Positions 1 to 62,085 of a DNA stretch of 62,085 bases are shown here, piece by piece. Position numbers and translations under genes: made by a program. Each line of letters opens with the position of its first letter. Within the stretch, counting starts at the first letter, position 1. Location: NCBI GenBank assembly GCA_016222905.1, contig JACRPZ010000055.1:1-62085 (forward strand). The letters are read 5' to 3'. The notes below the pieces were generated by a model that was not told the origin of the DNA, did no database searches, and saw only the letters and a program-made list of their open reading frames with translations. Source of the DNA: Nitrospirota bacterium. GTDB lineage: Bacteria > Nitrospirota > Thermodesulfovibrionia > UBA6902.

Positions 1-67
1 CTTTCGGTATTACCGCGTCGTATATATAGCTGTAGAAACTGACCTGCCCGTAATCCTTCTTTATCAT
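1..67 (-). CDS. Transposase, N-terminal fragment (truncated by window edge)
   Basis: An ATG at 67-65 on the minus strand follows an AGGAGG ribosome binding site and opens a frame starting MIKKDYGQVSFYSYIYDAVI, which runs off the window. The GQVSFY...IPKD pattern resembles the N-terminus of DDE transposases of the IS5/IS1182 group. Only 22 residues are visible, so the family call is tentative. The identical frame begins at 62018 on the plus strand. Confidence 0.6.
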   Translation of the reverse strand, partial: MIKKDYGQVSFYSYIYDAVIPK

Positions 68-135
68 CGTCCCTCCTGACTTTATGTTTGCTTTATTTAT
101 GCAAACTTAATGCCAGTCTTTTTCAGCAGTCTCAA
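1..135 (-). mobile_element. IS element, 5' end (left copy, cut by window edge)
   Basis: Positions 1-135 are the exact reverse complement of 61950-62084, with no mismatch. The shared sequence runs outward from TTGAGACTGCTG through a GTTTGC/GCAAAC hairpin and an AGGAGGGACG ribosome binding site into the first 22 codons of a transposase. The identity stops abruptly at 135/61950, which marks the end of the element. The two copies point out of the window on both sides. Confidence 0.85.
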
Positions 136-323
136 TTTACATCTCCCTCATACTGCAAAACTCTAAAAACATGCTCCTCGTCCTTCGCAATTAGCCACTT
201 ATTCCCTGCTTAAAATAAACCGTGCCCTTTGTCAGCTATGGCACGAACAGTTTTAAAGTGAGTCGTCCCTTTTCAGTTATTCTAATTTTTGCTTTGAAGG
301 TGATGTTACAAGACTGGGAACTG

Positions 324-352
324 TTGACAATTTCACCGCTAAAATATAAAGA
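324..352 (+). promoter_or_regulatory. Probable sigma70 promoter for the YVTN protein gene
   Basis: TTGACA at 324-329 is a perfect -35 box. It is followed by TAAAGA at 347-352 (17-bp spacer) or TATAAA at 345-350 (15-bp spacer). The start codon is at 399 with an AAGGAG ribosome binding site. The rest of 136-398 shows no gene. Confidence 0.5.
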
Positions 353-398
353 TATAAGTCCTGTCAGACAATAAAACTCGATAAAAAAGGAGAATAAT

Positions 399-1418
399 AT
401 GAAATTTATTAAAGGATTATCTGTTGCATTAGTTCTTCTTGCGTTAACAATCCCGGCATACGGGGGCGGCAAAGAGGCGGCAGTTGCAAAAGGCAGCCGC
501 CTGTACGTTTCCAACGCGGGCAACAGCACTATCTCAGTGATTGATCTATCAAAAAAAGAGGTCGCCGCAACAATCAGGACAGGCGTATGGCCCGCAGGCA
601 TGGCAATGGACTCCGGCACAGGAAAACTCTATGTTGTCAATTCAAGCGAGGGCGACAGCACGGTCTCGGTAATTGATACTGCGAGCAATTCAGAGCTGAA
701 GAAGATAAAGGTCGGCATAGGGCCGATGGCTATTGCGCTTGATACGGCTTCAGGCACAGGATATGCCGCTGATGCGGAACATATTGTGGACGGAAAGAAC
801 GTGAGCAAGACGCTCTCTGTTATTGACCTTAAGACAGATACTGTTACAGGGAAGATAGAGACTGGCATCGGGCCTTTTGACTTAAAGATATTTGACGGCA
901 AGATATTTGCGAGCAATTCAGGCGACTGGACGGTCGCTGTTGTTGACGTAAAGAGCCGTAAGGTCCTGGAGAAGATTAAGGTTGTTGACACGCCGCTTGG
1001 CGTAGGTGTTGATCAAAATAAGAAGAAGGTATATGTAGCCATTCACGGCAAAGGCAAGGTGTCGGTAATTGACGCTTCATCGCTTAAAGAGATAAAGAAT
1101 ATAGATGTCGGCAAGTCAGCCTGGTATATTGCGGTTGATTCCGCGAACAGCAGGGCATATGTCACCAGGAGAGAAGACAATGCTGTAGCGGTCATTGATA
1201 CAAACAAAGATGAGAAGATCGCTGATATCAGCGTCGGCAAAGGGCCTATTGGCGTTGCTGTAGACCCCGTAAAAAAGAGGCTCTATGTGGCTAATCATGA
1301 TGATATATCCGTCTCGGTGATAGACACTGAGAGCAATAAGGTCATAGATACCATTAAAATGACGCTTACTCCTGACAGCCCTTATTCCGGTGCTCCGTGG
1401 GGCCTGCTGCTTAATTAA
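399..1418 (+). CDS. Exported YVTN-family beta-propeller repeat protein
   Basis: A 339-residue protein with an N-terminal signal peptide (hydrophobic residues about 7-22, likely cleavage near AYG). The rest consists of about 40-residue repeats of the form LYVxNxxxxTVSVIDxxxxKVxxxIxVGxxP, seven or so in number, typical of the YVTN/NHL-like beta-propeller fold. Such proteins sit in the periplasm or at the surface and usually bind other proteins or act as surface antigens; no catalytic residues are apparent. The start is supported by an AAGGAG box 7-8 bases upstream and a TTGACA promoter. The gene stands alone, next to the IS end on its upstream side. The fold is clear, the biological role is not. 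Confidence 0.8.
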   Translation: MKFIKGLSVALVLLALTIPAYGGGKEAAVAKGSRLYVSNAGNSTISVIDLSKKEVAATIRTGVWPAGMAMDSGTGKLYVVNSSEGDSTVSVIDTASNSELKKIKVGIGPMAIALDTASGTGYAADAEHIVDGKNVSKTLSVIDLKTDTVTGKIETGIGPFDLKIFDGKIFASNSGDWTVAVVDVKSRKVLEKIKVVDTPLGVGVDQNKKKVYVAIHGKGKVSVIDASSLKEIKNIDVGKSAWYIAVDSANSRAYVTRREDNAVAVIDTNKDEKIADISVGKGPIGVAVDPVKKRLYVANHDDISVSVIDTESNKVIDTIKMTLTPDSPYSGAPWGLLLN

Positions 1419-1437
1419 ACACTAACACAAATACATA

Positions 1438-1504
1438 AAATCTCCCCTACCCCCTCTTTGCCAAAGAGGGGGATAAATTCCCACTTTGTAAAAGGGGGAT
1501 TAAA
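1438..1504 (+). repeat. Dispersed hairpin repeat, CCCCTC family (copy 1)
   Basis: The sequence runs TCTCCCCT, then CCCCTCTTTG facing CAAAGAGGGG (a near-perfect hairpin), then CCCACTTTGTAAAAGGGGGAT. Closely matching copies lie at 28051-28120 and, inverted, at 49711-49787. It fills the gap between the YVTN gene and mdh and could also act as a transcript-end hairpin. Confidence 0.75.
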
Positions 1505-1554
1505 AAGTTAACTTTACATCTAACAACATTTAATGTATGAAAAATGAGGTAAAG

Positions 1555-2481
1555 GTGCGCAAAAAGATCACGGTTGTCGGCGCGGGAAATGTCGGCACAA
1601 CAACAGCACAGCTTATCGCAGAGAGGGATCTTGCGGATGTTTCGCTGATTGATATTGTTGAAGGTATTCCACAGGGCAAGGCTCTGGATATACAGGAGGC
1701 ATGTCCGCTCTGGAACTCTTCAGCCAGAGTGACAGGGACAAACAGTTATGCTGACACAGCCGGTTCCGATATTGTGGTGATCACCGCAGGCCTTGCGAGA
1801 AAGCCCGGTATGAGCAGGGATGACCTTCTTCTTGCAAATGCAAAAATTGTAAACGGGGTTGCTGAAAATATCGCAAAGACCTCTCCTGAAGCCATAATCA
1901 TAGTCGTTACAAACCCGATGGATGTGATGGCGCAGCTTACCCAGAAAGTCACAGGGATTCCCCATAAAAGGATAATAGGCATGGGCGGTGTTCTCGATTC
2001 CGCGAGGATGAGGGCGTTTATTTCGCTTGACGTTGGCGTTGCGCCGGGAGATATTAAGACGATGGTTTTAGGCGGGCACGGCGATCAGATGGTGCCGATG
2101 CCGCGCTTCACAACGATTAAGGGCAATAGTATATCCAGTATTCTTACTGAGTCAAGGCTTAAGGGTATTATTGAAAGGACAAAGAACGGCGGCGCGGAGA
2201 TTGTCGGACTTTTAAAGACAGGAAGCGCTTATTACGCCCCTGCAGCTTCAGTTGTTGAGATGATAGAGGCGATATTCGGCAATAAAGAGGATCCTCTTCC
2301 ATGCTCGGTTTATCTTGACGGCGAGTATGGAATTAAAGGGGTATATCTCGGCGTGCCTGTTAAGCTTTCTTCGGAAGGAATAGAAAAGATCATTGAACTT
2401 GAACTTGCAGAAGATGAGAAGGAGGCGCTTTTTGCCTCTGCAGAGGCTGTGAGAGGACTCATTAAAAAAATCGGAATATAG
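1555..2481 (+). CDS. mdh: Malate dehydrogenase (NAD-dependent, LDH-like)
   Basis: Interconverts malate and oxaloacetate with NAD in the cytoplasm. The dinucleotide-binding GAGNVGTTTAQ motif lies at the N-terminus, followed by the substrate arginine loop ARKPGMSRDD, the GMGGVLDSARMR segment and the catalytic histidine in GGHGDQMVPM. Length of about 308 residues fits the LDH-like MDH class. An ATG at 1537 would add six residues but has no ribosome binding site. The GTG at 1555 is preceded by GAGG at a 5-base spacing and gives the usual MRKKITVVGAGNVG-type N-terminus, so I prefer it. It probably forms an operon with the Ndk gene 19 bases downstream. Confidence 0.92.
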   Translation: MRKKITVVGAGNVGTTTAQLIAERDLADVSLIDIVEGIPQGKALDIQEACPLWNSSARVTGTNSYADTAGSDIVVITAGLARKPGMSRDDLLLANAKIVNGVAENIAKTSPEAIIIVVTNPMDVMAQLTQKVTGIPHKRIIGMGGVLDSARMRAFISLDVGVAPGDIKTMVLGGHGDQMVPMPRFTTIKGNSISSILTESRLKGIIERTKNGGAEIVGLLKTGSAYYAPAASVVEMIEAIFGNKEDPLPCSVYLDGEYGIKGVYLGVPVKLSSEGIEKIIELELAEDEKEALFASAEAVRGLIKKIGI

Positions 2482-2500
2482 CAGACAGAGGAGAGATTAC

Positions 2501-3229
2501 ATGGCGAAAAAAGAACTTGAACAGACGCTTGTGCTTATTAAACCGGACGCGCTTAAAAACTCATTGACAGGATACGTGCTTTCGCAGCTTTCCGAATTTC
2601 ACAGCGGCTTGCGCTTTGCAGGTCTTAAGGTCGTCCATGTCAGCAATATGCTCGCGGACGAGCACTATTTTGAACATCGGGGCAAAGTATTCTTCCCTTC
2701 ACTTCTGGAATACATCATGGGTAATCTGCATTATCCCAATGATCCGGAGAAACACAGAGTGATCGCGATTGTGTATCAGGGCCCCGATGCCGTTAAGAAG
2801 ATACGGAGTATTGCAGGCCCTACGAATCCTCATGTTGCAAGGGATGAAAAGCCGGGCTGCATCCGCGCGCTCGGCACAGTGGTTCCCATTAAAGACGCTG
2901 AAGGAAAGGTGGTCGGCGAACGCATGGATAATCTTATTCACGCCTCTGCCACAGACAGTGAAGCTGAGCGTGAGATCAAGCTATGGTTCAAGCCTAACGA
3001 TATCCCTCCGCTCATGCATGCCAACAAAACCGAAACAAGCGATGCCTATTACTATTTTAAGGAGAGCAGGCTTTACACAACGCATGAGCCGGGGAGCGTA
3101 TGCTTTCTTCCCCTTGGCGATGTTGCGTGGAAGTCAGATATGGAGGCGCTGCGCCTGATTGCAAAGGGTCTTCCGGCTCCATGCTCTCTTGAGACAGTGG
3201 TCGCCAAGTATCTCATAAACGAGAAATAG
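2501..3229 (+). CDS. ndk: Nucleoside-diphosphate kinase, extended form
   Basis: Transfers the gamma phosphate of ATP to nucleoside diphosphates. The family hallmarks are LIKPDA near residues 12-17 and the phospho-histidine motif NLIHASATDSEAEREI with His147. The protein has 242 residues against about 140-150 for ordinary Ndk. There is a roughly 10-residue insertion before the active-site histidine (around 128-140) and about 78 residues after the core. A GAGGAGAG box precedes the ATG. It follows mdh closely and is probably co-transcribed. The core function is well supported; the role of the extension is unknown. Confidence 0.85.
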   Translation: MAKKELEQTLVLIKPDALKNSLTGYVLSQLSEFHSGLRFAGLKVVHVSNMLADEHYFEHRGKVFFPSLLEYIMGNLHYPNDPEKHRVIAIVYQGPDAVKKIRSIAGPTNPHVARDEKPGCIRALGTVVPIKDAEGKVVGERMDNLIHASATDSEAEREIKLWFKPNDIPPLMHANKTETSDAYYYFKESRLYTTHEPGSVCFLPLGDVAWKSDMEALRLIAKGLPAPCSLETVVAKYLINEK

Positions 3230-3275
3230 GTAATAGGTTTTGACCCCTGGCCTTTATTTTTTTATCTGAGTTGCA

Positions 3276-3797
3276 ATGAATATACTCTTCATCGGGCATT
3301 CTCTGATAGAATTCTTTGACTGGCAAGGCCGCTTCCCTCTTCATCAGGTTGCAAACCTCGGCGTTGCCGGGGAGACTGTTGAAGGGCTGCTTTCAAGGAT
3401 TGGCAGCATCACCGGCCAACATCCATCCGCTGATATCATCTTTATAATGTCCGGCCTGAATGATGTTGCAATGGAGGAGTTCGGCTTTGCCGGTTCATAC
3501 AGAAAGATTGTCGAAAAATTAATTCCTGCCTATCCTCAAGCCCGTATATTCATTCATAGTCTATTACCGACGAATGTCGAGTTTATTACAGACAAATCAA
3601 TTCAGGATGTAAATCGTTCCCTTAAAGAACTTGCTAAGGATACCGGAGTTGAATATCTTGATATATACAGTATCTTCATTAACGAAGAAGGCGCGGCGAT
3701 AAGTGAATATCTGCTTGATGACGGCGTGCATCTCAGCGATAAAGGATATGATGCATGGGCAGGGGTGTTAGAGGGGATAATCAATCGAACTTCGTAA
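3276..3797 (+). CDS. SGNH/GDSL-family hydrolase (esterase/lipase-like)
   Basis: A 173-residue protein with the SGNH hydrolase blocks in order. Block I is FIGHSLIE, where GHS replaces the usual GDS and keeps the nucleophilic serine. Block II glycine is in NLGVAGET, block III is SGLND with the oxyanion asparagine, and block V is DGVHLSDKGYDAWAG with catalytic Asp and His. It has no signal peptide and resembles the small cytoplasmic TesA/PAF-acetylhydrolase-like esterases; the substrate cannot be read from sequence. No clear ribosome binding site precedes the ATG. It converges with the GGDEF gene, whose stop lies 6 bases away. Confidence 0.8.
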   Translation: MNILFIGHSLIEFFDWQGRFPLHQVANLGVAGETVEGLLSRIGSITGQHPSADIIFIMSGLNDVAMEEFGFAGSYRKIVEKLIPAYPQARIFIHSLLPTNVEFITDKSIQDVNRSLKELAKDTGVEYLDIYSIFINEEGAAISEYLLDDGVHLSDKGYDAWAGVLEGIINRTS

Positions 3798-3802
3798 CCT
3801 GT

Positions 3803-5452
3803 TTATCTTGTCCTTCTTTTGTGCTGGTACATTAATCCATCAGCCTCTGAAAGCAGCTCGTCAATAGAACGGGGCTGCTTGGGGTCATATATTGTAAACC
3901 CATAACTCAACGATAATTCCCCTAACGGTTCATTGGCTTTATGATTATGTGTATTTAAATTTTCCCTCAAACGCTCAGCAAGAATTTCAATGTTAGTGTC
4001 AGGAGTATCCACTCCAAGCACAACGAACTCGTCCCCGCCTATACGGGCAACTATATCAGATTCTCTGAAAGTATCCTTCAGGATATTGGCAGTATTAATT
4101 ATTGCCATATCGCCTCTTTGATGCCCAACAGTGTCATTAATGATTTTCAGGAAATCAAGGTCCGCAGACATCAGAAACATTTTTTTATCTTCACGGTTAG
4201 CTAACTTTAATTGCTGCTCACTTAAAGCAAGAAAACCTCGTCTGTTGTATAAACCGGTGAGCTCGTCCGTTATTGACATAGAATAAAGCTTTTCCTCTGC
4301 TTGTTTAAGCATGGTAATATCTTTTGATATGACAGTTACAGATGTCGTTTTATTATTAAAATCTCTAACAGGACTTATTGTCTGAATAAAACACTTGCCG
4401 TCCCTGAAACTTTTATATTCATATTGAAGAGACTCCCCTGATTTGAAGACACTATCGGCTTTCTGAATAAATAATTCTGTCTCTTCAGGTGAATGAAAAT
4501 CGCTGTATGCTTTATTTGTATATTGTTCCTCTGACAACCCCAGCCTTAACAGATGTTGTTTGTTTATAAAAAGATACTTGTGATCAGCATCAACTAAATA
4601 TATGGAATCAGATGTACAATCAACCAGAGAACGATACTTTTCCTCTGACTGTCTCAAAGCAAATTCTGACTTCAGGCGTACCATGATCTCCTGTTTGAGA
4701 TTGGCAATGCTTGCTTGCAGCTCAGAGGCCATATTATTGAAGGCTGCGGCCAGAGCCCCTGTCTCATCATTGGCTTTTACATCTACCCTGTAACCATAGT
4801 TTCCTGATTCTATTGCTTTGGCCCCGATAGAGAGCATTTTAACGGGTTTCAGCACATTGGAAGCAATAATATTGATAGCAAATATCCCTATTCCCAGGAA
4901 TAGCAAGGTGATAAAAATAATTGCCCAGAGTGCCTGAGATATAGTCTTTCTGATACGGCTTTCTGAGATGCCCACATGGGCTGTGCCGAGGTCTTTGAAT
5001 AATCGGACAGCAAATTCCCGTATATAGCCATTTTCCGTATCAAGCAGCTTTGAAGAACATGCCTGTCCCGGAGCAGGAGTGTTAATTCCTTTAAGACCTG
5101 CAGGGAATCCGTCTTGAAAGGTGTGCGCCAGGACTTTACCTTTTGAACTGATGATATATATATATGCTATGTCTTCCTCATTTTTTTGCATGTCATCAAT
5201 AAGATTTTGCAGTTTTAATATATTCTGTGTGAGGATGAGGTCGGTTGCATTGGCAGAAAGATTTTTTGTGATAATAAGATTATGATGTTCAAGTTGATGG
5301 TTCAGGGTGTTAGTTAGTTCAATATATACGAATAGTGCTGTCAGAAAACCCAGAAGAATGATGACCGGGCTTATAGCAATAAGAAGCTTGGCCTTGAGTC
5401 CCACATTCAGAAAGCGGCTGTTAAATTTATCCGTTAAAGCGTCACTTTTCAT
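3803..5452 (-). CDS. Membrane diguanylate cyclase: sensor-HAMP-PAS-GGDEF
   Basis: A 549-residue inner-membrane protein predicted to make c-di-GMP. Transmembrane segments at about 21-43 and 174-196 enclose a periplasmic sensor region. HAMP follows (197-250), then PAS (268-383) and a GGDEF domain (390-547). The active-site GGDEF motif is intact at 472-476, and an RESD inhibitory I-site lies exactly five residues before it, so an active, product-inhibited enzyme is expected. The gene overlaps the upstream PhnD-like lipoprotein gene by 11 bases, so the two are translationally coupled. This suggests that the lipoprotein presents a ligand to the periplasmic domain. Confidence 0.9.
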   Translation of the reverse strand: MKSDALTDKFNSRFLNVGLKAKLLIAISPVIILLGFLTALFVYIELTNTLNHQLEHHNLIITKNLSANATDLILTQNILKLQNLIDDMQKNEEDIAYIYIISSKGKVLAHTFQDGFPAGLKGINTPAPGQACSSKLLDTENGYIREFAVRLFKDLGTAHVGISESRIRKTISQALWAIIFITLLFLGIGIFAINIIASNVLKPVKMLSIGAKAIESGNYGYRVDVKANDETGALAAAFNNMASELQASIANLKQEIMVRLKSEFALRQSEEKYRSLVDCTSDSIYLVDADHKYLFINKQHLLRLGLSEEQYTNKAYSDFHSPEETELFIQKADSVFKSGESLQYEYKSFRDGKCFIQTISPVRDFNNKTTSVTVISKDITMLKQAEEKLYSMSITDELTGLYNRRGFLALSEQQLKLANREDKKMFLMSADLDFLKIINDTVGHQRGDMAIINTANILKDTFRESDIVARIGGDEFVVLGVDTPDTNIEILAERLRENLNTHNHKANEPLGELSLSYGFTIYDPKQPRSIDELLSEADGLMYQHKRRTR

Positions 5453-6359
5453 TAAGAAATCTTTGCATCTCCCTTATGGAATCGTACGCGCTGTCCTCTG
5501 TCTCAACGAAGCGGTCTACCTTCACCTTCTCCAAAATAGAACGGCCTTCAGCATCAAGGTGCATATTAAGTAATATGTCACGCAGTTTTACTTTAAGTTC
5601 AGGCGCTATACTTGCAGGGATAACCACAGGGGGTATCCCGTACGGCGGGGACTTTATTATTACTTTGGTCTTGGATGTAAATTCAGGCTCCGTAGCATCG
5701 GCATAATCCCAGATAAGGGAGTCAACAGCAGCGCCGTCAACAAGATGCCTGGCAACAGCCTCTATGGATTTGTCATGACTGTTTGTATAGGTTATATCAG
5801 AGAAGAAAGATTCAGGCTTCTCCCCGATCTTGCCTATCATATAGGTGGGAGCAAGCTTGCCTGAATTAGACATCGGATCGGTGAACGCGAATTTCTTGCC
5901 CTTAAGGTCCTCAAGCCTCGTTGCCTTGCTGTCTCTGGGAACTATTATGTATGAATAGTAATAAGGCTTGCCGTATGCGATAGGCGCAACAAGCAGTTCC
6001 ATGCCGAAATCCCTCTTGCCGTCAATGTATGCACCGCTGCAGACAAAGGCCGCGGATATTTCTCTGTCCTTCACCAAAGCATTGACTTCCGCGTATGTAT
6101 CCCTCTGAACCAGTTCCACAGGCATCTCTAATTTCTTCGAGATGTAATCAAGCATATTGCTGTAATATATGAAGGTCTTTTTGGGTGATATTATGGCAGA
6201 GACCGCTATCTTCACGACCTCTTTTCCCATGTTCTGCTCTAATTGCTCCCGGTCTTTATTCAGGGATACCTTAGCGGCCTCCTCTTTTGTGCAGCCTGGA
6301 AAAAACAGGAATATGCAAAGAAATGCCAAAGGGAATATAAGTCTGTAGTTGTTTTTCAT
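5442..6359 (-). CDS. PhnD-like substrate-binding lipoprotein
   Basis: A 305-residue periplasmic binding protein of the PhnD/phosphonate-phosphite family, with segments such as AFVCSGAYIDGKRDFGMELLV and KGKKFAFTDPMSNSG. The start at 6359 is chosen because AAGGAG precedes it at 7 bases and because it yields a proper lipoprotein signal, hydrophobic residues 7-20 and lipobox FPGC with Cys23. A longer frame reaching 6389 lacks this support. No ABC permease or ATPase gene is adjacent; the partner is the overlapping GGDEF gene. It therefore probably works as a sensory ligand-binding subunit rather than in uptake. The ligand is unknown. Confidence 0.82.
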   Translation of the reverse strand: MKNNYRLIFPLAFLCIFLFFPGCTKEEAAKVSLNKDREQLEQNMGKEVVKIAVSAIISPKKTFIYYSNMLDYISKKLEMPVELVQRDTYAEVNALVKDREISAAFVCSGAYIDGKRDFGMELLVAPIAYGKPYYYSYIIVPRDSKATRLEDLKGKKFAFTDPMSNSGKLAPTYMIGKIGEKPESFFSDITYTNSHDKSIEAVARHLVDGAAVDSLIWDYADATEPEFTSKTKVIIKSPPYGIPPVVIPASIAPELKVKLRDILLNMHLDAEGRSILEKVKVDRFVETEDSAYDSIREMQRFLNEK

Positions 6360-6456
6360 GTTGTTTCTCCTTTGTTTCAATATTATCACATTTTAAGGGA
6401 ATTAGTGCATGGATGCAAATAGCAAAAAGATATGAAAAAGCAATATCAAGAATCTC

Positions 6457-7719
6457 TTATCTTAATCTTAAAAACGCGAGTGATTCTATGTGGAAGGTCT
6501 GTGGAAAGAGATCAACCGTCCTTACAGACTCAATATCATATATCGCCGACAGCTTTTTAATGTCCCTTGAGAAGGTTGACGGGTCGCAGGATATGTATAC
6601 AATCTGCTCCGGCATCATTGTTAGCACATTCTTGATTGCCTTTTGAGTGAGCCCGGGTCTCGGCGGGTCGAGAATTAAAATATTAATCTTCCCGCTCGTC
6701 TGAAAGTCTTCAGCAGAAGATCTGATGAACCTGCATTTGCTGATCCCGTTTATCTCTAAATTTCTCATGCCGTCTTCAACAGCATGAGGGTTATCCTCAA
6801 CAGCAATGACCTCTGAGTCTCCGGCAAGAGGCATGGAGAAATTACCCGCCCCTGCGTATAAGTCCAGAATCCTTTTGCCCTTGTATGGCTGAAGAGTCTC
6901 TTTGATAAGCCTGACCAGCGATTGGTTAAGCTTAAAATTGCTCTGAAAAAAACTCATTGCCGATACGGTATATTGCATGCTGTTTCTGGCAAGATTCAGT
7001 GTTATATACGGCTTACCGTATCTTAAAATCTCTCTGCCGCCTGTCTCAATTGTCAGGCCTGAAAATCCTGAATCAAGAAATTTTGAGGCTATCTTATCAA
7101 AGCGTCTTCCGGCTCTTCTTTTATCAGAGATATTAAGCAGAGCTATGAGACTGTCCCCGCAGGATATGTGTATCTCTTTGGCGTTTATACCTTTCAGTAG
7201 GCTCTTTACCACTTTAAGGGAACGGTTGATCTCTTCTTTCATAAGAGGGCAGTTATCAATCTCGACAAGGTCTGTGCTCTTCTCCCTGTAAAAACCTATC
7301 TTCCCGCTCCCTATCTTAAACTGCCCCCTGTGTCTGTATTTCCACGGGGTATCTCCTGTAAGTGGCCGAGAGAGTGTTATATCTATTTTTGCCGTTCTCT
7401 TTAGGGAATCCCTGAGAATATCTTCTTTAAGCGCAACCTGCTCTTCATAAGAGGCGTGCTGAAGATGGCATCCGCCGCATATTCCGAAGAGCTTGCATCC
7501 GGGCTCTATCCTGTGCGGTGAAGGTGTTATTATCTTTGCAACTGACGCAATGAAAAAATCCTTCTTCTCCTGCTCAATAACGGCTTCCACCGTCTCTCCC
7601 GGCAGAGCCGCTCCTTTTATCATTACAACTTTCCCCTCGTATCTGCCGATAGTCAGCCCTCCATATGCAGGCCGGTCAACATTCAGTATTAAACACTTCA
7701 CAATAGGGTCTTCTTTCAT
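6457..7719 (-). CDS. rlmD: 23S rRNA (uracil-5-)-methyltransferase RlmD/RumA type
   Basis: A SAM-dependent RNA m5U methyltransferase of the TrmA/RumA family, 420 residues. It has an N-terminal TRAM-like segment, an iron-sulfur cluster motif with C75, C81 and C84 (ICGGCHLQH), and a C-terminal Rossmann methyltransferase with LDLYAGAGNFSMPLA. The catalytic segments are ILDPPRPGL and YISCDPSTFSRD, where the cysteine is the nucleophile. Which uridine is modified cannot be decided from sequence; RlmD and RlmCD are close relatives. It is divergent from the histidine kinase gene at 7864. Confidence 0.88.
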   Translation of the reverse strand: MKEDPIVKCLILNVDRPAYGGLTIGRYEGKVVMIKGAALPGETVEAVIEQEKKDFFIASVAKIITPSPHRIEPGCKLFGICGGCHLQHASYEEQVALKEDILRDSLKRTAKIDITLSRPLTGDTPWKYRHRGQFKIGSGKIGFYREKSTDLVEIDNCPLMKEEINRSLKVVKSLLKGINAKEIHISCGDSLIALLNISDKRRAGRRFDKIASKFLDSGFSGLTIETGGREILRYGKPYITLNLARNSMQYTVSAMSFFQSNFKLNQSLVRLIKETLQPYKGKRILDLYAGAGNFSMPLAGDSEVIAVEDNPHAVEDGMRNLEINGISKCRFIRSSAEDFQTSGKINILILDPPRPGLTQKAIKNVLTMMPEQIVYISCDPSTFSRDIKKLSAIYDIESVRTVDLFPQTFHIESLAFLRLR

Positions 7720-7863
7720 AGTTGCGCAATAAGCGTATGTCTTGTAATCTCTGACATTAAAATTATAACCTTAAGCAGGCTCTTTTTTGCGTACTTAAAT
7801 GTTTAACCCTGTTAGAATTGCAGCAAAAGGCAGGAGGTAAAGATTCAGGCTGAAATAAAATTA

Positions 7864-10041
7864 ATGTCCTTCCTATCCAAAATTAAAAATTTTCGCAAAC
7901 GCATTCCCCTAACGATCAAGATGGTTTTACTGACCTTCTTGATCGGGCTTTCCTGCTGGTCTGCTTTGGATTATGTCCAGACCCGGAATGTCAGAAGTCT
8001 CTTTCTGTCTCAGATAAAAGAAAGAATTGACAGTCATTCTGAAGAAGACCGGCTCCGTTTTGACCGCTACATGAATAGCTTTCAGCAGTCTGTAATGGTC
8101 TACCTGAAGACGTGGAATTTCAATGATTATGTCAAGCATCAAAAGTGGTCTGCAAAAGATAAAATCGAGATCAAATATTACAGCCGGCCTCCATCGTGGT
8201 TTCCTGAACGTAAAATCCAGATTATATTTAGTAACCCTCATTTTGCCATTCTGATGGACAAGAACAAGAGAGTCAGAGAGGTATATCAAAGGCGGGAGGA
8301 TACGCCTCCTGGGTCACTGCTTAAACCGTCTTCCCTGATGCTTTCAAAGAGCAGGGGGCAGAACTATATAACCAGGATTGATAATATTCCCTTTCTGCTC
8401 ACTTCAGAATCTCTGCTCGATCCAAACGGTGATCTGCTTGCAATACTGATGTTTGCATCTCCCATTAATGATGAGTTTCTCATAGGTTCATTTGGCATTG
8501 ACACCAGAGAAGAAATAGAGTTATTGATTACGTCAGAAGAAAAACCTGTGATAATAGCAAGCACCAACCTGTCGAATATTGCCGCCGACATGTCTATTGA
8601 GATGATAAAAAAGAAGTATTTCATTGGAGGGGAGATGATTGTTGATGCCGGCGCCTCTGATTTTAGGATAAGACTTGTATCGTTAATCTCAAAGGCGGAG
8701 GTTGAGAATCTTACCAGTTCAGTTGTCCGGTACGAGAGGCGGTCAAATGCCGCGGCCTCTTTAGTTTTTATCCTCTCCTTCATCGCAATAATGCTCTGGA
8801 TAACATATCGTATACGGCAGTTGACCGGGCAGATTTCAGACTTTTCTGAAGAGACGCTTGGCATGCAGCAGGAGAAGCTTAAAAAGGGGGATGAGCTTTA
8901 TGTTCTCAATGAGCGATTTCAATATTTGACAAAAGAGATTGTCGAGGCGCGTGATGAGATTGCAAGGGCGATAAAGAGAGAGGCTGAGGAGATGACCCGC
9001 CTGATCGTCAATAAAGCATTTGACGCCATCATCACAATGGACGCCGGCGGCGTTATTGCAACGTGGAACCCGCAGGCAGAGGCGGTCTTCGGCTGGAGCA
9101 GCCATGAAATAATAGGACATAAGGCAGCCGATACTATCATACCGTTGTCATACCGCAAGGCGCATGAGGACGGGCTCAACCACTTCCTTTCCACGGGAGA
9201 GGGCAGGATATTGAACAGGACGATAGAGACAAAAGGGCTTCATCGCAAAGGATACGAATTCCCTGTCGAGCTTGCGGTCGCCTCTGCTCTTTCAGGAGAT
9301 ACGTATATATTCATAGCTGTTATACGCGATATCACCGGACGAAAGAAGGCCGAGGAAGATATCAAGGCGTCTCTAAGAGAGAAGGAGGTCCTTCTGAAGG
9401 AGATTCACCACAGGGTCAAGAACAATATGCAGATAATAACAAGCCTGCTCAGGCTTCAGGCAGGAAAGAGCGCTGATGAAAGAGAGATAGAGATGCTGAG
9501 GGAGAGCCGGAACAGGATAAGATCAATGTCCCTCATTCACGAAAAACTCTACAGAACAAGCGACTTGTCGCATATAAATTTTAAAGATTACATTGATGAT
9601 CTGACAAGGGGGCTGTACAGGTCTTACGGGATTGATAAGCAAAAGATCTCTTGTAATATAGAGGCGGATGATATTCTGCTTGAGGTTGATACTGCCATCC
9701 CCTGCGGGTTAATAGTCAATGAACTTGTCTCTAATGCGTTAAAATACGCCTTTCCTGGCGACAGACGCGGAATGATCAATATCAGGCTCAGAAGAATATT
9801 GGAGAGTGAAACAGAGAATGAGGAATCTAAATTCAAGGCACTGGAGCTGACGGTAAGCGATAATGGTATCGGCGTACCCAACGATTTTGATCTTAAGAAT
9901 GCAGCATCATTGGGACTTAAGCTCGTAACTACTTTATCGGAGAATCAGCTAAATGGTAGAATAGAGATAGATGACTCGGAAGGGACAAGGTTCCTGATCA
10001 GGTTTAAGGAAAAAAGTTACGAAGAAGAGTTGAGCGGGTAA
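7864..10041 (+). CDS. Membrane sensor histidine kinase: extracellular sensor, PAS, HisKA_2
   Basis: A 725-residue hybrid-less kinase. Transmembrane helices at about 18-34 and 297-315 flank a roughly 260-residue periplasmic domain resembling CHASE4-type sensors. After a coiled linker comes a PAS domain (about 378-495), then a HisKA_2 phosphoacceptor block KEIHHRVKNNMQ (His515 or 516) and an HATPase with IVNELVSNALKYAF and DNGIGVP. Its probable target is the receiver-HD-GYP protein encoded next. The ATG at 7864 lacks a nearby ribosome binding site. A strong GGAGG at 7833-7837 lies 26 bases upstream, with an in-frame ATT at 7843 that could be a rare start. Confidence 0.88.
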   Translation: MSFLSKIKNFRKRIPLTIKMVLLTFLIGLSCWSALDYVQTRNVRSLFLSQIKERIDSHSEEDRLRFDRYMNSFQQSVMVYLKTWNFNDYVKHQKWSAKDKIEIKYYSRPPSWFPERKIQIIFSNPHFAILMDKNKRVREVYQRREDTPPGSLLKPSSLMLSKSRGQNYITRIDNIPFLLTSESLLDPNGDLLAILMFASPINDEFLIGSFGIDTREEIELLITSEEKPVIIASTNLSNIAADMSIEMIKKKYFIGGEMIVDAGASDFRIRLVSLISKAEVENLTSSVVRYERRSNAAASLVFILSFIAIMLWITYRIRQLTGQISDFSEETLGMQQEKLKKGDELYVLNERFQYLTKEIVEARDEIARAIKREAEEMTRLIVNKAFDAIITMDAGGVIATWNPQAEAVFGWSSHEIIGHKAADTIIPLSYRKAHEDGLNHFLSTGEGRILNRTIETKGLHRKGYEFPVELAVASALSGDTYIFIAVIRDITGRKKAEEDIKASLREKEVLLKEIHHRVKNNMQIITSLLRLQAGKSADEREIEMLRESRNRIRSMSLIHEKLYRTSDLSHINFKDYIDDLTRGLYRSYGIDKQKISCNIEADDILLEVDTAIPCGLIVNELVSNALKYAFPGDRRGMINIRLRRILESETENEESKFKALELTVSDNGIGVPNDFDLKNAASLGLKLVTTLSENQLNGRIEIDDSEGTRFLIRFKEKSYEEELSG

Positions 10042-10055
10042 AAAATATTAAACAA

Positions 10056-10145
10056 ACCACCCCTGCCCCTCCTTAACCAAGGAGGGGAGCTTTATGTTTT
10101 AACTCCCCTCATATTTTAGGAGGGGTGGCCGAAGGCCGGGGTGGT
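10056..10145 (+). repeat. Dispersed hairpin repeat with ACCACCCC/GGGGTGGT ends
   Basis: An inverted repeat of about 90 bp: ACCACCCC at the left end and GGGGTGGT at the right. An inner hairpin CCCCTCCTTAACCAAGGAGGGG is followed by CTCCCC and GGAGGGG arms. It sits between the histidine kinase and its probable response regulator, inside what looks like one transcription unit. Its design matches the other CCCCTC-type repeats of the window. Confidence 0.75.
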
Positions 10146-10172
10146 AAGTATTAATTAACAACGAGGAGGATC

Positions 10173-13100
10173 ATGGCTAAAGCAAAGTCCAAGGCGACAA
10201 TACTGGTAGTTGAAGATGAGAGCATTGTTGCCGAAGACATAAAGACGAGCCTTGAGAAGATGGGATATGCTGTTCCGGCTGTTGTCTCAACAGGCGCTGA
10301 GGCGATCCAAAAGGCTTCTGAACTGAACCCGGATCTTGTGCTTATGGATATCATGCTGAAGGATAAGATGAGCGGGATCACTGCCGCAGGACAGATACGC
10401 TCTCTGTTTAATATTCCGGTCATTTATCTGACTGCTTATGTCGATGACGATACGCTTGAGAGGGCAAAACTTACAGAGCCCTTCGGATACATCACCAAGC
10501 CGTTTGATGACCGCGAATTGAAGGGAACGATAGAGATAGCACTCTATAAAAGCAGTATTGACAGGAAATCAAAGGAGAGCCGTGAGTGGTTTCTTGTGAC
10601 GCTCAGGTCTATCGGCGACGCGGTAATCGCGACTGATACTGAAGGCAAAGTGATATTCATGAACCCTGTTGCCATGGAGCTGACAGGCTGGAGCGAGGGC
10701 GAGGCCATAGGCATGGATGTTGAAGAGGTATTCAACATTGTCAATGAAGCGACCGGGGAGAAGCTGGCATGCCCTGCCAGGAAGGTGCTGACGCATGGGA
10801 AGATAGAAGGTCGGGCAAATCATACAATATTAATATCCAGAAATGGAAAGAAGATACATATTGATGACAGCGGCGCTCCGATCAGAGATGAAGACGGTGG
10901 CATCGCAGGAGTTGTCATGGTCTTCCGCGACATTACCGAGCGGATGAATGCGCGAAAGGTCCTGGCAGAATCCGAAGCGAGATATAACGATCTCTTTGAC
11001 AATGCCCATGATATGATCCAGAGCGTCGGTCCTGACGGCAAATTCATCTTTGTCAACCGGGCATGGCTTAACACAATGGGATATACAGAGACTGAATTAG
11101 AGGGCCTTTCATTGTTTGATGTACTGCATCCTGATTCAAAAGCGCACTGTATGGAACTCTTCAGGAAGGTGATATCAGGGGAGATCGTTGATAATGTTGA
11201 AGCTGTCTTTATTACAAAAGTGGGACAGGGGATCCCTGTCGAGGGCAATGTCATGTGCAGATTTAAAGACGGGGCGGTTGCGGCAACCCAGGGGATATTC
11301 AGGAATATTACCGAGCGTAAAAAGATAGCAGCGTCTCTTGAGAAAGCCGCGCATGAATGGCGGAACACTTTTGATTCCATATCAGATTTTGTGTCGGTAT
11401 TTGATACTGAGTCGAGGTTTGTGAGAGTCAACAGGGCGCTTGCCGCTTATCTTGGGGTTGAGCCGGGAGATCTTATCGGAAAGCATTGTCATGAGGTTTT
11501 TAAGACCCCTGCATCTTCAGACGCCGGGTGCCTTATTCAAAAGGCAAGCGAAGCGAAGATGCCGATAACGGCAGAGAAGCACTATGAAAACATTGACCTC
11601 CCTCTTCTGGTCACGGTTTCACCGATTATTGACGAGAAAGGGAAGACAACAGGCAGCGTTCATATAGCAAAAGACATAACAGAGCTTAAGCAGACAGAGG
11701 AGAGGCTGAAGGAAGAGAGCAATATATCTTCTTCACTGCTTAACATCTTTGAGACGTTAAACTTGAGCCTTAATGAAAAACAGCTTATAAGCAACGTCAT
11801 GAATATAGTTCCCAGGTATCTGAAGTGCAACAGGGTCAGCATACTGCTGTATGATAAAGAGCTGTGCGGGTTCATGGCGGCTGGTTTTTACGGTTTTGGT
11901 CCTGATGAAGAGAGAAGACTCTCCTCTCTCACATTAAAAGAAGGAGATTTTCCGGCTATTGATGCTGTGCTAAAAGGGAAACAGATAATAGTAAATGATG
12001 CACGAGATTACAAGCAGTTATCCAGAGACTTTGTAGATCTGTTCGGCATTGAAAGCGCAGCCCTGATGCCGATAGTGGCAGGAGGTAAAGTCCAGGGAAT
12101 GATAATAGGAGGCTACAGGAACATAAAGCCGATGAAGACAAAGGATGAAGCGCTGCTTAAGGGGCTTGTAGATGGTTTAGGAATAGCGCTTCATAACAGC
12201 AGGCTGTATAAGGAGTCAATCGCAAGACTGATAGAGCTTACCAACAAGGTAGAGACCATAAAGGCTATGGGCCAGATTGACAAGGAGATACTCTCAACCT
12301 TAGACAAAGCGACTGTGCTTGACACCTCAATATCAATGATACGCAGGGTCATTCCCTGCGACAGGACATCCATATTGCTAAAGGAGAAGAAGAGTTACAG
12401 AATAATAGCCGAATGGGGCATGGGAGCGTTGAAGAACAGAAGCTTTACACTAACGGACAGTCAGGCGGAGATTATAGAGACGAACCACTCTCCTATCTTT
12501 TTATCTGATCTGACAAAGAAAGAAAATACCCCCTATTTCAAAGCGAAGGCAGAGATAGGGATGCGTTCAATATTGATGCTGCCGCTTGTAAGCAAAGGAA
12601 AGGTCATAGGACTGCTGGACATAGGGTCAAAATATTCCGCATGTTTCTTGCCGACACATCTTTCGATAGCAGAGGATATTGCTTCACAGATAGCTGTGGC
12701 GCTCGAGCATGCAAACCTTTATGAAGACCTGCAGATGCTGTTTTTGAACAGCATCACATCATTAGCATCAGTAATAGACGCCAAATCCCCTTGGACAAAA
12801 GGACATTCCGAGAGGGTGACCAACTATGCGGTTGCCATAGCCAGGGAGATGGGACTGAGTCCGGATATACTTGACGCAGTGGAGCTTGGCGGAATTTTGC
12901 ATGATATTGGCAAGATAGGCACATATGATAAGATTCTGGACAAGCCGGCTGAACTGCATTTAGACGAGATGGAAGAAGTCAGGCTGCACCCGGTTAAAGG
13001 CGCGTCCATACTTAAACCGATTAAACAGTTAGAAAAGATAGTTCCACTGATCAGGCATCATCATGAGAGGATAGACGGCAAAGGTTATCCTGACGGCCTT

Positions 13101-13307
13101 AAGGGTGATGATATCCCGCTGCTGGCAAGGGTGCTGTGCGTTGCCGATGCCTATGACTCAATGGTCTCTGACAGGCCTTACAGAAAAGCCCCCGGGAAAG
13201 AGTATGCGATCTCGGAGCTTAAACGATGTGCCGGCACACAGTTTGATTTTGGGGTTGTGGAGGCATTTCTGAGGGTAATTGAACAGCAAAATCTGACGCC
13301 GTCCTGA
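10173..13307 (+). CDS. Receiver-PAS-PAS-PAS-GAF-GAF-HD-GYP response regulator
   Basis: A 1044-residue soluble regulator predicted to hydrolyse c-di-GMP. The receiver domain (about 8-125) has acidic E14/D15, phospho-acceptor D59 in LVLMDIML and K109. Three PAS domains follow (about 137-255, 265-385, 395-512), then two GAF domains (about 525-690 and 705-860). The C-terminal HD-GYP domain has HD at 910-911 and HHHERIDGKGYPDG with GYP at 971-973, all metal ligands apparently present. A CGAGGAGG ribosome binding site precedes the ATG. Position directly after the histidine kinase suggests phosphorylation by it, opposing the GGDEF protein encoded at 3803-5452. Confidence 0.92.
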   Translation: MAKAKSKATILVVEDESIVAEDIKTSLEKMGYAVPAVVSTGAEAIQKASELNPDLVLMDIMLKDKMSGITAAGQIRSLFNIPVIYLTAYVDDDTLERAKLTEPFGYITKPFDDRELKGTIEIALYKSSIDRKSKESREWFLVTLRSIGDAVIATDTEGKVIFMNPVAMELTGWSEGEAIGMDVEEVFNIVNEATGEKLACPARKVLTHGKIEGRANHTILISRNGKKIHIDDSGAPIRDEDGGIAGVVMVFRDITERMNARKVLAESEARYNDLFDNAHDMIQSVGPDGKFIFVNRAWLNTMGYTETELEGLSLFDVLHPDSKAHCMELFRKVISGEIVDNVEAVFITKVGQGIPVEGNVMCRFKDGAVAATQGIFRNITERKKIAASLEKAAHEWRNTFDSISDFVSVFDTESRFVRVNRALAAYLGVEPGDLIGKHCHEVFKTPASSDAGCLIQKASEAKMPITAEKHYENIDLPLLVTVSPIIDEKGKTTGSVHIAKDITELKQTEERLKEESNISSSLLNIFETLNLSLNEKQLISNVMNIVPRYLKCNRVSILLYDKELCGFMAAGFYGFGPDEERRLSSLTLKEGDFPAIDAVLKGKQIIVNDARDYKQLSRDFVDLFGIESAALMPIVAGGKVQGMIIGGYRNIKPMKTKDEALLKGLVDGLGIALHNSRLYKESIARLIELTNKVETIKAMGQIDKEILSTLDKATVLDTSISMIRRVIPCDRTSILLKEKKSYRIIAEWGMGALKNRSFTLTDSQAEIIETNHSPIFLSDLTKKENTPYFKAKAEIGMRSILMLPLVSKGKVIGLLDIGSKYSACFLPTHLSIAEDIASQIAVALEHANLYEDLQMLFLNSITSLASVIDAKSPWTKGHSERVTNYAVAIAREMGLSPDILDAVELGGILHDIGKIGTYDKILDKPAELHLDEMEEVRLHPVKGASILKPIKQLEKIVPLIRHHHERIDGKGYPDGLKGDDIPLLARVLCVADAYDSMVSDRPYRKAPGKEYAISELKRCAGTQFDFGVVEAFLRVIEQQNLTPS

Positions 13308-13315
13308 GAAATTTC

Positions 13316-13343
13316 TTGACTGTCCTGCCTGCCGAAGTATGAT
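13316..13343 (+). promoter_or_regulatory. Probable promoter for the DnaQ-like gene (near-leaderless)
   Basis: TTGACT at 13316-13321 and TATGAT at 13338-13343 are separated by 16 bases. The start codon at 13352 lies only 8 bases after the -10 box and has no ribosome binding site, so transcription would begin at or next to the ATG. Confidence 0.5.
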
Positions 13344-13351
13344 ATAAACAG

Positions 13352-13990
13352 ATGAATAAACCTTTCAATGACTATACATTTGTGGTTGTTGACGTTGAGA
13401 CCACAGGGACTTCCAGGTTTGACCGCATATGCGAAATCGGCATGACAAAGATCGCTGGAGGGAAAATAGTTGATAAACTTGAGACGCTTATAAATCCTGA
13501 GGTGAATATTACGAACACGATGTATCACGGCATACTGGACGGTATGGTTGAAGACGCGCCTCTGTTTAAAGATGCGGCACGTCAGATTGCCGATTTCATT
13601 AACGGGGCGGTTCTTATAGCGCATAATGCGCCGTTTGATATGAGATTTTTGCGTTATGAGCTTCAGCGTCTTGATGCCGACCTTTCGCACCATGCTCTAT
13701 GCACGTTAAAGATAGCAAGAAAACTTCATCCTGATTTTCCTTACCACCGTCTGGGTTATATGCTGGAGAGATACCTGATTGAAAATGAGTGCGCTCACCG
13801 GGCAGGCAGCGATGCCGATTCTGAAGCTAAACTCTTTATTGAGATGAAACGCAAACTGCGGGAAAACGGCCTTGAAACACCGCAGTCCCTTAAAGCCTGG
13901 GGTATGCCTTACAATCATGTATGGTGTGAGGAGGTCAGGGTCAGAAGATCTAAAAACGGCAGGCTGCTGACGCGTGATGATTTAGCCTGA
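13352..13990 (+). CDS. DnaQ-like 3'-5' exonuclease (DEDDh)
   Basis: A 212-residue exonuclease-domain protein. Exo I is VVVDVETTG with the two acidic metal ligands, Exo II is LIAHNAPFDMRFL, and Exo III is HRAGSDADSEAKLFIEM with the DEDDh histidine. It resembles the epsilon proofreading subunit of DNA polymerase III and stand-alone DnaQ-like nucleases. Without a polymerase neighbour, the specific role (proofreading, repair or RNA trimming) is open. The C-terminal 45 residues after the exonuclease fold are not recognised. The mRNA appears nearly leaderless. Confidence 0.83.
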   Translation: MNKPFNDYTFVVVDVETTGTSRFDRICEIGMTKIAGGKIVDKLETLINPEVNITNTMYHGILDGMVEDAPLFKDAARQIADFINGAVLIAHNAPFDMRFLRYELQRLDADLSHHALCTLKIARKLHPDFPYHRLGYMLERYLIENECAHRAGSDADSEAKLFIEMKRKLRENGLETPQSLKAWGMPYNHVWCEEVRVRRSKNGRLLTRDDLA

Positions 13991-14006
13991 AAATTCCATA
14001 CAGCTC

Positions 14007-14576
14007 TTGAGAGACAAAAAAATAAAACCGGAAGCAGCAAAGAAATCCTTAAGGCCTACTACAGGCAAGGTGAGGGAGGCGCTATTTGACATTCTTCGGG
14101 GCAGGATTGATAAAACCCGTTTTCTTGACCTATATGCCGGCACAGGAGCTGTGGGGATAAAGGCGCTGAAGGAGGGAGCGGCAGAGGTTGTATTTGTTGA
14201 ATCGAGTAAGGAGAGTATAAAAAGGATAAGCGAGTTAGTGCAGAAGTCCGGTTTTGCCGAAGAAACAAAAATAATAACAAAAAAAGTCCTGCCGTTCATT
14301 GAATGGGCAGATGGAAACAGGCTGACATTTGATATTATATTTCTTGATCCGCCGTATCATACCGATGAGGTCGTATCAGCCTTGTCAGCTATAGGCAAAT
14401 CGCATATACTGGATAAGGAAGGCGTGGTCATTGCTGAACATTTCAAAAAAAGAGAATTACCCGGCAGGTTTGGTAAGCTATATAAACTGAGAGATTACAG
14501 GTACGGCGATTCAGTGCTCAGCCTTTATACGGAGGTGAATGATGAAGAAGGTTGCAGTTTATCCGGGGACGTTTGA
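14007..14576 (+). CDS. rsmD: 16S rRNA (guanine-N2)-methyltransferase RsmD
   Basis: Methylates a guanine of 16S rRNA in the small subunit (G966 in E. coli). It shows SLRPTTGKVREALFDIL, the SAM-binding FLDLYAGTGAVGIKAL and the catalytic DPPY in IIFLDPPYHTDE. The frame has no ATG near its N-terminus; a TTG at 14007 is the only plausible start because an in-frame stop lies at 13983-13985. The N-terminus is about eight residues shorter than in typical RsmD. It overlaps coaD by 38 bases, the common rsmD-coaD arrangement. Confidence 0.88.
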   Translation: MRDKKIKPEAAKKSLRPTTGKVREALFDILRGRIDKTRFLDLYAGTGAVGIKALKEGAAEVVFVESSKESIKRISELVQKSGFAEETKIITKKVLPFIEWADGNRLTFDIIFLDPPYHTDEVVSALSAIGKSHILDKEGVVIAEHFKKRELPGRFGKLYKLRDYRYGDSVLSLYTEVNDEEGCSLSGDV

Positions 14577-15024
14577 CCCTATTACCAACGGGCATATAGA
14601 TCTGATCAAGCGGAGCCTCAAGATGTTTGATGAGATTATAATTGCCCTTGCTCCAAGCAGAAAGAAGGAGCCCTTATTCACACGCGAAGAAAGGCTTGAG
14701 CTGATCAGGAAATCGGTTAAGGGACTGAAGGGGGCAAGGGTGGAGGCCTTTGAGACGCTCCTGATCGATTATGCAAGAAGCAGGAAGAGCAAGGCCCTTA
14801 TACGCGGTCTCAGGGCAATCTCCGACTTTGAATATGAATTGCAGATGGCCTTGATGAACAGGCGGCTTGATTCCGACATTGAAACGGTCTTCATGATGCC
14901 GAGCGAAGAGTATACCTTTATCTCATCAACTCTGGCCAAGGAGGTCGCTTCGTTTGGAGGGGACGTTAAAGGGCTGGTGCCTGACGCGGTTGAAAAGGCG
15001 CTGAAGAAGAAATTCAGCGTGTAA
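14539..15024 (+). CDS. coaD: Phosphopantetheine adenylyltransferase
   Basis: Penultimate step of coenzyme A synthesis: ATP plus 4'-phosphopantetheine gives dephospho-CoA. The 161-residue protein has the nucleotidyltransferase motif YPGTFDPITNGHIDLI with the TxGH histidine, RGLRAISDFEYELQMA, and the ISSTLAKEVA segment near the C-terminus. Two ATGs are adjacent at 14539 and 14542, with GGAGGTG upstream; either may be used. It lies inside the 3' end of rsmD, so translation is probably coupled. Confidence 0.94.
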   Translation: MMKKVAVYPGTFDPITNGHIDLIKRSLKMFDEIIIALAPSRKKEPLFTREERLELIRKSVKGLKGARVEAFETLLIDYARSRKSKALIRGLRAISDFEYELQMALMNRRLDSDIETVFMMPSEEYTFISSTLAKEVASFGGDVKGLVPDAVEKALKKKFSV

Positions 15025-15039
15025 ATCTCCTCCAAAATC

Positions 15040-15894
15040 ATGGGTTATCTGAAGATCATCACAGCTATTTTGATATGGAGCTCTCTCGGAATATTTATCA
15101 GAAAAAGCGGGCTCCCCAATGCGGCCCTTATATTTTATCAGTCCGCAATCGCCGGAATTCTTCAACTGCTTATTCTCTCAACCACAGGACAGGTGAAGGA
15201 TGCTGTTTCGTCCTGCAAAAACGCTAAAAGCATTCTTATTCTTTTGCTCGTCCCGGCATCTTTTCTGATAAACTCTCTTCTCTTTTATTTTGCTTTTACA
15301 CACACAACAATTGCCAACGCCGTGCTTACGCATTATACCGCGCCGATATTTGTTGCATTAACAGCGCCTCTTTTTCTGAATGAAAAGACAGTTAAGAGAA
15401 CATGGATTGCCATTATTCTCTCATCTGTCGGATTGTGGCTTATTCTCGGGACGCCTGACTCAGGGGAATGGATGGCCATGGGTGAGGGTGAACGCAGCGG
15501 CATAATAGCCGGGACATTATCAGGTCTGGCATATGCGCTGATAATTTTACTCTTAAAAGTTATCACCTTAAAATACCCGTCTCTCTTTATTGTATTCGCG
15601 CAAAACAGCATAGCCGCCCTGATCCTTCTCCCGTTTGCTCTGGATACGCCTCTTACAGCGCAATCTCTGCCTTATGTTATTACCATGGGGATACTTCATT
15701 CAACAATCGCTCCGCTTCTTTATGTCCAGGGCTTTAAAAGCGTGAAGGCAAATGAGGCAGCCATTCTCGGATACCTGGAGCCTGCGGGAGCTGTAGTGTT
15801 GGCGCTGATATTCCTGAATGAGATTCCGGGGCTTCAGGCGCTGGCAGGCGGCGGCCTGATTCTATGCTCAGGATATATGACAATAAGGAGCTAA
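15040..15894 (+). CDS. EamA/DMT-family membrane transporter
   Basis: A 284-residue integral membrane protein with about ten hydrophobic segments arranged as two EamA repeats. The second repeat carries the typical ending YLEPAGAVVLALIFLNE and the first TAPIFVALTAPLFLNEK. Members of this drug/metabolite transporter superfamily move amino acids, nucleotides or metabolites; the substrate is not predictable. It starts 15 bases after coaD and may be co-transcribed, although a functional link is not evident. Confidence 0.85.
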   Translation: MGYLKIITAILIWSSLGIFIRKSGLPNAALIFYQSAIAGILQLLILSTTGQVKDAVSSCKNAKSILILLLVPASFLINSLLFYFAFTHTTIANAVLTHYTAPIFVALTAPLFLNEKTVKRTWIAIILSSVGLWLILGTPDSGEWMAMGEGERSGIIAGTLSGLAYALIILLLKVITLKYPSLFIVFAQNSIAALILLPFALDTPLTAQSLPYVITMGILHSTIAPLLYVQGFKSVKANEAAILGYLEPAGAVVLALIFLNEIPGLQALAGGGLILCSGYMTIRS

Positions 15895-15919
15895 GAGCGG
15901 CCGTTCCCTTATATTTTTT

Positions 15920-15949
15920 TTGCAATTAATCGTTTTTTCTGTATATAAT
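15920..15949 (+). promoter_or_regulatory. Probable promoter for the zinc-ribbon receiver gene (near-leaderless)
   Basis: TTGCAA at 15920-15925 and a perfect TATAAT at 15944-15949 are separated by 18 bases. The ATG at 15961 follows after 11 bases without a ribosome binding site, so the transcript would have a leader of only a few bases. Confidence 0.5.
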
Positions 15950-15960
15950 CTGTCTTAGAT

Positions 15961-16593
15961 ATGGAAGAGACCAGATACTGCTTATGCTGCGGAGAAGAGG
16001 TAACCTTTAACCGTGTAGAGCGCGAGGGCAAGGTTGAACTGACCTGTATGTTCTGCGGTTTCCCTCTCTCTTTTGAAGAAAAAACTATTGTGCCCATGCA
16101 AAATATTGCAGAGGAGACGGTGCAAAGACCCGCGGCAAAAGAGCCGGTCCTCGCATCCGGCGAAGCGCAGCTGCGTTATATACTTATGGCGGATGATTCA
16201 AAATTCACAAGAAAGATCATCAAAGATCTGCTGGTCGAAAAGAGGCTTGCAAATGAAATATTGGATTTTGAAAACGGTCTTGAGCTTACATCCGCTTTTG
16301 CAAAATTAATAACGGAAGGGAAGGCGGCGGATACCGCTATTATTTTGGATATTAACATGCCTGTAATGGACGGCATTTCTGCTGCAAAATTTATCAGGAA
16401 CATTGAATCAGAAAGAGGGCTGCCTCATGTACCGATAGCCTTCTTCTCATCAGTAAAGGCCGATGACAATTTAAGAAATACATTGGCAGAGCTGGCGCCG
16501 GCAAATTATGTAAACAAGTCTTCTGACCCCAATCCCGACAGGCTGGCTGAGAGAGTGGAGCAGCTTTTAACATATTTCATGCAAATGAAATAG
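15961..16593 (+). CDS. Zinc-ribbon plus receiver-domain protein
   Basis: A 210-residue cytoplasmic protein. The first 35 residues hold a Cys-pair ribbon (C7, C9 or C10, then C29 and C32 in CMFCGF), likely binding zinc or another metal. After a short linker comes a CheY-like receiver domain with MADDSKFTRK, phospho-acceptor aspartate in ILDINMPVMDG and the conserved lysine in YVNKSSDP. No output domain follows the receiver. It could be a metal- or redox-sensitive CheY-like adaptor; no kinase is adjacent, so the partner is unknown. Confidence 0.8.
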   Translation: MEETRYCLCCGEEVTFNRVEREGKVELTCMFCGFPLSFEEKTIVPMQNIAEETVQRPAAKEPVLASGEAQLRYILMADDSKFTRKIIKDLLVEKRLANEILDFENGLELTSAFAKLITEGKAADTAIILDINMPVMDGISAAKFIRNIESERGLPHVPIAFFSSVKADDNLRNTLAELAPANYVNKSSDPNPDRLAERVEQLLTYFMQMK

Positions 16594-16650
16594 ATTCTGA
16601 GTGTAAACCTGGAATTCCCTTCCCCAAGTAAAATGCAAACGAGTTAATTA

Positions 16651-17580
16651 ATGAAAGAACTATTTTATTCAGAACCTGTTGATTCAGTATTGGAACTTAT
16701 CGGCAACACGCCGCTGGTGAGAATAAACAAAATGCTCAAAGAGGGCTCCGCGGAGATATATGCGAAAGTGGAGCTCTTTAATCCCTGCGGTTCCATTAAG
16801 GACAGGATATGCTGCGCAATGATAGAGGCAGCGGAAAGAGCCGGCAAGATCAAACCCGGCGATACCATTGTCGAGCCGACATCGGGAAATACAGGAATAG
16901 GGCTTGCCTTTGTCTGCGCGTCAAAGGGATACAATCTTGTCCTTACAATGCCTGAAACAATGAGCGTTGAGCGGAGGAACATGCTGAGAGCCTTTGGCGC
17001 GGAGCTGATACTGACTCCGGGAGATACGGATATGAGAGGTGCGGTTGAAAAAGCGCAGGAGCTTGCAGATGAGAGAGGATATTTCCAGCCGCAGCAGTTC
17101 AGGAATCCTGCGAACCCTGAGGCCCACAGAAGAAGCACGGCAAAGGAGATCATTAAACAGACGAAGCGTCTTGAAGCTTTTGTCGCAGGAGTCGGCACAG
17201 GCGGGACGATAACGGGCGTCGGCGAGATTCTTAAAGAGGAGCTTGGAAACGATATCAAGATAGTGGCCGTTGAGCCTGAAAAAAGCCCTGTCTTGTCAGG
17301 GGGAGAGCCGGGACTTCATGAGATTCAGGGAATAGGAGCAGGGTTTGTTCCTGAGATACTCAATAAAAATATTATAGACGAGATTATAAGGGTCTCTGAT
17401 AAAGATGCTTATAAAACTGCAGGCAGGCTCATTAGAGAAGAGGGGATCCTGTGCGGCATCTCTTCAGGCGCCAATCTTTTTGCGGCAATGAGCGTGGCTG
17501 AAGAACTCGGGAATGGCAAAAAAGTTGTTGTTGTTTTTCCTGATACAGGGGAGAGGTATCTCAGCACGAGACTGTTTTAA
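16651..17580 (+). CDS. cysK: Cysteine synthase A (O-acetylserine sulfhydrylase)
   Basis: PLP enzyme making cysteine from O-acetylserine and sulfide. The 309-residue protein has GNTPLVRI, the PLP lysine in [10 protein letters not shown], the substrate loop [10 protein letters not shown], the phosphate-binding GTGGTITG and C-terminal GISSGAN with the PLP-pyridine serine. It is followed 8 bases later by a second cysteine synthase-like gene. CysK rather than cystathionine beta-synthase is favoured because it lacks a haem or CBS domain. Confidence 0.9.
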
Positions 17581-17588
17581 GTTTTCTT

Positions 17589-18500
17589 ATGAAGATCATA
17601 GAGACGGTTGACGACAACATTCTGCATACTATAGGCAAGACGCCGCTTCTCCGTCTTAAAGCCGTCACGGAAGGGATCAGCAAGGATGTAACTATCTACG
17701 CAAAACTTGAGCGGCATAATCCGGGCGGCTCGGTCAAGGACCGCGCGGCTTTTCAGATGATAAAGGATGCGGAAGATGCGGGGCTCCTCACAAAGGACAA
17801 GATCATACTTGATTCCACATCAGGCAATACCGGCATTGCGTACGCGATGATCTCAGCGGTCAAGGGGTACAGGCTTAAGATCGTCCTCCCTGAGAACGCA
17901 AGCTTGGAGAGGAAGAAGATAATCGCAGGGTTTGGTGCTGAGATCGTGTATTCCAGCCCTTTTGAGGGAGCTGACGGAGCTATCAGAATGGCAAAGAAGA
18001 TATACAACGAATCCCCCGGCAAGTACTTTATGCCTGATCAATATAATAATCCCTCCAATCCGAAGGCGCACTATCTCACAACAGGCCCTGAAATTTTAGA
18101 GCAGACAAAGAGAAGGATAACCCATTTTATAGCAGGCGTTGGGACAGGCGGAACAATCATGGGAACCGGAAGGGCATTGAAGGAGTTTGATCCTCGGATA
18201 AAGGTAATAGCTGTCCAGCCTGACGACGCAATGCACGGGCTTGAAGGGCTTAAGTATATGGAGAGTTCAATCGTGCCGGGAATCTTTGATCAGCGCTTTC
18301 CTGATGAAACAATATATGTAAATACTGACAAGGCTTATGATATGGTGAAGAAATTGGCAACGGTCGAGGGGCTGGCGGTCGGACATTCTTCAGGCGCGGC
18401 TGTTGTCGCAGCACTTCAGGTTGCTCAAAGCCTGAAAGAAGGGGTCATCGTGACCATATTCCCGGATGGAGGGGACAGGTATTTGAGCCATAGGATATGA
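17589..18500 (+). CDS. Second cysteine synthase, CysK/CysM-like
   Basis: A 303-residue PLP-dependent fold-type II enzyme paralogous to its upstream neighbour. It has GKTPLLRL, PLP lysine in GGSVKDRAA, STSGNTGIAYA, GTGGTIMG and GHSSGAAVVA. Residues differ enough from the neighbour to suggest another donor or sulfur source: CysM-type enzymes can use thiosulfate or O-phosphoserine. The exact substrate cannot be read here. It is co-directional with cysK and the CBS protein; a strong promoter begins directly after its stop. Confidence 0.82.
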   Translation: MKIIETVDDNILHTIGKTPLLRLKAVTEGISKDVTIYAKLERHNPGGSVKDRAAFQMIKDAEDAGLLTKDKIILDSTSGNTGIAYAMISAVKGYRLKIVLPENASLERKKIIAGFGAEIVYSSPFEGADGAIRMAKKIYNESPGKYFMPDQYNNPSNPKAHYLTTGPEILEQTKRRITHFIAGVGTGGTIMGTGRALKEFDPRIKVIAVQPDDAMHGLEGLKYMESSIVPGIFDQRFPDETIYVNTDKAYDMVKKLATVEGLAVGHSSGAAVVAALQVAQSLKEGVIVTIFPDGGDRYLSHRI

Positions 18501-18511
18501 GTCACCTGAGT

Positions 18512-18540
18512 TTGATTATACTGTTGAATTTGAATATAAT
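18512..18540 (+). promoter_or_regulatory. Strong sigma70-type promoter for the CBS protein gene
   Basis: TTGATT at 18512-18517, a 17-base spacer, and a perfect TATAAT at 18535-18540. The CBS gene starts at 18575 behind an AAGGAGG ribosome binding site. Confidence 0.65.
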
Positions 18541-18574
18541 TTTATAGTTAGCTGATAAAGGAGGAGATGATATC

Positions 18575-19009
18575 ATGAAGACCGTCAGGGACATCTTGAA
18601 GAAAAAGGGCAGTGACGCATATTCAATTTCACCGCAGGCAACTGTATACGAGGCGCTTCAGGTAATGGCTGACAAGAACATAGGGGCTGTGCTCGTTATT
18701 GAGAAAGGCAAACTCGTAGGCATCTTCTCTGAACGTGATTATGCCAGAAAGGTGATCCTCAAAGGCAAGGCTTCAAAGGAGACGCTGGTCAGCGATTTGA
18801 TGACAAAAAATATATTATATGTCAGCCCGGATAAAAACGTTGAAGACTGTATGTTTCTGATGACGACCAAACACGTGCGCCATCTGCCCGTGATGGAGGA
18901 TGACCGGCTGGAAGGCATTATCAGCATTAATGATGTGGTGAAGATTATCATCTCCGAGCAGAAGTTCGCCATTGATACGCTTGAGAAGTATATGCAAAGC
19001 AGTCTGTAA
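18575..19009 (+). CDS. CBS-domain pair protein
   Basis: A 144-residue cytoplasmic protein made of two CBS motifs: VYEALQVMADKNIGAVLVIE with GIFSERDYARKV, and VEDCMFLMTTKHVRHLPVME with GIISINDVVKIII. Such stand-alone pairs bind adenosyl ligands (AMP, ATP, SAM) and regulate a partner by binding. It has its own promoter, so its position after the cysteine synthases does not prove a link. The target protein is unknown. Confidence 0.9.
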   Translation: MKTVRDILKKKGSDAYSISPQATVYEALQVMADKNIGAVLVIEKGKLVGIFSERDYARKVILKGKASKETLVSDLMTKNILYVSPDKNVEDCMFLMTTKHVRHLPVMEDDRLEGIISINDVVKIIISEQKFAIDTLEKYMQSSL

Positions 19010-19077
19010 TTTTTTAGGACAATTTAATCATAAGCTATTGTTTATTATGTTCGTGAAAAACAAAACGGCTCATGGGT

Positions 19078-19308
19078 TTATTGCTTAAGATTACGAGCTT
19101 CGGAACGAAATGATAAAAAAATACGTCGTATTCCCAATATAATTCCACCGCAGCCAAGACCAATAAGGAAAAGAATTAATAAAAAAGATATGAACCAGCT
19201 TTCTGCCTTTGCCCGAAGTATCAAATAGAGAAATAGCAGGAAGATTCCGGTTATTAACAAGAATAAACCGCCCAATATGTCCAAAACTCTTTTCAATAGA
19301 TTCTTCAT
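19078..19308 (-). CDS. Small two-helix membrane protein, unknown
   Basis: A 76-residue protein with two hydrophobic stretches (about 10-31 and 38-62) joined by a short basic loop, and a basic C-terminus. It starts 13 bases after the ubiE stop on the same strand, so it is probably its operon partner. Base composition is more AT-rich than the neighbouring enzymes. I recognise no family. Its regular membrane topology and operon position support it as a real gene. Confidence 0.5.
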   Translation of the reverse strand: MKNLLKRVLDILGGLFLLITGIFLLFLYLILRAKAESWFISFLLILFLIGLGCGGIILGIRRIFLSFRSEARNLKQ

Positions 19309-19321
19309 TTTATTGCCTATT

Positions 19322-20044
19322 CTATTTTGTCCCTACATGCACGGCTGCAATGCCAAGTGTTAATTTGTAATATCTAACATCCTTAAGCCCTGTTTCTTCC
19401 ATCGTTTTTTTAAGCTCTTCAGGCGATGGGAAGGCAAGCATGGATTCAGGAAGATATTTATACGCGCCCTTTTTGCCTGAGATGACTTCGCCGATAAAGG
19501 GGAGGACTTTTGAAATATAAAAGCGATAGAACGGCTTGATTATACGGTTCTGCACTGTTGTGAATTCCAGTATCACGACCCTGCCGCCATTTTTCACAAC
19601 TCTGCCCATCTCGCTGATGCCCTTTTTGTAATCCTGCACATTCCTGATCCCGAACGCGATTATCGAACCGTCAAAGGTGTTCTCCTCAAACGGCAAAGCG
19701 GTCGCATCGCCAAAACTCATATCTATCCTCTCGCCAAGGCCGGCATTGCTGACCTTCACCTTTCCAATCTCTAACATACCCTCGCTAAAATCAACTCCAT
19801 TCACCTTTGAGCCAGGAATACTTCTGACTATCTCCAGCGCCACATCACCAGTGCCGGTTGCAACATCGAGGTAACGGGCGTTATCAGATTTCGGGAGCTG
19901 GCTGATCGCAAACCTCCTCCAGCGCTTGTCTATCCCAAGACTCAAAACCATGTTCAGAAAGTCATAGCGATGGGCTATGGTCGTGAACATCGTCTGTATC
20001 TTTACAGGGTCTTTTGCTGATTTGTCCATTTTGTTATTAATCAT
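19322..20044 (-). CDS. ubiE: Demethylmenaquinone methyltransferase (UbiE/MenG)
   Basis: SAM-dependent C-methylation in menaquinone synthesis (also ubiquinone in some bacteria). Motifs: HRYDFLNMVLSLGIDKRWR, SAM site LDVATGTGDVALEI, DFSEGMLEIG and AFGIRNVQDY. The frame is open up to 20179, but those upstream 45 residues are translated from a GTCATTCCCG-type repeat and are not homologous to the family. I place the start at the ATG at 20044, giving MINNKMDKSAKDPVKIQTMF. A CAAGAGG box 11 bases upstream of this ATG lies inside the terminal repeat of the adjacent element. An ATG at 20029 is the alternative. Confidence 0.9.
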   Translation of the reverse strand: MINNKMDKSAKDPVKIQTMFTTIAHRYDFLNMVLSLGIDKRWRRFAISQLPKSDNARYLDVATGTGDVALEIVRSIPGSKVNGVDFSEGMLEIGKVKVSNAGLGERIDMSFGDATALPFEENTFDGSIIAFGIRNVQDYKKGISEMGRVVKNGGRVVILEFTTVQNRIIKPFYRFYISKVLPFIGEVISGKKGAYKYLPESMLAFPSPEELKKTMEETGLKDVRYYKLTLGIAAVHVGTK

Positions 20045-20053
20045 TAATAGATA

Positions 20054-20185
20054 AGCCTCTTGCAAAACGTATTGTTTATCTGTCATTCCCGTGAAAACGG
20101 GAATCCAGAAGTCTTTTTTTTTAAAGAAGACTGGATTCCCGATAAAGACCTCGGGAATGACAAACTTAGACTTTTGCAAGAGCCT
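20054..20185. repeat. MITE-like element with AGSCTCTTGCAAAA terminal repeats around a GTCATTCCCG hairpin
   Basis: The outer inverted repeat is AGCCTCTTGCAAAA (20054-20067) against the reverse complement of 20172-20185, matching at 13 of 14 positions. Inside lies TGTCATTCCCG...CGGGAATGACA (20081-20162) with arms GAATCCAG.AGTC and GACT.GGATTC. It has no coding capacity. It sits immediately upstream of ubiE and produces its false N-terminal extension. Confidence 0.8.
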
Positions 20186-20258
20186 AAGGCTCTAAATATT
20201 ATGTCATAAGGTGTGAAATGAGTTTAAAATACAGGCGTCAGCATGTCAATGTCTTAGG

Positions 20259-20287
20259 TTGTATTTTGCCATTTACACTACTATAAT
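20259..20287 (+). promoter_or_regulatory. Probable promoter for the GspG-fusion gene
   Basis: TTGTAT at 20259-20264, a 17-base spacer, and TATAAT at 20282-20287. The proposed ATG is at 20337, giving a leader of about 43 bases without a clear ribosome binding site. Confidence 0.5.
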
Positions 20288-20336
20288 TGTCTTAATCCAG
20301 CAAATAAGACACGTCATAGATTAATTGTTAGACTTT

Positions 20337-21152
20337 ATGAGAATAATTAGACATGATAATTACCTGCAATCTGTAAGAACAGTTTTCCTGTTTGCCATGT
20401 TTCTTATTTTGCCAGGAGTCTCTTTTGCCAATCCCATCGTTGCAGGTGTATATGGGCGTGCAGGTCTTGAGCTATACCTCTTTATCCCTACAATCATAAT
20501 TGAATACGTAATAATCCTTCTTCTCCTAAGGCTGCCTATCAAACTTCGTCTCTTAGGCGGGGTAATCCGAATCCATCTTATCACTTATCCTCTTACTGTG
20601 TTCGCCGGAGTCTTCGCTTGGTACCTTGCCGAAGCGATTCCTCTTCTTATTGAGCCAGAGTATTATATAAGATTATTTGGTAAATACCAGAAACGAGGGT
20701 TACTGATTGAAATGCCAAACGAAAGAAAAGTTTGGCGCACTGTAATAATCGCAAATTTGGTAACATTTGCATTGGGACTGTTGATAACATCATACCTGCA
20801 AGATCATCAAGAATTAACCCATCATGTTAAGGCTAATCAGATGGCAGCCTATGCACAGATTGAGCTTTTAAGTGAAGCTCTTGATAAATACAAGAAAGAT
20901 GTTGGTCATTATCCATCAACCGTAGAAGGACTTAATGCTCTTCTAATTAACCCTGGTGTTATAGGATGGAATGGGCCATATTTGAAAAAAATATTTATTC
21001 CTAATGACCCATGGTTGATGCCGTATCAATATAGGTCACCCGGAGTACATGCTGATTATGATCTCTTTTCATATGGCGCGGATAAAGCGCCCAGCGGGGA
21101 AGGATTTGGTAAAGACATAACAAGTTGGGATGAAAAGAAGGGAAGTAATTAG
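20337..21152 (+). CDS. Multi-pass membrane protein with C-terminal GspG-type pseudopilin domain
   Basis: About 271 residues. The N-terminal half has four hydrophobic segments (about 13-30, 43-66, 78-100 and 134-153). The C-terminal part (about 165-265) is clearly the soluble domain of type II secretion major pseudopilin GspG: AQIELLSEALDKYKKDVGHYPS, then NGPYLKK, IPNDPW, YQYRSPG and the calcium-loop region ADYDLFSYGAD. A true GspG has one N-terminal helix after a prepilin peptidase site; none is visible here. So the domain is displayed on a membrane anchor, a rare arrangement. A TTG at 20325 would add four residues. No other type II secretion gene is nearby. Confidence 0.8.
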   Translation: MRIIRHDNYLQSVRTVFLFAMFLILPGVSFANPIVAGVYGRAGLELYLFIPTIIIEYVIILLLLRLPIKLRLLGGVIRIHLITYPLTVFAGVFAWYLAEAIPLLIEPEYYIRLFGKYQKRGLLIEMPNERKVWRTVIIANLVTFALGLLITSYLQDHQELTHHVKANQMAAYAQIELLSEALDKYKKDVGHYPSTVEGLNALLINPGVIGWNGPYLKKIFIPNDPWLMPYQYRSPGVHADYDLFSYGADKAPSGEGFGKDITSWDEKKGSN

Positions 21153-21186
21153 CCGCACAAAATCAGAAAAAAACCATCTTCGCGGT

Positions 21187-21216
21187 TTGAAACTTAGCAT
21201 CATCATAGCGTATCAT
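21187..21216 (+). promoter_or_regulatory. Probable promoter for the MetE-like gene (leaderless)
   Basis: TTGAAA at 21187-21192 and TATCAT at 21211-21216 with an 18-base spacer. The ATG at 21222 is only 5 bases after the -10 box, so the transcript would start at about the initiation codon. Confidence 0.45.
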
Positions 21217-21221
21217 TAGTG

Positions 21222-22235
21222 ATGTTAAAGAGCTTCAGTACAACAGGTATAGGCAGTCTGCCGCATTCTGACCCTGAGGAGGCGTGCAGGGTTATTTTTG
21301 ATTCCATAGATATACCTTTCTGGCCCCAGCTTCCGCACAGGAGCTTCCTTGAACTTATGACTCCGCAATATTTAGAGGGGTTTCCGTTCGCGCGGGTAGA
21401 AGGGGAGCATATACATGTAGTCAAAGCTGAGGAAGAGGCGTTAACGTCATTCTATGAAGCGATTGCGGCCAAAACCGGTTTCTCTATTACGGAAGAGCGC
21501 GCCGCTGGATTGTATAAATTTATTGATATTCTTAAAAAAAACAAGCAGAAGCTTGATACTGTAAAAGGGCATATTACAGGGCCGCTTACTTTTACGTTAA
21601 GCCTGACAGACGAACAGAAACGTCCTATCTTCTTTGATGATGAACTGCGCGAGCTTTCGCTTGAACTGCTAAAGGGCAAGGCGAGCTGGCAGATTGAACA
21701 GCTTAAACCTTATGCTGACAATGTGCTGATCTTTATTGATGAACCGATCCTCTCGGCAATCGGGACATCCTCTTATTTGGGAGTAAGCAATGCTGAGGCT
21801 TCAAGGATGCTTACGGAGATTGTAAAGCATATCAAGACATGCGGCGGTATAGCGGGAATCCACTGCTGCGGCAAGGCTGACTGGCCGCTGATACTCTCTT
21901 CCGGCATTGACGTCTTTAATTTTGACGCATATTTTTACTGGGACACACTTGGAATATATCCTGAAGAAATAAAATCGTTCATAAACAATGGCGGTTTTAT
22001 TGCATGGGGAGTGGTCCCTACAAGCGACATCATAAGAGGCGTGACACTTGAGGGTTTATGCGAACAGCTTGAAAGGGGTTTGACCTCGCTTGAAAAGATC
22101 GGCGTGCCGCGCGAAAAACTGAGGCGGCAGTCTTTATTGACTCCCTCCTGCGGCACTGGCTCTCTGGAGATTAAAGACGCGCTGAGGGTGTTCTCTCTGC
22201 TAAAGGGGTTACGAGATAAATATGTCACGAGTTAA
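21222..22235 (+). CDS. UROD/MetE-like protein
   Basis: A 337-residue protein beginning FSTTGIGSLPHSDPEEACR, the N-terminal signature of stand-alone MetE-like methyltransferase domains. HxC-type zinc ligands are suggested by GIHCCGKADW, with a third cysteine in TPSCGTG near the C-terminus. These proteins share the barrel of cobalamin-independent methionine synthase and uroporphyrinogen decarboxylase. In anaerobes, short MetE-like proteins may methylate homocysteine from a corrinoid or other donor; the substrate here is not certain. It overlaps tmk by 14 bases. GTG at 21219 is an alternative start. Confidence 0.8.
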   Translation: MLKSFSTTGIGSLPHSDPEEACRVIFDSIDIPFWPQLPHRSFLELMTPQYLEGFPFARVEGEHIHVVKAEEEALTSFYEAIAAKTGFSITEERAAGLYKFIDILKKNKQKLDTVKGHITGPLTFTLSLTDEQKRPIFFDDELRELSLELLKGKASWQIEQLKPYADNVLIFIDEPILSAIGTSSYLGVSNAEASRMLTEIVKHIKTCGGIAGIHCCGKADWPLILSSGIDVFNFDAYFYWDTLGIYPEEIKSFINNGGFIAWGVVPTSDIIRGVTLEGLCEQLERGLTSLEKIGVPREKLRRQSLLTPSCGTGSLEIKDALRVFSLLKGLRDKYVTS

Positions 22236-22845
22236 AGGTTTCATATCTTTTGAAGGTATAGAAGGTTCCGGCAAAAGCACTCAGGTAAAACTCCTTACCG
22301 GCTACCTCCGCACAAAAGGGCACACCGTCATTGAAACCGTTGAGCCGGGCGGGACAAAGATTGGAACCAAGATAAGGAACTTGCTCCTTGAACCCGAAAA
22401 CCACATGGACCCGCTTACCGAGCTTCTTTTGTACTACGCATCGCGGGCGCAGCATGTGAGAGAAGTGATATATCCGGCGATACTCAACAATACGGTTGTC
22501 ATAACAGATCGTTTTACGGATTCAACAGTCGCGTATCAGGGTTACGCAAGGGGTCTGGACTTGTCGTTTATAAACGCCCTTGACGAAATCGTGGTTCCGG
22601 ATATGAAGCCGTTCCTCACCTTCCTGCTCGACCTTGATGTTGAGGAAGGGCTGAGAAGAAACAGACAAGCTCAGAAAGAGGACAGGTTTGAACTGGAGAC
22701 TATAGAATTTCATACGAGCGTCAGGAGCGCTTTTCTTCAGATTGCCAAAGAAGAGCCTGAAAGGGTCAAGATAATTGACGCATCAAAGAGCGCTGAGGAA
22801 GTCAGCATGGAGATAATTAAAGTATTAGAGGAATCATGGCGCTAA
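22222..22845 (+). CDS. tmk: Thymidylate kinase
   Basis: Phosphorylates dTMP to dTDP for DNA synthesis. The 207-residue protein has the P-loop FEGIEGSGKST, the DRFTDSTVAYQGYARG segment (DRY/H-type motif) and the lid region RRNRQAQKEDRFE. It overlaps the MetE-like gene upstream and holB downstream (10 bases), so the three are translationally linked. The tmk-holB-ricT order is common in bacteria. Confidence 0.94.
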   Translation: MSRVKGFISFEGIEGSGKSTQVKLLTGYLRTKGHTVIETVEPGGTKIGTKIRNLLLEPENHMDPLTELLLYYASRAQHVREVIYPAILNNTVVITDRFTDSTVAYQGYARGLDLSFINALDEIVVPDMKPFLTFLLDLDVEEGLRRNRQAQKEDRFELETIEFHTSVRSAFLQIAKEEPERVKIIDASKSAEEVSMEIIKVLEESWR

Positions 22846-23894
22846 AAGATATCATCGGCCAGGAAAAGGCATTGAATATATTAAGGGGCTGCGTTAGAAA
22901 AGGGCGTATTCCTCACGCGCTTTTATTTGCCGGCGATGACGGCATCGGGAAAAAACTGACAGCTATAAACTTTGCAAAGACGCTCAACTGTCTTAATGTT
23001 GAGAATTCAGACTCCAGCGTGAAAAGTGATGGTCTCTTTGAAGAAACCGAACTCCAAACTCCAAACTCTAAACCCCAGATTGACGCCTGCGATCAATGTC
23101 CGTCCTGCAAAAAGATAGAGAAGGGAAATCATCCTGATGTCTTTATTGTCGGGCCGGAAGGCGACGGAGATCAGATAAAAGTTGATGCGATACGCCAGCT
23201 TGAAGAATCTTTGTCGTATAAACCCTTTGAGGGGGAGTATAAGATAGCCATAATAGACAATGCGGAGAAGATGAATCAGTCAACGGCAAACGCATTTCTG
23301 GCCACGCTTGAGTCGCCGCCTGCTCACAGCATCCTGATCATGGTCTCATCCAGGCCTGAGATGCTTCTTTCAACTATCCGGTCAAGATGTCAAAGGATAA
23401 ACTTCTCTCCATTGCCCGTTGAGGTTATGGGGAAACTGCTTGAAGAAAGGCTGAAAGGGCTTGGTCATGAACAGGCGATGCTTTTGAGCATACTATCAGG
23501 CGGGAAATTAGGTTATGCCCTGGATGAAGACCTGATTGAAGCGAGAGACAGGTCATTTGATGAATTTAAAGATATGCTCGTGAATCCTGAAACAGAGGTT
23601 TGGGAGGACAAAGGCAGCATGGAGAGGTGGTTTGACTGGGCCCAGCTCCTGCTCCGTGATGCTGCTGTCTTCAGAGCAACGGGACGGACAGACCTCCTGA
23701 TAAATCAGGACAAGGAAAATGAGATAAAAGAGATGTCGAAAAAAGCTGCTCTAAAAGATATACTAAAATTAGCCGGAGAACTTCACAGGATACGGAGGCT
23801 GCTGAACTTTAATTTAAATAAACAGCTTACGCTGAATCATACGAGCCTCCTGCTCAGGAAGACGTTAGGCGGGACGGCTTATAAAAACTCCTGA
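22836..23894 (+). CDS. holB: DNA polymerase III subunit delta' (clamp loader)
   Basis: A 352-residue AAA+ clamp-loader subunit. It has IIGQEKALNILRG, the degenerate P-loop FAGDDGIGKK (Lys replaces Ser/Thr, usual for delta'), a zinc-binding cysteine cluster CDQCPSCKKIEKGNHPDV, the sensor region NAFLATLESPP and SRCQRINFSPLP. Residues about 55-80 contain a low-complexity insertion rich in Ser, Asn and Pro. The gene overlaps tmk by 10 bases and precedes ricT. Confidence 0.9.
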   Translation: MALKDIIGQEKALNILRGCVRKGRIPHALLFAGDDGIGKKLTAINFAKTLNCLNVENSDSSVKSDGLFEETELQTPNSKPQIDACDQCPSCKKIEKGNHPDVFIVGPEGDGDQIKVDAIRQLEESLSYKPFEGEYKIAIIDNAEKMNQSTANAFLATLESPPAHSILIMVSSRPEMLLSTIRSRCQRINFSPLPVEVMGKLLEERLKGLGHEQAMLLSILSGGKLGYALDEDLIEARDRSFDEFKDMLVNPETEVWEDKGSMERWFDWAQLLLRDAAVFRATGRTDLLINQDKENEIKEMSKKAALKDILKLAGELHRIRRLLNFNLNKQLTLNHTSLLLRKTLGGTAYKNS

Positions 23895-23967
23895 CATTTT
23901 TTTATTTATTTCAGCCGCCTCTTCGTCAATCTAATCAAATACTGCGCAAAGGATATTAATAACAGAA

Positions 23968-25032
23968 ATGAATAATGAATCAGAAACTTTAAATGACGAT
24001 AAGCCCGGGAAAGAACTCTCCGCTATAGGCGTTAGGTTTAAATCATGCGGCAAGATATACAATTTTCAGATAGGGGATATTGACGTGCCTCCCGGCACAT
24101 GGGTTATTGTTGAGTCTGATATGGGAATGAGCATAGGTGTTGTTGCAAGACCGAAGCGCGTTGTTGAGAATACGGAACAGCCCCTGAAGAAAGTTTTGAG
24201 AATCGCCTCTGATGAGGATATTGAGGCCCACAAGAGCAATAAGGCATTCATAGATGAAGCAAAAGCCTTCTGCGCTGAAAAAGCAAAAAGTCGCGGCCTT
24301 TCGATGAAGATTGTATCTGCCGAAACCACGCTCGACAGGAAACGGCTCATCTTTTACTTTACCGCCGACGGAAGGATAGATTTCCGGGAACTTGTAAGAG
24401 ACCTTGCGGCAAAATTCAAGACCCGAATTGAGATGAGACAGATAGGGGTCAGAGATGAGGTTAAACTTATCGGAGGAATCGGCGTATGCGGCAGAGAAAC
24501 ATGCTGCAGCAGTTTTCTTACATCATTTGAGCCTGTTTCAATAAGGATGGCCAAAAAACAGGAACTCTCGATCAGCCAGGGAAAACTATCCGGTGTTTGC
24601 GGCCGTTTAATGTGCTGTCTTGGTTATGAGTATGATGAGTTTCTTGAATCCAAGAAGGGGGAGAAAGTCGTGATGGTAAAGGAGGACGCCTTTGACAAGG
24701 ACATGGAACTTGATGCTTCAGACGCTCTCCCCGATGAAAAGCCGATGCAGCCTTCTGAATGTTTATGCAAGAGTAATATATGCCCTGCCGGTAAAAAAGC
24801 AGCAGAGGCATCCTCCTCTGAGAAAGCTGCGAAAGAAAGGCCGGAAGGTTTAAGACATGGCAAGAAAAGGAGAGATGCTGGGGAAAAGCCTCATCATGTA
24901 AAGCCGGATGAGAAGCAGAAGAAGGCAGGCAATGCCTTCAGCAAACGCAGAAAATTCTGGAAGAAGAAAAAGATGCAGAACAAAGAAGTTAAAGACAAAC
25001 CGGCTAATTCGTCAAATACGCAGTCTTCTTAG
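23968..25032 (+). CDS. ricT: PSP1-domain protein, RicT/YaaT-like
   Basis: A 354-residue protein with the PSP1 domain (about 10-235). Key segments are LIGGIGVCGRETCCSSFL and KLSGVCGRLMCCLGYEYD, whose conserved cysteines bind iron-sulfur clusters in the Ric (YmcA-YlbF-YaaT) complex of Bacillus. In that organism the complex promotes mRNA processing and development. Here the usual partners are not adjacent; the tmk-holB-ricT-metG order is conserved in many phyla. The C-terminal 110 residues are unusual: a further Cys pair (CLCKSNICPAG) followed by a highly basic Lys-rich tail. Confidence 0.85.
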   Translation: MNNESETLNDDKPGKELSAIGVRFKSCGKIYNFQIGDIDVPPGTWVIVESDMGMSIGVVARPKRVVENTEQPLKKVLRIASDEDIEAHKSNKAFIDEAKAFCAEKAKSRGLSMKIVSAETTLDRKRLIFYFTADGRIDFRELVRDLAAKFKTRIEMRQIGVRDEVKLIGGIGVCGRETCCSSFLTSFEPVSIRMAKKQELSISQGKLSGVCGRLMCCLGYEYDEFLESKKGEKVVMVKEDAFDKDMELDASDALPDEKPMQPSECLCKSNICPAGKKAAEASSSEKAAKERPEGLRHGKKRRDAGEKPHHVKPDEKQKKAGNAFSKRRKFWKKKKMQNKEVKDKPANSSNTQSS

Positions 25033-25068
25033 TTTATTGAATGTTGTAAATGAAATATCCTATGTAGC

Positions 25069-25133
25069 GTCATTCCCGCGAAAGCAGGAATCCAGTCTTT
25101 AGTCTCTGGATTCCGGGTCAAGCCCGGAATGAC
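25069..25133. repeat. GTCATTCCCG-type dispersed hairpin repeat (copy 2)
   Basis: GTCATTCCCGCG...GGAATCCAG faces CTGGATTCCGGG...CCCGGAATGAC, an inverted repeat of about 65 bp. It shares sequence with the inner part of the element at 20054-20185. It lies between ricT and metG. Weak outer repeats AATATCCTATG/GATAGGACATT flank it. Confidence 0.8.
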
Positions 25134-25191
25134 AAAATTTGCGGATAGGACATTATTTATGAGTGAATCAATAGCTAACTGATAATCACCA

Positions 25192-27096
25192 ATGGATAAG
25201 AAAAAGTTTTATATCACAACCCCTATTTATTATGTAAACGATGTCCCCCACATAGGGCATGCCTACACAACAATTGCTGCTGACATCCTTGCAAGATACA
25301 GCAGATTAAAAGGGATGGATGTTTTCTTTCTCACCGGAACTGATGAGCACGGGCAGAAGGTTGAGAAGGCCGCAAAGGACAAAGGACTCACCCCCAAAGA
25401 ACATGCCGACATAATGGTTGAGAACTTCAGCACCCTCTGGAAAAAATTGAATATCTCAAACGACGCCTTTATCCGCACTACAGATCCCGACCATATCATA
25501 ACAGTGAAGGGACTCATGCAGATACTATGGGAGAGCGGTGAGATAGAGAAGAGGCAGTATGCGGGATGGTATTGCACGCCCGATGAACGCTTCTGGACAG
25601 AGAAAGATGTTGTAGAGGGCAACTGCCCTGACTGCGGGCGTCCTGTTGAGCAAATACAGGAAGAGAATTATTTCTTTCTTATGTCAAAATATCAGGAACG
25701 GCTTATTAAATACATTGAAGAAAAACCTTCATACATACTCCCTGAGACACGCAGGAATGAGGTGATAGGCTTTTTAAAGAACAACACCCTTGGAGACCTC
25801 TGCATATCAAGGCCGAAATCAAGACTTGCGTGGGGCATCCCTTTGCCTTTTGACGAAAATTTCGTGACCTATGTTTGGTTTGATGCACTGGTAAATTATT
25901 TTTCCGCAACAAAGTACCTTGCCTCTGGAAAAGTCGACTGGTGGCCTGCTGACCATCATCTTATCGGCAAAGATATTCTGACGACTCACGCGGTCTACTG
26001 GTCTACCATGCTCATGGCGCTTAAATTCCCTTTGCCGAAAAATATCTTTGCGCATGGCTGGTGGATGGTTGACGGAAAGAAGATGTCAAAGTCTGTCGGC
26101 AATGTTGTTGATCCGAATGAAATGATCGGAAAGTACGGTGTGGACGCCTTCAGATATTTTCTCTTCAGGGAAGTGCCTTTCGGCCTTGACGGGAATTTCT
26201 CTGAAGATGCCTTGATAAGCCGGATCAATACAGATCTTGCGAATGACCTCGGAAATTTATTGAGCAGGTTTTCAACAATGGCTGAGAAATATTTTAACGG
26301 CGCAATTGAAAAAGATAGCGATATATCAGAAGATTTTGTTAAAGCGTGTATCAATGCCAATTTAGATGCGCACGATTCACAAGCATGGTCGCAACTTCAC
26401 TTTAATCATATACTCGACAGCATCTGGGGTATTATCAGGGCAGCAAACAACCATATTGCGCAGACAGAGCCGTGGAAGCTTGCAAAAAACGATATGGAGC
26501 AGCTTAAGCGTGTTATGTTTAATCTCTGGAATGCGCTGAGACTGACTGCGATTTCTCTTTATCCATTTATGCCTGAGACAGCGGAAAAGATCTGGCAACA
26601 GCTTGGATTGAGGTCATTAACAGACGAAGCAGGCGATAGAAATATCTCTACATGGGAATGGAAACCTGGATATGAAATAAAGATTTCAAAAGGTGAGCAA
26701 TTATTTCCGAGGATAGAGGCGAAGAAAGAAAACAGAACAGAAAAGGAATCTAAACAGATGATCACGGAAGATAATTTAATTTCCATCGAAGACTTTGCAA
26801 AGGTCCAGCTTAAAATAGGCAAAGTGCTTCAGACCGAGCGTGTTCCCAAATCAAACAAACTCATAAAACTTCAGGTTGATACAGGTGAGATCAGACAAGT
26901 TGTCGCTGGCATTGGACAAGTATACGCACCTGAAGATCTAACCGGCAAGAGCATTGTTGTCGTAACGAATTTAAAACCTGCAAAGCTCATGGGCGTTGAA
27001 TCACAGGGCATGTTGCTTGCAGCTACTGACAGCGACGGAGTGTTATCAATATTGATCCCTGAAAAGAACGTGAAAGAAGGGGCGAAGATTAAATGA
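25192..27096 (+). CDS. metG: Methionyl-tRNA synthetase
   Basis: Class I aminoacyl-tRNA synthetase, 634 residues. The HIGH-type motif is VPHIGHAYTT and the KMSKS loop is GKKMSKSVGNV. A knuckle with C(TPDERFWTEKDV..)C-PDC sits in the connective domain. After the anticodon-binding helical domain, the C-terminus (about 530-634) carries an EMAPII/Trbp-like tRNA-binding fold, starting EDFAKVQLKIGKVLQTERV, that usually dimerises the enzyme. It overlaps the MOSC gene by 4 bases. Confidence 0.95.
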   Translation: MDKKKFYITTPIYYVNDVPHIGHAYTTIAADILARYSRLKGMDVFFLTGTDEHGQKVEKAAKDKGLTPKEHADIMVENFSTLWKKLNISNDAFIRTTDPDHIITVKGLMQILWESGEIEKRQYAGWYCTPDERFWTEKDVVEGNCPDCGRPVEQIQEENYFFLMSKYQERLIKYIEEKPSYILPETRRNEVIGFLKNNTLGDLCISRPKSRLAWGIPLPFDENFVTYVWFDALVNYFSATKYLASGKVDWWPADHHLIGKDILTTHAVYWSTMLMALKFPLPKNIFAHGWWMVDGKKMSKSVGNVVDPNEMIGKYGVDAFRYFLFREVPFGLDGNFSEDALISRINTDLANDLGNLLSRFSTMAEKYFNGAIEKDSDISEDFVKACINANLDAHDSQAWSQLHFNHILDSIWGIIRAANNHIAQTEPWKLAKNDMEQLKRVMFNLWNALRLTAISLYPFMPETAEKIWQQLGLRSLTDEAGDRNISTWEWKPGYEIKISKGEQLFPRIEAKKENRTEKESKQMITEDNLISIEDFAKVQLKIGKVLQTERVPKSNKLIKLQVDTGEIRQVVAGIGQVYAPEDLTGKSIVVVTNLKPAKLMGVESQGMLLAATDSDGVLSILIPEKNVKEGAKIK

Positions 27097-27530
27097 GCGC
27101 CAGGATTGTCTCAATAAACACAAGCGACAAAAAGGGCGTTAGAAAAAAGCCTGTAGACCAGGTTGTGATTAAAAAGAATTACGGGATAGAAGCTGATGCG
27201 CATGCGTCAGAGAAATGGCACAGGCAGGTGAGCCTGCTTGCGCTGGAGAGCATTAAAAAAATGCAGGAGATGGGTCTTAAGGTAGGCCCCGGTGATTTTG
27301 CGGAGAATATAACAACCGAAGGCATTGACCTGCCGGTTCTGCCGATCGGCACAAAAATGACTATCGGCAATGAAGCGGAAGTTGAGGTGAGCCAGATAGG
27401 CAAGGTATGCCATACCCGATGCGCTATCTATCATCAGGCGGGCGACTGCGTGATGCCGAAAGAAGGCATCTTTGTAAAAGTACTGAAAGGCGGAGTGATT
27501 AAAAAAGGAGACGAAATAAAGTTAAGTTAA
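27093..27530 (+). CDS. MOSC-domain protein
   Basis: A 145-residue single MOSC domain with KNYGIEADAHA, LALESIKKMQE and the conserved cysteine near RCAIYHQAGDCVMPKEGI. MOSC domains bind the molybdenum cofactor or carry sulfur in its chemistry. Its start overlaps the metG stop (ATGA), and MogA/MoaB is encoded 3 bases downstream, an arrangement that points to molybdopterin handling. Confidence 0.88.
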   Translation: MSARIVSINTSDKKGVRKKPVDQVVIKKNYGIEADAHASEKWHRQVSLLALESIKKMQEMGLKVGPGDFAENITTEGIDLPVLPIGTKMTIGNEAEVEVSQIGKVCHTRCAIYHQAGDCVMPKEGIFVKVLKGGVIKKGDEIKLS

Positions 27531-27533
27531 GTC

Positions 27534-28022
27534 ATGATAACCGTTGCCATACTCACATTAAGCGACAAAGGCTCAAAGGGCGAGCGTGAAGATACGAGCG
27601 GACCAATTATTGAAAGGATGCTGAAAAAGATTGATACTAAAATAATCAGTTCTGATATCCTTCCTGATGAAAAGGCATTAATAAAGAAGAAGCTTATCTC
27701 GTTATGCGGCAATGTTGATCTCATCCTGACCACAGGCGGCACCGGCCTTTCTCCGAGAGACGTGACGCCGGAAGCAACAAAGGAAATTATAAAGCAGGAA
27801 ATACCCGGCATTGCCGAGGCGATGCGAATGGAAGGGCTAAAGAAGACTTCCCGCGCAATGCTTTCAAGGGCTGTAGCCGGGGTACGAGGGAAAACGCTGA
27901 TTGTTAATCTTCCGGGAAGTCCAACGGCTGTAAAAGAAAATCTTTCGGTGATCCTTGATTGTCTGCCACATGCGATTGAGAAGATACAGGGATGTCAGAA
28001 AGAGTGTGCACGGAAGAAATGA
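27534..28022 (+). CDS. mog: Molybdopterin adenylyltransferase MogA/MoaB-like
   Basis: A 162-residue protein of the MoaB/Mog fold. Motifs: LTLSDKGSKGEREDTSG, the molybdopterin-binding LTTGGTGLSPRDVTPEAT and NLPGSPTAVKENL. It is expected to adenylylate molybdopterin before metal insertion. The MOSC gene directly upstream supports this. Other moa or moe genes are absent from the window. Confidence 0.9.
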   Translation: MITVAILTLSDKGSKGEREDTSGPIIERMLKKIDTKIISSDILPDEKALIKKKLISLCGNVDLILTTGGTGLSPRDVTPEATKEIIKQEIPGIAEAMRMEGLKKTSRAMLSRAVAGVRGKTLIVNLPGSPTAVKENLSVILDCLPHAIEKIQGCQKECARKK

Positions 28023-28050
28023 ATGTGAAATCGAAAATATATTTATAAAA

Positions 28051-28120
28051 CCTCCCCTCATCCCTCTTTGCTAAAGAGGGGAATCATCCCACTTTGAAAA
28101 AGTGGGACGAAGGGGATTTT
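28051..28120 (+). repeat. Dispersed hairpin repeat, CCCCTC family (copy 2)
   Basis: CCTCCCCTCATCCCTCTTTG...CAAAGAGGGG-type arm (CTCTTTGCTAAAGAG), then CCCACTTTGAAAAAGTGGG, ending AAGGGGATTTT. It aligns over most of its length with the repeats at 1438-1504 and 49711-49787. It separates the mog gene from ccdA. Confidence 0.75.
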
Positions 28121-28148
28121 AAATGCGAAATTACATAACATATATATC

Positions 28149-28898
28149 ATGTCAAACGTAGGCTACATAGGCGCTTTTTTGGGAGGGGTTCTTTCATTTC
28201 TTTCCCCGTGCGTGCTTCCGCTTATACCATCGTACGTATCCTTTATCACGGGAATATCCTTTGAGGATTTTAAGACCGGCGACAAAAAATCAATAAGGAG
28301 ACTTACGCTTATTAACTCCTCTTCCTTCATTGCAGGGTTTTCAACCGTCTTTATTCTGCTTGGCGTATTCTCGTCCTACATGAATTATCTCTTAACAAGA
28401 TCTTTCTCATTGTTTGGCGCGGAGATCACAGTTTACCAGATAGGCGGCGCTATCATTATATTTTTCGGGCTGTATGTAATGGGTGTCTTAAAATTGAATT
28501 TCCTGTCAAGGGACAAGAGAGTTCATCTTAAATCAAAACCAAAGGGGCATATGGGCGCCTTTGTCGTAGGTCTCACTTTTGGCGCAGGCTGGACACCGTG
28601 CATAGGGCCCATACTTGGCACAATCCTCCTGATTGCAGGGACATCAGGGTCTGCCATGTATGGATTTAAACTCTTGACTGTATATTCATTAGGACTTGCC
28701 ATACCTTTTCTTGCAACATCCCTTGCAATCAATACCTTTCTAAGCCATTTTAAAGCCATTCATAAGTATATGAGGATAATAACTTTTCTCAGCGGGTTGC
28801 TTTTAATTGGTTTCGGGGTCATTCTCTTAACCGAGAAGATGCATTTACTACTAAACATGGCTCCTGATTTAGGAGTTGATGAACTGCTCTCCCGTTAA
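28149..28898 (+). CDS. ccdA: Cytochrome c biogenesis protein CcdA
   Basis: A 249-residue inner-membrane thiol-disulfide carrier with six hydrophobic helices. The two conserved redox cysteines appear in LSFLSPCVLPLIPSYVSFI and GAGWTPCIGPILGTIL. CcdA passes electrons from cytoplasmic thioredoxin to periplasmic reductants that keep apocytochrome haem-binding cysteines reduced. It fits the ResB/CcsA system encoded at 36983-38576. Confidence 0.94.
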   Translation: MSNVGYIGAFLGGVLSFLSPCVLPLIPSYVSFITGISFEDFKTGDKKSIRRLTLINSSSFIAGFSTVFILLGVFSSYMNYLLTRSFSLFGAEITVYQIGGAIIIFFGLYVMGVLKLNFLSRDKRVHLKSKPKGHMGAFVVGLTFGAGWTPCIGPILGTILLIAGTSGSAMYGFKLLTVYSLGLAIPFLATSLAINTFLSHFKAIHKYMRIITFLSGLLLIGFGVILLTEKMHLLLNMAPDLGVDELLSR

Positions 28899-28923
28899 CT
28901 TTTCAAATTTCGGAGGTGAAATT

Positions 28924-29118
28924 ATGGATTCAAAAAAATATTCATTAATAACAAGCCTGTTATTTGCGGTAATAGCCACTCTTCATCTGTTAAGGCTTCT
29001 TTTAAGCTGGGAAGCGGTTATCGGCGGCTGGAGAGTTCCTGAATGGTTTAGTGTTGCGGCTTTTGCGGTTGCCGGATTCCTCTCCTATAATGGTTTTAGA
29101 CTCGGCATAAGAAAATGA
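28924..29118 (+). CDS. Small two-helix membrane protein, unknown
   Basis: A 64-residue protein starting MDSKKYSLITSLLFAVIAT. Helices at about 7-27 and 38-56 are separated by a Trp-rich loop ending WRVPEWF. The ATG at 28924 is preceded by CGGAGGTG at ideal spacing; an upstream frame to 28876 overlaps ccdA and has no such signal. It is 25 bases after ccdA and probably co-transcribed. I recognise no named family. Confidence 0.65.
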   Translation: MDSKKYSLITSLLFAVIATLHLLRLLLSWEAVIGGWRVPEWFSVAAFAVAGFLSYNGFRLGIRK

Positions 29119-29120
29119 AC

Positions 29121-29145
29121 TACCCCGCTGCAAGCGGACGGGGTA
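29121..29145. terminator. Hairpin between convergent genes, possible terminator
   Basis: TACCCCG (29121-29127) pairs with CGGGGTA (29139-29145), leaving an 11-base loop that can pair further (CCGC/GCGG). It lies between the stops of two converging genes. There is no T-run, so it may instead be a dispersed palindrome. Confidence 0.4.
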
Positions 29146-29206
29146 TCAAACATTCACAAAGTCAATTTTTGACGTGGCAAGCCGCGTGGAATTTGACCCG
29201 AAGAGA

Positions 29207-30397
29207 TTAAAAGTAGATATTCAGAGCAGAGTAATACACGTCGTGATATAACCCAAATTCACTCTCAGGGCTTGAAACATCTCCAATGCCGATAAAGGCG
29301 CCGAGGTTTGCGTAAATATCCTGCATCACGCTGTATTCAAAAAACGGCGATAAAAGAAGCGAGCCGTCGCTGAGGTTTATAAGCGCATTACCGCTGAAGC
29401 GCAAAAGAGGCATAATCTCGTATGTGAAGCCGGGCGCAAGGTAATGCCTTCCGAGGAGGTAAACAGCGCCTTTTTTATAAGCTGTCTCATTGGAAGAAAG
29501 CCCGTAACTCTCCTTCCCCTCCCCGGCTCCGTTGTAATGGTACTCAATATATGCGTAGCTCTTTTCAGTGAAGCTGTAATCAGAGCCTATAGATAACCTG
29601 AAATAATTTTCATTTGGCCTGTAATCGTCTGCTGCATTTGCAAAGACCTGCGCCGCCTCAAGCCATGCGCCAGCGTCCCCTATTGACCGCGCAATGTCAA
29701 TGCCTGCGAGGAAGTTATCCCTTAATAGCATAGCCATGAATGTGATGTCTGTTTTAAGTTTATATGTCTTCAGCCGGAAAAACGCGGCGCTCTCTTTCGG
29801 TTTAAAATCATCTCCAAAGACTAACCCCATATCAAGCTCGCCCATATCGGAAAGAGGCCTTTTTATCCTTAATGCATCAACACCCATAAGCTCTTCTTTT
29901 GCGATTGTATTGTAGGTAAACGGGGCGATGATGTCCGTAGGATTTATGACATGCGCTGAGCCGAATGCAACAGGCTGACGGCCTATATATAAATCATAAG
30001 CAGGGGTTTTCAGTGTGAGAAAGAGCCGGTCAAGGTTCTGCGCAAGCAGAAAGCTGCTGCCAGAGTTTTCATCTTCAGGATAGATCATCTCATCCAGATC
30101 AAATGCCCTGTAGGGAAGAGATACTGTTTCAGCAATTGCTTCTTTAAGAGCTGCTCTGCTCTCTCTAAGCCGAGGCAGAAGTTCATAAGCGAACTCTATA
30201 GAGGAGGATTCTGATGCAGCAATATCAAGCCTCAGCCTAAGACGTGATAGAGCTTCGGCAGAGGCGTCATCCTGAGTGTCGGTAAGGATAAGGAAGTTTT
30301 TTATGTAACCGCCTGCCTTTATCCTGCTCTCCTCTGCTTGAAGAGGATTTACAATAAAGAGGAGTAAAACAATGAATGCGCTTTGCGATAATTTCAT
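29207..30397 (-). CDS. Probable outer-membrane beta-barrel protein
   Basis: A 396-residue protein with a clear signal peptide ending near LQA at residue 22. The remainder has no long hydrophobic helices but many short alternating amphipathic strands (for example SSIEFAYELL and YAYIEYHYNGAG), and it ends in phenylalanine, as outer-membrane barrels do. The family is similar to alginate-export/porin-like proteins of uncertain substrate. It ends opposite a hairpin at 29121-29145 and starts 14 bases after the thiD stop, so it may be read from the thiD promoter. Confidence 0.65.
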   Translation of the reverse strand: MKLSQSAFIVLLLFIVNPLQAEESRIKAGGYIKNFLILTDTQDDASAEALSRLRLRLDIAASESSSIEFAYELLPRLRESRAALKEAIAETVSLPYRAFDLDEMIYPEDENSGSSFLLAQNLDRLFLTLKTPAYDLYIGRQPVAFGSAHVINPTDIIAPFTYNTIAKEELMGVDALRIKRPLSDMGELDMGLVFGDDFKPKESAAFFRLKTYKLKTDITFMAMLLRDNFLAGIDIARSIGDAGAWLEAAQVFANAADDYRPNENYFRLSIGSDYSFTEKSYAYIEYHYNGAGEGKESYGLSSNETAYKKGAVYLLGRHYLAPGFTYEIMPLLRFSGNALINLSDGSLLLSPFFEYSVMQDIYANLGAFIGIGDVSSPESEFGLYHDVYYSALNIYF

Positions 30398-30411
30398 TGG
30401 CTTGATGCAAT

Positions 30412-31191
30412 CTAAATATTCAGTATCTTCATCCCCTTACCCAGCGGAATTGCATTCTTCATGGCGTTAAAGACAAACTCCTTTGCCTTGACAGCAGACT
30501 CTTTAACATCATAGCCAAGCGCAATGCCTGCGGCAATAGCGGATGAGAAGGCGCACCCTGTTCCGTGAAACTCACCTTCAAGCCTTTCATTCTCCAGAAA
30601 CAGGAACTCTTCACCGTCAAAGAGCATATCCATTGCCTTGTCCTTAAGATGTCCGCCGGTAATGATCACTTCTTCCGGGCCTAAAGCCCTGAGTTTCCGC
30701 GCCACATCTTTCATGTCATTCTCGTTACTAACTTCTATCCCTGAAAGAAGATATGCCTCATGAATATTCGGTGTAATAACCCTTGCCAGCGGGAACAAGT
30801 TGCGCTTTATTGCATTCAGGGTCCCGGCCTTTGCAAGCGACACGCCGGTTGATGAAACTGTCACAGGGTCAACAACGATATTCTTTAAAGAGCGCTCTTT
30901 TATTCTTCGGCTCAATCCTTCAACAATCTCAGATGTATAAAGCATCCCTGTCTTAACAGCATCAGGCGTTACATCTTTCAGGAGCATATCAAGCTCATCT
31001 GAGAAAAATTCCGGTGAGACTTCATGAATACTGCTTACGCCTCGTGTATTCTGCGCTGTAAGCACGGCAGGGATACTCAGACCGTAAACTCCCATAGCCT
31101 TGAATGTCTTCAGGTCTGCCTGAAACCCCGCGCCCCCCGTAGGATCAGAGCCGGCAATGGTCAGCGCAATTTTCAAAAGAGAAGGTCTCAT
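30412..31191 (-). CDS. thiD: Hydroxymethylpyrimidine/phosphomethylpyrimidine kinase
   Basis: Phosphorylates HMP and HMP-P for thiamine synthesis; ribokinase-like fold. The 259-residue protein shows ALTIAGSDPTGGAGFQADLK, the dimer segment VDPVTVSSTG and the anion-hole GTGCAFSSAIAAG with the catalytic aspartate position replaced in context (GTGCAFS, usual GTGCTLS). It is divergent from the Nudix gene, with 37 bases between starts. No thiamine riboswitch is visible upstream, and no other thi gene is in the window. Confidence 0.9.
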   Translation of the reverse strand: MRPSLLKIALTIAGSDPTGGAGFQADLKTFKAMGVYGLSIPAVLTAQNTRGVSSIHEVSPEFFSDELDMLLKDVTPDAVKTGMLYTSEIVEGLSRRIKERSLKNIVVDPVTVSSTGVSLAKAGTLNAIKRNLFPLARVITPNIHEAYLLSGIEVSNENDMKDVARKLRALGPEEVIITGGHLKDKAMDMLFDGEEFLFLENERLEGEFHGTGCAFSSAIAAGIALGYDVKESAVKAKEFVFNAMKNAIPLGKGMKILNI

Positions 31192-31219
31192 GGAAAGACT
31201 ATATCAAGTTGTATATAAT
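31191..31219 (+). promoter_or_regulatory. Probable promoter for the Nudix gene (near-leaderless)
   Basis: TGGAAA at 31191-31196 (4 of 6 consensus), a 17-base spacer, and a perfect TATAAT at 31214-31219. The ATG at 31229 follows after 9 bases, without a ribosome binding site. Confidence 0.45.
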
Positions 31220-31228
31220 ATTTTCAAC

Positions 31229-31744
31229 ATGAATATTCACGAAGAACTTCTTGAAGTCGTAAATGAAGACGGGGAAACAATCCAGATTCTCCCGCGCTCT
31301 GTAATTCACGGCAATCCATCACTGGCGCACAAAGTGGCGCATATCCTCGTCTTCAGCAAAGATGGAGCACTGCTGCTTCAGAAGCGATCAATGAACAAAG
31401 ATGTGGCTCCTGGTAAATGGGATACATCTGTCGGCGGACATATAAATGCGGGAGAACTACTCGAAGAAGCGGTAAGGCGCGAAATGGAAGAAGAACTGGG
31501 CATAACTTCATGCGGACTGAAATTTCTCTACAGCTATATTCACTCGAACCCTTATGAAACAGAGCTTGTTTATACATACTCATGCATTCATGCAGGGGCA
31601 ATAAAATTCAATCAAGACGAAATGGACGAGGTCCGCTTCTGGGGCATTGATGAGATTAAGGAGAATATAGGCAAAGGGGTCTTCAGCGATAATTTTGAAG
31701 ACGAATTTAAGATGTATTTCTCAAAAGCGAGTCAGGACGCATAG
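31229..31744 (+). CDS. Nudix hydrolase, IPP-isomerase/YfcD-like
   Basis: A 171-residue protein with a perfect Nudix box, GHINAGELLEEAVRREMEEELGI (G-x5-E-x7-REUxEExGU), split here as GHINAGE then REMEEELGI. Flanking segments, LLLQKRSMNKDVAPGKWDTS and DEVRFWGIDEI, are those of the MutT-like group related to isopentenyl-diphosphate isomerase type 1. It hydrolyses a nucleoside-diphosphate-linked substrate of unknown identity. A longer frame to 31157 overlaps the thiD start; the ATG at 31229 matches the family. Confidence 0.85.
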   Translation: MNIHEELLEVVNEDGETIQILPRSVIHGNPSLAHKVAHILVFSKDGALLLQKRSMNKDVAPGKWDTSVGGHINAGELLEEAVRREMEEELGITSCGLKFLYSYIHSNPYETELVYTYSCIHAGAIKFNQDEMDEVRFWGIDEIKENIGKGVFSDNFEDEFKMYFSKASQDA

Positions 31745-31790
31745 GAATAACTTTAATTCGTGAGCTTGATAAACAGCAGGCCTGCTAATC

Positions 31791-33851
31791 CTAAAACCTT
31801 TCTGAAATCCTCTCAACGGCTTCAAGGGCTTTCTTGCTTATATGGCTGTCTTTATTTTTGGCAAGTTTTTTGAGAAGATTAATTGACTTATCATCTCCGA
31901 TAAAACCTAAGGTTTCGCAAGCCTTTGTCTTGAGCCGGCTGCTCAGGACATGACCAGAACTAAACTTGCCTAAAAGACTTTCGCCTTTTGCAAGAGTTTC
32001 CTGAATAACCTCTCTTAACTGTTGCGTCTCGCTCAGTTCCGGATCATAGGACTGTAAAGATGTCAGCGCATGCTCAACTATAGAATCGTCTTCCTTGCGC
32101 TCTCCGGTTATTATATCGCTAAAATATCCGGTTGTTTCAGGATTGAGACTCTTTATCTTTCCAAGCCCGAAGACAGCTCTTCTTCTAACCGCAACGTCAT
32201 CATCGTTTAAAGCCTTCAGCAGAAGGGCTTCAATATCCTTGCCAGATATATTGCTTATGCCGCCCACTGCTTCAGCCCTCACACTTGACTCATCATGATT
32301 TATGTATTTTTCAAATACATCTTTAAGCTCAGGCGATGCGTGTCCGGCTTCTCCTAAAATCATGAGCGCATTCCTTATAAAGTACCCGTCCTCTCTGCCT
32401 TCAAGTCTGTTTAGAATTATGGGAATCACGGATCTTCCGCGTTGAATCAGTATTTCACATGAGATCTTGCGCACAAGCCTGTTATTATGCGTTATGAGAT
32501 TCACAAAGGCGAAGTTGGAGAGTCTGCCCATTAGTCCCATCATACGTAAAATTCTTATTAGCTCCTCTTTTGCAGCCTCTTCAAGCTTCTTCTCCATATT
32601 CAGCATTATCTCTTCGGCAAGTGCGCTCCCTGTCTTCGAAAAATCAAAACCTTTAAGCGCTGCTTTCCCCAGTATCTCTTCAGTTTCCATAAGCGAACCC
32701 CTTTTAAGAAGTTCCGGTACAAGGTTAAGCAGGATCACAGCCTTCACATCAATATCCTCGCGGCTCTCAGCCTCTTCAAGCGCCGCAATAAATTTCCGGG
32801 GATCTTTTATAAATATATCAGTCTCTGTCCTGCGTTTTATCTTTGCGCGCACATTTTCAGGGAGATTATCTATCGTAAGTATCCCGCTCTCAAAGCAGTC
32901 CAGCAGAAACGGCTCATCAGTAAAGCCGTAGCCTATTATTTTAAGCCCTATCTTTCTGGTTATCTGCTCAAGAAAGGTGAGCCTCGGCAGAATATTCTCA
33001 TCCTTAAGCGTCTCATAAGACTGCTTTACCATTAGATAGAATTTCAGAAGCTCCGGCGCTGCCTGCAACACATGTTCTTTATGCATAAAGTCTGTTACCC
33101 TGTCCTCAAACTCTTCCTTGCTTATTCCCGCAATGTCATTAGAGATGATGTCAAGATTAATGAGTATATCCTTTATGATTGAAGGGGCCTTTATCGGTCT
33201 TATAATATCGTCAAAGACCATATTCTTTATCTCCGCTTTCTTCTCCTCACTTAAGTTCTTGTAAAGCGGGATCAGGCTAAGGTCTTTCTTTAAACGCGTC
33301 AAAGATACCTCGACCCTCCACGGCAGTTTCCTATCCTTACCCACAATATCTATATTGAAGATGGTGGAGACATTCAGGACGCCTTTACTTATAAGCTCCA
33401 TAGTAAGCTCTTCCTTTGAATCATGAGCCTTTTCTTCGGGACCCGGGGATTCGCTCATTATGTCAATAAAGGTCTCAAACCCCTCTTCGGTTATGCCAGC
33501 CTTGATAGAGAAACTGGAGAGGTTCTTCCTGTCAAAGTAATCGAGGAATTTCGGCACAAACATTTCAGCCCTGCCCTGTAACATAAAACCGGAAAGGCTT
33601 ATGGGCTCGTCATTAATTCCGTCAATAATTACGTCCCTGCTCTCTTTTGCCAGTTTTGTAATAAAGGTAATCTCCTTATGGCCTTTTATTGCGGCAAGCA
33701 GGCTATTGTAGAGCCCTTTTCTGGCTCTTGAGGTTTCAGGATGTCCCGGAGTGTAGTAGCCTGTCTTGAGGAGCGCCTGAATAAACGATAGGATAAAGAC
33801 GGAGATTTCTGAAGATTCGCCAAAGACCTGACTTTTTGGTTCATAGGTCAT
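31791..33851 (-). CDS. HEAT-repeat domain protein
   Basis: A 686-residue cytoplasmic protein. The C-terminal 200 residues are HEAT repeats, with units such as SSVRAEAVGGISNISG, DDDVAVRRRAVFGLGKI and DSHISKKALEAVERI. The N-terminus has a separate helical region containing FIQALLKTGYYTPGHPETSRA. No catalytic motif or membrane segment is seen. HEAT proteins act as binding scaffolds. It is divergent from a PilZ-domain gene (88 bases apart), which suggests, but does not prove, a c-di-GMP link. Confidence 0.8.
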   Translation of the reverse strand: MTYEPKSQVFGESSEISVFILSFIQALLKTGYYTPGHPETSRARKGLYNSLLAAIKGHKEITFITKLAKESRDVIIDGINDEPISLSGFMLQGRAEMFVPKFLDYFDRKNLSSFSIKAGITEEGFETFIDIMSESPGPEEKAHDSKEELTMELISKGVLNVSTIFNIDIVGKDRKLPWRVEVSLTRLKKDLSLIPLYKNLSEEKKAEIKNMVFDDIIRPIKAPSIIKDILINLDIISNDIAGISKEEFEDRVTDFMHKEHVLQAAPELLKFYLMVKQSYETLKDENILPRLTFLEQITRKIGLKIIGYGFTDEPFLLDCFESGILTIDNLPENVRAKIKRRTETDIFIKDPRKFIAALEEAESREDIDVKAVILLNLVPELLKRGSLMETEEILGKAALKGFDFSKTGSALAEEIMLNMEKKLEEAAKEELIRILRMMGLMGRLSNFAFVNLITHNNRLVRKISCEILIQRGRSVIPIILNRLEGREDGYFIRNALMILGEAGHASPELKDVFEKYINHDESSVRAEAVGGISNISGKDIEALLLKALNDDDVAVRRRAVFGLGKIKSLNPETTGYFSDIITGERKEDDSIVEHALTSLQSYDPELSETQQLREVIQETLAKGESLLGKFSSGHVLSSRLKTKACETLGFIGDDKSINLLKKLAKNKDSHISKKALEAVERISERF

Positions 33852-33939
33852 TTATTAGTTTATCATAAAGCCATTGATTGAAGGCGCCGGTGATTTAAGG
33901 CTTGATAGAGTATCATAAAGTTACTATAATAGTGAGGAT

Positions 33940-34644
33940 ATGACTAACAATAGAAAGCATGAGAGACTCTCAAGCAAAGGGCTGAATATCCATTGTAAGG
34001 TGCATTTTGCAACTGATATTGACCTTTTAAATATAAGCAACAGCGGAGCCCTCGTAAGTTTGGTAAAACCTCTGCATATAGGCCAGAGGTATACCCTCCA
34101 CGTCAGACATGAGGATAAGGAGATTTCTTTAACAGGCGTTGTGGTGTGGGAAAGGCTGGTAGGCTCCAAAACCAATGCGGATGGAGAAATTGTCCCGCTA
34201 TACAAAGCAGGGATAAAGTTTGACTCTATAATGACTAAAAAAGGATCAGAACTTATTAGTTTTATAGAGACCTCTTTTTTACCAAAGGAATTCAAGTCGC
34301 GGTTAAGCGGGATCAGGGTTGAGGTCTCTGATTCTGAAAGCACCATCTCGGAGGACAATAAAAAATGTGAAGTGTTGAAGATAAGCTCCAGCGGGTTTCT
34401 TTTGGAAACATCCACTAAAATGGACGTGGGAAGCAATCATCAAATGGAGATTCATCTGCATGGAGATAAAGAGCCTATAAAATTTTTGGGCAAAGTCGCT
34501 TCATCAAGAATAATTCCCGGCAGAGACCCAAATGTATTTGAAGCAGGAGTGGAGATAGAGGAGATAAGTGACGAACATAGAGCGATACTTGAAGAGCTTG
34601 TAGTCTCCCTTAAAGAACCCGATAAAGATGAAGCTAAAAAATAA
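33940..34644 (+). CDS. PilZ-domain protein (probable c-di-GMP receptor)
   Basis: A 234-residue protein with two related halves. The first has the PilZ signature NRKHERLS followed by DLLNISNSGALV (RxxxR and D/NxSxxG motifs). The second has KKCEVLKISSSGFLLETST, which keeps NxSxxG-like SSSG but lacks an obvious RxxxR, so only the first domain is likely to bind c-di-GMP. It ends 9 bases before a converging phosphohexomutase gene. It is the only PilZ protein in the window. Confidence 0.8.
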   Translation: MTNNRKHERLSSKGLNIHCKVHFATDIDLLNISNSGALVSLVKPLHIGQRYTLHVRHEDKEISLTGVVVWERLVGSKTNADGEIVPLYKAGIKFDSIMTKKGSELISFIETSFLPKEFKSRLSGIRVEVSDSESTISEDNKKCEVLKISSSGFLLETSTKMDVGSNHQMEIHLHGDKEPIKFLGKVASSRIIPGRDPNVFEAGVEIEEISDEHRAILEELVVSLKEPDKDEAKK

Positions 34645-34653
34645 TACGTCTGT

Positions 34654-36285
34654 TTATCCTTCACCGATGGCTTCCCGCATTATTCTCTCCGCAGCCTGAA
34701 GTATAGAGTTTTTCTCATCCTCTCTTCTTGCCTCTATATAAAATCTGACCTTAGGCTCTGTGCCTGACGGCCTTATCATAAGCCATGAGCCGTCATCAAA
34801 AACAAGCTTTGTGCCGTCAACTGTAATAACATTCTTTACAATTTTTTGAATTCCGCTTATGTTAACAACTGTTCCCTCTCTGTACTTCTCCCTGATAATC
34901 GAGAGTCTCTTTGTCAATTCTTCGCCTGCGAGCGACCTCTCCACCTCAATGCCCGAACGGGCAGGGTAGTAATGTCCGAATTCATTCATAATGTCATTAA
35001 GATAAACGCTCAGGTTCTTTCCGGTTACGGCAGCCATCTCTATGGCAAGTAGGAGTCCGAAAATAGCATCCTTCTCCAGAGTATGGTTATAGCCTGATAT
35101 TCCATCTGATTCTTCAAAGGCTATTATAGCCCTTTCATGAGAAGTGCTTAACATATAAGGCCTGAAGTTCTTGAACCCGACCTTTGTCTCTCTGACAGAC
35201 ACATTCAACTTTTCTGATATGGCATTTACAAGGTTGCTGGTCCCAACTGACTTGGCGGCTACACCATTAAACCCCTTATGCACATGGAGGAAGTGCAGGG
35301 CCATCGCTCCGAAATAGTTCATCGGTATCTGCATACTGCCGTCAGTGTACCGTATCCTATCGCCGTCAGGGTCCATTATAACGCCGATCTTTAAAGAAGC
35401 CTTGCTCTTGCCCAAAACTTCTTCAACGCCCTTCATGTTCTTCTCCGAAGGCTCCGGCGCTACGCCTCCGAAAAGGTGGTCATCTTCAGTCCTCAAGTAA
35501 AATATCTTGCTGTTAAGTCCTATAATCCTCTGTATTCTTCCCCTTGTTGCGCCATGAACATTATCAATGCAGATGATGCAGTCTTCTTTAGCAATAAAAT
35601 CTTGGATCCTTTCAATATTCAGCGTTCTTCTTTCGGTTATATACTTTATATACAATTCTGTAAGGTCTACCTTCTCAACTTTTGAGGGTTTGACAGGACT
35701 GATTATCAGAGATTTCTCCATCATCCTGTTAGATATCTCCTCTATCTTTGTTGTGATCTCAGAGCCAGCAGGCCCTCCGTCCGAAGGGTTGAATTTGAAA
35801 CCACCATAATTGGCGGGATTGTGGGAGGGTGTCAGGTTGATGGAGCATGCGGCATTCAGCATCTCTATGCCGGCTGAAAATTCAGGCGTGATCGCCTCGC
35901 CTGCATACCATGTCCTGATCCCTTCTTTCTGAAGAAGTCCTATGACCTCCATTGCAAAGTCAGAGCCGAGGAAGCGGTTGTCATGCCCTACAATAACTCC
36001 CCTCCTCTTTATCTCCTCGAAATCTGAGACTCCCATTGCCTGCGCGACAGAAGGGTCATTCTCTTTGAACATCTCAATAATGGCGGATGTTACAATTCTC
36101 ACATTGTTAGAAGTAAAGTCAGAGCCAAGCTCTCCCCTCCATCCTGATGTGCCGAAGACGATCTTAGCCGGGGCGGTATTTTCCCTGACAAACTTTTCAA
36201 TGACCGGCAGTAACTGCCTGTTTTTATTAACATCAGACATTATCGTCTTCCAGCAGTCCGCCGCGTCTTCAAATTCCTGTGTCAC
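34654..36285 (-). CDS. Phosphoglucomutase/phosphomannomutase family protein
   Basis: A 543-residue alpha-D-phosphohexomutase. All four family blocks are present: GTSGWRGELGSDF, the phosphoserine loop LTPSHNPANYGG, the metal loop DPDGDRIRYTDG and the C-terminal phosphate-binding RPSGTEPKVRFYIEA. It interconverts sugar-1- and sugar-6-phosphates; glucose or mannose specificity cannot be decided. The start is GTG at 36285, with AAGAGGAG at good spacing. The first 40 residues precede the usual family N-terminus. Confidence 0.88.
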   Translation of the reverse strand: MTQEFEDAADCWKTIMSDVNKNRQLLPVIEKFVRENTAPAKIVFGTSGWRGELGSDFTSNNVRIVTSAIIEMFKENDPSVAQAMGVSDFEEIKRRGVIVGHDNRFLGSDFAMEVIGLLQKEGIRTWYAGEAITPEFSAGIEMLNAACSINLTPSHNPANYGGFKFNPSDGGPAGSEITTKIEEISNRMMEKSLIISPVKPSKVEKVDLTELYIKYITERRTLNIERIQDFIAKEDCIICIDNVHGATRGRIQRIIGLNSKIFYLRTEDDHLFGGVAPEPSEKNMKGVEEVLGKSKASLKIGVIMDPDGDRIRYTDGSMQIPMNYFGAMALHFLHVHKGFNGVAAKSVGTSNLVNAISEKLNVSVRETKVGFKNFRPYMLSTSHERAIIAFEESDGISGYNHTLEKDAIFGLLLAIEMAAVTGKNLSVYLNDIMNEFGHYYPARSGIEVERSLAGEELTKRLSIIREKYREGTVVNISGIQKIVKNVITVDGTKLVFDDGSWLMIRPSGTEPKVRFYIEARREDEKNSILQAAERIMREAIGEG

Positions 36286-36317
36286 ATTCGTCTCCTCTTA
36301 TTAAAATGTTCTCTTAC

Positions 36318-36926
36318 TTATATATCGTTTGATACGAAAAATTTTAATACCATTCCGATTGCAATTAAAATCATTGATATTATAGCGCCAAATCCAATTA
36401 AGGCCATTAGAATCCACCAAGCTACTTCACCAGCGAATGTTCCTAATAACGCCATAACTAACAAATATGATCCAATGGCATATAACGGAAGCAGTGCAAG
36501 TTTAAAGAATATAAGTGGAACATTTTTTATATTGTCAACGATGATCATATAGCCGACAAATAACAATGATAATGCCCAAACCATTGAAAATGCCATGTGA
36601 CGATCAGAAAAACTAATAGCATATGGATCTAGAAAGAAAAAAGACGCTACTAACCACAATGTCAGTATCGAAATACTAAATATCCATGCATACTTAACAT
36701 AAATATTACTTTGATGTTGTTGGAAAGTATTTAAACTTTTCAGTTGAATTGTTTTTTCTTCTTTATCCCAAGTGATCGGAAAATTCTTAATAGCCCATTT
36801 TGCTTCCTTAGAGTTGGGATACTTACTAAATATGAGTGTACATATTTCTAATAAGTGGTCATATTCTTTGCTTTCATAATGGCTGTAAGCCGTATTGTAT
36901 AAATCCTTAGGAGTAGTTTCTTGCAT
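36318..36926 (-). CDS. Four-helix membrane protein with N-terminal TPR-like motif, unknown
   Basis: A 202-residue protein. Residues about 8-42 resemble a tetratricopeptide unit (LYNTAYSHYESKEYDHLLEI). Four hydrophobic helices follow at about 77-99, 107-127, 135-160 and 165-195. The base composition is visibly more AT-rich than the neighbouring phosphohexomutase and resB genes, which suggests recent acquisition. The stop is 32 bases before the phosphohexomutase start on the same strand. I recognise no family. Confidence 0.6.
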   Translation of the reverse strand: MQETTPKDLYNTAYSHYESKEYDHLLEICTLIFSKYPNSKEAKWAIKNFPITWDKEEKTIQLKSLNTFQQHQSNIYVKYAWIFSISILTLWLVASFFFLDPYAISFSDRHMAFSMVWALSLLFVGYMIIVDNIKNVPLIFFKLALLPLYAIGSYLLVMALLGTFAGEVAWWILMALIGFGAIISMILIAIGMVLKFFVSNDI

Positions 36927-36982
36927 ATTTCAAATGTAGCCGTATGTTTCGATAATCAAACAGAGCGATTAGAAGTACAATT

Positions 36983-37714
36983 TTATCTCTTTTCCGTCTT
37001 TATCTTAAGCGCTATGAGCATAACAATCCCTGCCATAAAGAGTATCCCGCCGGTCAGCGCCCAGACAGCGCCCGGCTCTCTGTTTATTTGCAGGAGAACC
37101 GCCTCGGTTGGGACAACCCTCATGTCTTTCAGATTTATGTTAAACCCCTCGTAAAGGGAGGGACTGTTGGGAGCTATCCGGTCTTCTTTTACCATATCAT
37201 TATTCAGATAATATTCTATCTTAACCGCCCAGTCATTTACATATCCGTCGGGGCTGAGTTGAATATTTATATCCTTAATAAGTACGGAATTGTTCTCGGA
37301 TATCTTCAAAAAAGTTCCTTCCCCTGCCGCAGCCATTTGCTGAGAACCTCCGATAGAGCTTAAGAGATGGGCAAGGAGTATGAATAGAAACCCGACGTGT
37401 ATTATTTGAGGAGAGATCAGGAGGAGCCATTGGGTCACCTTCCTCTTCTTTATGACGGATTCGATACTGCAAAAAAGCGTATTAATGACAATGATCGAGA
37501 GGATAGCTATAGACAGCCAGAGCCACCACGTAACAGTTAAAGGCTGTTCTATTAACCACTGAAAAAAAGAGGCCGAATGAATGGACTCGAACTCCTTCCT
37601 GCCCGGCATGATAAACGCGCCTGCAAGGAATGCGGCAATAAGGAGCGCGGTGAACCATATGGTTGTATTCAGTGAAAAGAAGAATCCGGTTATATGTCTT
37701 ATCAATGTTCTCAT
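36983..37714 (-). CDS. resB: Cytochrome c biogenesis protein ResB, short form
   Basis: A 243-residue inner-membrane protein with helices at about 17-36, 62-80, 102-122 and 215-235, and a periplasmic loop between the last two. It matches the ResB/Ccs1 family (NTTIWFTALLIAAFLAGAF; VGFLFILLAHLLSSIGG), which with CcsA forms the system II haem-transfer and ligation complex. Typical ResB proteins are about 400 residues or more, so this is a reduced form, with the large periplasmic domain shortened. It follows ccsA on the same strand. Confidence 0.82.
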   Translation of the reverse strand: MRTLIRHITGFFFSLNTTIWFTALLIAAFLAGAFIMPGRKEFESIHSASFFQWLIEQPLTVTWWLWLSIAILSIIVINTLFCSIESVIKKRKVTQWLLLISPQIIHVGFLFILLAHLLSSIGGSQQMAAAGEGTFLKISENNSVLIKDINIQLSPDGYVNDWAVKIEYYLNNDMVKEDRIAPNSPSLYEGFNINLKDMRVVPTEAVLLQINREPGAVWALTGGILFMAGIVMLIALKIKTEKR

Positions 37715-37768
37715 TTAAAAAGTTATTGAAAAAATTTTTTCATCCCTTTGCCGTCATTGACCCGAAAA

Positions 37769-37857
37769 TACCCCTCTCCCTTACCCTCTCCCCCAAGGGG
37801 CGAGGGGACTTTTTAAATTCCCTCCCTTGAGGGGAGGGGGCAAGGGGGAGGGTGATA
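37769..37857. repeat. Dispersed hairpin repeat of the CCCCTC type between ccsA and resB
   Basis: TACCCCTCTCCC...CTCCCCCAAGGGGCGAGGGGA on the left pairs imperfectly with CCCTCCCTTGAGGGGAGGGGG...GGGGGAGGGTGATA on the right, about 89 bp in all. It lies in the gap between the ccsA stop and resB start, like the copy between the kinase and regulator at 10056-10145. Confidence 0.7.
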
Positions 37858-37865
37858 TTTTCATC

Positions 37866-38576
37866 TTAAAAACTGTGCGAGCTCTTCATCAGAAGACTCA
37901 CCCCGAGATAAGTAAACATCACAACCGCAAAACCAGCAATGCCCAATATGGCAAGAGGCTTCCCCGTCCACCACTGCTTAAACTGAGCATGAAGGTAAAG
38001 CGTATAAAAGAGCCACAAAATGCTTGTCCATAGCTCCTTTGGAGTCCAGAGCCAGTATGTTCCCCATGCAAGATAAGCCCATATGCCGCCGAATATCATG
38101 GACATTGTAAAGAGGCAGTACCCTATGAGAATCGCCCTGTAACGCGGCCCTTCAAGGTATGTATTCTCTTCTTTCAGATGAAGATATGCCAATATCGCCG
38201 CAATCCCGAAGAGCGCGTAAGAGAGAAAGGCCAGCACCACATGTGTCTCAAACCAGAAAGTCTTTAAGACAGGCGGAAGGGGTGAATTATGCTGTTTTGA
38301 GATGAGGGCGATGACGGTAAAGATCGCCGCTGTTCCCGCTGTTAGGCGCTGGAACTGAATACGCTCCTTTAAAGCAGTGGCGAATGGAATAGAGAATGCC
38401 GCGATAGACGCGGCCAAAAAAGTGACCGTGTCATGCGGCCCGACAAGAGGCAGCCTGCCAAGATCAATGCCTCTTGAGATTATGTAAGCTGTTTGAATGG
38501 CAAGGCCTATATAGAGAAAAGGCCTTTTCCATAAGGCAAAGAGATAAAATGCAAAAGAGAGTATAAGTAGCAGCAT
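37866..38576 (-). CDS. ccsA: Cytochrome c biogenesis protein CcsA/ResC
   Basis: A 236-residue protein with about seven or eight transmembrane helices. It carries the haem-handling region WAYLAWGTYWLWTPKELW, and a conserved histidine in GPHDTVTFLA. The usual WWD motif reads WGxYWxWDPKE; here threonine replaces the aspartate. With ResB it would export and ligate haem to CxxCH motifs in the periplasm, serving cytochromes and the haem sensor kinase at 41822. It is upstream of resB on the same strand. Confidence 0.87.
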   Translation of the reverse strand: MLLLILSFAFYLFALWKRPFLYIGLAIQTAYIISRGIDLGRLPLVGPHDTVTFLAASIAAFSIPFATALKERIQFQRLTAGTAAIFTVIALISKQHNSPLPPVLKTFWFETHVVLAFLSYALFGIAAILAYLHLKEENTYLEGPRYRAILIGYCLFTMSMIFGGIWAYLAWGTYWLWTPKELWTSILWLFYTLYLHAQFKQWWTGKPLAILGIAGFAVVMFTYLGVSLLMKSSHSF

Positions 38577-38857
38577 ATTATTTTCCGCATGTAAGAGGAT
38601 TGCGGATATCCCATCCTCTCAAATTTATCCACGGCAGTTGATGGAACAGACGTAATATTATAACAGATAGCCTCGCGTGAAGTTGGCGTTACATCTTGTT
38701 TAAACTGAAAAACGTAAATACAAATATCACTTACTGTGATCTGGGCGGATTAATCATCTTCAGCGTTTGATGCTTCTAATTGCTGATATCTTGAACGACA
38801 AAGCTTGTTATAATAAAAACAAAAACAGGTGCTGCGATAGGCAGGAGGTGAAACAAC
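38577..38857 (+). other. Intergenic region between divergent ccsA and acr3
   Basis: These 281 bases hold no convincing reading frame. A TATAAT at about 38808-38813 is a likely -10 box for acr3, but no good -35 box lies at normal spacing. An AGGAGGTG ribosome binding site immediately precedes the acr3 start. No riboswitch or ArsR-type operator could be identified by eye. Confidence 0.5.
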
Positions 38858-39907
38858 ATGGCTGAACAAAGGGTAAAGAGGCTTTCTTTTATAGACAGAT
38901 ATCTCACCGTCTGGATATTCGCTGCAATGGCGTTTGGAGTGGGGCTCGGCTACTTTATCCCCGGTGTAGAGGGACTAATAAACAGCTTTCAGGCCGGAAC
39001 TACCAACATCCCCATCGCCGCAGGATTGATTCTGATGATGTATCCGCCTTTTGCCAAGGTAAGATATGAGGAATTAGGGGATGTTTTCAAGGATAAAAAA
39101 GTGCTTGGGCTTTCACTTATTCAGAACTGGATTGTCGGTCCTATTCTTATGTTTCTTCTGGCTATAATCTTTCTCCATAACTATCCTGAATATATGGCAG
39201 GACTGATCATGATCGGGCTGGCGCGCTGCATCGCCATGGTCATTGTATGGAATGAGATTGCAAAAGGGAACACCGAATACGCTGCCGGGCTCGTGGCCTT
39301 CAACAGTATTTTTCAGGTGCTTTTTTACAGCGTCTACGCCTATGTCTTCATCACGATTCTTCCGCCGCTCTTTGGACTTGAAGGGAACATTGTTCATGTA
39401 AGCATTGTTGAACTTGCAAAAAGCGTCTTTATATATCTCGGCATTCCGTTTATTGCCGGGATGCTTACCCGGTTCATACTGATAAGGGCCAGGGGCAAGG
39501 AATGGTACCATACTCATTTCATACCAAAGGTGAGTCCTGTTACCCTTATCGCGCTGCTATTCACCATTGTGGTCATGTTCAGTTTGAAGGGGAACCTTAT
39601 TGTTCAGATCCCGATGGATGTGGTACGCATTGCCATTCCGCTTATGCTCTATTTCATACTGATGTTCCTCGTCTCATTCTATATGGGGAAAAAAGTCGGC
39701 GCAGATTATTCCAAAACCACAACCCTCGCCTTTACCGCTGCAAGCAACAATTTTGAGTTGGCTATAGCGGTAGCTATAGCTGTCTTCGGCATTAATTCCG
39801 GAGCGGCGTTTGCTGCGGTAATCGGGCCGCTCGTGGAAGTGCCGGTGATGATCGGGCTTGTAAATGTTGCCCTCTGGTTTCAGCGGCGATATTTCAGAGC
39901 AATTTAA
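38858..39907 (+). CDS. acr3: Arsenite efflux permease, Acr3 family
   Basis: A 349-residue inner-membrane protein with ten hydrophobic helices. The Acr3 signature [18 protein letters not shown] contains the conserved cysteine of helix 4, and [28 protein letters not shown] is the second signature, in helix 9. It exports arsenite using the proton gradient. No arsR, arsC or arsD gene is adjacent, which is unusual for an ars locus. An AGGAGGTG box precedes the start. Confidence 0.93.
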
Positions 39908-39998
39908 CAAACTGCAAGAAGTGCATTTAAAATTCCCGATGATATATTTTTAGGTAAGAAGGCTTGAAGAATTGATATTTGCGGGAAGGCATCTGATG

Positions 39999-40016
39999 TG
40001 ATATATATATATATCA
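39999..40016. promoter_or_regulatory. Perfect AT-rich palindrome upstream of sufC
   Basis: TGATATATATATATATCA is an 18-bp perfect palindrome, ending 14 bases before the sufC start. It overlaps a possible -10 box (TATATA, with TTGCGG 17 bases upstream). It could be an operator for an iron-sulfur-sensing repressor, or simply a TA-rich promoter. Confidence 0.35.
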
Positions 40017-40030
40017 TAAGGAAGGCGAAT

Positions 40031-40747
40031 ATGTCATTCTTTGAAATCAAAGACCTTATATTTAAAGCAGGGGATAAAAAAATCCTCGATGGTCTTTCAA
40101 TTACCACAGGGCATTCAGAAATTCATGCCCTTCTCGGCACAAACGGAACCGGCAAGAGCACACTTGCTTATCTCATCATGGGATGTGAAGGTTACAAACC
40201 CGTGTCAGGAGAGATCATATTTGACGGTAAAGTTGTTAATGACCTGAAGATCCACGAGAGAGCACATCTCGGGATTACAATGGCATGGCAAGAGCCGGTG
40301 AGGTTTGAGGGGATATCAGTAAAAGATTACATCACGCTGAAAAACAAAGATGCCAATCCTTCCCACTATCTTGAAATGGCCGGGCTTCATCCTGCGTTTT
40401 ATCTGCAGCGAATGGTAGATAAATCTCTGAGCGGAGGGGAGAGGAAGAGGATAGAGCTTGCATCCATTCTTGCATTGAATCCGAAACTTGCAGTACTTGA
40501 CGAACCTGATTCAGGGATAGACATGCTCTCAACACAGGATATTATCAATGTTATAAATGCGTTTAAGAAAAATGGTTCAGCAGTGCTCCTGATTACCCAC
40601 AGAGAGGAAATCGCCCTGATAGCTGACAAGGCATCCCAATTATGCGGCGGGAAAATCGTGTGTTCCGGAAGTCCCGGAAAAGTTGCTGAATATTACAAAT
40701 CAAGGCAATGCCTTGTATGCAGAGATGAGGTGTGCGCGTATGTCTGA
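40031..40747 (+). CDS. sufC: Fe-S cluster assembly ATPase SufC
   Basis: A 238-residue ABC-type ATPase of the Suf system. Walker A is LLGTNGTGKSTL, the Q-loop region is MAWQEP, the signature is KSLSGGERKRIELAS, and Walker B is LAVLDEPDSGID. It binds SufB and powers cluster assembly. Start at 40031 (MSFFEIKDLIF) is supported by AAGGAAGG; upstream codons to 39998 are not homologous. The C-terminus carries an extra cysteine motif, CLVCRDEVC (C227, C230, C235), that ordinary SufC lacks. It overlaps the downstream SufB gene by 8 bases. No SufA, SufS or SufE gene is near, so this is the minimal two-gene type. Confidence 0.9.
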   Translation: MSFFEIKDLIFKAGDKKILDGLSITTGHSEIHALLGTNGTGKSTLAYLIMGCEGYKPVSGEIIFDGKVVNDLKIHERAHLGITMAWQEPVRFEGISVKDYITLKNKDANPSHYLEMAGLHPAFYLQRMVDKSLSGGERKRIELASILALNPKLAVLDEPDSGIDMLSTQDIINVINAFKKNGSAVLLITHREEIALIADKASQLCGGKIVCSGSPGKVAEYYKSRQCLVCRDEVCAYV

Positions 40748-41675
40748 GATAGATAATTTAATCAAGGCAGTCGCTGAAGCGGGCGGGGACAAGGGAATTC
40801 TTGCAAACAGCGATATTGCCCATCTTGCGGTAAACGAACACAAGATATTAAGCGCGAATAAAGTTGAAGGCATTGAGGTGGAGGCAAAAGAGACTCTTAC
40901 AGGCATTGAGGCAAAGGTTATTGTTCTGGAAGGGATGAAAATAAAGAACCCTGTGCACCTCTGTTTTGGAGTCCTTCATAAAAGAGGCACTCAGGAAATA
41001 AAGATGGATGTGAGGCTTGAGAAAAACGCCTCCGCCAGTTTTATCGCGCACTGCATATTCCCGAATGCTGAGAATGTGCGGCATATTATGGACGCAGTAG
41101 TTGAGATTGGAGAAGGAGCGGAGATGAGATATTCAGAGACCCATTATCACGGAATGCACGGAGGGGTTGAGGTTATTCCGAAGGCGGTTGTGAAGGTTGG
41201 AAAAAACGGAAGATATTTCACCGACTTCAATCTTACTACCGGGAGGGTCGGAAGGCTTGAAATAGACTATTCCGTTACAGCAGATGAAAACGCTGTGACT
41301 GAATTGACAGCGAGGGTATTCGGTCATGCTAACGATGATATCCATATAAAGGAAAAGGTTGTGCTTGCAGGCAGAAACTCAAGAAGCATCATAAAGACCA
41401 GAGTTGCCATAGAAGATGACGCACAGGCTGAAGTTATCGGCATCACTGAAGGATGCGCCGAAGGCGCGCGGGGCCATGTGGACTGTATGGAGATAATAAA
41501 GGATAAAGCAGTTGCAAAGGCAATTCCCATTGTATATGTTACGAACCCTTTAGCCAAGGTGACCCATGAAGCTGCAATTGGCAGTGTTGATAAGAAACAA
41601 ATGGAGACGCTCATGGCACATGGGTTGTCTCCTGAAGAGGCGGTTGATGTGATTGTGAAAGGGATACTGAGATAA
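40740..41675 (+). CDS. sufB: Fe-S cluster assembly scaffold SufB/SufD
   Basis: A 311-residue beta-helix scaffold of the SufB/SufD family. The C-terminal signature is KVTHEAAIGSVDKKQMETLMAHGLSPEEA, given here in parts: THEAAIGSV and GLSPEEA. The short length and lack of a separate SufD match the minimal SMS-type (SmsCB) systems of anaerobes and archaea. The ATG at 40740 lies within the sufC end. A longer frame to 40683 overlaps sufC and has no support. Confidence 0.88.
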   Translation: MSEIDNLIKAVAEAGGDKGILANSDIAHLAVNEHKILSANKVEGIEVEAKETLTGIEAKVIVLEGMKIKNPVHLCFGVLHKRGTQEIKMDVRLEKNASASFIAHCIFPNAENVRHIMDAVVEIGEGAEMRYSETHYHGMHGGVEVIPKAVVKVGKNGRYFTDFNLTTGRVGRLEIDYSVTADENAVTELTARVFGHANDDIHIKEKVVLAGRNSRSIIKTRVAIEDDAQAEVIGITEGCAEGARGHVDCMEIIKDKAVAKAIPIVYVTNPLAKVTHEAAIGSVDKKQMETLMAHGLSPEEAVDVIVKGILR

Positions 41676-41770
41676 AAGTGCAGTGCCCGCATATTAAGTC
41701 CCTGATATTCAACAGATTGTCGCTCCAATCCTTTGTTTTCCATGTGTGCTGTCAGGATTTATGAATAATC

Positions 41771-41799
41771 TTGACAAGAGTAATTTTGGAGGTTATATC
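41771..41799 (+). promoter_or_regulatory. Probable promoter for the haem sensor kinase
   Basis: TTGACA at 41771-41776, a 17-base spacer, and TATATC at 41794-41799. The frame can be opened from the TTG at 41771, but this TTG is better read as the -35 box. The proposed start is 41822. Confidence 0.5.
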
Positions 41800-41821
41800 A
41801 ATAGTTGTTGTAATATTAGAT

Positions 41822-43621
41822 ATGAAAGGTATGTTCGGACATATCACAAAATCCCTTGCCGGCAAACTCATTATTGCCATAGGGCTGATTATTCTAATCG
41901 GAGGCGGCATATCATGCTATATATTGCTTAGCGCCGGAAAAAGAAATCTCATAAACAATGCGATCAGGAATACAGCCTCATACTCTGACCTGATTAAAAA
42001 GAGCACCCGGTTCAGTATGCTTACCTTTCACAAAGAGTCCATACAGCAAACCATAAACAGTGTGGGCTCCGCAGAGAATATTAAAGGCGTGAGGATTTTT
42101 GACAGTAAGGGAAAGATATTATATTCTTCCTCACATGAAGAAATAGGGCATATGGCTGACAGAAGCTTGCCTGCGTGTACAGGCTGTCATAGTGATTCTG
42201 ACAAGCCGTCCATAACCTTAAAAACCGAAAACCAGTGGACAATTTATACAGGCAGTGAAGGATACAGGCTTCTGAACTTTGTTGACCCCATCTACAACGA
42301 GCCTACCTGCTATACCTCAGCCTGCCATGTCCATCCTCAGGAGCAAAAGGTCCTGGGCATCCTTGAAACTAACTTCTCACTCTTCTCTGTTGATGAAAAT
42401 ATCCGGAAGCAAACCATAGAGATAACCATCTATGCCGTTATCTTTATGAGTATAAGCTCCATAATCCTGTATTTTGTCCTGCGAAGATTCGTGCTTAAAC
42501 CTGTTTCAACTCTTTCATCCGCCATGAAAAAGGTTTCAGAAGGTGATTTAGAGCATAAAGCCTTAATAGACTCAAAGGATGAGATGAGACTTCTTGCCGA
42601 TACTTTTAATCTAATGACTAAAGACCTTAAAACAGCAAGAAAGAAGATGGAGAACTGGACTAAAACCCTTGAAGATGAAGTTGCCAAGAAAACAAGCGCA
42701 TTAAAAAACTCGCAGGACAAGCTGATACAGGCGGAAAAACTGGCATCTCTGGGCAGGCTTACAGCAGATGTAGCCCATGAAATAAGGAATCCCCTTACCG
42801 TAATAGGCGGTTTTGCCCGCAGACTATACAAAATTGCCTCCGGTGCAAAAGAAAGGGAATATTCAGAGCTTGTGGCAGCAGAAGTGGAGAGGCTTGAGAA
42901 GATATTAAGAGATGTCCTGACATTTTCAAGAGACGCGCGCTGCCATCTTGAAAGGCATGATATTACAGAGGTTATCCGCGATACGCTAAAGATGTATGAG
43001 GACTTTTGTGATGACCAGTCCATTAAAATGGAGGTGCAAGAGGCGGAAAATCTTCCATTAGTCCTGATAGACAGGGACCAGGTTATGCAGTCCATCGGCA
43101 ATCTTATCATAAACGCAATAGACACAATGTCCGGCGGAAGCATAAGAATAACGTCAGGCAAAGAAGATCTGCATAATGTGCCTTATGTATTTATAAAGGT
43201 ATCTGATACGGGCAAGGGTATTCCTGCAGATAAGCTGCCATTTATATTTGAGCCTTTCTTTTCTACAAAGGAGATAGGTCACGGCACAGGGCTCGGACTT
43301 TCAATAACAAGAAAGATCATAGAGGAGCACGGCGGGTTTATAAGAGTAGAGAGCATTGAAGGCAAAGGCTCCGTATTCACCCTGTATTTTCCGTATCAGA
43401 GCGAAGAGGAATCATTAAAAATAAAATGCTGGGAGTATATGGAATGCTGCAGGGACAAGGATGCGACAATTAAATGCCCTGCCTATTCCAATTTTGGTCG
43501 AATCTGCTGGGCAGTGGCAGGCACATTCTGCGCGGGAAAGGTGCAGGGGACCTTCGCCCAGAAATACGAGGACTGCAGGAAGTGCAAGTTCTATCAGGGA
43601 GTGAAGAACAGGGAGATATAA
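41822..43621 (+). CDS. c-Haem sensor histidine kinase with C-terminal two-CW domain
   Basis: About 599 residues. Transmembrane helices at about 16-38 and 201-221 enclose a periplasmic domain with two c-type haem motifs: CTGCH (119-123, CxxCH) and CYTSACH (163-169, CX4CH). HAMP follows, then the phosphoacceptor LTADVAHEIRNPL, and an HATPase with LIINAIDTM, DTGKGIP and GTGLGLSIT. The last 60 residues are Cys-rich: CWEYMECC, CPAYSNFGRICWAVAGTFC, and CRKCKFYQG, the pattern of the two-CW domain. It should sense redox or gas ligands, and the C-terminal domain may bind a metal or cluster. Start ATG 41822 has no ribosome binding site; 41831 is an alternative. It precedes the Kef gene by 12 bases. Confidence 0.88.
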   Translation: MKGMFGHITKSLAGKLIIAIGLIILIGGGISCYILLSAGKRNLINNAIRNTASYSDLIKKSTRFSMLTFHKESIQQTINSVGSAENIKGVRIFDSKGKILYSSSHEEIGHMADRSLPACTGCHSDSDKPSITLKTENQWTIYTGSEGYRLLNFVDPIYNEPTCYTSACHVHPQEQKVLGILETNFSLFSVDENIRKQTIEITIYAVIFMSISSIILYFVLRRFVLKPVSTLSSAMKKVSEGDLEHKALIDSKDEMRLLADTFNLMTKDLKTARKKMENWTKTLEDEVAKKTSALKNSQDKLIQAEKLASLGRLTADVAHEIRNPLTVIGGFARRLYKIASGAKEREYSELVAAEVERLEKILRDVLTFSRDARCHLERHDITEVIRDTLKMYEDFCDDQSIKMEVQEAENLPLVLIDRDQVMQSIGNLIINAIDTMSGGSIRITSGKEDLHNVPYVFIKVSDTGKGIPADKLPFIFEPFFSTKEIGHGTGLGLSITRKIIEEHGGFIRVESIEGKGSVFTLYFPYQSEEESLKIKCWEYMECCRDKDATIKCPAYSNFGRICWAVAGTFCAGKVQGTFAQKYEDCRKCKFYQGVKNREI

Positions 43622-43633
43622 AAAAATATTCTT

Positions 43634-45625
43634 ATGGCGGAGTTTGAATTTCTCAAATCTCTCATTATCATTTTAGGGGTCTCCGCTGTAGCCTTATTTA
43701 TCCTCAATAAGTTTAGGATACCGTCAGTTGCGGGATTTCTGATCGCGGGCATCCTGATAGGGCCTCACGGCCTTGAGCTTATTAAAGATCTCCGTCTTGT
43801 CGAGATATTCGCTGAGATCGGGGTTGTGCTTCTCCTCTTTACAATCGGCCTTGAGTTTTCGCTTAAGAAATTGCTTGCCCTCAGAAAGACGATATTCATC
43901 GGCGGGTTACTGCAGGTTCTGATAACCTTTCTGATTGTTCTTGCCATTTCAAACTCACTTGGAAGAGATATAAACACATCCTTAATACTTGCCTTCCTTA
44001 TCCCTCTGAGCAGCACTGCGATAGTGATGAAACTGCTCTTTGATAGGGCGGAGATAGATTCCCCGCACGGCAGGATAAGCCTCGGCCTTCTGATATTTCA
44101 GGATTTCTGCGTTGTTATCTTTATGCTGATGATCCCTCTCCTTGCGGGCGGTGATAAGGGGGTGAAAGAGATAGCATGGGTTCTGGTCAAATCCGCCGCC
44201 ATTATAGCAGCCGTTATAATCTCCGCAAGGTGGCTGGTGCCGCGGGCGCTCCATCAGATCGTGCATACAAAGATGAGAGAGCTATTTATCATCAGCATCA
44301 TCTTTATATGCCTCGGAGCAGCCTACCTTACTTACCAGCTCGGACTCTCCCTTGCGTTAGGCGCATTTATAGCCGGGCTCATAATATCGGAATCCGAATA
44401 CGCCTATCAGGCAATCTCTGACATCCTGCCTTTCAAGGAGAGCTTCAACGGATTGTTCTTCATCTCAGTAGGAATGCTCATGAATTTCAACTTTTTTATC
44501 TCAAACTTTTCTGCTGTAATGCTGGCTGTGCTGGTCATAATTCTGCTGAAGACCATTACATCCACAATCGCCGTTTTTATTATAGGGAGCAACTTGCGGG
44601 TCTCTCTTCACAGCGGATTAATTCTCTCGCAGATAGGCGAGTTCTCTTTTGTCCTTGCAGTCGCAGCATTAAAGGCCAATCTTATCACAGAAGGAACCTA
44701 TCAATACTTTCTATCAACCGCGATAATAACCATGCTGCTGACCCCTTTATTTCTCTATATATCCCCGCAGGTCTCAATATGGGTAACATCCCGCAAACTG
44801 CTCGCAAGGCTTCAGGAGACGAAGGCATTTACGGAGACGTCAAAGGCAACGGATAGAAAGAACGACCATGTCATAATTATCGGATTTGGAATTAACGGCA
44901 GAAATCTTGCCTTGGTATTAAAGGATCTTGAAGTGCCTTATGTGATTCTTGAGATGAACAGCCGGACGGTTTCCAAATGGCGTAATGAAGGAGAGCCGAT
45001 CTTCTACGGCGACGGCACCAGTCAGGAGATACTGCAAAAACTTGGGATAAGGAGGGCAAAGGCTGTTGTTGTCTCCATCTCTGATCCTTCTGCCGCAAGA
45101 AAGATAGTAATGACTGCGCGCAAGGCAAATCCCGGGGTCTATCTTGCGGTTAAGACAGCTTATCTTGCCGAGGTTCAAGACCTCTTGGCCATAGGAGCTG
45201 ATGAGGTCATACCGGCAGAATTCGAGACATCCATCCAGCTTTTTTCAAGAGTGCTTCAATTTTATCACATGCCAAAAACCTTGATAGATAAGTACGCCGG
45301 AAAGTTCAGAAAAGACCATTACAGGCTCTTTGTCAAGGGCGAAACGCCGAAGAGGCTCTTCCATGACACCATCGCGGTCATGCCGGATGTTGATTATGAG
45401 AGCCATGTTGTTGAAAAGGGCTCTCCTTCAGAGGGACGCTCTGTTAGAGAACTTGATATACAGCAAAAGACAGGCGCGCATATGATCGCGGTAAAAAGAG
45501 GAGAGGAGACTATCAAGGGGCTGCTTGCCGACCTCATATTCCAGGAGGGGGATATAGTCTTTCTTATAGGCGACAAGTCCTCTCTCGAAAACACTTACAG
45601 TTTATTCTTCAAGAGCAAGCCGTAA
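43634..45625 (+). CDS. Kef-type cation/H+ antiporter (CPA2) with RCK domains
   Basis: A 663-residue inner-membrane protein. The first 385 residues form about 12-13 helices of the Na+/H+ exchanger fold (GFLIAGILIGPHGLELI; FTIGLEFS). A Rossmann RCK/TrkA-N domain follows, starting VIIIGFGINGRNLALVL, and a TrkA-C domain ends the protein. Family members exchange K+ or Na+ for H+ under nucleotide or redox control. Location 12 bases after the haem-sensing kinase suggests co-transcription, so ion flux may respond to the same redox cue. Confidence 0.92.
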   Translation: MAEFEFLKSLIIILGVSAVALFILNKFRIPSVAGFLIAGILIGPHGLELIKDLRLVEIFAEIGVVLLLFTIGLEFSLKKLLALRKTIFIGGLLQVLITFLIVLAISNSLGRDINTSLILAFLIPLSSTAIVMKLLFDRAEIDSPHGRISLGLLIFQDFCVVIFMLMIPLLAGGDKGVKEIAWVLVKSAAIIAAVIISARWLVPRALHQIVHTKMRELFIISIIFICLGAAYLTYQLGLSLALGAFIAGLIISESEYAYQAISDILPFKESFNGLFFISVGMLMNFNFFISNFSAVMLAVLVIILLKTITSTIAVFIIGSNLRVSLHSGLILSQIGEFSFVLAVAALKANLITEGTYQYFLSTAIITMLLTPLFLYISPQVSIWVTSRKLLARLQETKAFTETSKATDRKNDHVIIIGFGINGRNLALVLKDLEVPYVILEMNSRTVSKWRNEGEPIFYGDGTSQEILQKLGIRRAKAVVVSISDPSAARKIVMTARKANPGVYLAVKTAYLAEVQDLLAIGADEVIPAEFETSIQLFSRVLQFYHMPKTLIDKYAGKFRKDHYRLFVKGETPKRLFHDTIAVMPDVDYESHVVEKGSPSEGRSVRELDIQQKTGAHMIAVKRGEETIKGLLADLIFQEGDIVFLIGDKSSLENTYSLFFKSKP

Positions 45626-45657
45626 GCTGTGCTGTGTTCAAAAGTGATGCTGCACCT

Positions 45658-47670
45658 CTATTTAAGAAGCTTCAGCAATTCATCGTAAGATATTATATTG
45701 ATTTTAAGATCTTCCGCTTTCGTCAATTTTGATCCTGGATTTTCACCTGCCACAAGATAATCTGTACTTTTTGATACAGTCCCTGCCGCGTGTCCGCCCA
45801 TGTTCTCGATCAACTCCTCAACCTCTTTCCTCTGCTTAGGGAGTGTGCCGGTTATCACAAAGGTAAGGCCTTCAAAAGGACGTTTGCCGGTTTTACCGCT
45901 ATCAAAATCTGGATTGGAAATCTTAAGGCCGTAAGATTTCAGCGACTCAAGGGTGCGGAGGTTTTCAGGATCATTAAAGAAGCGGGAGATTGATTCAGCG
46001 AGCTTCTCCCCCATCTGTTTTAATTCCGTAATCCTCTCAGGCTTTACATGATATAGGTCTTCAAGGTTTTTAAAATTTTTAGCGAGGAGCTTCGCTGCAT
46101 ATTCTCCGACATGAATAATGCCTAATGAATAAAGAAATCGTGCAAGGGTTGTCTCTTTGCTCTTCTCAATAGCATCTATAAGATTCTGAGCGGATTTTTC
46201 CGCAAACCTTGGAAGCTCAAGCAAGTCTTCTTTTTTTATTTTATATATATCAACGAAATGTTTTATCAGCCGTTTTGAGTAAAGAAGTTCAACATTCTTT
46301 TCCCCAAGGCCTTCAATGTCCATTGCGGCTCGTGAGACATAATGTCCAATGCGCTGCTGGACCTGCGCTGTACAGTTCAACCCGATACAGCGGAATGCCA
46401 CACCGCCTTCATCCCTTTCCACTGCTGAGCCGCATACCGGACATTTTTCCGGCGGACTAAAATGTCTCTCCGATCCTGTTCTTTTATCTTTCATCACATT
46501 GACGACGTGAGGAATGACATCCCCTGCTCTTTCAACGACTACAGTGTCGCCAACGCGAATATCTTTCCTCTCGATCTCATCCCAGTTATGGAGCGTAGAG
46601 CGTGAGACAGTGACCCCGCCTATCCTGACTGGCTCAAGAGAAGCTACGGGAGTTATAGTTCCTGTCCTCCCCACGCTTGCGATTATCTCATTTATTTTAG
46701 TGATGCCTTGATGCGCCGGAAATTTGTATGCTGTAGCCCATCTCGGCTCTCTTGTTTTAATACCAAGCGCTTTCTGCAATTCAAAATCGTTAACCTTGAT
46801 TACCGCGCCATCAGCCTCAAAGGAAAAGTCTTTTCTCTTTTCCTCAATCTCTTTGATAACATCAATTACCGCATCTATTCCATTTGCAAGTTTTATAATC
46901 GCGGGAACGGGAAATCTCGCCTTCTTAAGCCATGTGATGAAGTCCCATTGGCTTTTGAAATTGACCCCTTTTGCAAAGCCTGTTCCGTAACATGCGAGAT
47001 GGAGTCTCCTTTTTGCCGTGATGGATGAATCAAACTGTCTTATGGAACCCGCGGCAGCATTTCTTGGATTGGCGAATGGAGACTCGCCTTCTTTCTCTCT
47101 CTCCCTGTTAAGCGTCTCAAATTCCCTGATGTCAATATAGACTTCTCCCCGGATATCTATCTCTTCCGGAGCGTCAACTTCTTCAATCTTCAGAGGGACA
47201 GCCTTTATGGTTTTGATATTCACGGTAACGTCTTCGCCCTCGTAGCCATCGCCTCTCGTAGATGCCTTGTGCAGAATACCGTTTATGTAAGTAAGCTCCA
47301 TTGCAAGCCCGTCATATTTCGGCTCAACAGTATACTCAATTTCATTGTCCGATTTGAGAAATCTCTTTACCCTCTCGTCAAACTCCCTCACCTCCTCATG
47401 AGAAAATGCGTTATCAAGAGAGAGCATCGGCTCCGTGTGTTTCACCTTTTCAAACTTATCAAGCGCCGGAGCGCCGATACGCTGAGTCGGGGAATCAGGA
47501 AGGACGTAATGATATTTTTCTTCAAGCTTCTTAAGATGCCGGTAGCCTTTGTCGTATTCTTCATCAGAGATTACCGGCGCATCAAGGACGTAGTAACGAT
47601 AACAGTGGTAGCTGAGGTCTTTGACGAGCTTCTCAATCTCCTGTTTTATGCTCTCAGGAATTTTTGTCAT
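45658..47670 (-). CDS. ligA: NAD-dependent DNA ligase
   Basis: Seals nicks with NAD as cofactor. The 670-residue protein has the adenylation motif VEPKYDGLAMEL with the catalytic lysine, GRTGTITPVA, a zinc finger with CPVCGSAV and CIGLNC, helix-hairpin-helix repeats, and a C-terminal BRCT domain (LTFVITGTLPKQRKEVEELI). Length and domain order are standard. It is the last gene of the minus-strand run rfbA-rfbC-pncC-ligA. Confidence 0.96.
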   Translation of the reverse strand: MTKIPESIKQEIEKLVKDLSYHCYRYYVLDAPVISDEEYDKGYRHLKKLEEKYHYVLPDSPTQRIGAPALDKFEKVKHTEPMLSLDNAFSHEEVREFDERVKRFLKSDNEIEYTVEPKYDGLAMELTYINGILHKASTRGDGYEGEDVTVNIKTIKAVPLKIEEVDAPEEIDIRGEVYIDIREFETLNREREKEGESPFANPRNAAAGSIRQFDSSITAKRRLHLACYGTGFAKGVNFKSQWDFITWLKKARFPVPAIIKLANGIDAVIDVIKEIEEKRKDFSFEADGAVIKVNDFELQKALGIKTREPRWATAYKFPAHQGITKINEIIASVGRTGTITPVASLEPVRIGGVTVSRSTLHNWDEIERKDIRVGDTVVVERAGDVIPHVVNVMKDKRTGSERHFSPPEKCPVCGSAVERDEGGVAFRCIGLNCTAQVQQRIGHYVSRAAMDIEGLGEKNVELLYSKRLIKHFVDIYKIKKEDLLELPRFAEKSAQNLIDAIEKSKETTLARFLYSLGIIHVGEYAAKLLAKNFKNLEDLYHVKPERITELKQMGEKLAESISRFFNDPENLRTLESLKSYGLKISNPDFDSGKTGKRPFEGLTFVITGTLPKQRKEVEELIENMGGHAAGTVSKSTDYLVAGENPGSKLTKAEDLKINIISYDELLKLLK

Positions 47671-47688
47671 ATCATAAACAGTAACCGA

Positions 47689-48180
47689 TTAAGCGATTCT
47701 TTCTTCCGATAGTTCAATTAAAAGTTTCAGGGCTGAAACTGCCGCCTCTTCTTTATTCTTCTTTCTGCCACCCTTTAATAGCAGCTCACGCGTAACCGTT
47801 TTCCCTCTCCAGCTTGCCGCTATGTAAACAAGCCCCTTCTCTTTTCCTTCTATCACATCCGGCCCGAGATTGCCCGTAACCGCAACCGCGTAATCAGTTT
47901 TCGCCTTCTTCCGTATTTGTTCGGCCATCTTTTTCGCTGTCTCCGAGCTCACGACCCCGTATCTTTTAATGGTTGAAGGAGATACGCCGAGGATTTCTTT
48001 CTTCGTTTTTACTGAATAGGATACAATCCCTGCAACAAAAAATCCGCTTGCGCCGGGAAGGTCTGTAAGGTAACTGCTTATAAGGCCGCCTGTGCAGGAC
48101 TCCGCAACTGAAAGTGTTAAGCCTTTTTCTATAAAAATCTCATGCACACGCTTAACAATTTTTAGAATAGGAGATTTCAT
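47689..48180 (-). CDS. pncC: Nicotinamide-nucleotide amidase (CinA C-terminal domain)
   Basis: A 163-residue stand-alone CinA-C domain. Motifs: LTLSVAESCTGGLISSYLTD, the serine of the SYSVKTK segment, and AVAVTGNLGPD. It deamidates NMN to nicotinate mononucleotide. Its placement 18 bases before ligA is apt, since NAD-dependent ligase releases NMN; this functional link is inference. Confidence 0.9.
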   Translation of the reverse strand: MKSPILKIVKRVHEIFIEKGLTLSVAESCTGGLISSYLTDLPGASGFFVAGIVSYSVKTKKEILGVSPSTIKRYGVVSSETAKKMAEQIRKKAKTDYAVAVTGNLGPDVIEGKEKGLVYIAASWRGKTVTRELLLKGGRKKNKEEAAVSALKLLIELSEERIA

Positions 48181-48192
48181 AAGATATGCTTA

Positions 48193-48756
48193 TTATTTTT
48201 TATAAAGAGGAAGTAATTCCTGCGGCATATCTTTAAGCGGCAATTGCCGGCTGTCTTTTGTGGAAAGCAGGGGATCTTTAACAGGCCAGTCAATGTTGAG
48301 TTCCGGGTCCGACCAGAGTATACCGTGATCATCTCCCTGATGATACAGGTCAGTGCATTTGTATATAAAATCCGCTGTTTCACTTAGCACGCAGAAACCA
48401 TGGGCAAAGCCTTCTGGAATAAACAGCTGCCTGCCGTTTTCAGATGAGAGATAAACGCCGGCCCACTTGCCGAATGTAGGGGAGCCGCGGCGTATGTCAA
48501 GGGCAACATCATATATCTCTCCGGTTGTCACATAAACCAGCTTCGCCTGAGGATGATTAAGCTGATAATGCAGCCCCCTCAAAGTACCCTTGCATGAGCG
48601 GGAAAAGTTATCCTGCACAAAGGGCCTGCTTATGCCGATGTCAGCATATTTTTTCTGATGAAAGGTCTCCATAAAGAAACCTCTTGAATCTTTTAATGTC
48701 TCAGTCTCAATAATTATTAAGCCCGGCAGGGCTGTTTCAGTGAATTTAAGAGGCAT
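48193..48756 (-). CDS. rfbC: dTDP-4-dehydrorhamnose 3,5-epimerase
   Basis: Cupin-fold enzyme of dTDP-rhamnose synthesis. The 187-residue protein has [20 protein letters not shown] with the catalytic histidine, [15 protein letters not shown], and the C-terminal [10 protein letters not shown]. It overlaps rfbA by 11 bases. rfbB and rfbD are not in the window. Confidence 0.94.
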
Positions 48757-49627
48757 CTTCGCTCTCCTCAGCTATCTCCATAAGGTATTTGCCGTAATCG
48801 TTCTTCATCATGTCTGATGCAAGATGTTTAAGCTGCGCCCTCTTTATGTAGCCGAGACGGAATGCGATCTCCTCGATACATGCTATCTTTAATCCCTGCC
48901 TCTCCTGAATAACCTGCACATAACTGGAAGCCTGATGGAGTGACTCATGCGTGCCTGTATCAAGCCATGCAAACCCGCGCCCCAAAAGCTCTACCTTAAG
49001 CTCTCCCCTCCGCAGATACTCCAGATTTACATCCGTTATCTCAAGCTCGCCACGGAAAGAAGGGGTGAGGCCTTCTGAAATTTCAATCACGTTATTGTCA
49101 TAAAAATAAAGGCCGGGTACAGCATATTTCGATCTCGGCTTCTCCGGCTTCTCTTCTATACTAAGGACGTTTCCCTTGTGATCAAACTCAACCACGCCGT
49201 AACGGCTGGGGTCGCGCACAAGATATCCGAATATCATACCGCCTTTCCTGATCTGAGCAGCTTTCGTTAAGCTCTCCTGCAAACCATGCCCGTAAAATAT
49301 ATTGTCTCCAAGGATTAGGGCAACAGAATCTTTGCCGATAAAATCCTTTCCGATTATAAACGCCTGTGCAAGCCCTTCGGGATTTGGCTGCTCCGCATAA
49401 GAGAAAGAGAGGCCCCACTGTGAGCCGTCGTTAAGAAGGTTCCGAAACCTGGGAAGGTCTTCCGGCGTAGATATTATCAGTATGTCGCGGATGCCCGCAA
49501 GCATCAAAACAGAAAGAGGATAATATATCATGGGCTTGTCATATACAGGCACAAGCTGTTTGCTGACAACGCGTGTGACAGGGTAGAGCCTTGTCCCTGA
49601 GCCGCCGGCTAAAATTATACCTTTCAT
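48746..49627 (-). CDS. rfbA: Glucose-1-phosphate thymidylyltransferase
   Basis: First step of dTDP-rhamnose synthesis: glucose-1-phosphate plus dTTP. The 293-residue protein has [20 protein letters not shown], the dTTP/sugar residues [13 protein letters not shown] and [14 protein letters not shown]. An AAGGGGGC box precedes the ATG. It is the first gene of the minus-strand run through ligA. Confidence 0.95.
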
Positions 49628-49710
49628 TACGCCCCCTTCTTATATGAAGTATTCATAACTTTTAAATTCATTGCTTCTAATCTGTGTTAATACAAACGCA
49701 ATAAATTTAC

Positions 49711-49787
49711 AAAATCCCCCTTCATCCCCCTTTTACAAAGTGGGACTGAATTCCCCTCTTTGGCAAAGAGGGGTTAGGGGAGATTTT
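49711..49787 (-). repeat. Dispersed hairpin repeat, CCCCTC family (copy 3, inverted)
   Basis: Read on the minus strand it gives TCTCCCCTAACCCCTCTTTG, CAAAGAGGGG, then CCCACTTTGTAAAAGGGGGAT and AAGGGGGATTTTG. It matches the copy at 1438-1504 almost base for base through the two hairpins. It lies between divergent rfbA and the phosphomannomutase gene. Confidence 0.8.
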
Positions 49788-49898
49788 ATAAATTGCTTAA
49801 ATTCTTTTGCGTTTGCATCAGCCTGTGGCCAATTGCTGTTTACAGGTTCAGAATCAGCAGTTCATATAATATATAATAAGAAACGGAAATTTGCTCGT

Positions 49899-51392
49899 AT
49901 GGATAGGAAGATGATCAGGATTGAAGATTTAATGTCTAAAAGCGGGGTGAAGTTCGGCACGAGCGGCGCGCGCGGACTTGCTCTTGATATGACAGATGAG
50001 GTCTGTTATGCCTACACAGCCGCCTTCATCCAGTATCTTCAAGAGAGAGGCGAACTGAACCCAGGGAGTGTCATCGCCATAGGAGGAGATCTCCGCTCCA
50101 GCACAAGGCGTATAATGAAGACCGTTGCACGGGCTGTTAGAGACCGAGGGTATACTCCTGAAAATTGCGGCAGACTGCCCTCCCCTGCAATGGCATATTA
50201 CGGCCTTGTAAAAAGTATTCCGGCCATTATGGTAACAGGAAGCCACATCCCTGATGACCGCAACGGAATCAAGTTTACCACAAAGAATGGCGAAATCCTC
50301 AAGCAGGACGAGATCGGCATTAAGCGTCAGGAGGTGGAGATACCGGCAGGGCTTTTTGATGATAAAGGGGCATTCTCTGTTGAAATTGAAATGCCCTCAC
50401 AGAATGAAGATGCGTCTGAGTTATATATAAAACGCTACATTGATTTCTTCCCTGACAACTGCCTGAAAGGGAAAAGACTGGGGGTATATCAGCACTCCGC
50501 TGTAGGCCGAGATATTATGGTCAAGATATTTTCAAATCTTGGGGCTGATGTCAAGCCCCTCGGCATTTCCGATGCCTTTATCCCTGTAGATACAGAGGCG
50601 TTGCGTCAGGAGGATATAAATGCTGCCGCGCAGTGGGTGGATGAATATCATTTTGACTCTATCATCTCAACCGACGGCGACAGCGACCGCCCATTGATAA
50701 GTGATGAAAAAGGAAGATGGCTGCGCGGGGATGTTGCGGGCATACTCTGCGCCGCTTATTTTAATGCAGATGCGGTAGTAACGCCTGTATCTTCCAACTC
50801 TGCTGTAGAAAAGTGCGGACTTTTTAAAAAGGTCTACCGAACAAAGATAGGTTCGCCTTATGTGATTGAAGGAATGCAGCATGCGCTGAAAGACGGCTTT
50901 AAACTTGTGGTTGGATATGAAGCCAACGGCGGCTTTCTGCTCGGCACTGATATTGAGTCAGGCGGAAAGATCCTGAAATCCCTGCCTACAAGAGATGCTA
51001 TCATTCTGCATATTTCAATCCTCCTCCTTTCAATCAGAAAAAAGAGAACGATTAGTGAATTGCTCGCAGAATTGCCGCAGCGTTTTACAGCAAGCAGCCG
51101 CCTGAAAGACTTTCCAACCGAGACAAGTAAAGCTAAGATTGATGAGTTATATTCAGGGGATGAGGCAAAAGACAGACGGATTATTAAAGACGTCTTCGGT
51201 AAATACTTCGGCAGTATTGCTTCAATAGATGCAGCCGACGGACTGCGGATAATATTTGACAGCGGAGAGATAGTCCATCTGAGGCCGTCCGGCAATGCCC
51301 CGGAATTCCGCTGTTACACAGAGGCTGACACGGAAGCACACGCTGCGGAGATGAACAGGATATGCATGGAGATCATGGAGTCCTGGCGGTAG
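49899..51392 (+). CDS. Phosphomannomutase-like phosphohexomutase
   Basis: A 497-residue alpha-D-phosphohexomutase. Blocks: FGTSGARGLAL, the phosphoserine loop VTGSHIPDDRNGIKF (I replaces N of the common SHNP), the metal loop STDGDSDRPLI and LRPSGNAPEFRCYTEA. The SHIP-type loop characterises a known subgroup mostly called phosphomannomutase. The ATG at 49899 (MDRKMIRIEDLM) is used, as the residues upstream come from the repeat. TATAAT boxes at 49865-49870 and 49872-49877 lie upstream. It probably supplies mannose-1-phosphate or a related sugar for polysaccharides. Confidence 0.87.
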   Translation: MDRKMIRIEDLMSKSGVKFGTSGARGLALDMTDEVCYAYTAAFIQYLQERGELNPGSVIAIGGDLRSSTRRIMKTVARAVRDRGYTPENCGRLPSPAMAYYGLVKSIPAIMVTGSHIPDDRNGIKFTTKNGEILKQDEIGIKRQEVEIPAGLFDDKGAFSVEIEMPSQNEDASELYIKRYIDFFPDNCLKGKRLGVYQHSAVGRDIMVKIFSNLGADVKPLGISDAFIPVDTEALRQEDINAAAQWVDEYHFDSIISTDGDSDRPLISDEKGRWLRGDVAGILCAAYFNADAVVTPVSSNSAVEKCGLFKKVYRTKIGSPYVIEGMQHALKDGFKLVVGYEANGGFLLGTDIESGGKILKSLPTRDAIILHISILLLSIRKKRTISELLAELPQRFTASSRLKDFPTETSKAKIDELYSGDEAKDRRIIKDVFGKYFGSIASIDAADGLRIIFDSGEIVHLRPSGNAPEFRCYTEADTEAHAAEMNRICMEIMESWR

Positions 51393-51466
51393 GGGAGCGT
51401 TATGAGTTTCTCTCCATAAAATGCGAGAAACAAGACCTTACCTTTTTGTATGTTCCGATTAATGAA

Positions 51467-52243
51467 TTAAAGCAGAAATCCTAACAGACTTATAACGACA
51501 CCCATTAATGTCAAAATAATACTGAATATTGGAACTGCTGCTTTAACATGAAAATAGTGTGCTATTTGATTGCTAAGCAAAACAAGTGAGCCAATAGATC
51601 CCCAGAAACCAAAGGTCCATAATATCCGAATTATAATAATAGGAGAGGCAAGTATCAAAAAGAAAACAATAATGTTGAGCACGTAATAAAAAAGAACTTT
51701 AAAATGGAATAATAGACTTTGTTTTAAATATGTCAAAAAACCCTGCGCGAATAACTCCTTGTTTCGGTTATAAAAATATATACCCTCTAATCTACTACAG
51801 CCCCTTCCGCCGAGGACGAAAAAAAGAAAGAGCACAATGCCTATCGGGATAACAAGAAAGTTGAATAGTATTGTTTTAGTTCCCCTGATTGATTTTCTTG
51901 TGCTGATTAAGAAAGCTTCATCAGAGCTAAGCCCCTTCCTTTTTTTGCTGTAATATATTTCACAAATATTAAAGAATAGACCCATGAAAGAAATATAGAT
52001 ACCCAGTATTAACAGTAGCAAACCAGTTTTTGTAAATAATTTCTTTATAAGGGCAAAGGCAGATAAAAAAGGATTTGTAAGAATTGAAGGTATGTAAAGA
52101 GGTGAAGAAGCCGATTTGTTATAAACAAAGTCTAAGAAAGACGTATGGACTATGTCTATCAAAATAAGAATAACAAGCGCTATGACAATACCTGCAATGC
52201 TTTGGCCAATCAAGCCGATAATTTTCTTTAGCTTATTGAACAT
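51467..52243 (-). CDS. Multi-pass membrane protein, unknown
   Basis: A 258-residue protein with about six hydrophobic helices (about 10-32, 72-95, 127-150, 180-205, 208-227 and 235-257). It is rich in Phe, Ile, Leu and Lys, and the DNA is clearly more AT-rich than the flanking hexomutase and ugd genes. No motif is recognised. It is on the same strand and upstream-linked to ugd, 68 bases away, so it could be a membrane component of polysaccharide export, but that is only position-based. Confidence 0.55.
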   Translation of the reverse strand: MFNKLKKIIGLIGQSIAGIVIALVILILIDIVHTSFLDFVYNKSASSPLYIPSILTNPFLSAFALIKKLFTKTGLLLLILGIYISFMGLFFNICEIYYSKKRKGLSSDEAFLISTRKSIRGTKTILFNFLVIPIGIVLFLFFVLGGRGCSRLEGIYFYNRNKELFAQGFLTYLKQSLLFHFKVLFYYVLNIIVFFLILASPIIIIRILWTFGFWGSIGSLVLLSNQIAHYFHVKAAVPIFSIILTLMGVVISLLGFLL

Positions 52244-52311
52244 GCTCAGGAACTAACGGAATAACGGTTTAAATACCACGTACCACGCGGCATAGCTGCG
52301 AGGTATTTCAT

Positions 52312-53688
52312 TTACGGCTTCATTGCTACGGAGCCGACTGCAAGATAGGTAAACCCCTTTGCAAGGAGTGCCTTAAAGTCAGGGATCATCCTCCGTCCGT
52401 CTATTACAAGGTAAGGCGGTTTGACCATATCTTCTATTGTCCTTGAAAGCCCGCGAAATTCCTCGCAATCAGAGGATATGAAGAGCGCGTCAGTCCCTTT
52501 GATGGCCTCTTTTGCCGTATGGAAATACTCGATCTTCTCAAAAAGAACATTCTCCTTGGGATTAAAGACCGCTCTGGCAGTATCAACAGCCAGCGGGTCG
52601 TAAGCTTTTATCTTTGCCACGCCCTTCCCGAGCAAAGTCTCGATGACCTTGATTGAGGAGGCGTCGCGCATGTCATTTGTATGTTTTTTGAACGCCAGAC
52701 CCGTTACCGCCACTGTCTTATTATTGAACTGAAACCCTGTCTCTGTGATCGCCCTGTCTATCAGATATACTTTCTGCTCTTCATTAACTTCATATGAGGA
52801 TTCAAGCATCTTTGTGCGGACATGTACCTGCCGAAGCTGATATATAAGAGAGCGTATGTCTTTTCCGAAACAGCTTCCTCCCGCGCCATTGCTGACATAA
52901 GAGCCCCATGTGCTTATCCTGTCGTCTGCTGTGACGCCTTTCCTCAGATCATCAATGCTGACATTCGGGATCTTTTCGCCGATCTTCGCCCCTACTCCAT
53001 TCCAGAATGAAATATAGGTCAGAAGCATGGTGTTGGCAACATACTTGATCGCCTCCGCAGTCTCCGGAGTTGACTCTATGTACTTTATTCTTACATGGTT
53101 TACATACTGCGAATAAACCTGCCGCAATATCTGAAAGTCTTCCGGTTGATCGCAGCCGACAACAACCCTGTCAGGCCTGCGAGACTGCTCAACAGCGCTG
53201 CCTTCCGCTAAAAATTCAGGGTTGGAAGCAACGCCGAAGTTTTTGACCCCCCTATTGGTCATTATCTTCTGCAGATGCCTTGCGGTCCCGATGGGTACCG
53301 TGCTTTTATTAATAAGTAGGACCCTGCGCTGGTCCTTCCTCTCTGCAAGGATTTGGGCGATCTCTTCAGCCGCTGAATTGTAAATTGTTAAATTGGTAGA
53401 GCCGTTCAGATTAGGCGGCGTGGGCAGACATAAAAATATGGCATCAACGCCTTCGATAACTGCTTTCAGGTCTGTTGAGAAAAAGAGATAATTTCCGAGG
53501 GTCTCTTTGATAATGCCGCTCAAGCCCGGCTCATTTACATATTTCTCTATCTCTTCAGAATCCCCTGTAGAGAATGCCCTTATCTTCTCTTTATCATTAT
53601 CATACGCATACACTTCATGTCCGTATTCCGAGCAGACAGCAGCATGCACCAATCCCACGAATCCGGTGCCCGCAACGATTATTTTCAT
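52312..53688 (-). CDS. ugd: UDP-glucose 6-dehydrogenase family protein
   Basis: A 458-residue NAD-dependent nucleotide-sugar dehydrogenase. The Rossmann motif is VAGTGFVGLVHAAVC, the hinge region has ASNPEFLAEGSA, and the catalytic cysteine is in NGAGGSCFGKDI (usual GGSCFPKD). The C-terminal domain contains AYDPLA. It oxidises UDP-glucose to UDP-glucuronate; UDP-N-acetyl sugars are possible substrates for close relatives. It fits the surface polysaccharide genes on either side. Confidence 0.88.
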   Translation of the reverse strand: MKIIVAGTGFVGLVHAAVCSEYGHEVYAYDNDKEKIRAFSTGDSEEIEKYVNEPGLSGIIKETLGNYLFFSTDLKAVIEGVDAIFLCLPTPPNLNGSTNLTIYNSAAEEIAQILAERKDQRRVLLINKSTVPIGTARHLQKIMTNRGVKNFGVASNPEFLAEGSAVEQSRRPDRVVVGCDQPEDFQILRQVYSQYVNHVRIKYIESTPETAEAIKYVANTMLLTYISFWNGVGAKIGEKIPNVSIDDLRKGVTADDRISTWGSYVSNGAGGSCFGKDIRSLIYQLRQVHVRTKMLESSYEVNEEQKVYLIDRAITETGFQFNNKTVAVTGLAFKKHTNDMRDASSIKVIETLLGKGVAKIKAYDPLAVDTARAVFNPKENVLFEKIEYFHTAKEAIKGTDALFISSDCEEFRGLSRTIEDMVKPPYLVIDGRRMIPDFKALLAKGFTYLAVGSVAMKP

Positions 53689-53974
53689 TCCGCCATTCCT
53701 TTCAGGTTAAGTGAAGAGTCAATGCCCTGCAGATTATTTAACCGACCAGTTTAAGAATTATATCCTAAAACAAATAACTTTTAAAAGGTTCTTTGTAAGA
53801 ACCATGTATTACCGCTGTATAAGAGCCTTGGACGAGACTTTCTGAGGCTTATCAAGTCACTCAGTAAAAAACTCATGACGCCCCCTCTTATTCTTAGGCC
53901 CATATCCTGTTACATTTTTGCTTAATGATAGGTTATAATTCATTGCTTTTCACTGTATACTGACCTTTAATACC
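53689..53974 (+). other. Intergenic region between divergent ugd and radC
   Basis: These 286 bases carry no convincing gene. Near the radC side, TTACAT and TATAAT (about 53930-53935) with an 18-base spacer form a possible promoter, and a second TATACT box lies closer to the start at 53975. No repeat of the families seen elsewhere was found. Confidence 0.45.
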
Positions 53975-54685
53975 ATGGAATACCAAAGCATAAAGAGTTG
54001 GCCTGAGGATGAGAGGCCCAGAGAGCGGCTTTTGAAGTTCGGGGCTGATGAACTGAGCACCGCGCAGTTGATGGCGATCATCCTGAGGACAGGCGGCAGG
54101 AAGAAGAGCGCCATTGAGCTTGCGAGGGAACTTCTGACGAAATTCGGCAGCGTGAAGGAGATAGAGGCTGCTTCATTGGATGAAATTTCAAATACAAAAC
54201 CAAAGATAAAGGGCATCGGCAGCGCAAAGCTCGCCCAGCTTAAGGCCGCTTTTGAGCTTGGGAGGCGGCTTATGTCAAGCGAGGCAGAAGGCGGAGAGAG
54301 CAAGCCGTCTTTTAAAAAGAGCAGCGATGTGTTTGATTACTACAGGCCTAAATTTTACGGCCTGAAAAAGGAAAGGTTTCTCTGCGCCCTGCTTGATACC
54401 AAGAACAGGATATTCAAAGAGACGGTTGTATCTGAGGGCACGCTAACCTCTTCGCTTGTTCATCCGAGGGAGGTATTCAGGAGCGCGATAAAAGAGGCGT
54501 CAGCCTCTGTGCTCTTTCTTCATAATCATCCGAGCGGCGATACCACACCGAGCAGAGATGATATAACGATTACAGAGCGTCTGGTTGAGACCGGAAAGAT
54601 TGTCGGAATTGAGGTCCTTGATCATATAATTATTTCAGACAGCGGGTATCTGAGCCTCTTTGAACAAGGGTATATACAAAAATAA
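53975..54685 (+). CDS. radC: RadC family JAB-domain protein
   Basis: A 236-residue protein with an N-terminal UPF0758 segment (SIKSWPEDERPRERLLKFG), a helix-hairpin-helix-like region (IKGIGSAKLAQLKAAFELGRR), and a C-terminal MPN/JAB domain with the metal motif FLHNHPSGDTTPSRDD. The old link to DNA repair is not established; the real substrate is unknown. No phage genes are near, so this is the chromosomal type. Confidence 0.92.
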   Translation: MEYQSIKSWPEDERPRERLLKFGADELSTAQLMAIILRTGGRKKSAIELARELLTKFGSVKEIEAASLDEISNTKPKIKGIGSAKLAQLKAAFELGRRLMSSEAEGGESKPSFKKSSDVFDYYRPKFYGLKKERFLCALLDTKNRIFKETVVSEGTLTSSLVHPREVFRSAIKEASASVLFLHNHPSGDTTPSRDDITITERLVETGKIVGIEVLDHIIISDSGYLSLFEQGYIQK

Positions 54686-54703
54686 AATTTCGTTTTTGTG
54701 TTT

Positions 54704-54772
54704 GTCATTCCCGTGAAAACGGGGAAACCAGTATTTTCTAATATTCTGGATACACGCTTCCGCGAGTATGAC
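54704..54772. repeat. GTCATTCCCG-type dispersed hairpin repeat (copy 3, decayed)
   Basis: GTCATTCCCGTGAAAACGGGG at the left and CGCGAGTATGAC at the right, with inner CCAGTATT and AATATTCTGG arms. It resembles the copies at 20081-20162 and 25069-25133 but has lost pairing. It lies between radC and purH. Confidence 0.65.
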
Positions 54773-54821
54773 AACCAAACTGATTTTGTGAATAAACTAT
54801 AAATAAAAACACGGAGGGAAA

Positions 54822-56384
54822 ATGGCGGCGATAAAGAGGGCGCTTATAAGCGTCTCGGACAAGAAAGGTATTGTTGAATTTGCAAAGGAGTTGAGCGGGC
54901 TGGGGGTTGAGATACTCTCAACAGGCGGCACTGCAAAGACTTTAAAGGATGCGGGGATAAAAGTTAAAGATGTCTCAGAGCATACAGGATTTCCTGAGAT
55001 GATGGATGGCAGGCTCAAGACGCTCCATCCGAAGATACACGGCGGACTGCTCTGGAGAAGGAATAATGCAAAGGACAAGGAAGAGATCGAGAAGCACGGC
55101 ATTGAATCCATAGACATGGTTGTCGTAAACCTCTATCCTTTTGAGCAGACTGTATCAAAGCCCGGCGTATCACTTGAAACTGCAATCGAGAATATTGATA
55201 TTGGCGGCCCCACGATGATAAGGGCGGCTTCAAAGAATTTCAGGGATGTCGCTGTTATTGTTGACCCGGCTGATTATGCAAAGGTGCTTGATGAGATGAA
55301 GTCCGGCGGCGGAACAGTCAGTTATGAAACTAAATTCTATCTTGCCAAAAAGGTATTCTCGCACACAGCGCAGTATGATACGCTCATCTCCAACTATCTC
55401 AACACTCAGGGCGAGCAATCCGAGACATTCCCGCAGAATTTCAATAAGAGCTACAGAAAGATATCTGATGTGAGATATGGGGAGAACCCTCATCAGAAGG
55501 CCGCTGTTTACAGGGAACCTCTTTACAGCGGACTCTCGCTCGTTGACGCCAAGATACTTCAGGGCAAGGAGATGTCATTCAATAACTACCTTGATTCAAG
55601 CGCGGTCATAGACCTTGCAAAGGAGTTCAATGACCGGCCAACCGCAGTGATTTGCAAACACAACAATCCCTGCGGCGTTGCGTCTGCAGATACGCTCAGC
55701 GAGGCATACAGAAAGGCATTTGAGACAGACCCGGTTTCTGCATTCGGAGGCGTAATATCGCTGAACAGAAGGGTTGACGAGGCAACGGCAAAAGAGATCC
55801 TCAGCTTATTTATTGAGATAATCATTGCGCCGGGCTTTGATGACGCGGCATTGAAACTGATAAGCACAAAACCGAATATCAGGCTTCTTGAGCTTGACAT
55901 ATCAAAAGATGTGACGGGCTTTGAGATGAGGAAGATCCAGGGCGGCCTGCTTCTTCAGGAGAGGGACACTGGGATGATCAATGAACTGAAATCCTGCAAG
56001 GTTGTCACTAAGAGAAAGCCGACTGATGAAGAGTACGCTGCAATGGCATTTGCATGGCGGGTATGCAAGCATATGAAGTCCAATGCGATAATTTACGCCT
56101 CTAAAGATCAGACCCTCGGCATAGGCTGCGGACAGACGAGCAGGGTTGACTCAGCAAGGCTTGCTGTGATGAAGGCAGGCAATTATAATATTCGGCTCAA
56201 AGGTTCTGCTGTCGCGTCTGATGCTTTTTTCCCGGCAAGGGACGGTATAGATGTTGCAGCGCAGGCTGGAGCTACCTCGATCATACAGCCGGGCGGTTCG
56301 ATAAAGGACAGCGAGACCATTGCCGCGGCTGATGAGCATAATGTGGCGATGATATTTACCGGCATGAGACATTTCAGGCATTAA
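54822..56384 (+). CDS. purH: Bifunctional AICAR transformylase/IMP cyclohydrolase
   Basis: Final two steps of IMP synthesis. The 520-residue protein has an N-terminal MGS-like cyclohydrolase domain ([35 protein letters not shown]) and a C-terminal transformylase with KHNNPCGVA and [17 protein letters not shown] box precedes the ATG. It leads a purine operon with purD and purE. Confidence 0.96.
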
Positions 56385-56409
56385 ATGATTCTATTCAGGA
56401 GGAAATAAT

Positions 56410-57687
56410 TTGAAGGTCCTTGTAGTAGGAAGTGGCGGCAGGGAGCATGCCTTTGTATGGAAGCTCTCCCAGAGCTCAAGGGTAACTAAAATATTCTGCG
56501 CTCCCGGAAACGCAGGCATTGCCAGGCTGGCAAAGTGCATTGATATAAAGGCCGATGATGTTGACTCCCTGCTTAATTTTGCGAAGTATGAAGGAATAGA
56601 CCTTACCGTTGTCGGGCCTGAGGCCCCGCTGACAAAGGGCATAACCGATGCATTTATTAAAGAAGGACGCATGATCTTCGGCGTCAATGCCTCTGCCTCC
56701 AGGCTTGAAGGCAGCAAGGTCTATGCAAAGGAGTTTATGCTTAAGTACGGCATCCCTACCGCAGAATACAAGTCATTCACTTCATATCATCAGGCTGAGG
56801 AATACATACGGCTCAAGGGGTCCCCTGCTGTTATAAAGGCTGACGGGCTTGCGGCAGGTAAGGGGGTCTTTGTTGCAGAGACGGCGGAAGAAGCTATAAA
56901 TGCGCTGAATGTAATAATGAAAGACAAGGCATTTGGCGATGCCGGAGATAAGGTAATTATTGAGCAGTGCTTAAAGGGTGAAGAGGCGTCCTTCATGGTC
57001 TTGATAGACGGAGAGACGATACTTCCGCTTGCGTCTTCGCAGGACCATAAGAGGATATTTGATAATGATGAGGGGCCTAATACAGGCGGAATGGGCGCAT
57101 ACAGTCCCGCTCCTGTAGTGACAAAAGAGCTTGAAGAAGAGATAATGGCCTCCATAATGGATCCTATCATGAAAGGCCTTGCAAGAGAGGAGATAAAATT
57201 CAGGGGTGTGCTTTACGCAGGGCTTATGATATGCGATGGGAAACCATATGTTCTTGAGTTTAACTGCCGCTTCGGAGACCCCGAGGCGCAGCCCATTCTT
57301 ATGCGGCTTGAGTCTGACCTTTATGATGTTATGAAGGCGACGGCAGAAGGCAGGCTTGATCAGGTTAATCTCCGATGGAAGGACGCGACATCCATATGCG
57401 TAGTGCTCTCCTCAGAGGGTTATCCTGGCGAGTATGCAAAAGGAAGGGTGATTACAGGCCTTGATTCCTTTAAAGGCCGGGATGATGTGTTTGTCTTTCA
57501 TGCCGGCACAGCAGCAAATGATAATGGAGAGTTTATAACCACAGGCGGAAGGGTGCTTGGCGTGACCGCTCTTGGCAGCGATATAAAGACTGCTAAAGAG
57601 AATGCTTATAAAGCTATTGAGAAGATTCACTTTGAAGGGATGCACTACAGGAAAGATATAGGCGATAGGGCGATAAATAGAGAGTAA
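56410..57687 (+). CDS. purD: Phosphoribosylamine-glycine ligase
   Basis: ATP-grasp enzyme making glycinamide ribonucleotide. The 425-residue protein has VLVVGSGGREHAF at the N-terminus, VVGPEAPL, the ATP-grasp AVIKADGLAAGKGV, DNDEGPNTGGMGAYSPAP, and LEFNCRFGDPE. The start codon is TTG at 56410, behind GGAGGAAA at good spacing; homology begins immediately. It is second in the purH-purD-purE operon. Confidence 0.96.
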   Translation: MKVLVVGSGGREHAFVWKLSQSSRVTKIFCAPGNAGIARLAKCIDIKADDVDSLLNFAKYEGIDLTVVGPEAPLTKGITDAFIKEGRMIFGVNASASRLEGSKVYAKEFMLKYGIPTAEYKSFTSYHQAEEYIRLKGSPAVIKADGLAAGKGVFVAETAEEAINALNVIMKDKAFGDAGDKVIIEQCLKGEEASFMVLIDGETILPLASSQDHKRIFDNDEGPNTGGMGAYSPAPVVTKELEEEIMASIMDPIMKGLAREEIKFRGVLYAGLMICDGKPYVLEFNCRFGDPEAQPILMRLESDLYDVMKATAEGRLDQVNLRWKDATSICVVLSSEGYPGEYAKGRVITGLDSFKGRDDVFVFHAGTAANDNGEFITTGGRVLGVTALGSDIKTAKENAYKAIEKIHFEGMHYRKDIGDRAINRE

Positions 57688-57712
57688 TTATTAACACGCG
57701 GAGGAATATAAA

Positions 57713-58207
57713 ATGAAACCAAAAGTCTTGATAATCATGGGCAGTGATTCAGATCTGCCTGTCATGGAGAACACTTCAAAACTTTTAAAGGAATTTAAAA
57801 TCCCGTATAAGATGACTGTTGCATCCGCGCACAGAACGCCTGACAGAACCGTGAAGCTTGCGATGGAGGCTGAAGCAGAAGGTGTGCAGGTGATCATCGC
57901 AGGCGCAGGCAGCGCCGCGCACCTTGCAGGCGTCATAGCCGCGCATACGACACTGCCTGTAATAGGTGTTCCCATTGACTCGTCGCCTCTTAAGGGCGTT
58001 GACGCGCTCTACTCCACTGTTCAGATGCCACCGGGCATACCCGTTGCAACAATGGCCGTAGGAAATGCAGGCGCAAAGAACGCCGCAATATTCGCGGCGC
58101 AGATACTTCAATTCGGCAATCCCGCGCTCACAGGAAAACTTAAGGTTTACAAAAAGAAGATGGCGCGTGAAGTGCTTGAGAAGGCGAAGAAGGTTGAGAA
58201 AAAATAA
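57713..58207 (+). CDS. purE: N5-carboxyaminoimidazole ribonucleotide mutase
   Basis: Class I PurE, 164 residues: MGSDSDLPVM, SAHRTPDR with the catalytic histidine, and IAGAGSAAHLAGVIAAHT. It rearranges N5-CAIR to CAIR, so a purK gene should exist elsewhere. A GGAGGAAT box precedes the ATG. It ends the purine operon. Confidence 0.96.
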   Translation: MKPKVLIIMGSDSDLPVMENTSKLLKEFKIPYKMTVASAHRTPDRTVKLAMEAEAEGVQVIIAGAGSAAHLAGVIAAHTTLPVIGVPIDSSPLKGVDALYSTVQMPPGIPVATMAVGNAGAKNAAIFAAQILQFGNPALTGKLKVYKKKMAREVLEKAKKVEKK

Positions 58208-58216
58208 TGGTGAAGA

Positions 58217-58474
58217 ATGAACTATCTTGCGGCAAAAACCCCAGGGTATATAAAAACAGCAAGGTACTTGACGAGTCAATCCATAAAAGATAATTATGCA
58301 AGTCCGCTCAATGATGCTGAATTTGAGAGAGGAGCCTGAAGCAGTCGAGTAATGTAAGACCCGACCGCATATTCACGGCAGACAGTCGCATTGTTTTATA
58401 TAAAATCGGACAAGCTCAAACCAAATAAACTGAACAGACTTATTGATAAATTAATCGAGATCTTTAGCCGGTAA
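58217..58474 (+). pseudogene. MazF/PemK-like toxin gene remnant with two frameshifts
   Basis: Three frames join to one recognisable C-terminal toxin half. Frame 1 from 58217 reads ...LTSQSIKDNYASPLNDAEFERG. After a one-base loss near 58332, the next frame reads SLKQSSNVRPDRIFTADSRI and VLYKIG. Another shift near 58412 gives KLKPNKLNRLIDKLIEIFSR and a stop at 58472-58474. The D-x-F-x-x-G-x-L-x-x-x-S-x-V-R-x-D-R-I pattern followed by K-L-G/KIG and a terminal helix is that of MazF/PemK type II toxins. The N-terminal half and any antitoxin are missing, so the gene is dead. Confidence 0.6.
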
Positions 58475-58495
58475 ATCTTCGGATTCAATTATCAC

Positions 58496-60385
58496 ATGCG
58501 CTACGTTATTCTCGGAACAGCAGGGCACATTGATCACGGCAAAAGCGCGCTTGTCAAGGCGCTCACGGGTACTGACCCCGACAGGCTCAAAGAGGAGAAG
58601 GAGAGGGGCATCACAATTGACCTCGGCTTTGCAGACCTCTCATACCCTGACGGCCTTAAAGTAGGTATCATTGATGTTCCGGGGCATGAGCGCCTTATTA
58701 AGAATATGCTCGCCGGGGCAGGCGGGATTGATATCGTCCTCATGGTAATCGCCGCTGATGAAGGGATAATGCCGCAGAGCAGGGAACACCTCGCCATATG
58801 CAATCTTCTAAAGGTAAAGAAGGGCATTGTTGCCGTAACAAAATCCGACCTCGTTGATAAGGAGTGGCTTGGTCTTGTCACAGAAGAGGTGAGGGAGTTT
58901 GTAAAGGGGACATTTCTTGAGGATGCGGAGATAATGGGCGTATCGTCAAAAACAGGCGAGAATCTTGCACTCTTAAAGGAGAAGATAAAGGCAGCGGCTT
59001 CGGGAGTTGAACCGAAGCATGAGAAGGCTATCTTCAGGCTCCCTGTTGACAGGGTTTTTACTCTTAAAGGCTTCGGCACGGTTGTCACAGGCACATCTGT
59101 TTCAGGAAGCATCGGTATAGATGACGCTGTTGAGATACTTCCCGGCGGAATGATGACAAAGGTCAGGGGCCTACAGAGCCACGGCCAGACAATAGATAGG
59201 GCGTATGCCGGACAGAGAGTTGCGGTGAATCTGCAAGGGGTCTCAAAGGATGACATACAGAGAGGTGATGTGCTTGCAACGCCGGGCAAGATCAAGCCTT
59301 CATATATCATTGATGCAGGAGTTGAACTGCTTAAGGATTCCGCAATACCTCTTTTAAAGAACAGGAGCCTTGTACATTTCCATTCAGGTTCGTCCGAGAT
59401 GACCGGCAGGATAATTATTTATGGAAACGAATCGCTTAAGGCTGGCGAGAGCGCATTATGCCAGTTCAGGTTCCCAACTCCGGTTGCGCTGGTAGCAGGA
59501 GACAGATATATAATCAGGCGGTTCTCTCCGCTTCAGACAATAGGCGGTGGCGAAGTGCATGACCCCTCGCCCAAGCGGAGGAAGAAGCAGGAGGATATAG
59601 AAGGGCAGAATATATTTTGGGAAGGGAGCCTCACGGAGAAGCTCTCGGCAAAAGTTCTTCAGAAAGGCATATACGGAATAGCGCCACAGGAGTTTGAGGG
59701 ATGGATAAAGGCCGACCTTCCCGATATCAAATCAGCGGTCGCAGCCCTTGTTAAAGAAGGGGAAGTGATTATATGCGAAGAGAGGCTCATACATAAAGAT
59801 ATTTTTGATGATTTTTCAGCGGGGATCATCGCACTTCTCAAAGACTTTCATTCCAAAAACCCTCTTAAGCCGGGGATGCTGAAAGAGGAGCTTAGGTCAT
59901 CTTTTCAGGGTATAGAGCAGAGGCTCTTTGACGGGCTCCTTGCCAAGGTCAAAGATATTGTCGTTGATAAAGATATCATAAGATCAGGCTCATTCAGGCT
60001 CTCCCTGAGCGAGGGTAACAAGGAAACAAGAGAGAAGATACTTAAGGCCATTGATGCCGCGGAATTTCAGCCCCCTACAGATGAAGAACTTGCCGCATTG
60101 GTCAAGGTTGATAAAAAAGAGGTGAGCGAGATACTGAAGATAATGGCAAAGGAAGGGATACTCGTAAGGATAAAGGATTCTATATATATTTCAAAGTCCA
60201 ACCATGCAAAGATGATGGAGAAGTTGAAGGGGTTTTACGCCAAGAAAGCGGAAATGACTGTGGGCGAGTTTCGTGACATACTTAACACATCAAGGAAATA
60301 TGCATTGCCTTTTCTCGAGTATCTTGACAGCAACAGGATAACGATGAGGGTCGGGGATGTGAGGAAGCTTCTTTTTAAGGGATGA
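58496..60385 (+). CDS. selB: Selenocysteine-specific elongation factor SelB
   Basis: Delivers Sec-tRNA to UGA codons marked by a SECIS hairpin. The 629-residue protein has the GTPase motifs GHIDHGKSAL, ERGITIDLGFA, DVPGHE and TKSDL, then the translation-factor beta barrels (FTLKGFGTVVTGT). The C-terminal winged-helix repeats that bind mRNA close the protein (about 400-629). The ATG at 58496 has no strong ribosome binding site. It is 1.4 kb upstream of the tRNA-Sec gene. No selA or selD is in the window. Confidence 0.95.
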   Translation: MRYVILGTAGHIDHGKSALVKALTGTDPDRLKEEKERGITIDLGFADLSYPDGLKVGIIDVPGHERLIKNMLAGAGGIDIVLMVIAADEGIMPQSREHLAICNLLKVKKGIVAVTKSDLVDKEWLGLVTEEVREFVKGTFLEDAEIMGVSSKTGENLALLKEKIKAAASGVEPKHEKAIFRLPVDRVFTLKGFGTVVTGTSVSGSIGIDDAVEILPGGMMTKVRGLQSHGQTIDRAYAGQRVAVNLQGVSKDDIQRGDVLATPGKIKPSYIIDAGVELLKDSAIPLLKNRSLVHFHSGSSEMTGRIIIYGNESLKAGESALCQFRFPTPVALVAGDRYIIRRFSPLQTIGGGEVHDPSPKRRKKQEDIEGQNIFWEGSLTEKLSAKVLQKGIYGIAPQEFEGWIKADLPDIKSAVAALVKEGEVIICEERLIHKDIFDDFSAGIIALLKDFHSKNPLKPGMLKEELRSSFQGIEQRLFDGLLAKVKDIVVDKDIIRSGSFRLSLSEGNKETREKILKAIDAAEFQPPTDEELAALVKVDKKEVSEILKIMAKEGILVRIKDSIYISKSNHAKMMEKLKGFYAKKAEMTVGEFRDILNTSRKYALPFLEYLDSNRITMRVGDVRKLLFKG

Positions 60386-60609
60386 GCATCAGAATTAAAT
60401 CTGAATAATGCAGATATTGCTCAATAAATTATTTAACTCGATGAATTTATTATTGGATCGTGCGTGTGTCTTTAAATATAAATACACATGCTCTATTATT
60501 TAATATTGCGTCTAAGGTATCGAAAAATAATTTCTTTCCCAACATCTGCGTTATTTGAAATTCATTTTTCGGGTTGTAGTAATTTTTAGCAGGCATGGAG
60601 GAAACGTTT
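60386..60609 (+). other. Intergenic region between selB and corA
   Basis: These 224 bases are AT-rich and show no reading frame, no M-box-like magnesium riboswitch signature, and no SECIS-like hairpin that I could identify. The only clear signal is the GGAGG at 60598-60602, which sets the corA start. Confidence 0.5.
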
Positions 60610-61689
60610 ATGAAGACCGCAAAGAGGAGATCGCATAAGTCGGGGCTTGCTCCGGGAACTCTTGTTCACATCGGAGAGCAAAAGACTGAGAAGATGCTAA
60701 TTACGCATATTGAATATGATGAGACATCTTACGAAATGCGGGAACTGGAGGTGTTGCGGGAGTGTCTGCCGTACAAGGATAAACCGTCTGTAACATGGCT
60801 GAACATTGAAGGACTGCATGACGTATCCGCGATTGAGGAGATGTCTTCATGCTACGGGCTTCACCCCCTTACCATGGAAGATATTCTCAACACGGAGCAG
60901 CGTCCGAAGGTAGAACTTTTTGAAAATTATATCTTCTTTGTCATAAAGATGATCTCATACGACACTCAGAACAGGAAGTTGATCATGGAACAGGTAAGCC
61001 TTATTCTTTGCGGAAATACCGTGATAACTTTTCAGGAAAAGGGCGGAGATGTCTTTGATCCAGTCAGGAAAAGGCTCAAAAATAACAAAGGGCTGATAAG
61101 AAAGTCGGGCGCGGATTTTCTGGCTTATGCCCTTCTGGACGCTGTTGTTGATGAGTATTTCGGCATTCTTGAAAAGATCGGAGATGATATTGAGGAGGTG
61201 GAAGAACTGCTGCTGGTGAAACCCTCGACTGACACTCTGCGGCAGATCCATACACTAAAGAGAGAGATAATTTCGCTTCGGAAATCCGTATGGCCCCTGC
61301 GTGATATAATCAGCAAGCTCGAACATGACGCCACCGAGATGATCAGTGCGAATACGCGTCTATATCTCAGGGACCTCTATGACCATACCATTCAGGTCAT
61401 TGACGGCGTTGAGACATTCAGGGATATGATCTCCGGCATGTTAGACATTTACCTCTCAAGCGTGAGTAACAGGATGAATGAGGTCATGAAGGTACTAACT
61501 ATATTCGCCTCTATATTTATCCCCCTGACATTTATCGCAGGGCTGTACGGAATGAACTTCAATACCGGGAAAAGCCCGTTCAACATGCCCGAGCTCAACT
61601 GGTATTTCGGTTACCCCTTTGCCTTGGGACTGATGGTCGCTACGGCTGCGGCGCTGCTGCTGTATTTCAGAAGAAAGAAGTGGTTTTAA
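60610..61689 (+). CDS. corA: Magnesium/cobalt transporter CorA
   Basis: A 359-residue CorA-type channel. A large N-terminal cytoplasmic domain (LHPLTMEDILNTEQRPKVE) and a long helix precede two C-terminal transmembrane helices, with the YGMNF selectivity motif between them. It imports Mg2+ as a pentamer. The ATG at 60610 is chosen because GGAGG lies 7 bases upstream; an in-frame ATG at 60595 has none. It precedes the tRNA-Sec gene by 78 bases. Confidence 0.93.
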   Translation: MKTAKRRSHKSGLAPGTLVHIGEQKTEKMLITHIEYDETSYEMRELEVLRECLPYKDKPSVTWLNIEGLHDVSAIEEMSSCYGLHPLTMEDILNTEQRPKVELFENYIFFVIKMISYDTQNRKLIMEQVSLILCGNTVITFQEKGGDVFDPVRKRLKNNKGLIRKSGADFLAYALLDAVVDEYFGILEKIGDDIEEVEELLLVKPSTDTLRQIHTLKREIISLRKSVWPLRDIISKLEHDATEMISANTRLYLRDLYDHTIQVIDGVETFRDMISGMLDIYLSSVSNRMNEVMKVLTIFASIFIPLTFIAGLYGMNFNTGKSPFNMPELNWYFGYPFALGLMVATAAALLLYFRRKKWF

Positions 61690-61718
61690 TTGGAGAATTA
61701 CTATATTTTTGCTACAAT
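61690..61718 (+). promoter_or_regulatory. Possible promoter for tRNA-Sec
   Basis: TTGGAG at 61690-61695, a 17-base spacer, and TACAAT at 61713-61718. It begins directly after the corA stop and would give a short 5' leader before the tRNA at 61768. The -35 box is weak. Confidence 0.4.
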
Positions 61719-61767
61719 AAATTTTACATCATCCATGCGATAAGTAATAAAACTGAAAATCAAGCAT

Positions 61768-61866
61768 GGGAGCGTTTAGGGTTCTGGTGTCTCTCCCGGA
61801 CTTCAAATCCGGTGTTGCCTGGCCAAAACCGGGCATGGTGGGTTCGATTCCCACACGCTCCCGCCA
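61768..61866 (+). tRNA. selC: tRNA-Sec (anticodon UCA)
   Basis: A 99-base selenocysteine tRNA. It has the unusually long 8-bp acceptor stem GGGAGCGT/ACGCTCCC, an anticodon stem CCGGA/TCCGG with loop CTTCAAA and anticodon TCA at 61803-61805. The long variable arm TGCCTGG/CCGGGCA is followed by the T arm GTGGG-TTCGATT-CCCAC. G73 and CCA are encoded. All features fit bacterial SelC, charged first with serine. selB lies upstream, with corA between. Confidence 0.96.
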
Positions 61867-61949
61867 CTAACTTATTGATTTCATTGTCTGTAGACTGCCC
61901 CTCCAATGCAAGATTGAAGCATAGCAGCTTTTATAATTGCTTGACTAAT

Positions 61950-62085
61950 TTGAGACTGCTGAAAAAGACTGGCATTAAGTTTGCATAAATAAAGCAAACA
62001 TAAAGTCAGGAGGGACGATGATAAAGAAGGATTACGGGCAGGTCAGTTTCTACAGCTATATATACGACGCGGTAATACCGAAAGA
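61950..62085 (+). mobile_element. IS element, 5' end (right copy, cut by window edge)
   Basis: The exact inverted copy of 1-135. The element end is TTGAGACTGCTG at 61950. A 6-bp hairpin GTTTGC/GCAAAC (61979-61999) lies between the end and the transposase ribosome binding site, where it could block read-through from outside promoters. It inserts 83 bases after the tRNA-Sec gene. Confidence 0.85.
62018..62085 (+). CDS. Transposase, N-terminal fragment (truncated by window edge)
   Basis: Opens at ATG 62018 after AGGAGGGACG and encodes the same MIKKDYGQVSFYSYIYDAVI start as 67-1 on the minus strand, running off the window end. Probably a DDE transposase of the IS5/IS1182 group, based on 22 residues only. 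Confidence 0.6.
   Translation, partial: MIKKDYGQVSFYSYIYDAVIPK

Follow-up and report, generated by a model that had tools for sequence, protein, structure and literature searches.

What does a histidine kinase sense when it carries two cytochrome c-type haem motifs between its transmembrane helices and a cysteine-rich domain behind its ATPase, and does the antiporter encoded next to it take part in the response? The question is raised by a gene in a 62,085-nucleotide stretch of Nitrospirota DNA (the window), contig 38 in a genome of 2.84 Mb. A sequence-only reading of the locus had proposed that the kinase could combine a periplasmic redox or gas signal with a cytoplasmic metal or thiol signal, and that the antiporter may be regulated with it.

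Domain organization and the periplasmic sensor

The starts of relatives (MNGPFRHITKSLAGKL in locus L046, MNPLFRHITKSLAGKL in locus L049) align with the ATG at 41822, and the kinase is therefore 599 rather than 616 residues long; the longer, mechanically called open reading frame begins at a TTG (41771) that the relatives do not support. The domains follow one another in the order transmembrane helix, periplasmic domain, transmembrane helix, HAMP, HisKA, HATPase and two-CW.

41822–43621, + strand: predicted dihaem Cache histidine kinase with two-CW tail, 599 aa
41867–41923, + strand: transmembrane helix 1, residues 16–34 (hydropathy)
41924–42421, + strand: periplasmic single-Cache sensor domain, residues 35–200 (model, Foldseek, profile match to 3b47/3b42)
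42017–42019, + strand: Met66, predicted distal ligand of haem 2 (invariant; aligned with GSU0935 Met60, PMC8396549)
42176–42190, + strand: haem motif 1, CTGCH, residues 119–123, predicted additional haem (invariant)
42308–42328, + strand: haem motif 2, CYTSACH (CX4CH), residues 163–169 (aligned with CXXCH of GSU0582/GSU0935)
42332–42334, + strand: His171, possible further haem ligand (invariant)
42422–42478, + strand: transmembrane helix 2, residues 201–219 (prediction)
42476–42631, + strand: HAMP domain (PF00672, E 7e-12)
42749–42931, + strand: HisKA domain (PF00512, E 4e-14), with phospho-acceptor His319 at 42776–42778
43070–43399, + strand: HATPase_c domain (PF02518, E 8e-25)
43424–43609, + strand: two-CW cysteine-rich domain (NF045718, 61–62 bits)

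The HAMP, HisKA and HATPase_c matches each exceed the Pfam cut-off and, with His319 and intact N, G1 and G2 boxes, the protein is a sensor histidine kinase. Both haem motifs fall in the segment bounded by the predicted transmembrane helices, that is, in the periplasmic domain where they had been placed at first sight, and both are conserved in close relatives.

To assess this conservation, the N-terminal 233 residues were used as query against 230 genomes of the class. Matches at E up to 1e-5 were found in 189 of them, the weaker ones perhaps not all being two-haem sensors. We aligned 35 close family members, this kinase included, together with one distant sequence, L068. Residues C119, C122, H123, C163, C168 and H169 of the motifs, as well as M66 and H171, are kept in all 35 close members, and CX4CH is present in 35 of the 36 aligned sensors, the outlier L068 having CxxCH at that place. 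The conservation of both motifs throughout the close members indicates that they did not arise by chance.

A profile built from the 36 sensors gave 3b47 (GSU0582, E 5e-5) and 3b42 (GSU0935, E 2e-4) as its top structure matches; the relationship is remote and consists of two partial alignments of 8 and 15–17 bits. In this profile alignment, the CX4CH of the family falls on the CXXCH of GSU0582 and GSU0935, and CTGCH is a predicted haem site additional to theirs. Met66 aligns with residue 26 of the 3b42 chain, which is Met60, as calculated from the haem-binding His144 at chain position 110. In GSU0935, one haem has Met60 as its sixth ligand, and this methionine has been proposed to act as a switch by being released upon oxidation (PMC8396549). 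The AlphaFold model of the sensor, computed without haem, is a single Cache fold (pLDDT 82.7) in which the short helix carrying CTGCH links strand 2 to strand 3. Its best Foldseek matches in the PDB are WalK, KinD, DctB, CitA and GSU0935, the last at rank 11 with an E-value of 7.5e-5 and an rmsd of 14 Å, a large deviation that perhaps results from a domain-swapped crystal.

Covalent attachment of haem to the periplasmic domain is very likely, given the invariant motifs, their periplasmic site, the kinship to crystallised c-haem sensors, the conserved methionine, and the system II cytochrome c maturation genes found in the same window:

37866–38576, − strand: CcsA-type cytochrome c assembly protein (PF01578, E 2e-34)
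36983–37714, − strand: ResB-like cytochrome c assembly protein (PF05140, E 2e-5, slightly below the cut-off)

The haem-bearing periplasmic sensing suggested by the sequence-only reading is thus likely. To our knowledge, c-haem Cache domains are a large sensor class that was recognised only recently and whose characterised members carry one haem. The two-haem Cache form described here is conserved and widespread in Nitrospirota and represents an uncharacterised family. The presence of two haems is not in itself new, since an additional haem motif was noted earlier in PAS-like periplasmic sensors of Geobacter (GSU0591 and GSU0599) and Anaeromyxobacter (Adeh_2011 and Adeh_3383) (PMC3831638).

Two kinase forms and the two-CW tail

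Relatives of the sensor occur in kinases of two forms: a long form of about 600 residues with the two-CW domain and a short form of about 530 residues without it. This genome encodes one long-form and two short-form members. The cores of the long form share 50–70% identity with two-CW kinases whose sensors differ (dCache, multi-helix membrane or none predicted), but only 34–41% with the short dihaem kinases, close to the 35–39% shared with unrelated kinases of these genomes. In the kinase-core tree, all two-CW kinases, whatever their sensor (dihaem, dCache, multi-helix or none), fall on one side of a branch with 100/100 support, and the short dihaem kinases fall on the other. As judged from these sequences, the two-CW tail goes with the kinase core and not with the sensor. 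Because the sensor and the core-plus-tail each have different partners, domain exchange most likely brought the two together.

The surroundings of the short form are strikingly uniform. NuoD is encoded within 6 kb in 12 of the 14 short-form loci and a receiver protein in all 14; in several of them, DRTGG, PHP and HATPase proteins follow, along with a receiver–GcvH-like protein and a receiver–NuoE-type [2Fe-2S] fusion. In 12 of the 14 short-form loci (the 14 being L066 and L067, on G000 contigs 70 and 57, respectively, L069–L075 and L081–L085), the kinase gene and nuoABCD-type genes are arranged head to head, with the genes for the receiver, HATPase, DRTGG and PHP proteins downstream of the kinase; this arrangement represents a conserved locus in which a redox sensor adjoins complex I. 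The fusions at L067:7276-8145 and L073:2443-3411 join a receiver (Response_reg, E 6e-32 and 5e-29, respectively) to a NuoE/HndA-type [2Fe-2S] thioredoxin-like subunit (PF01257, E 3e-49 and 6e-50) and are clustered with the dihaem kinase; here phosphorylation possibly acts directly on an electron-transfer enzyme. A 255-residue protein of the same clusters (L074:587-1354) combines a receiver with a glycine cleavage H-like domain. With this branch located beside complex I and receiver-fused NuoE genes, periplasmic redox control of respiratory electron entry becomes testable. None of the 21 long-form loci contains NuoB, NuoD or receiver–NuoE genes near the kinase; long-form neighbours are varied, and the complex I setting belongs to the short form rather than to the gene under study.

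The separate cysteine-rich domain that had been noticed behind the ATPase is a clear member of the two_CW_domain family NF045718 (62.1 bits in HMMER, cut-off 35). Seven of its cysteines are invariant in the 21 long forms, and six are invariant across 40 domains that include stand-alone ones. Proteins consisting of the two-CW domain alone are common, and three are encoded in this genome. Other two-CW kinases have multi-helix, dCache or no predicted membrane sensors and are mostly orphans (L102, L103, L105, L106, L108, L111, L112, L114, L092). We found no relative of the domain in the PDB and no account of its function, nor any paper devoted to it, in the literature searched; the structure model is of low confidence (pLDDT 53), too low to assign a fold from it. 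The two-CW domain thus appears to be an unstudied cysteine domain that occurs alone or on kinases with very different sensors.

Two roles of the tail can be weighed on these data. It may be a structural or docking domain with no sensory role, such as a zinc knuckle for binding a response regulator or another partner. The retention of the domain with the core as sensors change, even in kinases with no predicted membrane sensor (L102, L103, L111), is consistent with docking, which we regard as a serious possibility, if not quite a probable one; the common stand-alone proteins suggest, however, that the domain acts without a kinase, and a sensory role is possible. More tentatively, and rather doubtfully, the kinase might read the periplasmic potential through the dihaem Cache domain and cytoplasmic thiol, iron or metal status through two-CW, firing for certain combinations only; this speculative scheme jointly supposes that evolution put an existing dihaem sensor onto an existing two-CW kinase.

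The antiporter and the genomic neighbourhood

The gene downstream of the kinase encodes a potassium/proton antiporter with Na_H_Exchanger, TrkA_N and TrkA_C domains.

43622–43633, + strand: gap between kinase stop and antiporter start, 12 bases, no terminator
43634–45625, + strand: CPA2 (KefC-like) antiporter with RCK domains, 663 aa, a neighbour only (PF00999, PF02254, PF02080)

Against the KefC equivalog NF002924, the protein scores 323 bits and does not reach the cut-off of 752; it is a CPA2-type antiporter with RCK domains that is not assigned to the glutathione-gated KefC. As noted before, it begins 12 bases past the kinase stop, and a terminator search between the two genes returned no terminator-like site, so local co-transcription in this organism is possible. 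The idea that the antiporter is regulated with the kinase is not supported by a survey of gene neighbours, in which the adjacency appears in this genome alone. Antiporters of the family are found in 126 of 229 genomes of the class (E up to 1e-60). A Kef gene adjoins the kinase in one of the 21 long-form loci, namely this one, and in none of the 14 short-form loci. We also inspected the eleven nearest homologues of the antiporter. In ten of them the upstream gene could be read and is never a two-CW kinase; the eleventh, in genome G214, is cut at a contig end, with the long-form kinase on another contig. In genome G224, the antiporter and the kinase lie about 11 kb apart on one contig. The search turned up no second genome of the same genus, and on these counts across more distant relatives the antiporter was rejected as a conserved partner. 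Because the adjacency is unique to this genome, the Kef link is unsupported as a system, and on the gene order the proximity of the two genes looks accidental.

The same counts bear on an extended version of the initial proposal, a dual-compartment sensor that integrates periplasmic haems with a cytoplasmic metal- or thiol-responsive two-CW domain and has the Kef antiporter as its output. Both modules are real, and the genes lie close together on one strand without a terminator. Nevertheless, the rarity of the adjacency, the separation of the two genes in G214 and G224, and the fact that the target of a kinase is normally a response regulator and not a transporter make this version highly improbable.

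No response regulator is encoded beside the kinase, as previously remarked, and we find this to be a general trait of the long form; long forms, like other two-CW kinases, are mostly orphans. NtrC-type regulators are encoded within 6 kb in 7 of the 21 long-form loci, each adjoining a different kinase. A conserved response regulator next to the long form was rejected, since the NtrC-type regulators sit with their own kinases; the homologous pair of this genome is on contig 23. The kinases at L051:10612-12633 and L049:11630-13654, whose dCache domain carries a CxxCH motif (CLNCH and CFNCH), belong to another family that is paired with an NtrC-type regulator, and contig 23 of this genome carries such a pair as well.

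Several other genes near long-form kinases were recorded. At L053:5026-14343, the kinase is near ArrA-like, ArrB-like, ArsD, ArsR-type and ArsM-like genes; at L047:13611-16193, it is near an ArrA-like gene; and an ACR3 arsenite transporter is encoded upstream of the kinase in the window (38858-39907). The arsenic link is real in the two loci L047 and L053 and is not general for the long form. Directly upstream of the kinase, the window contains a pair of SufC-like and SufB/D-like genes (39998-41675); the nearest named model of the SufB/D-like gene is SmsB, of a SUF-like minimal system, far below the cut-off. Elsewhere in the window are a receiver domain preceded by a rubredoxin- or zinc-ribbon-like segment at the N terminus (15961-16593); a gene for a phosphonate-binding-like protein, recognised by eye, that overlaps a HAMP-PAS-GGDEF gene (3803-6389), the two perhaps encoding a ligand-binding protein and the diguanylate cyclase that goes with it; and a selenocysteine tRNA (61768-61862) about 1.4 kb downstream of a gene recognised by eye as SelB (58496-60385).

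Proposed signal and relation to known sensors

Taken together, these comparisons make it probable, with appreciable room for doubt, that the gene encodes an orphan membrane-bound histidine kinase whose single-Cache domain senses the redox state of the periplasm by means of two covalently attached c-type haems. The redox reading is supported by the short-form paralogues, which have the same sensor in an electron-transport context, that of complex I. By analogy with GSU0935, haem 2 (CX4CH, His169) would have Met66 as its sixth ligand; oxidation would loosen this ligand and shift the N-terminal helix, and the shift would be passed through transmembrane helix 2 and HAMP to alter autophosphorylation of His319. 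The added haem 1 (CTGCH, His123) may relay electrons to haem 2 or adjust its properties. The two-CW tail would be a separate metal- or thiol-binding module that adds a cytoplasmic input or a docking surface, and the response regulator of the kinase would be encoded elsewhere.

The main rival to the redox reading concerns the signal. In Pseudomonas azotoformans, a c-haem Cache domain with a signalling role binds NO tightly (PMC12889525), and the signal of our kinase could therefore be a gas: ferrous haem 2 would bind NO in place of Met66, and the kinase would switch. Such domains can bind NO selectively (PMC12889525), and respiratory reductase genes (ArrA-like, at L047 and L053) are found close to several long forms. 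In contrast, PF11845 is only distantly related to the family (7 of 36 members, best E 0.005), the conserved methionine occupies the ligand position, and the setting of the short form beside complex I favours redox. We therefore consider NO sensing unlikely, while noting that the redox and gas readings of the dihaem kinase can both hold.

Among known systems, the Geobacter chemoreceptors GSU0582 and GSU0935 (3b47 and 3b42) resemble the sensor in having a periplasmic Cache/PAS-like domain with a haem motif at the same place, and GSU0935 also shares the conserved methionine at the axial ligand position. They differ in having CXXCH rather than CX4CH at the shared place, no counterpart of the second haem motif, and a chemoreceptor output instead of a histidine kinase. 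The best Pfam match of the sensor is Mcp40H-20_sensor (PF21563), which is detected in 31 of the 36 relatives at E up to 1 (best 1.3e-6), whereas the kinase itself scores 19.9 bits, below the cut-off of 27. With sCache_heme (DUF3365/Tll0287, PF11845; PMC12889525), the sensor shares the Cache fold, a cytochrome-like haem motif and fusion to signalling modules, but the kinase lacks a canonical CXXCH at the shared place and has two predicted haem sites; membership in PF11845 was rejected, the kinase giving no match at E 1 and seven of the 36 relatives matching at E up to 1, with 0.005 as the best value. GSU0591, GSU0599, Adeh_2011 and Adeh_3383, likened here by their description only, share the extra haem motif in a PAS-like periplasmic sensor. 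Finally, ZraS/AtoS-type sensor kinases are closest to the kinase core in both NCBIfam and the PDB (9jfj, ZraS), although the core scores far below their equivalog cut-offs and the sensor and tail are unrelated to theirs.
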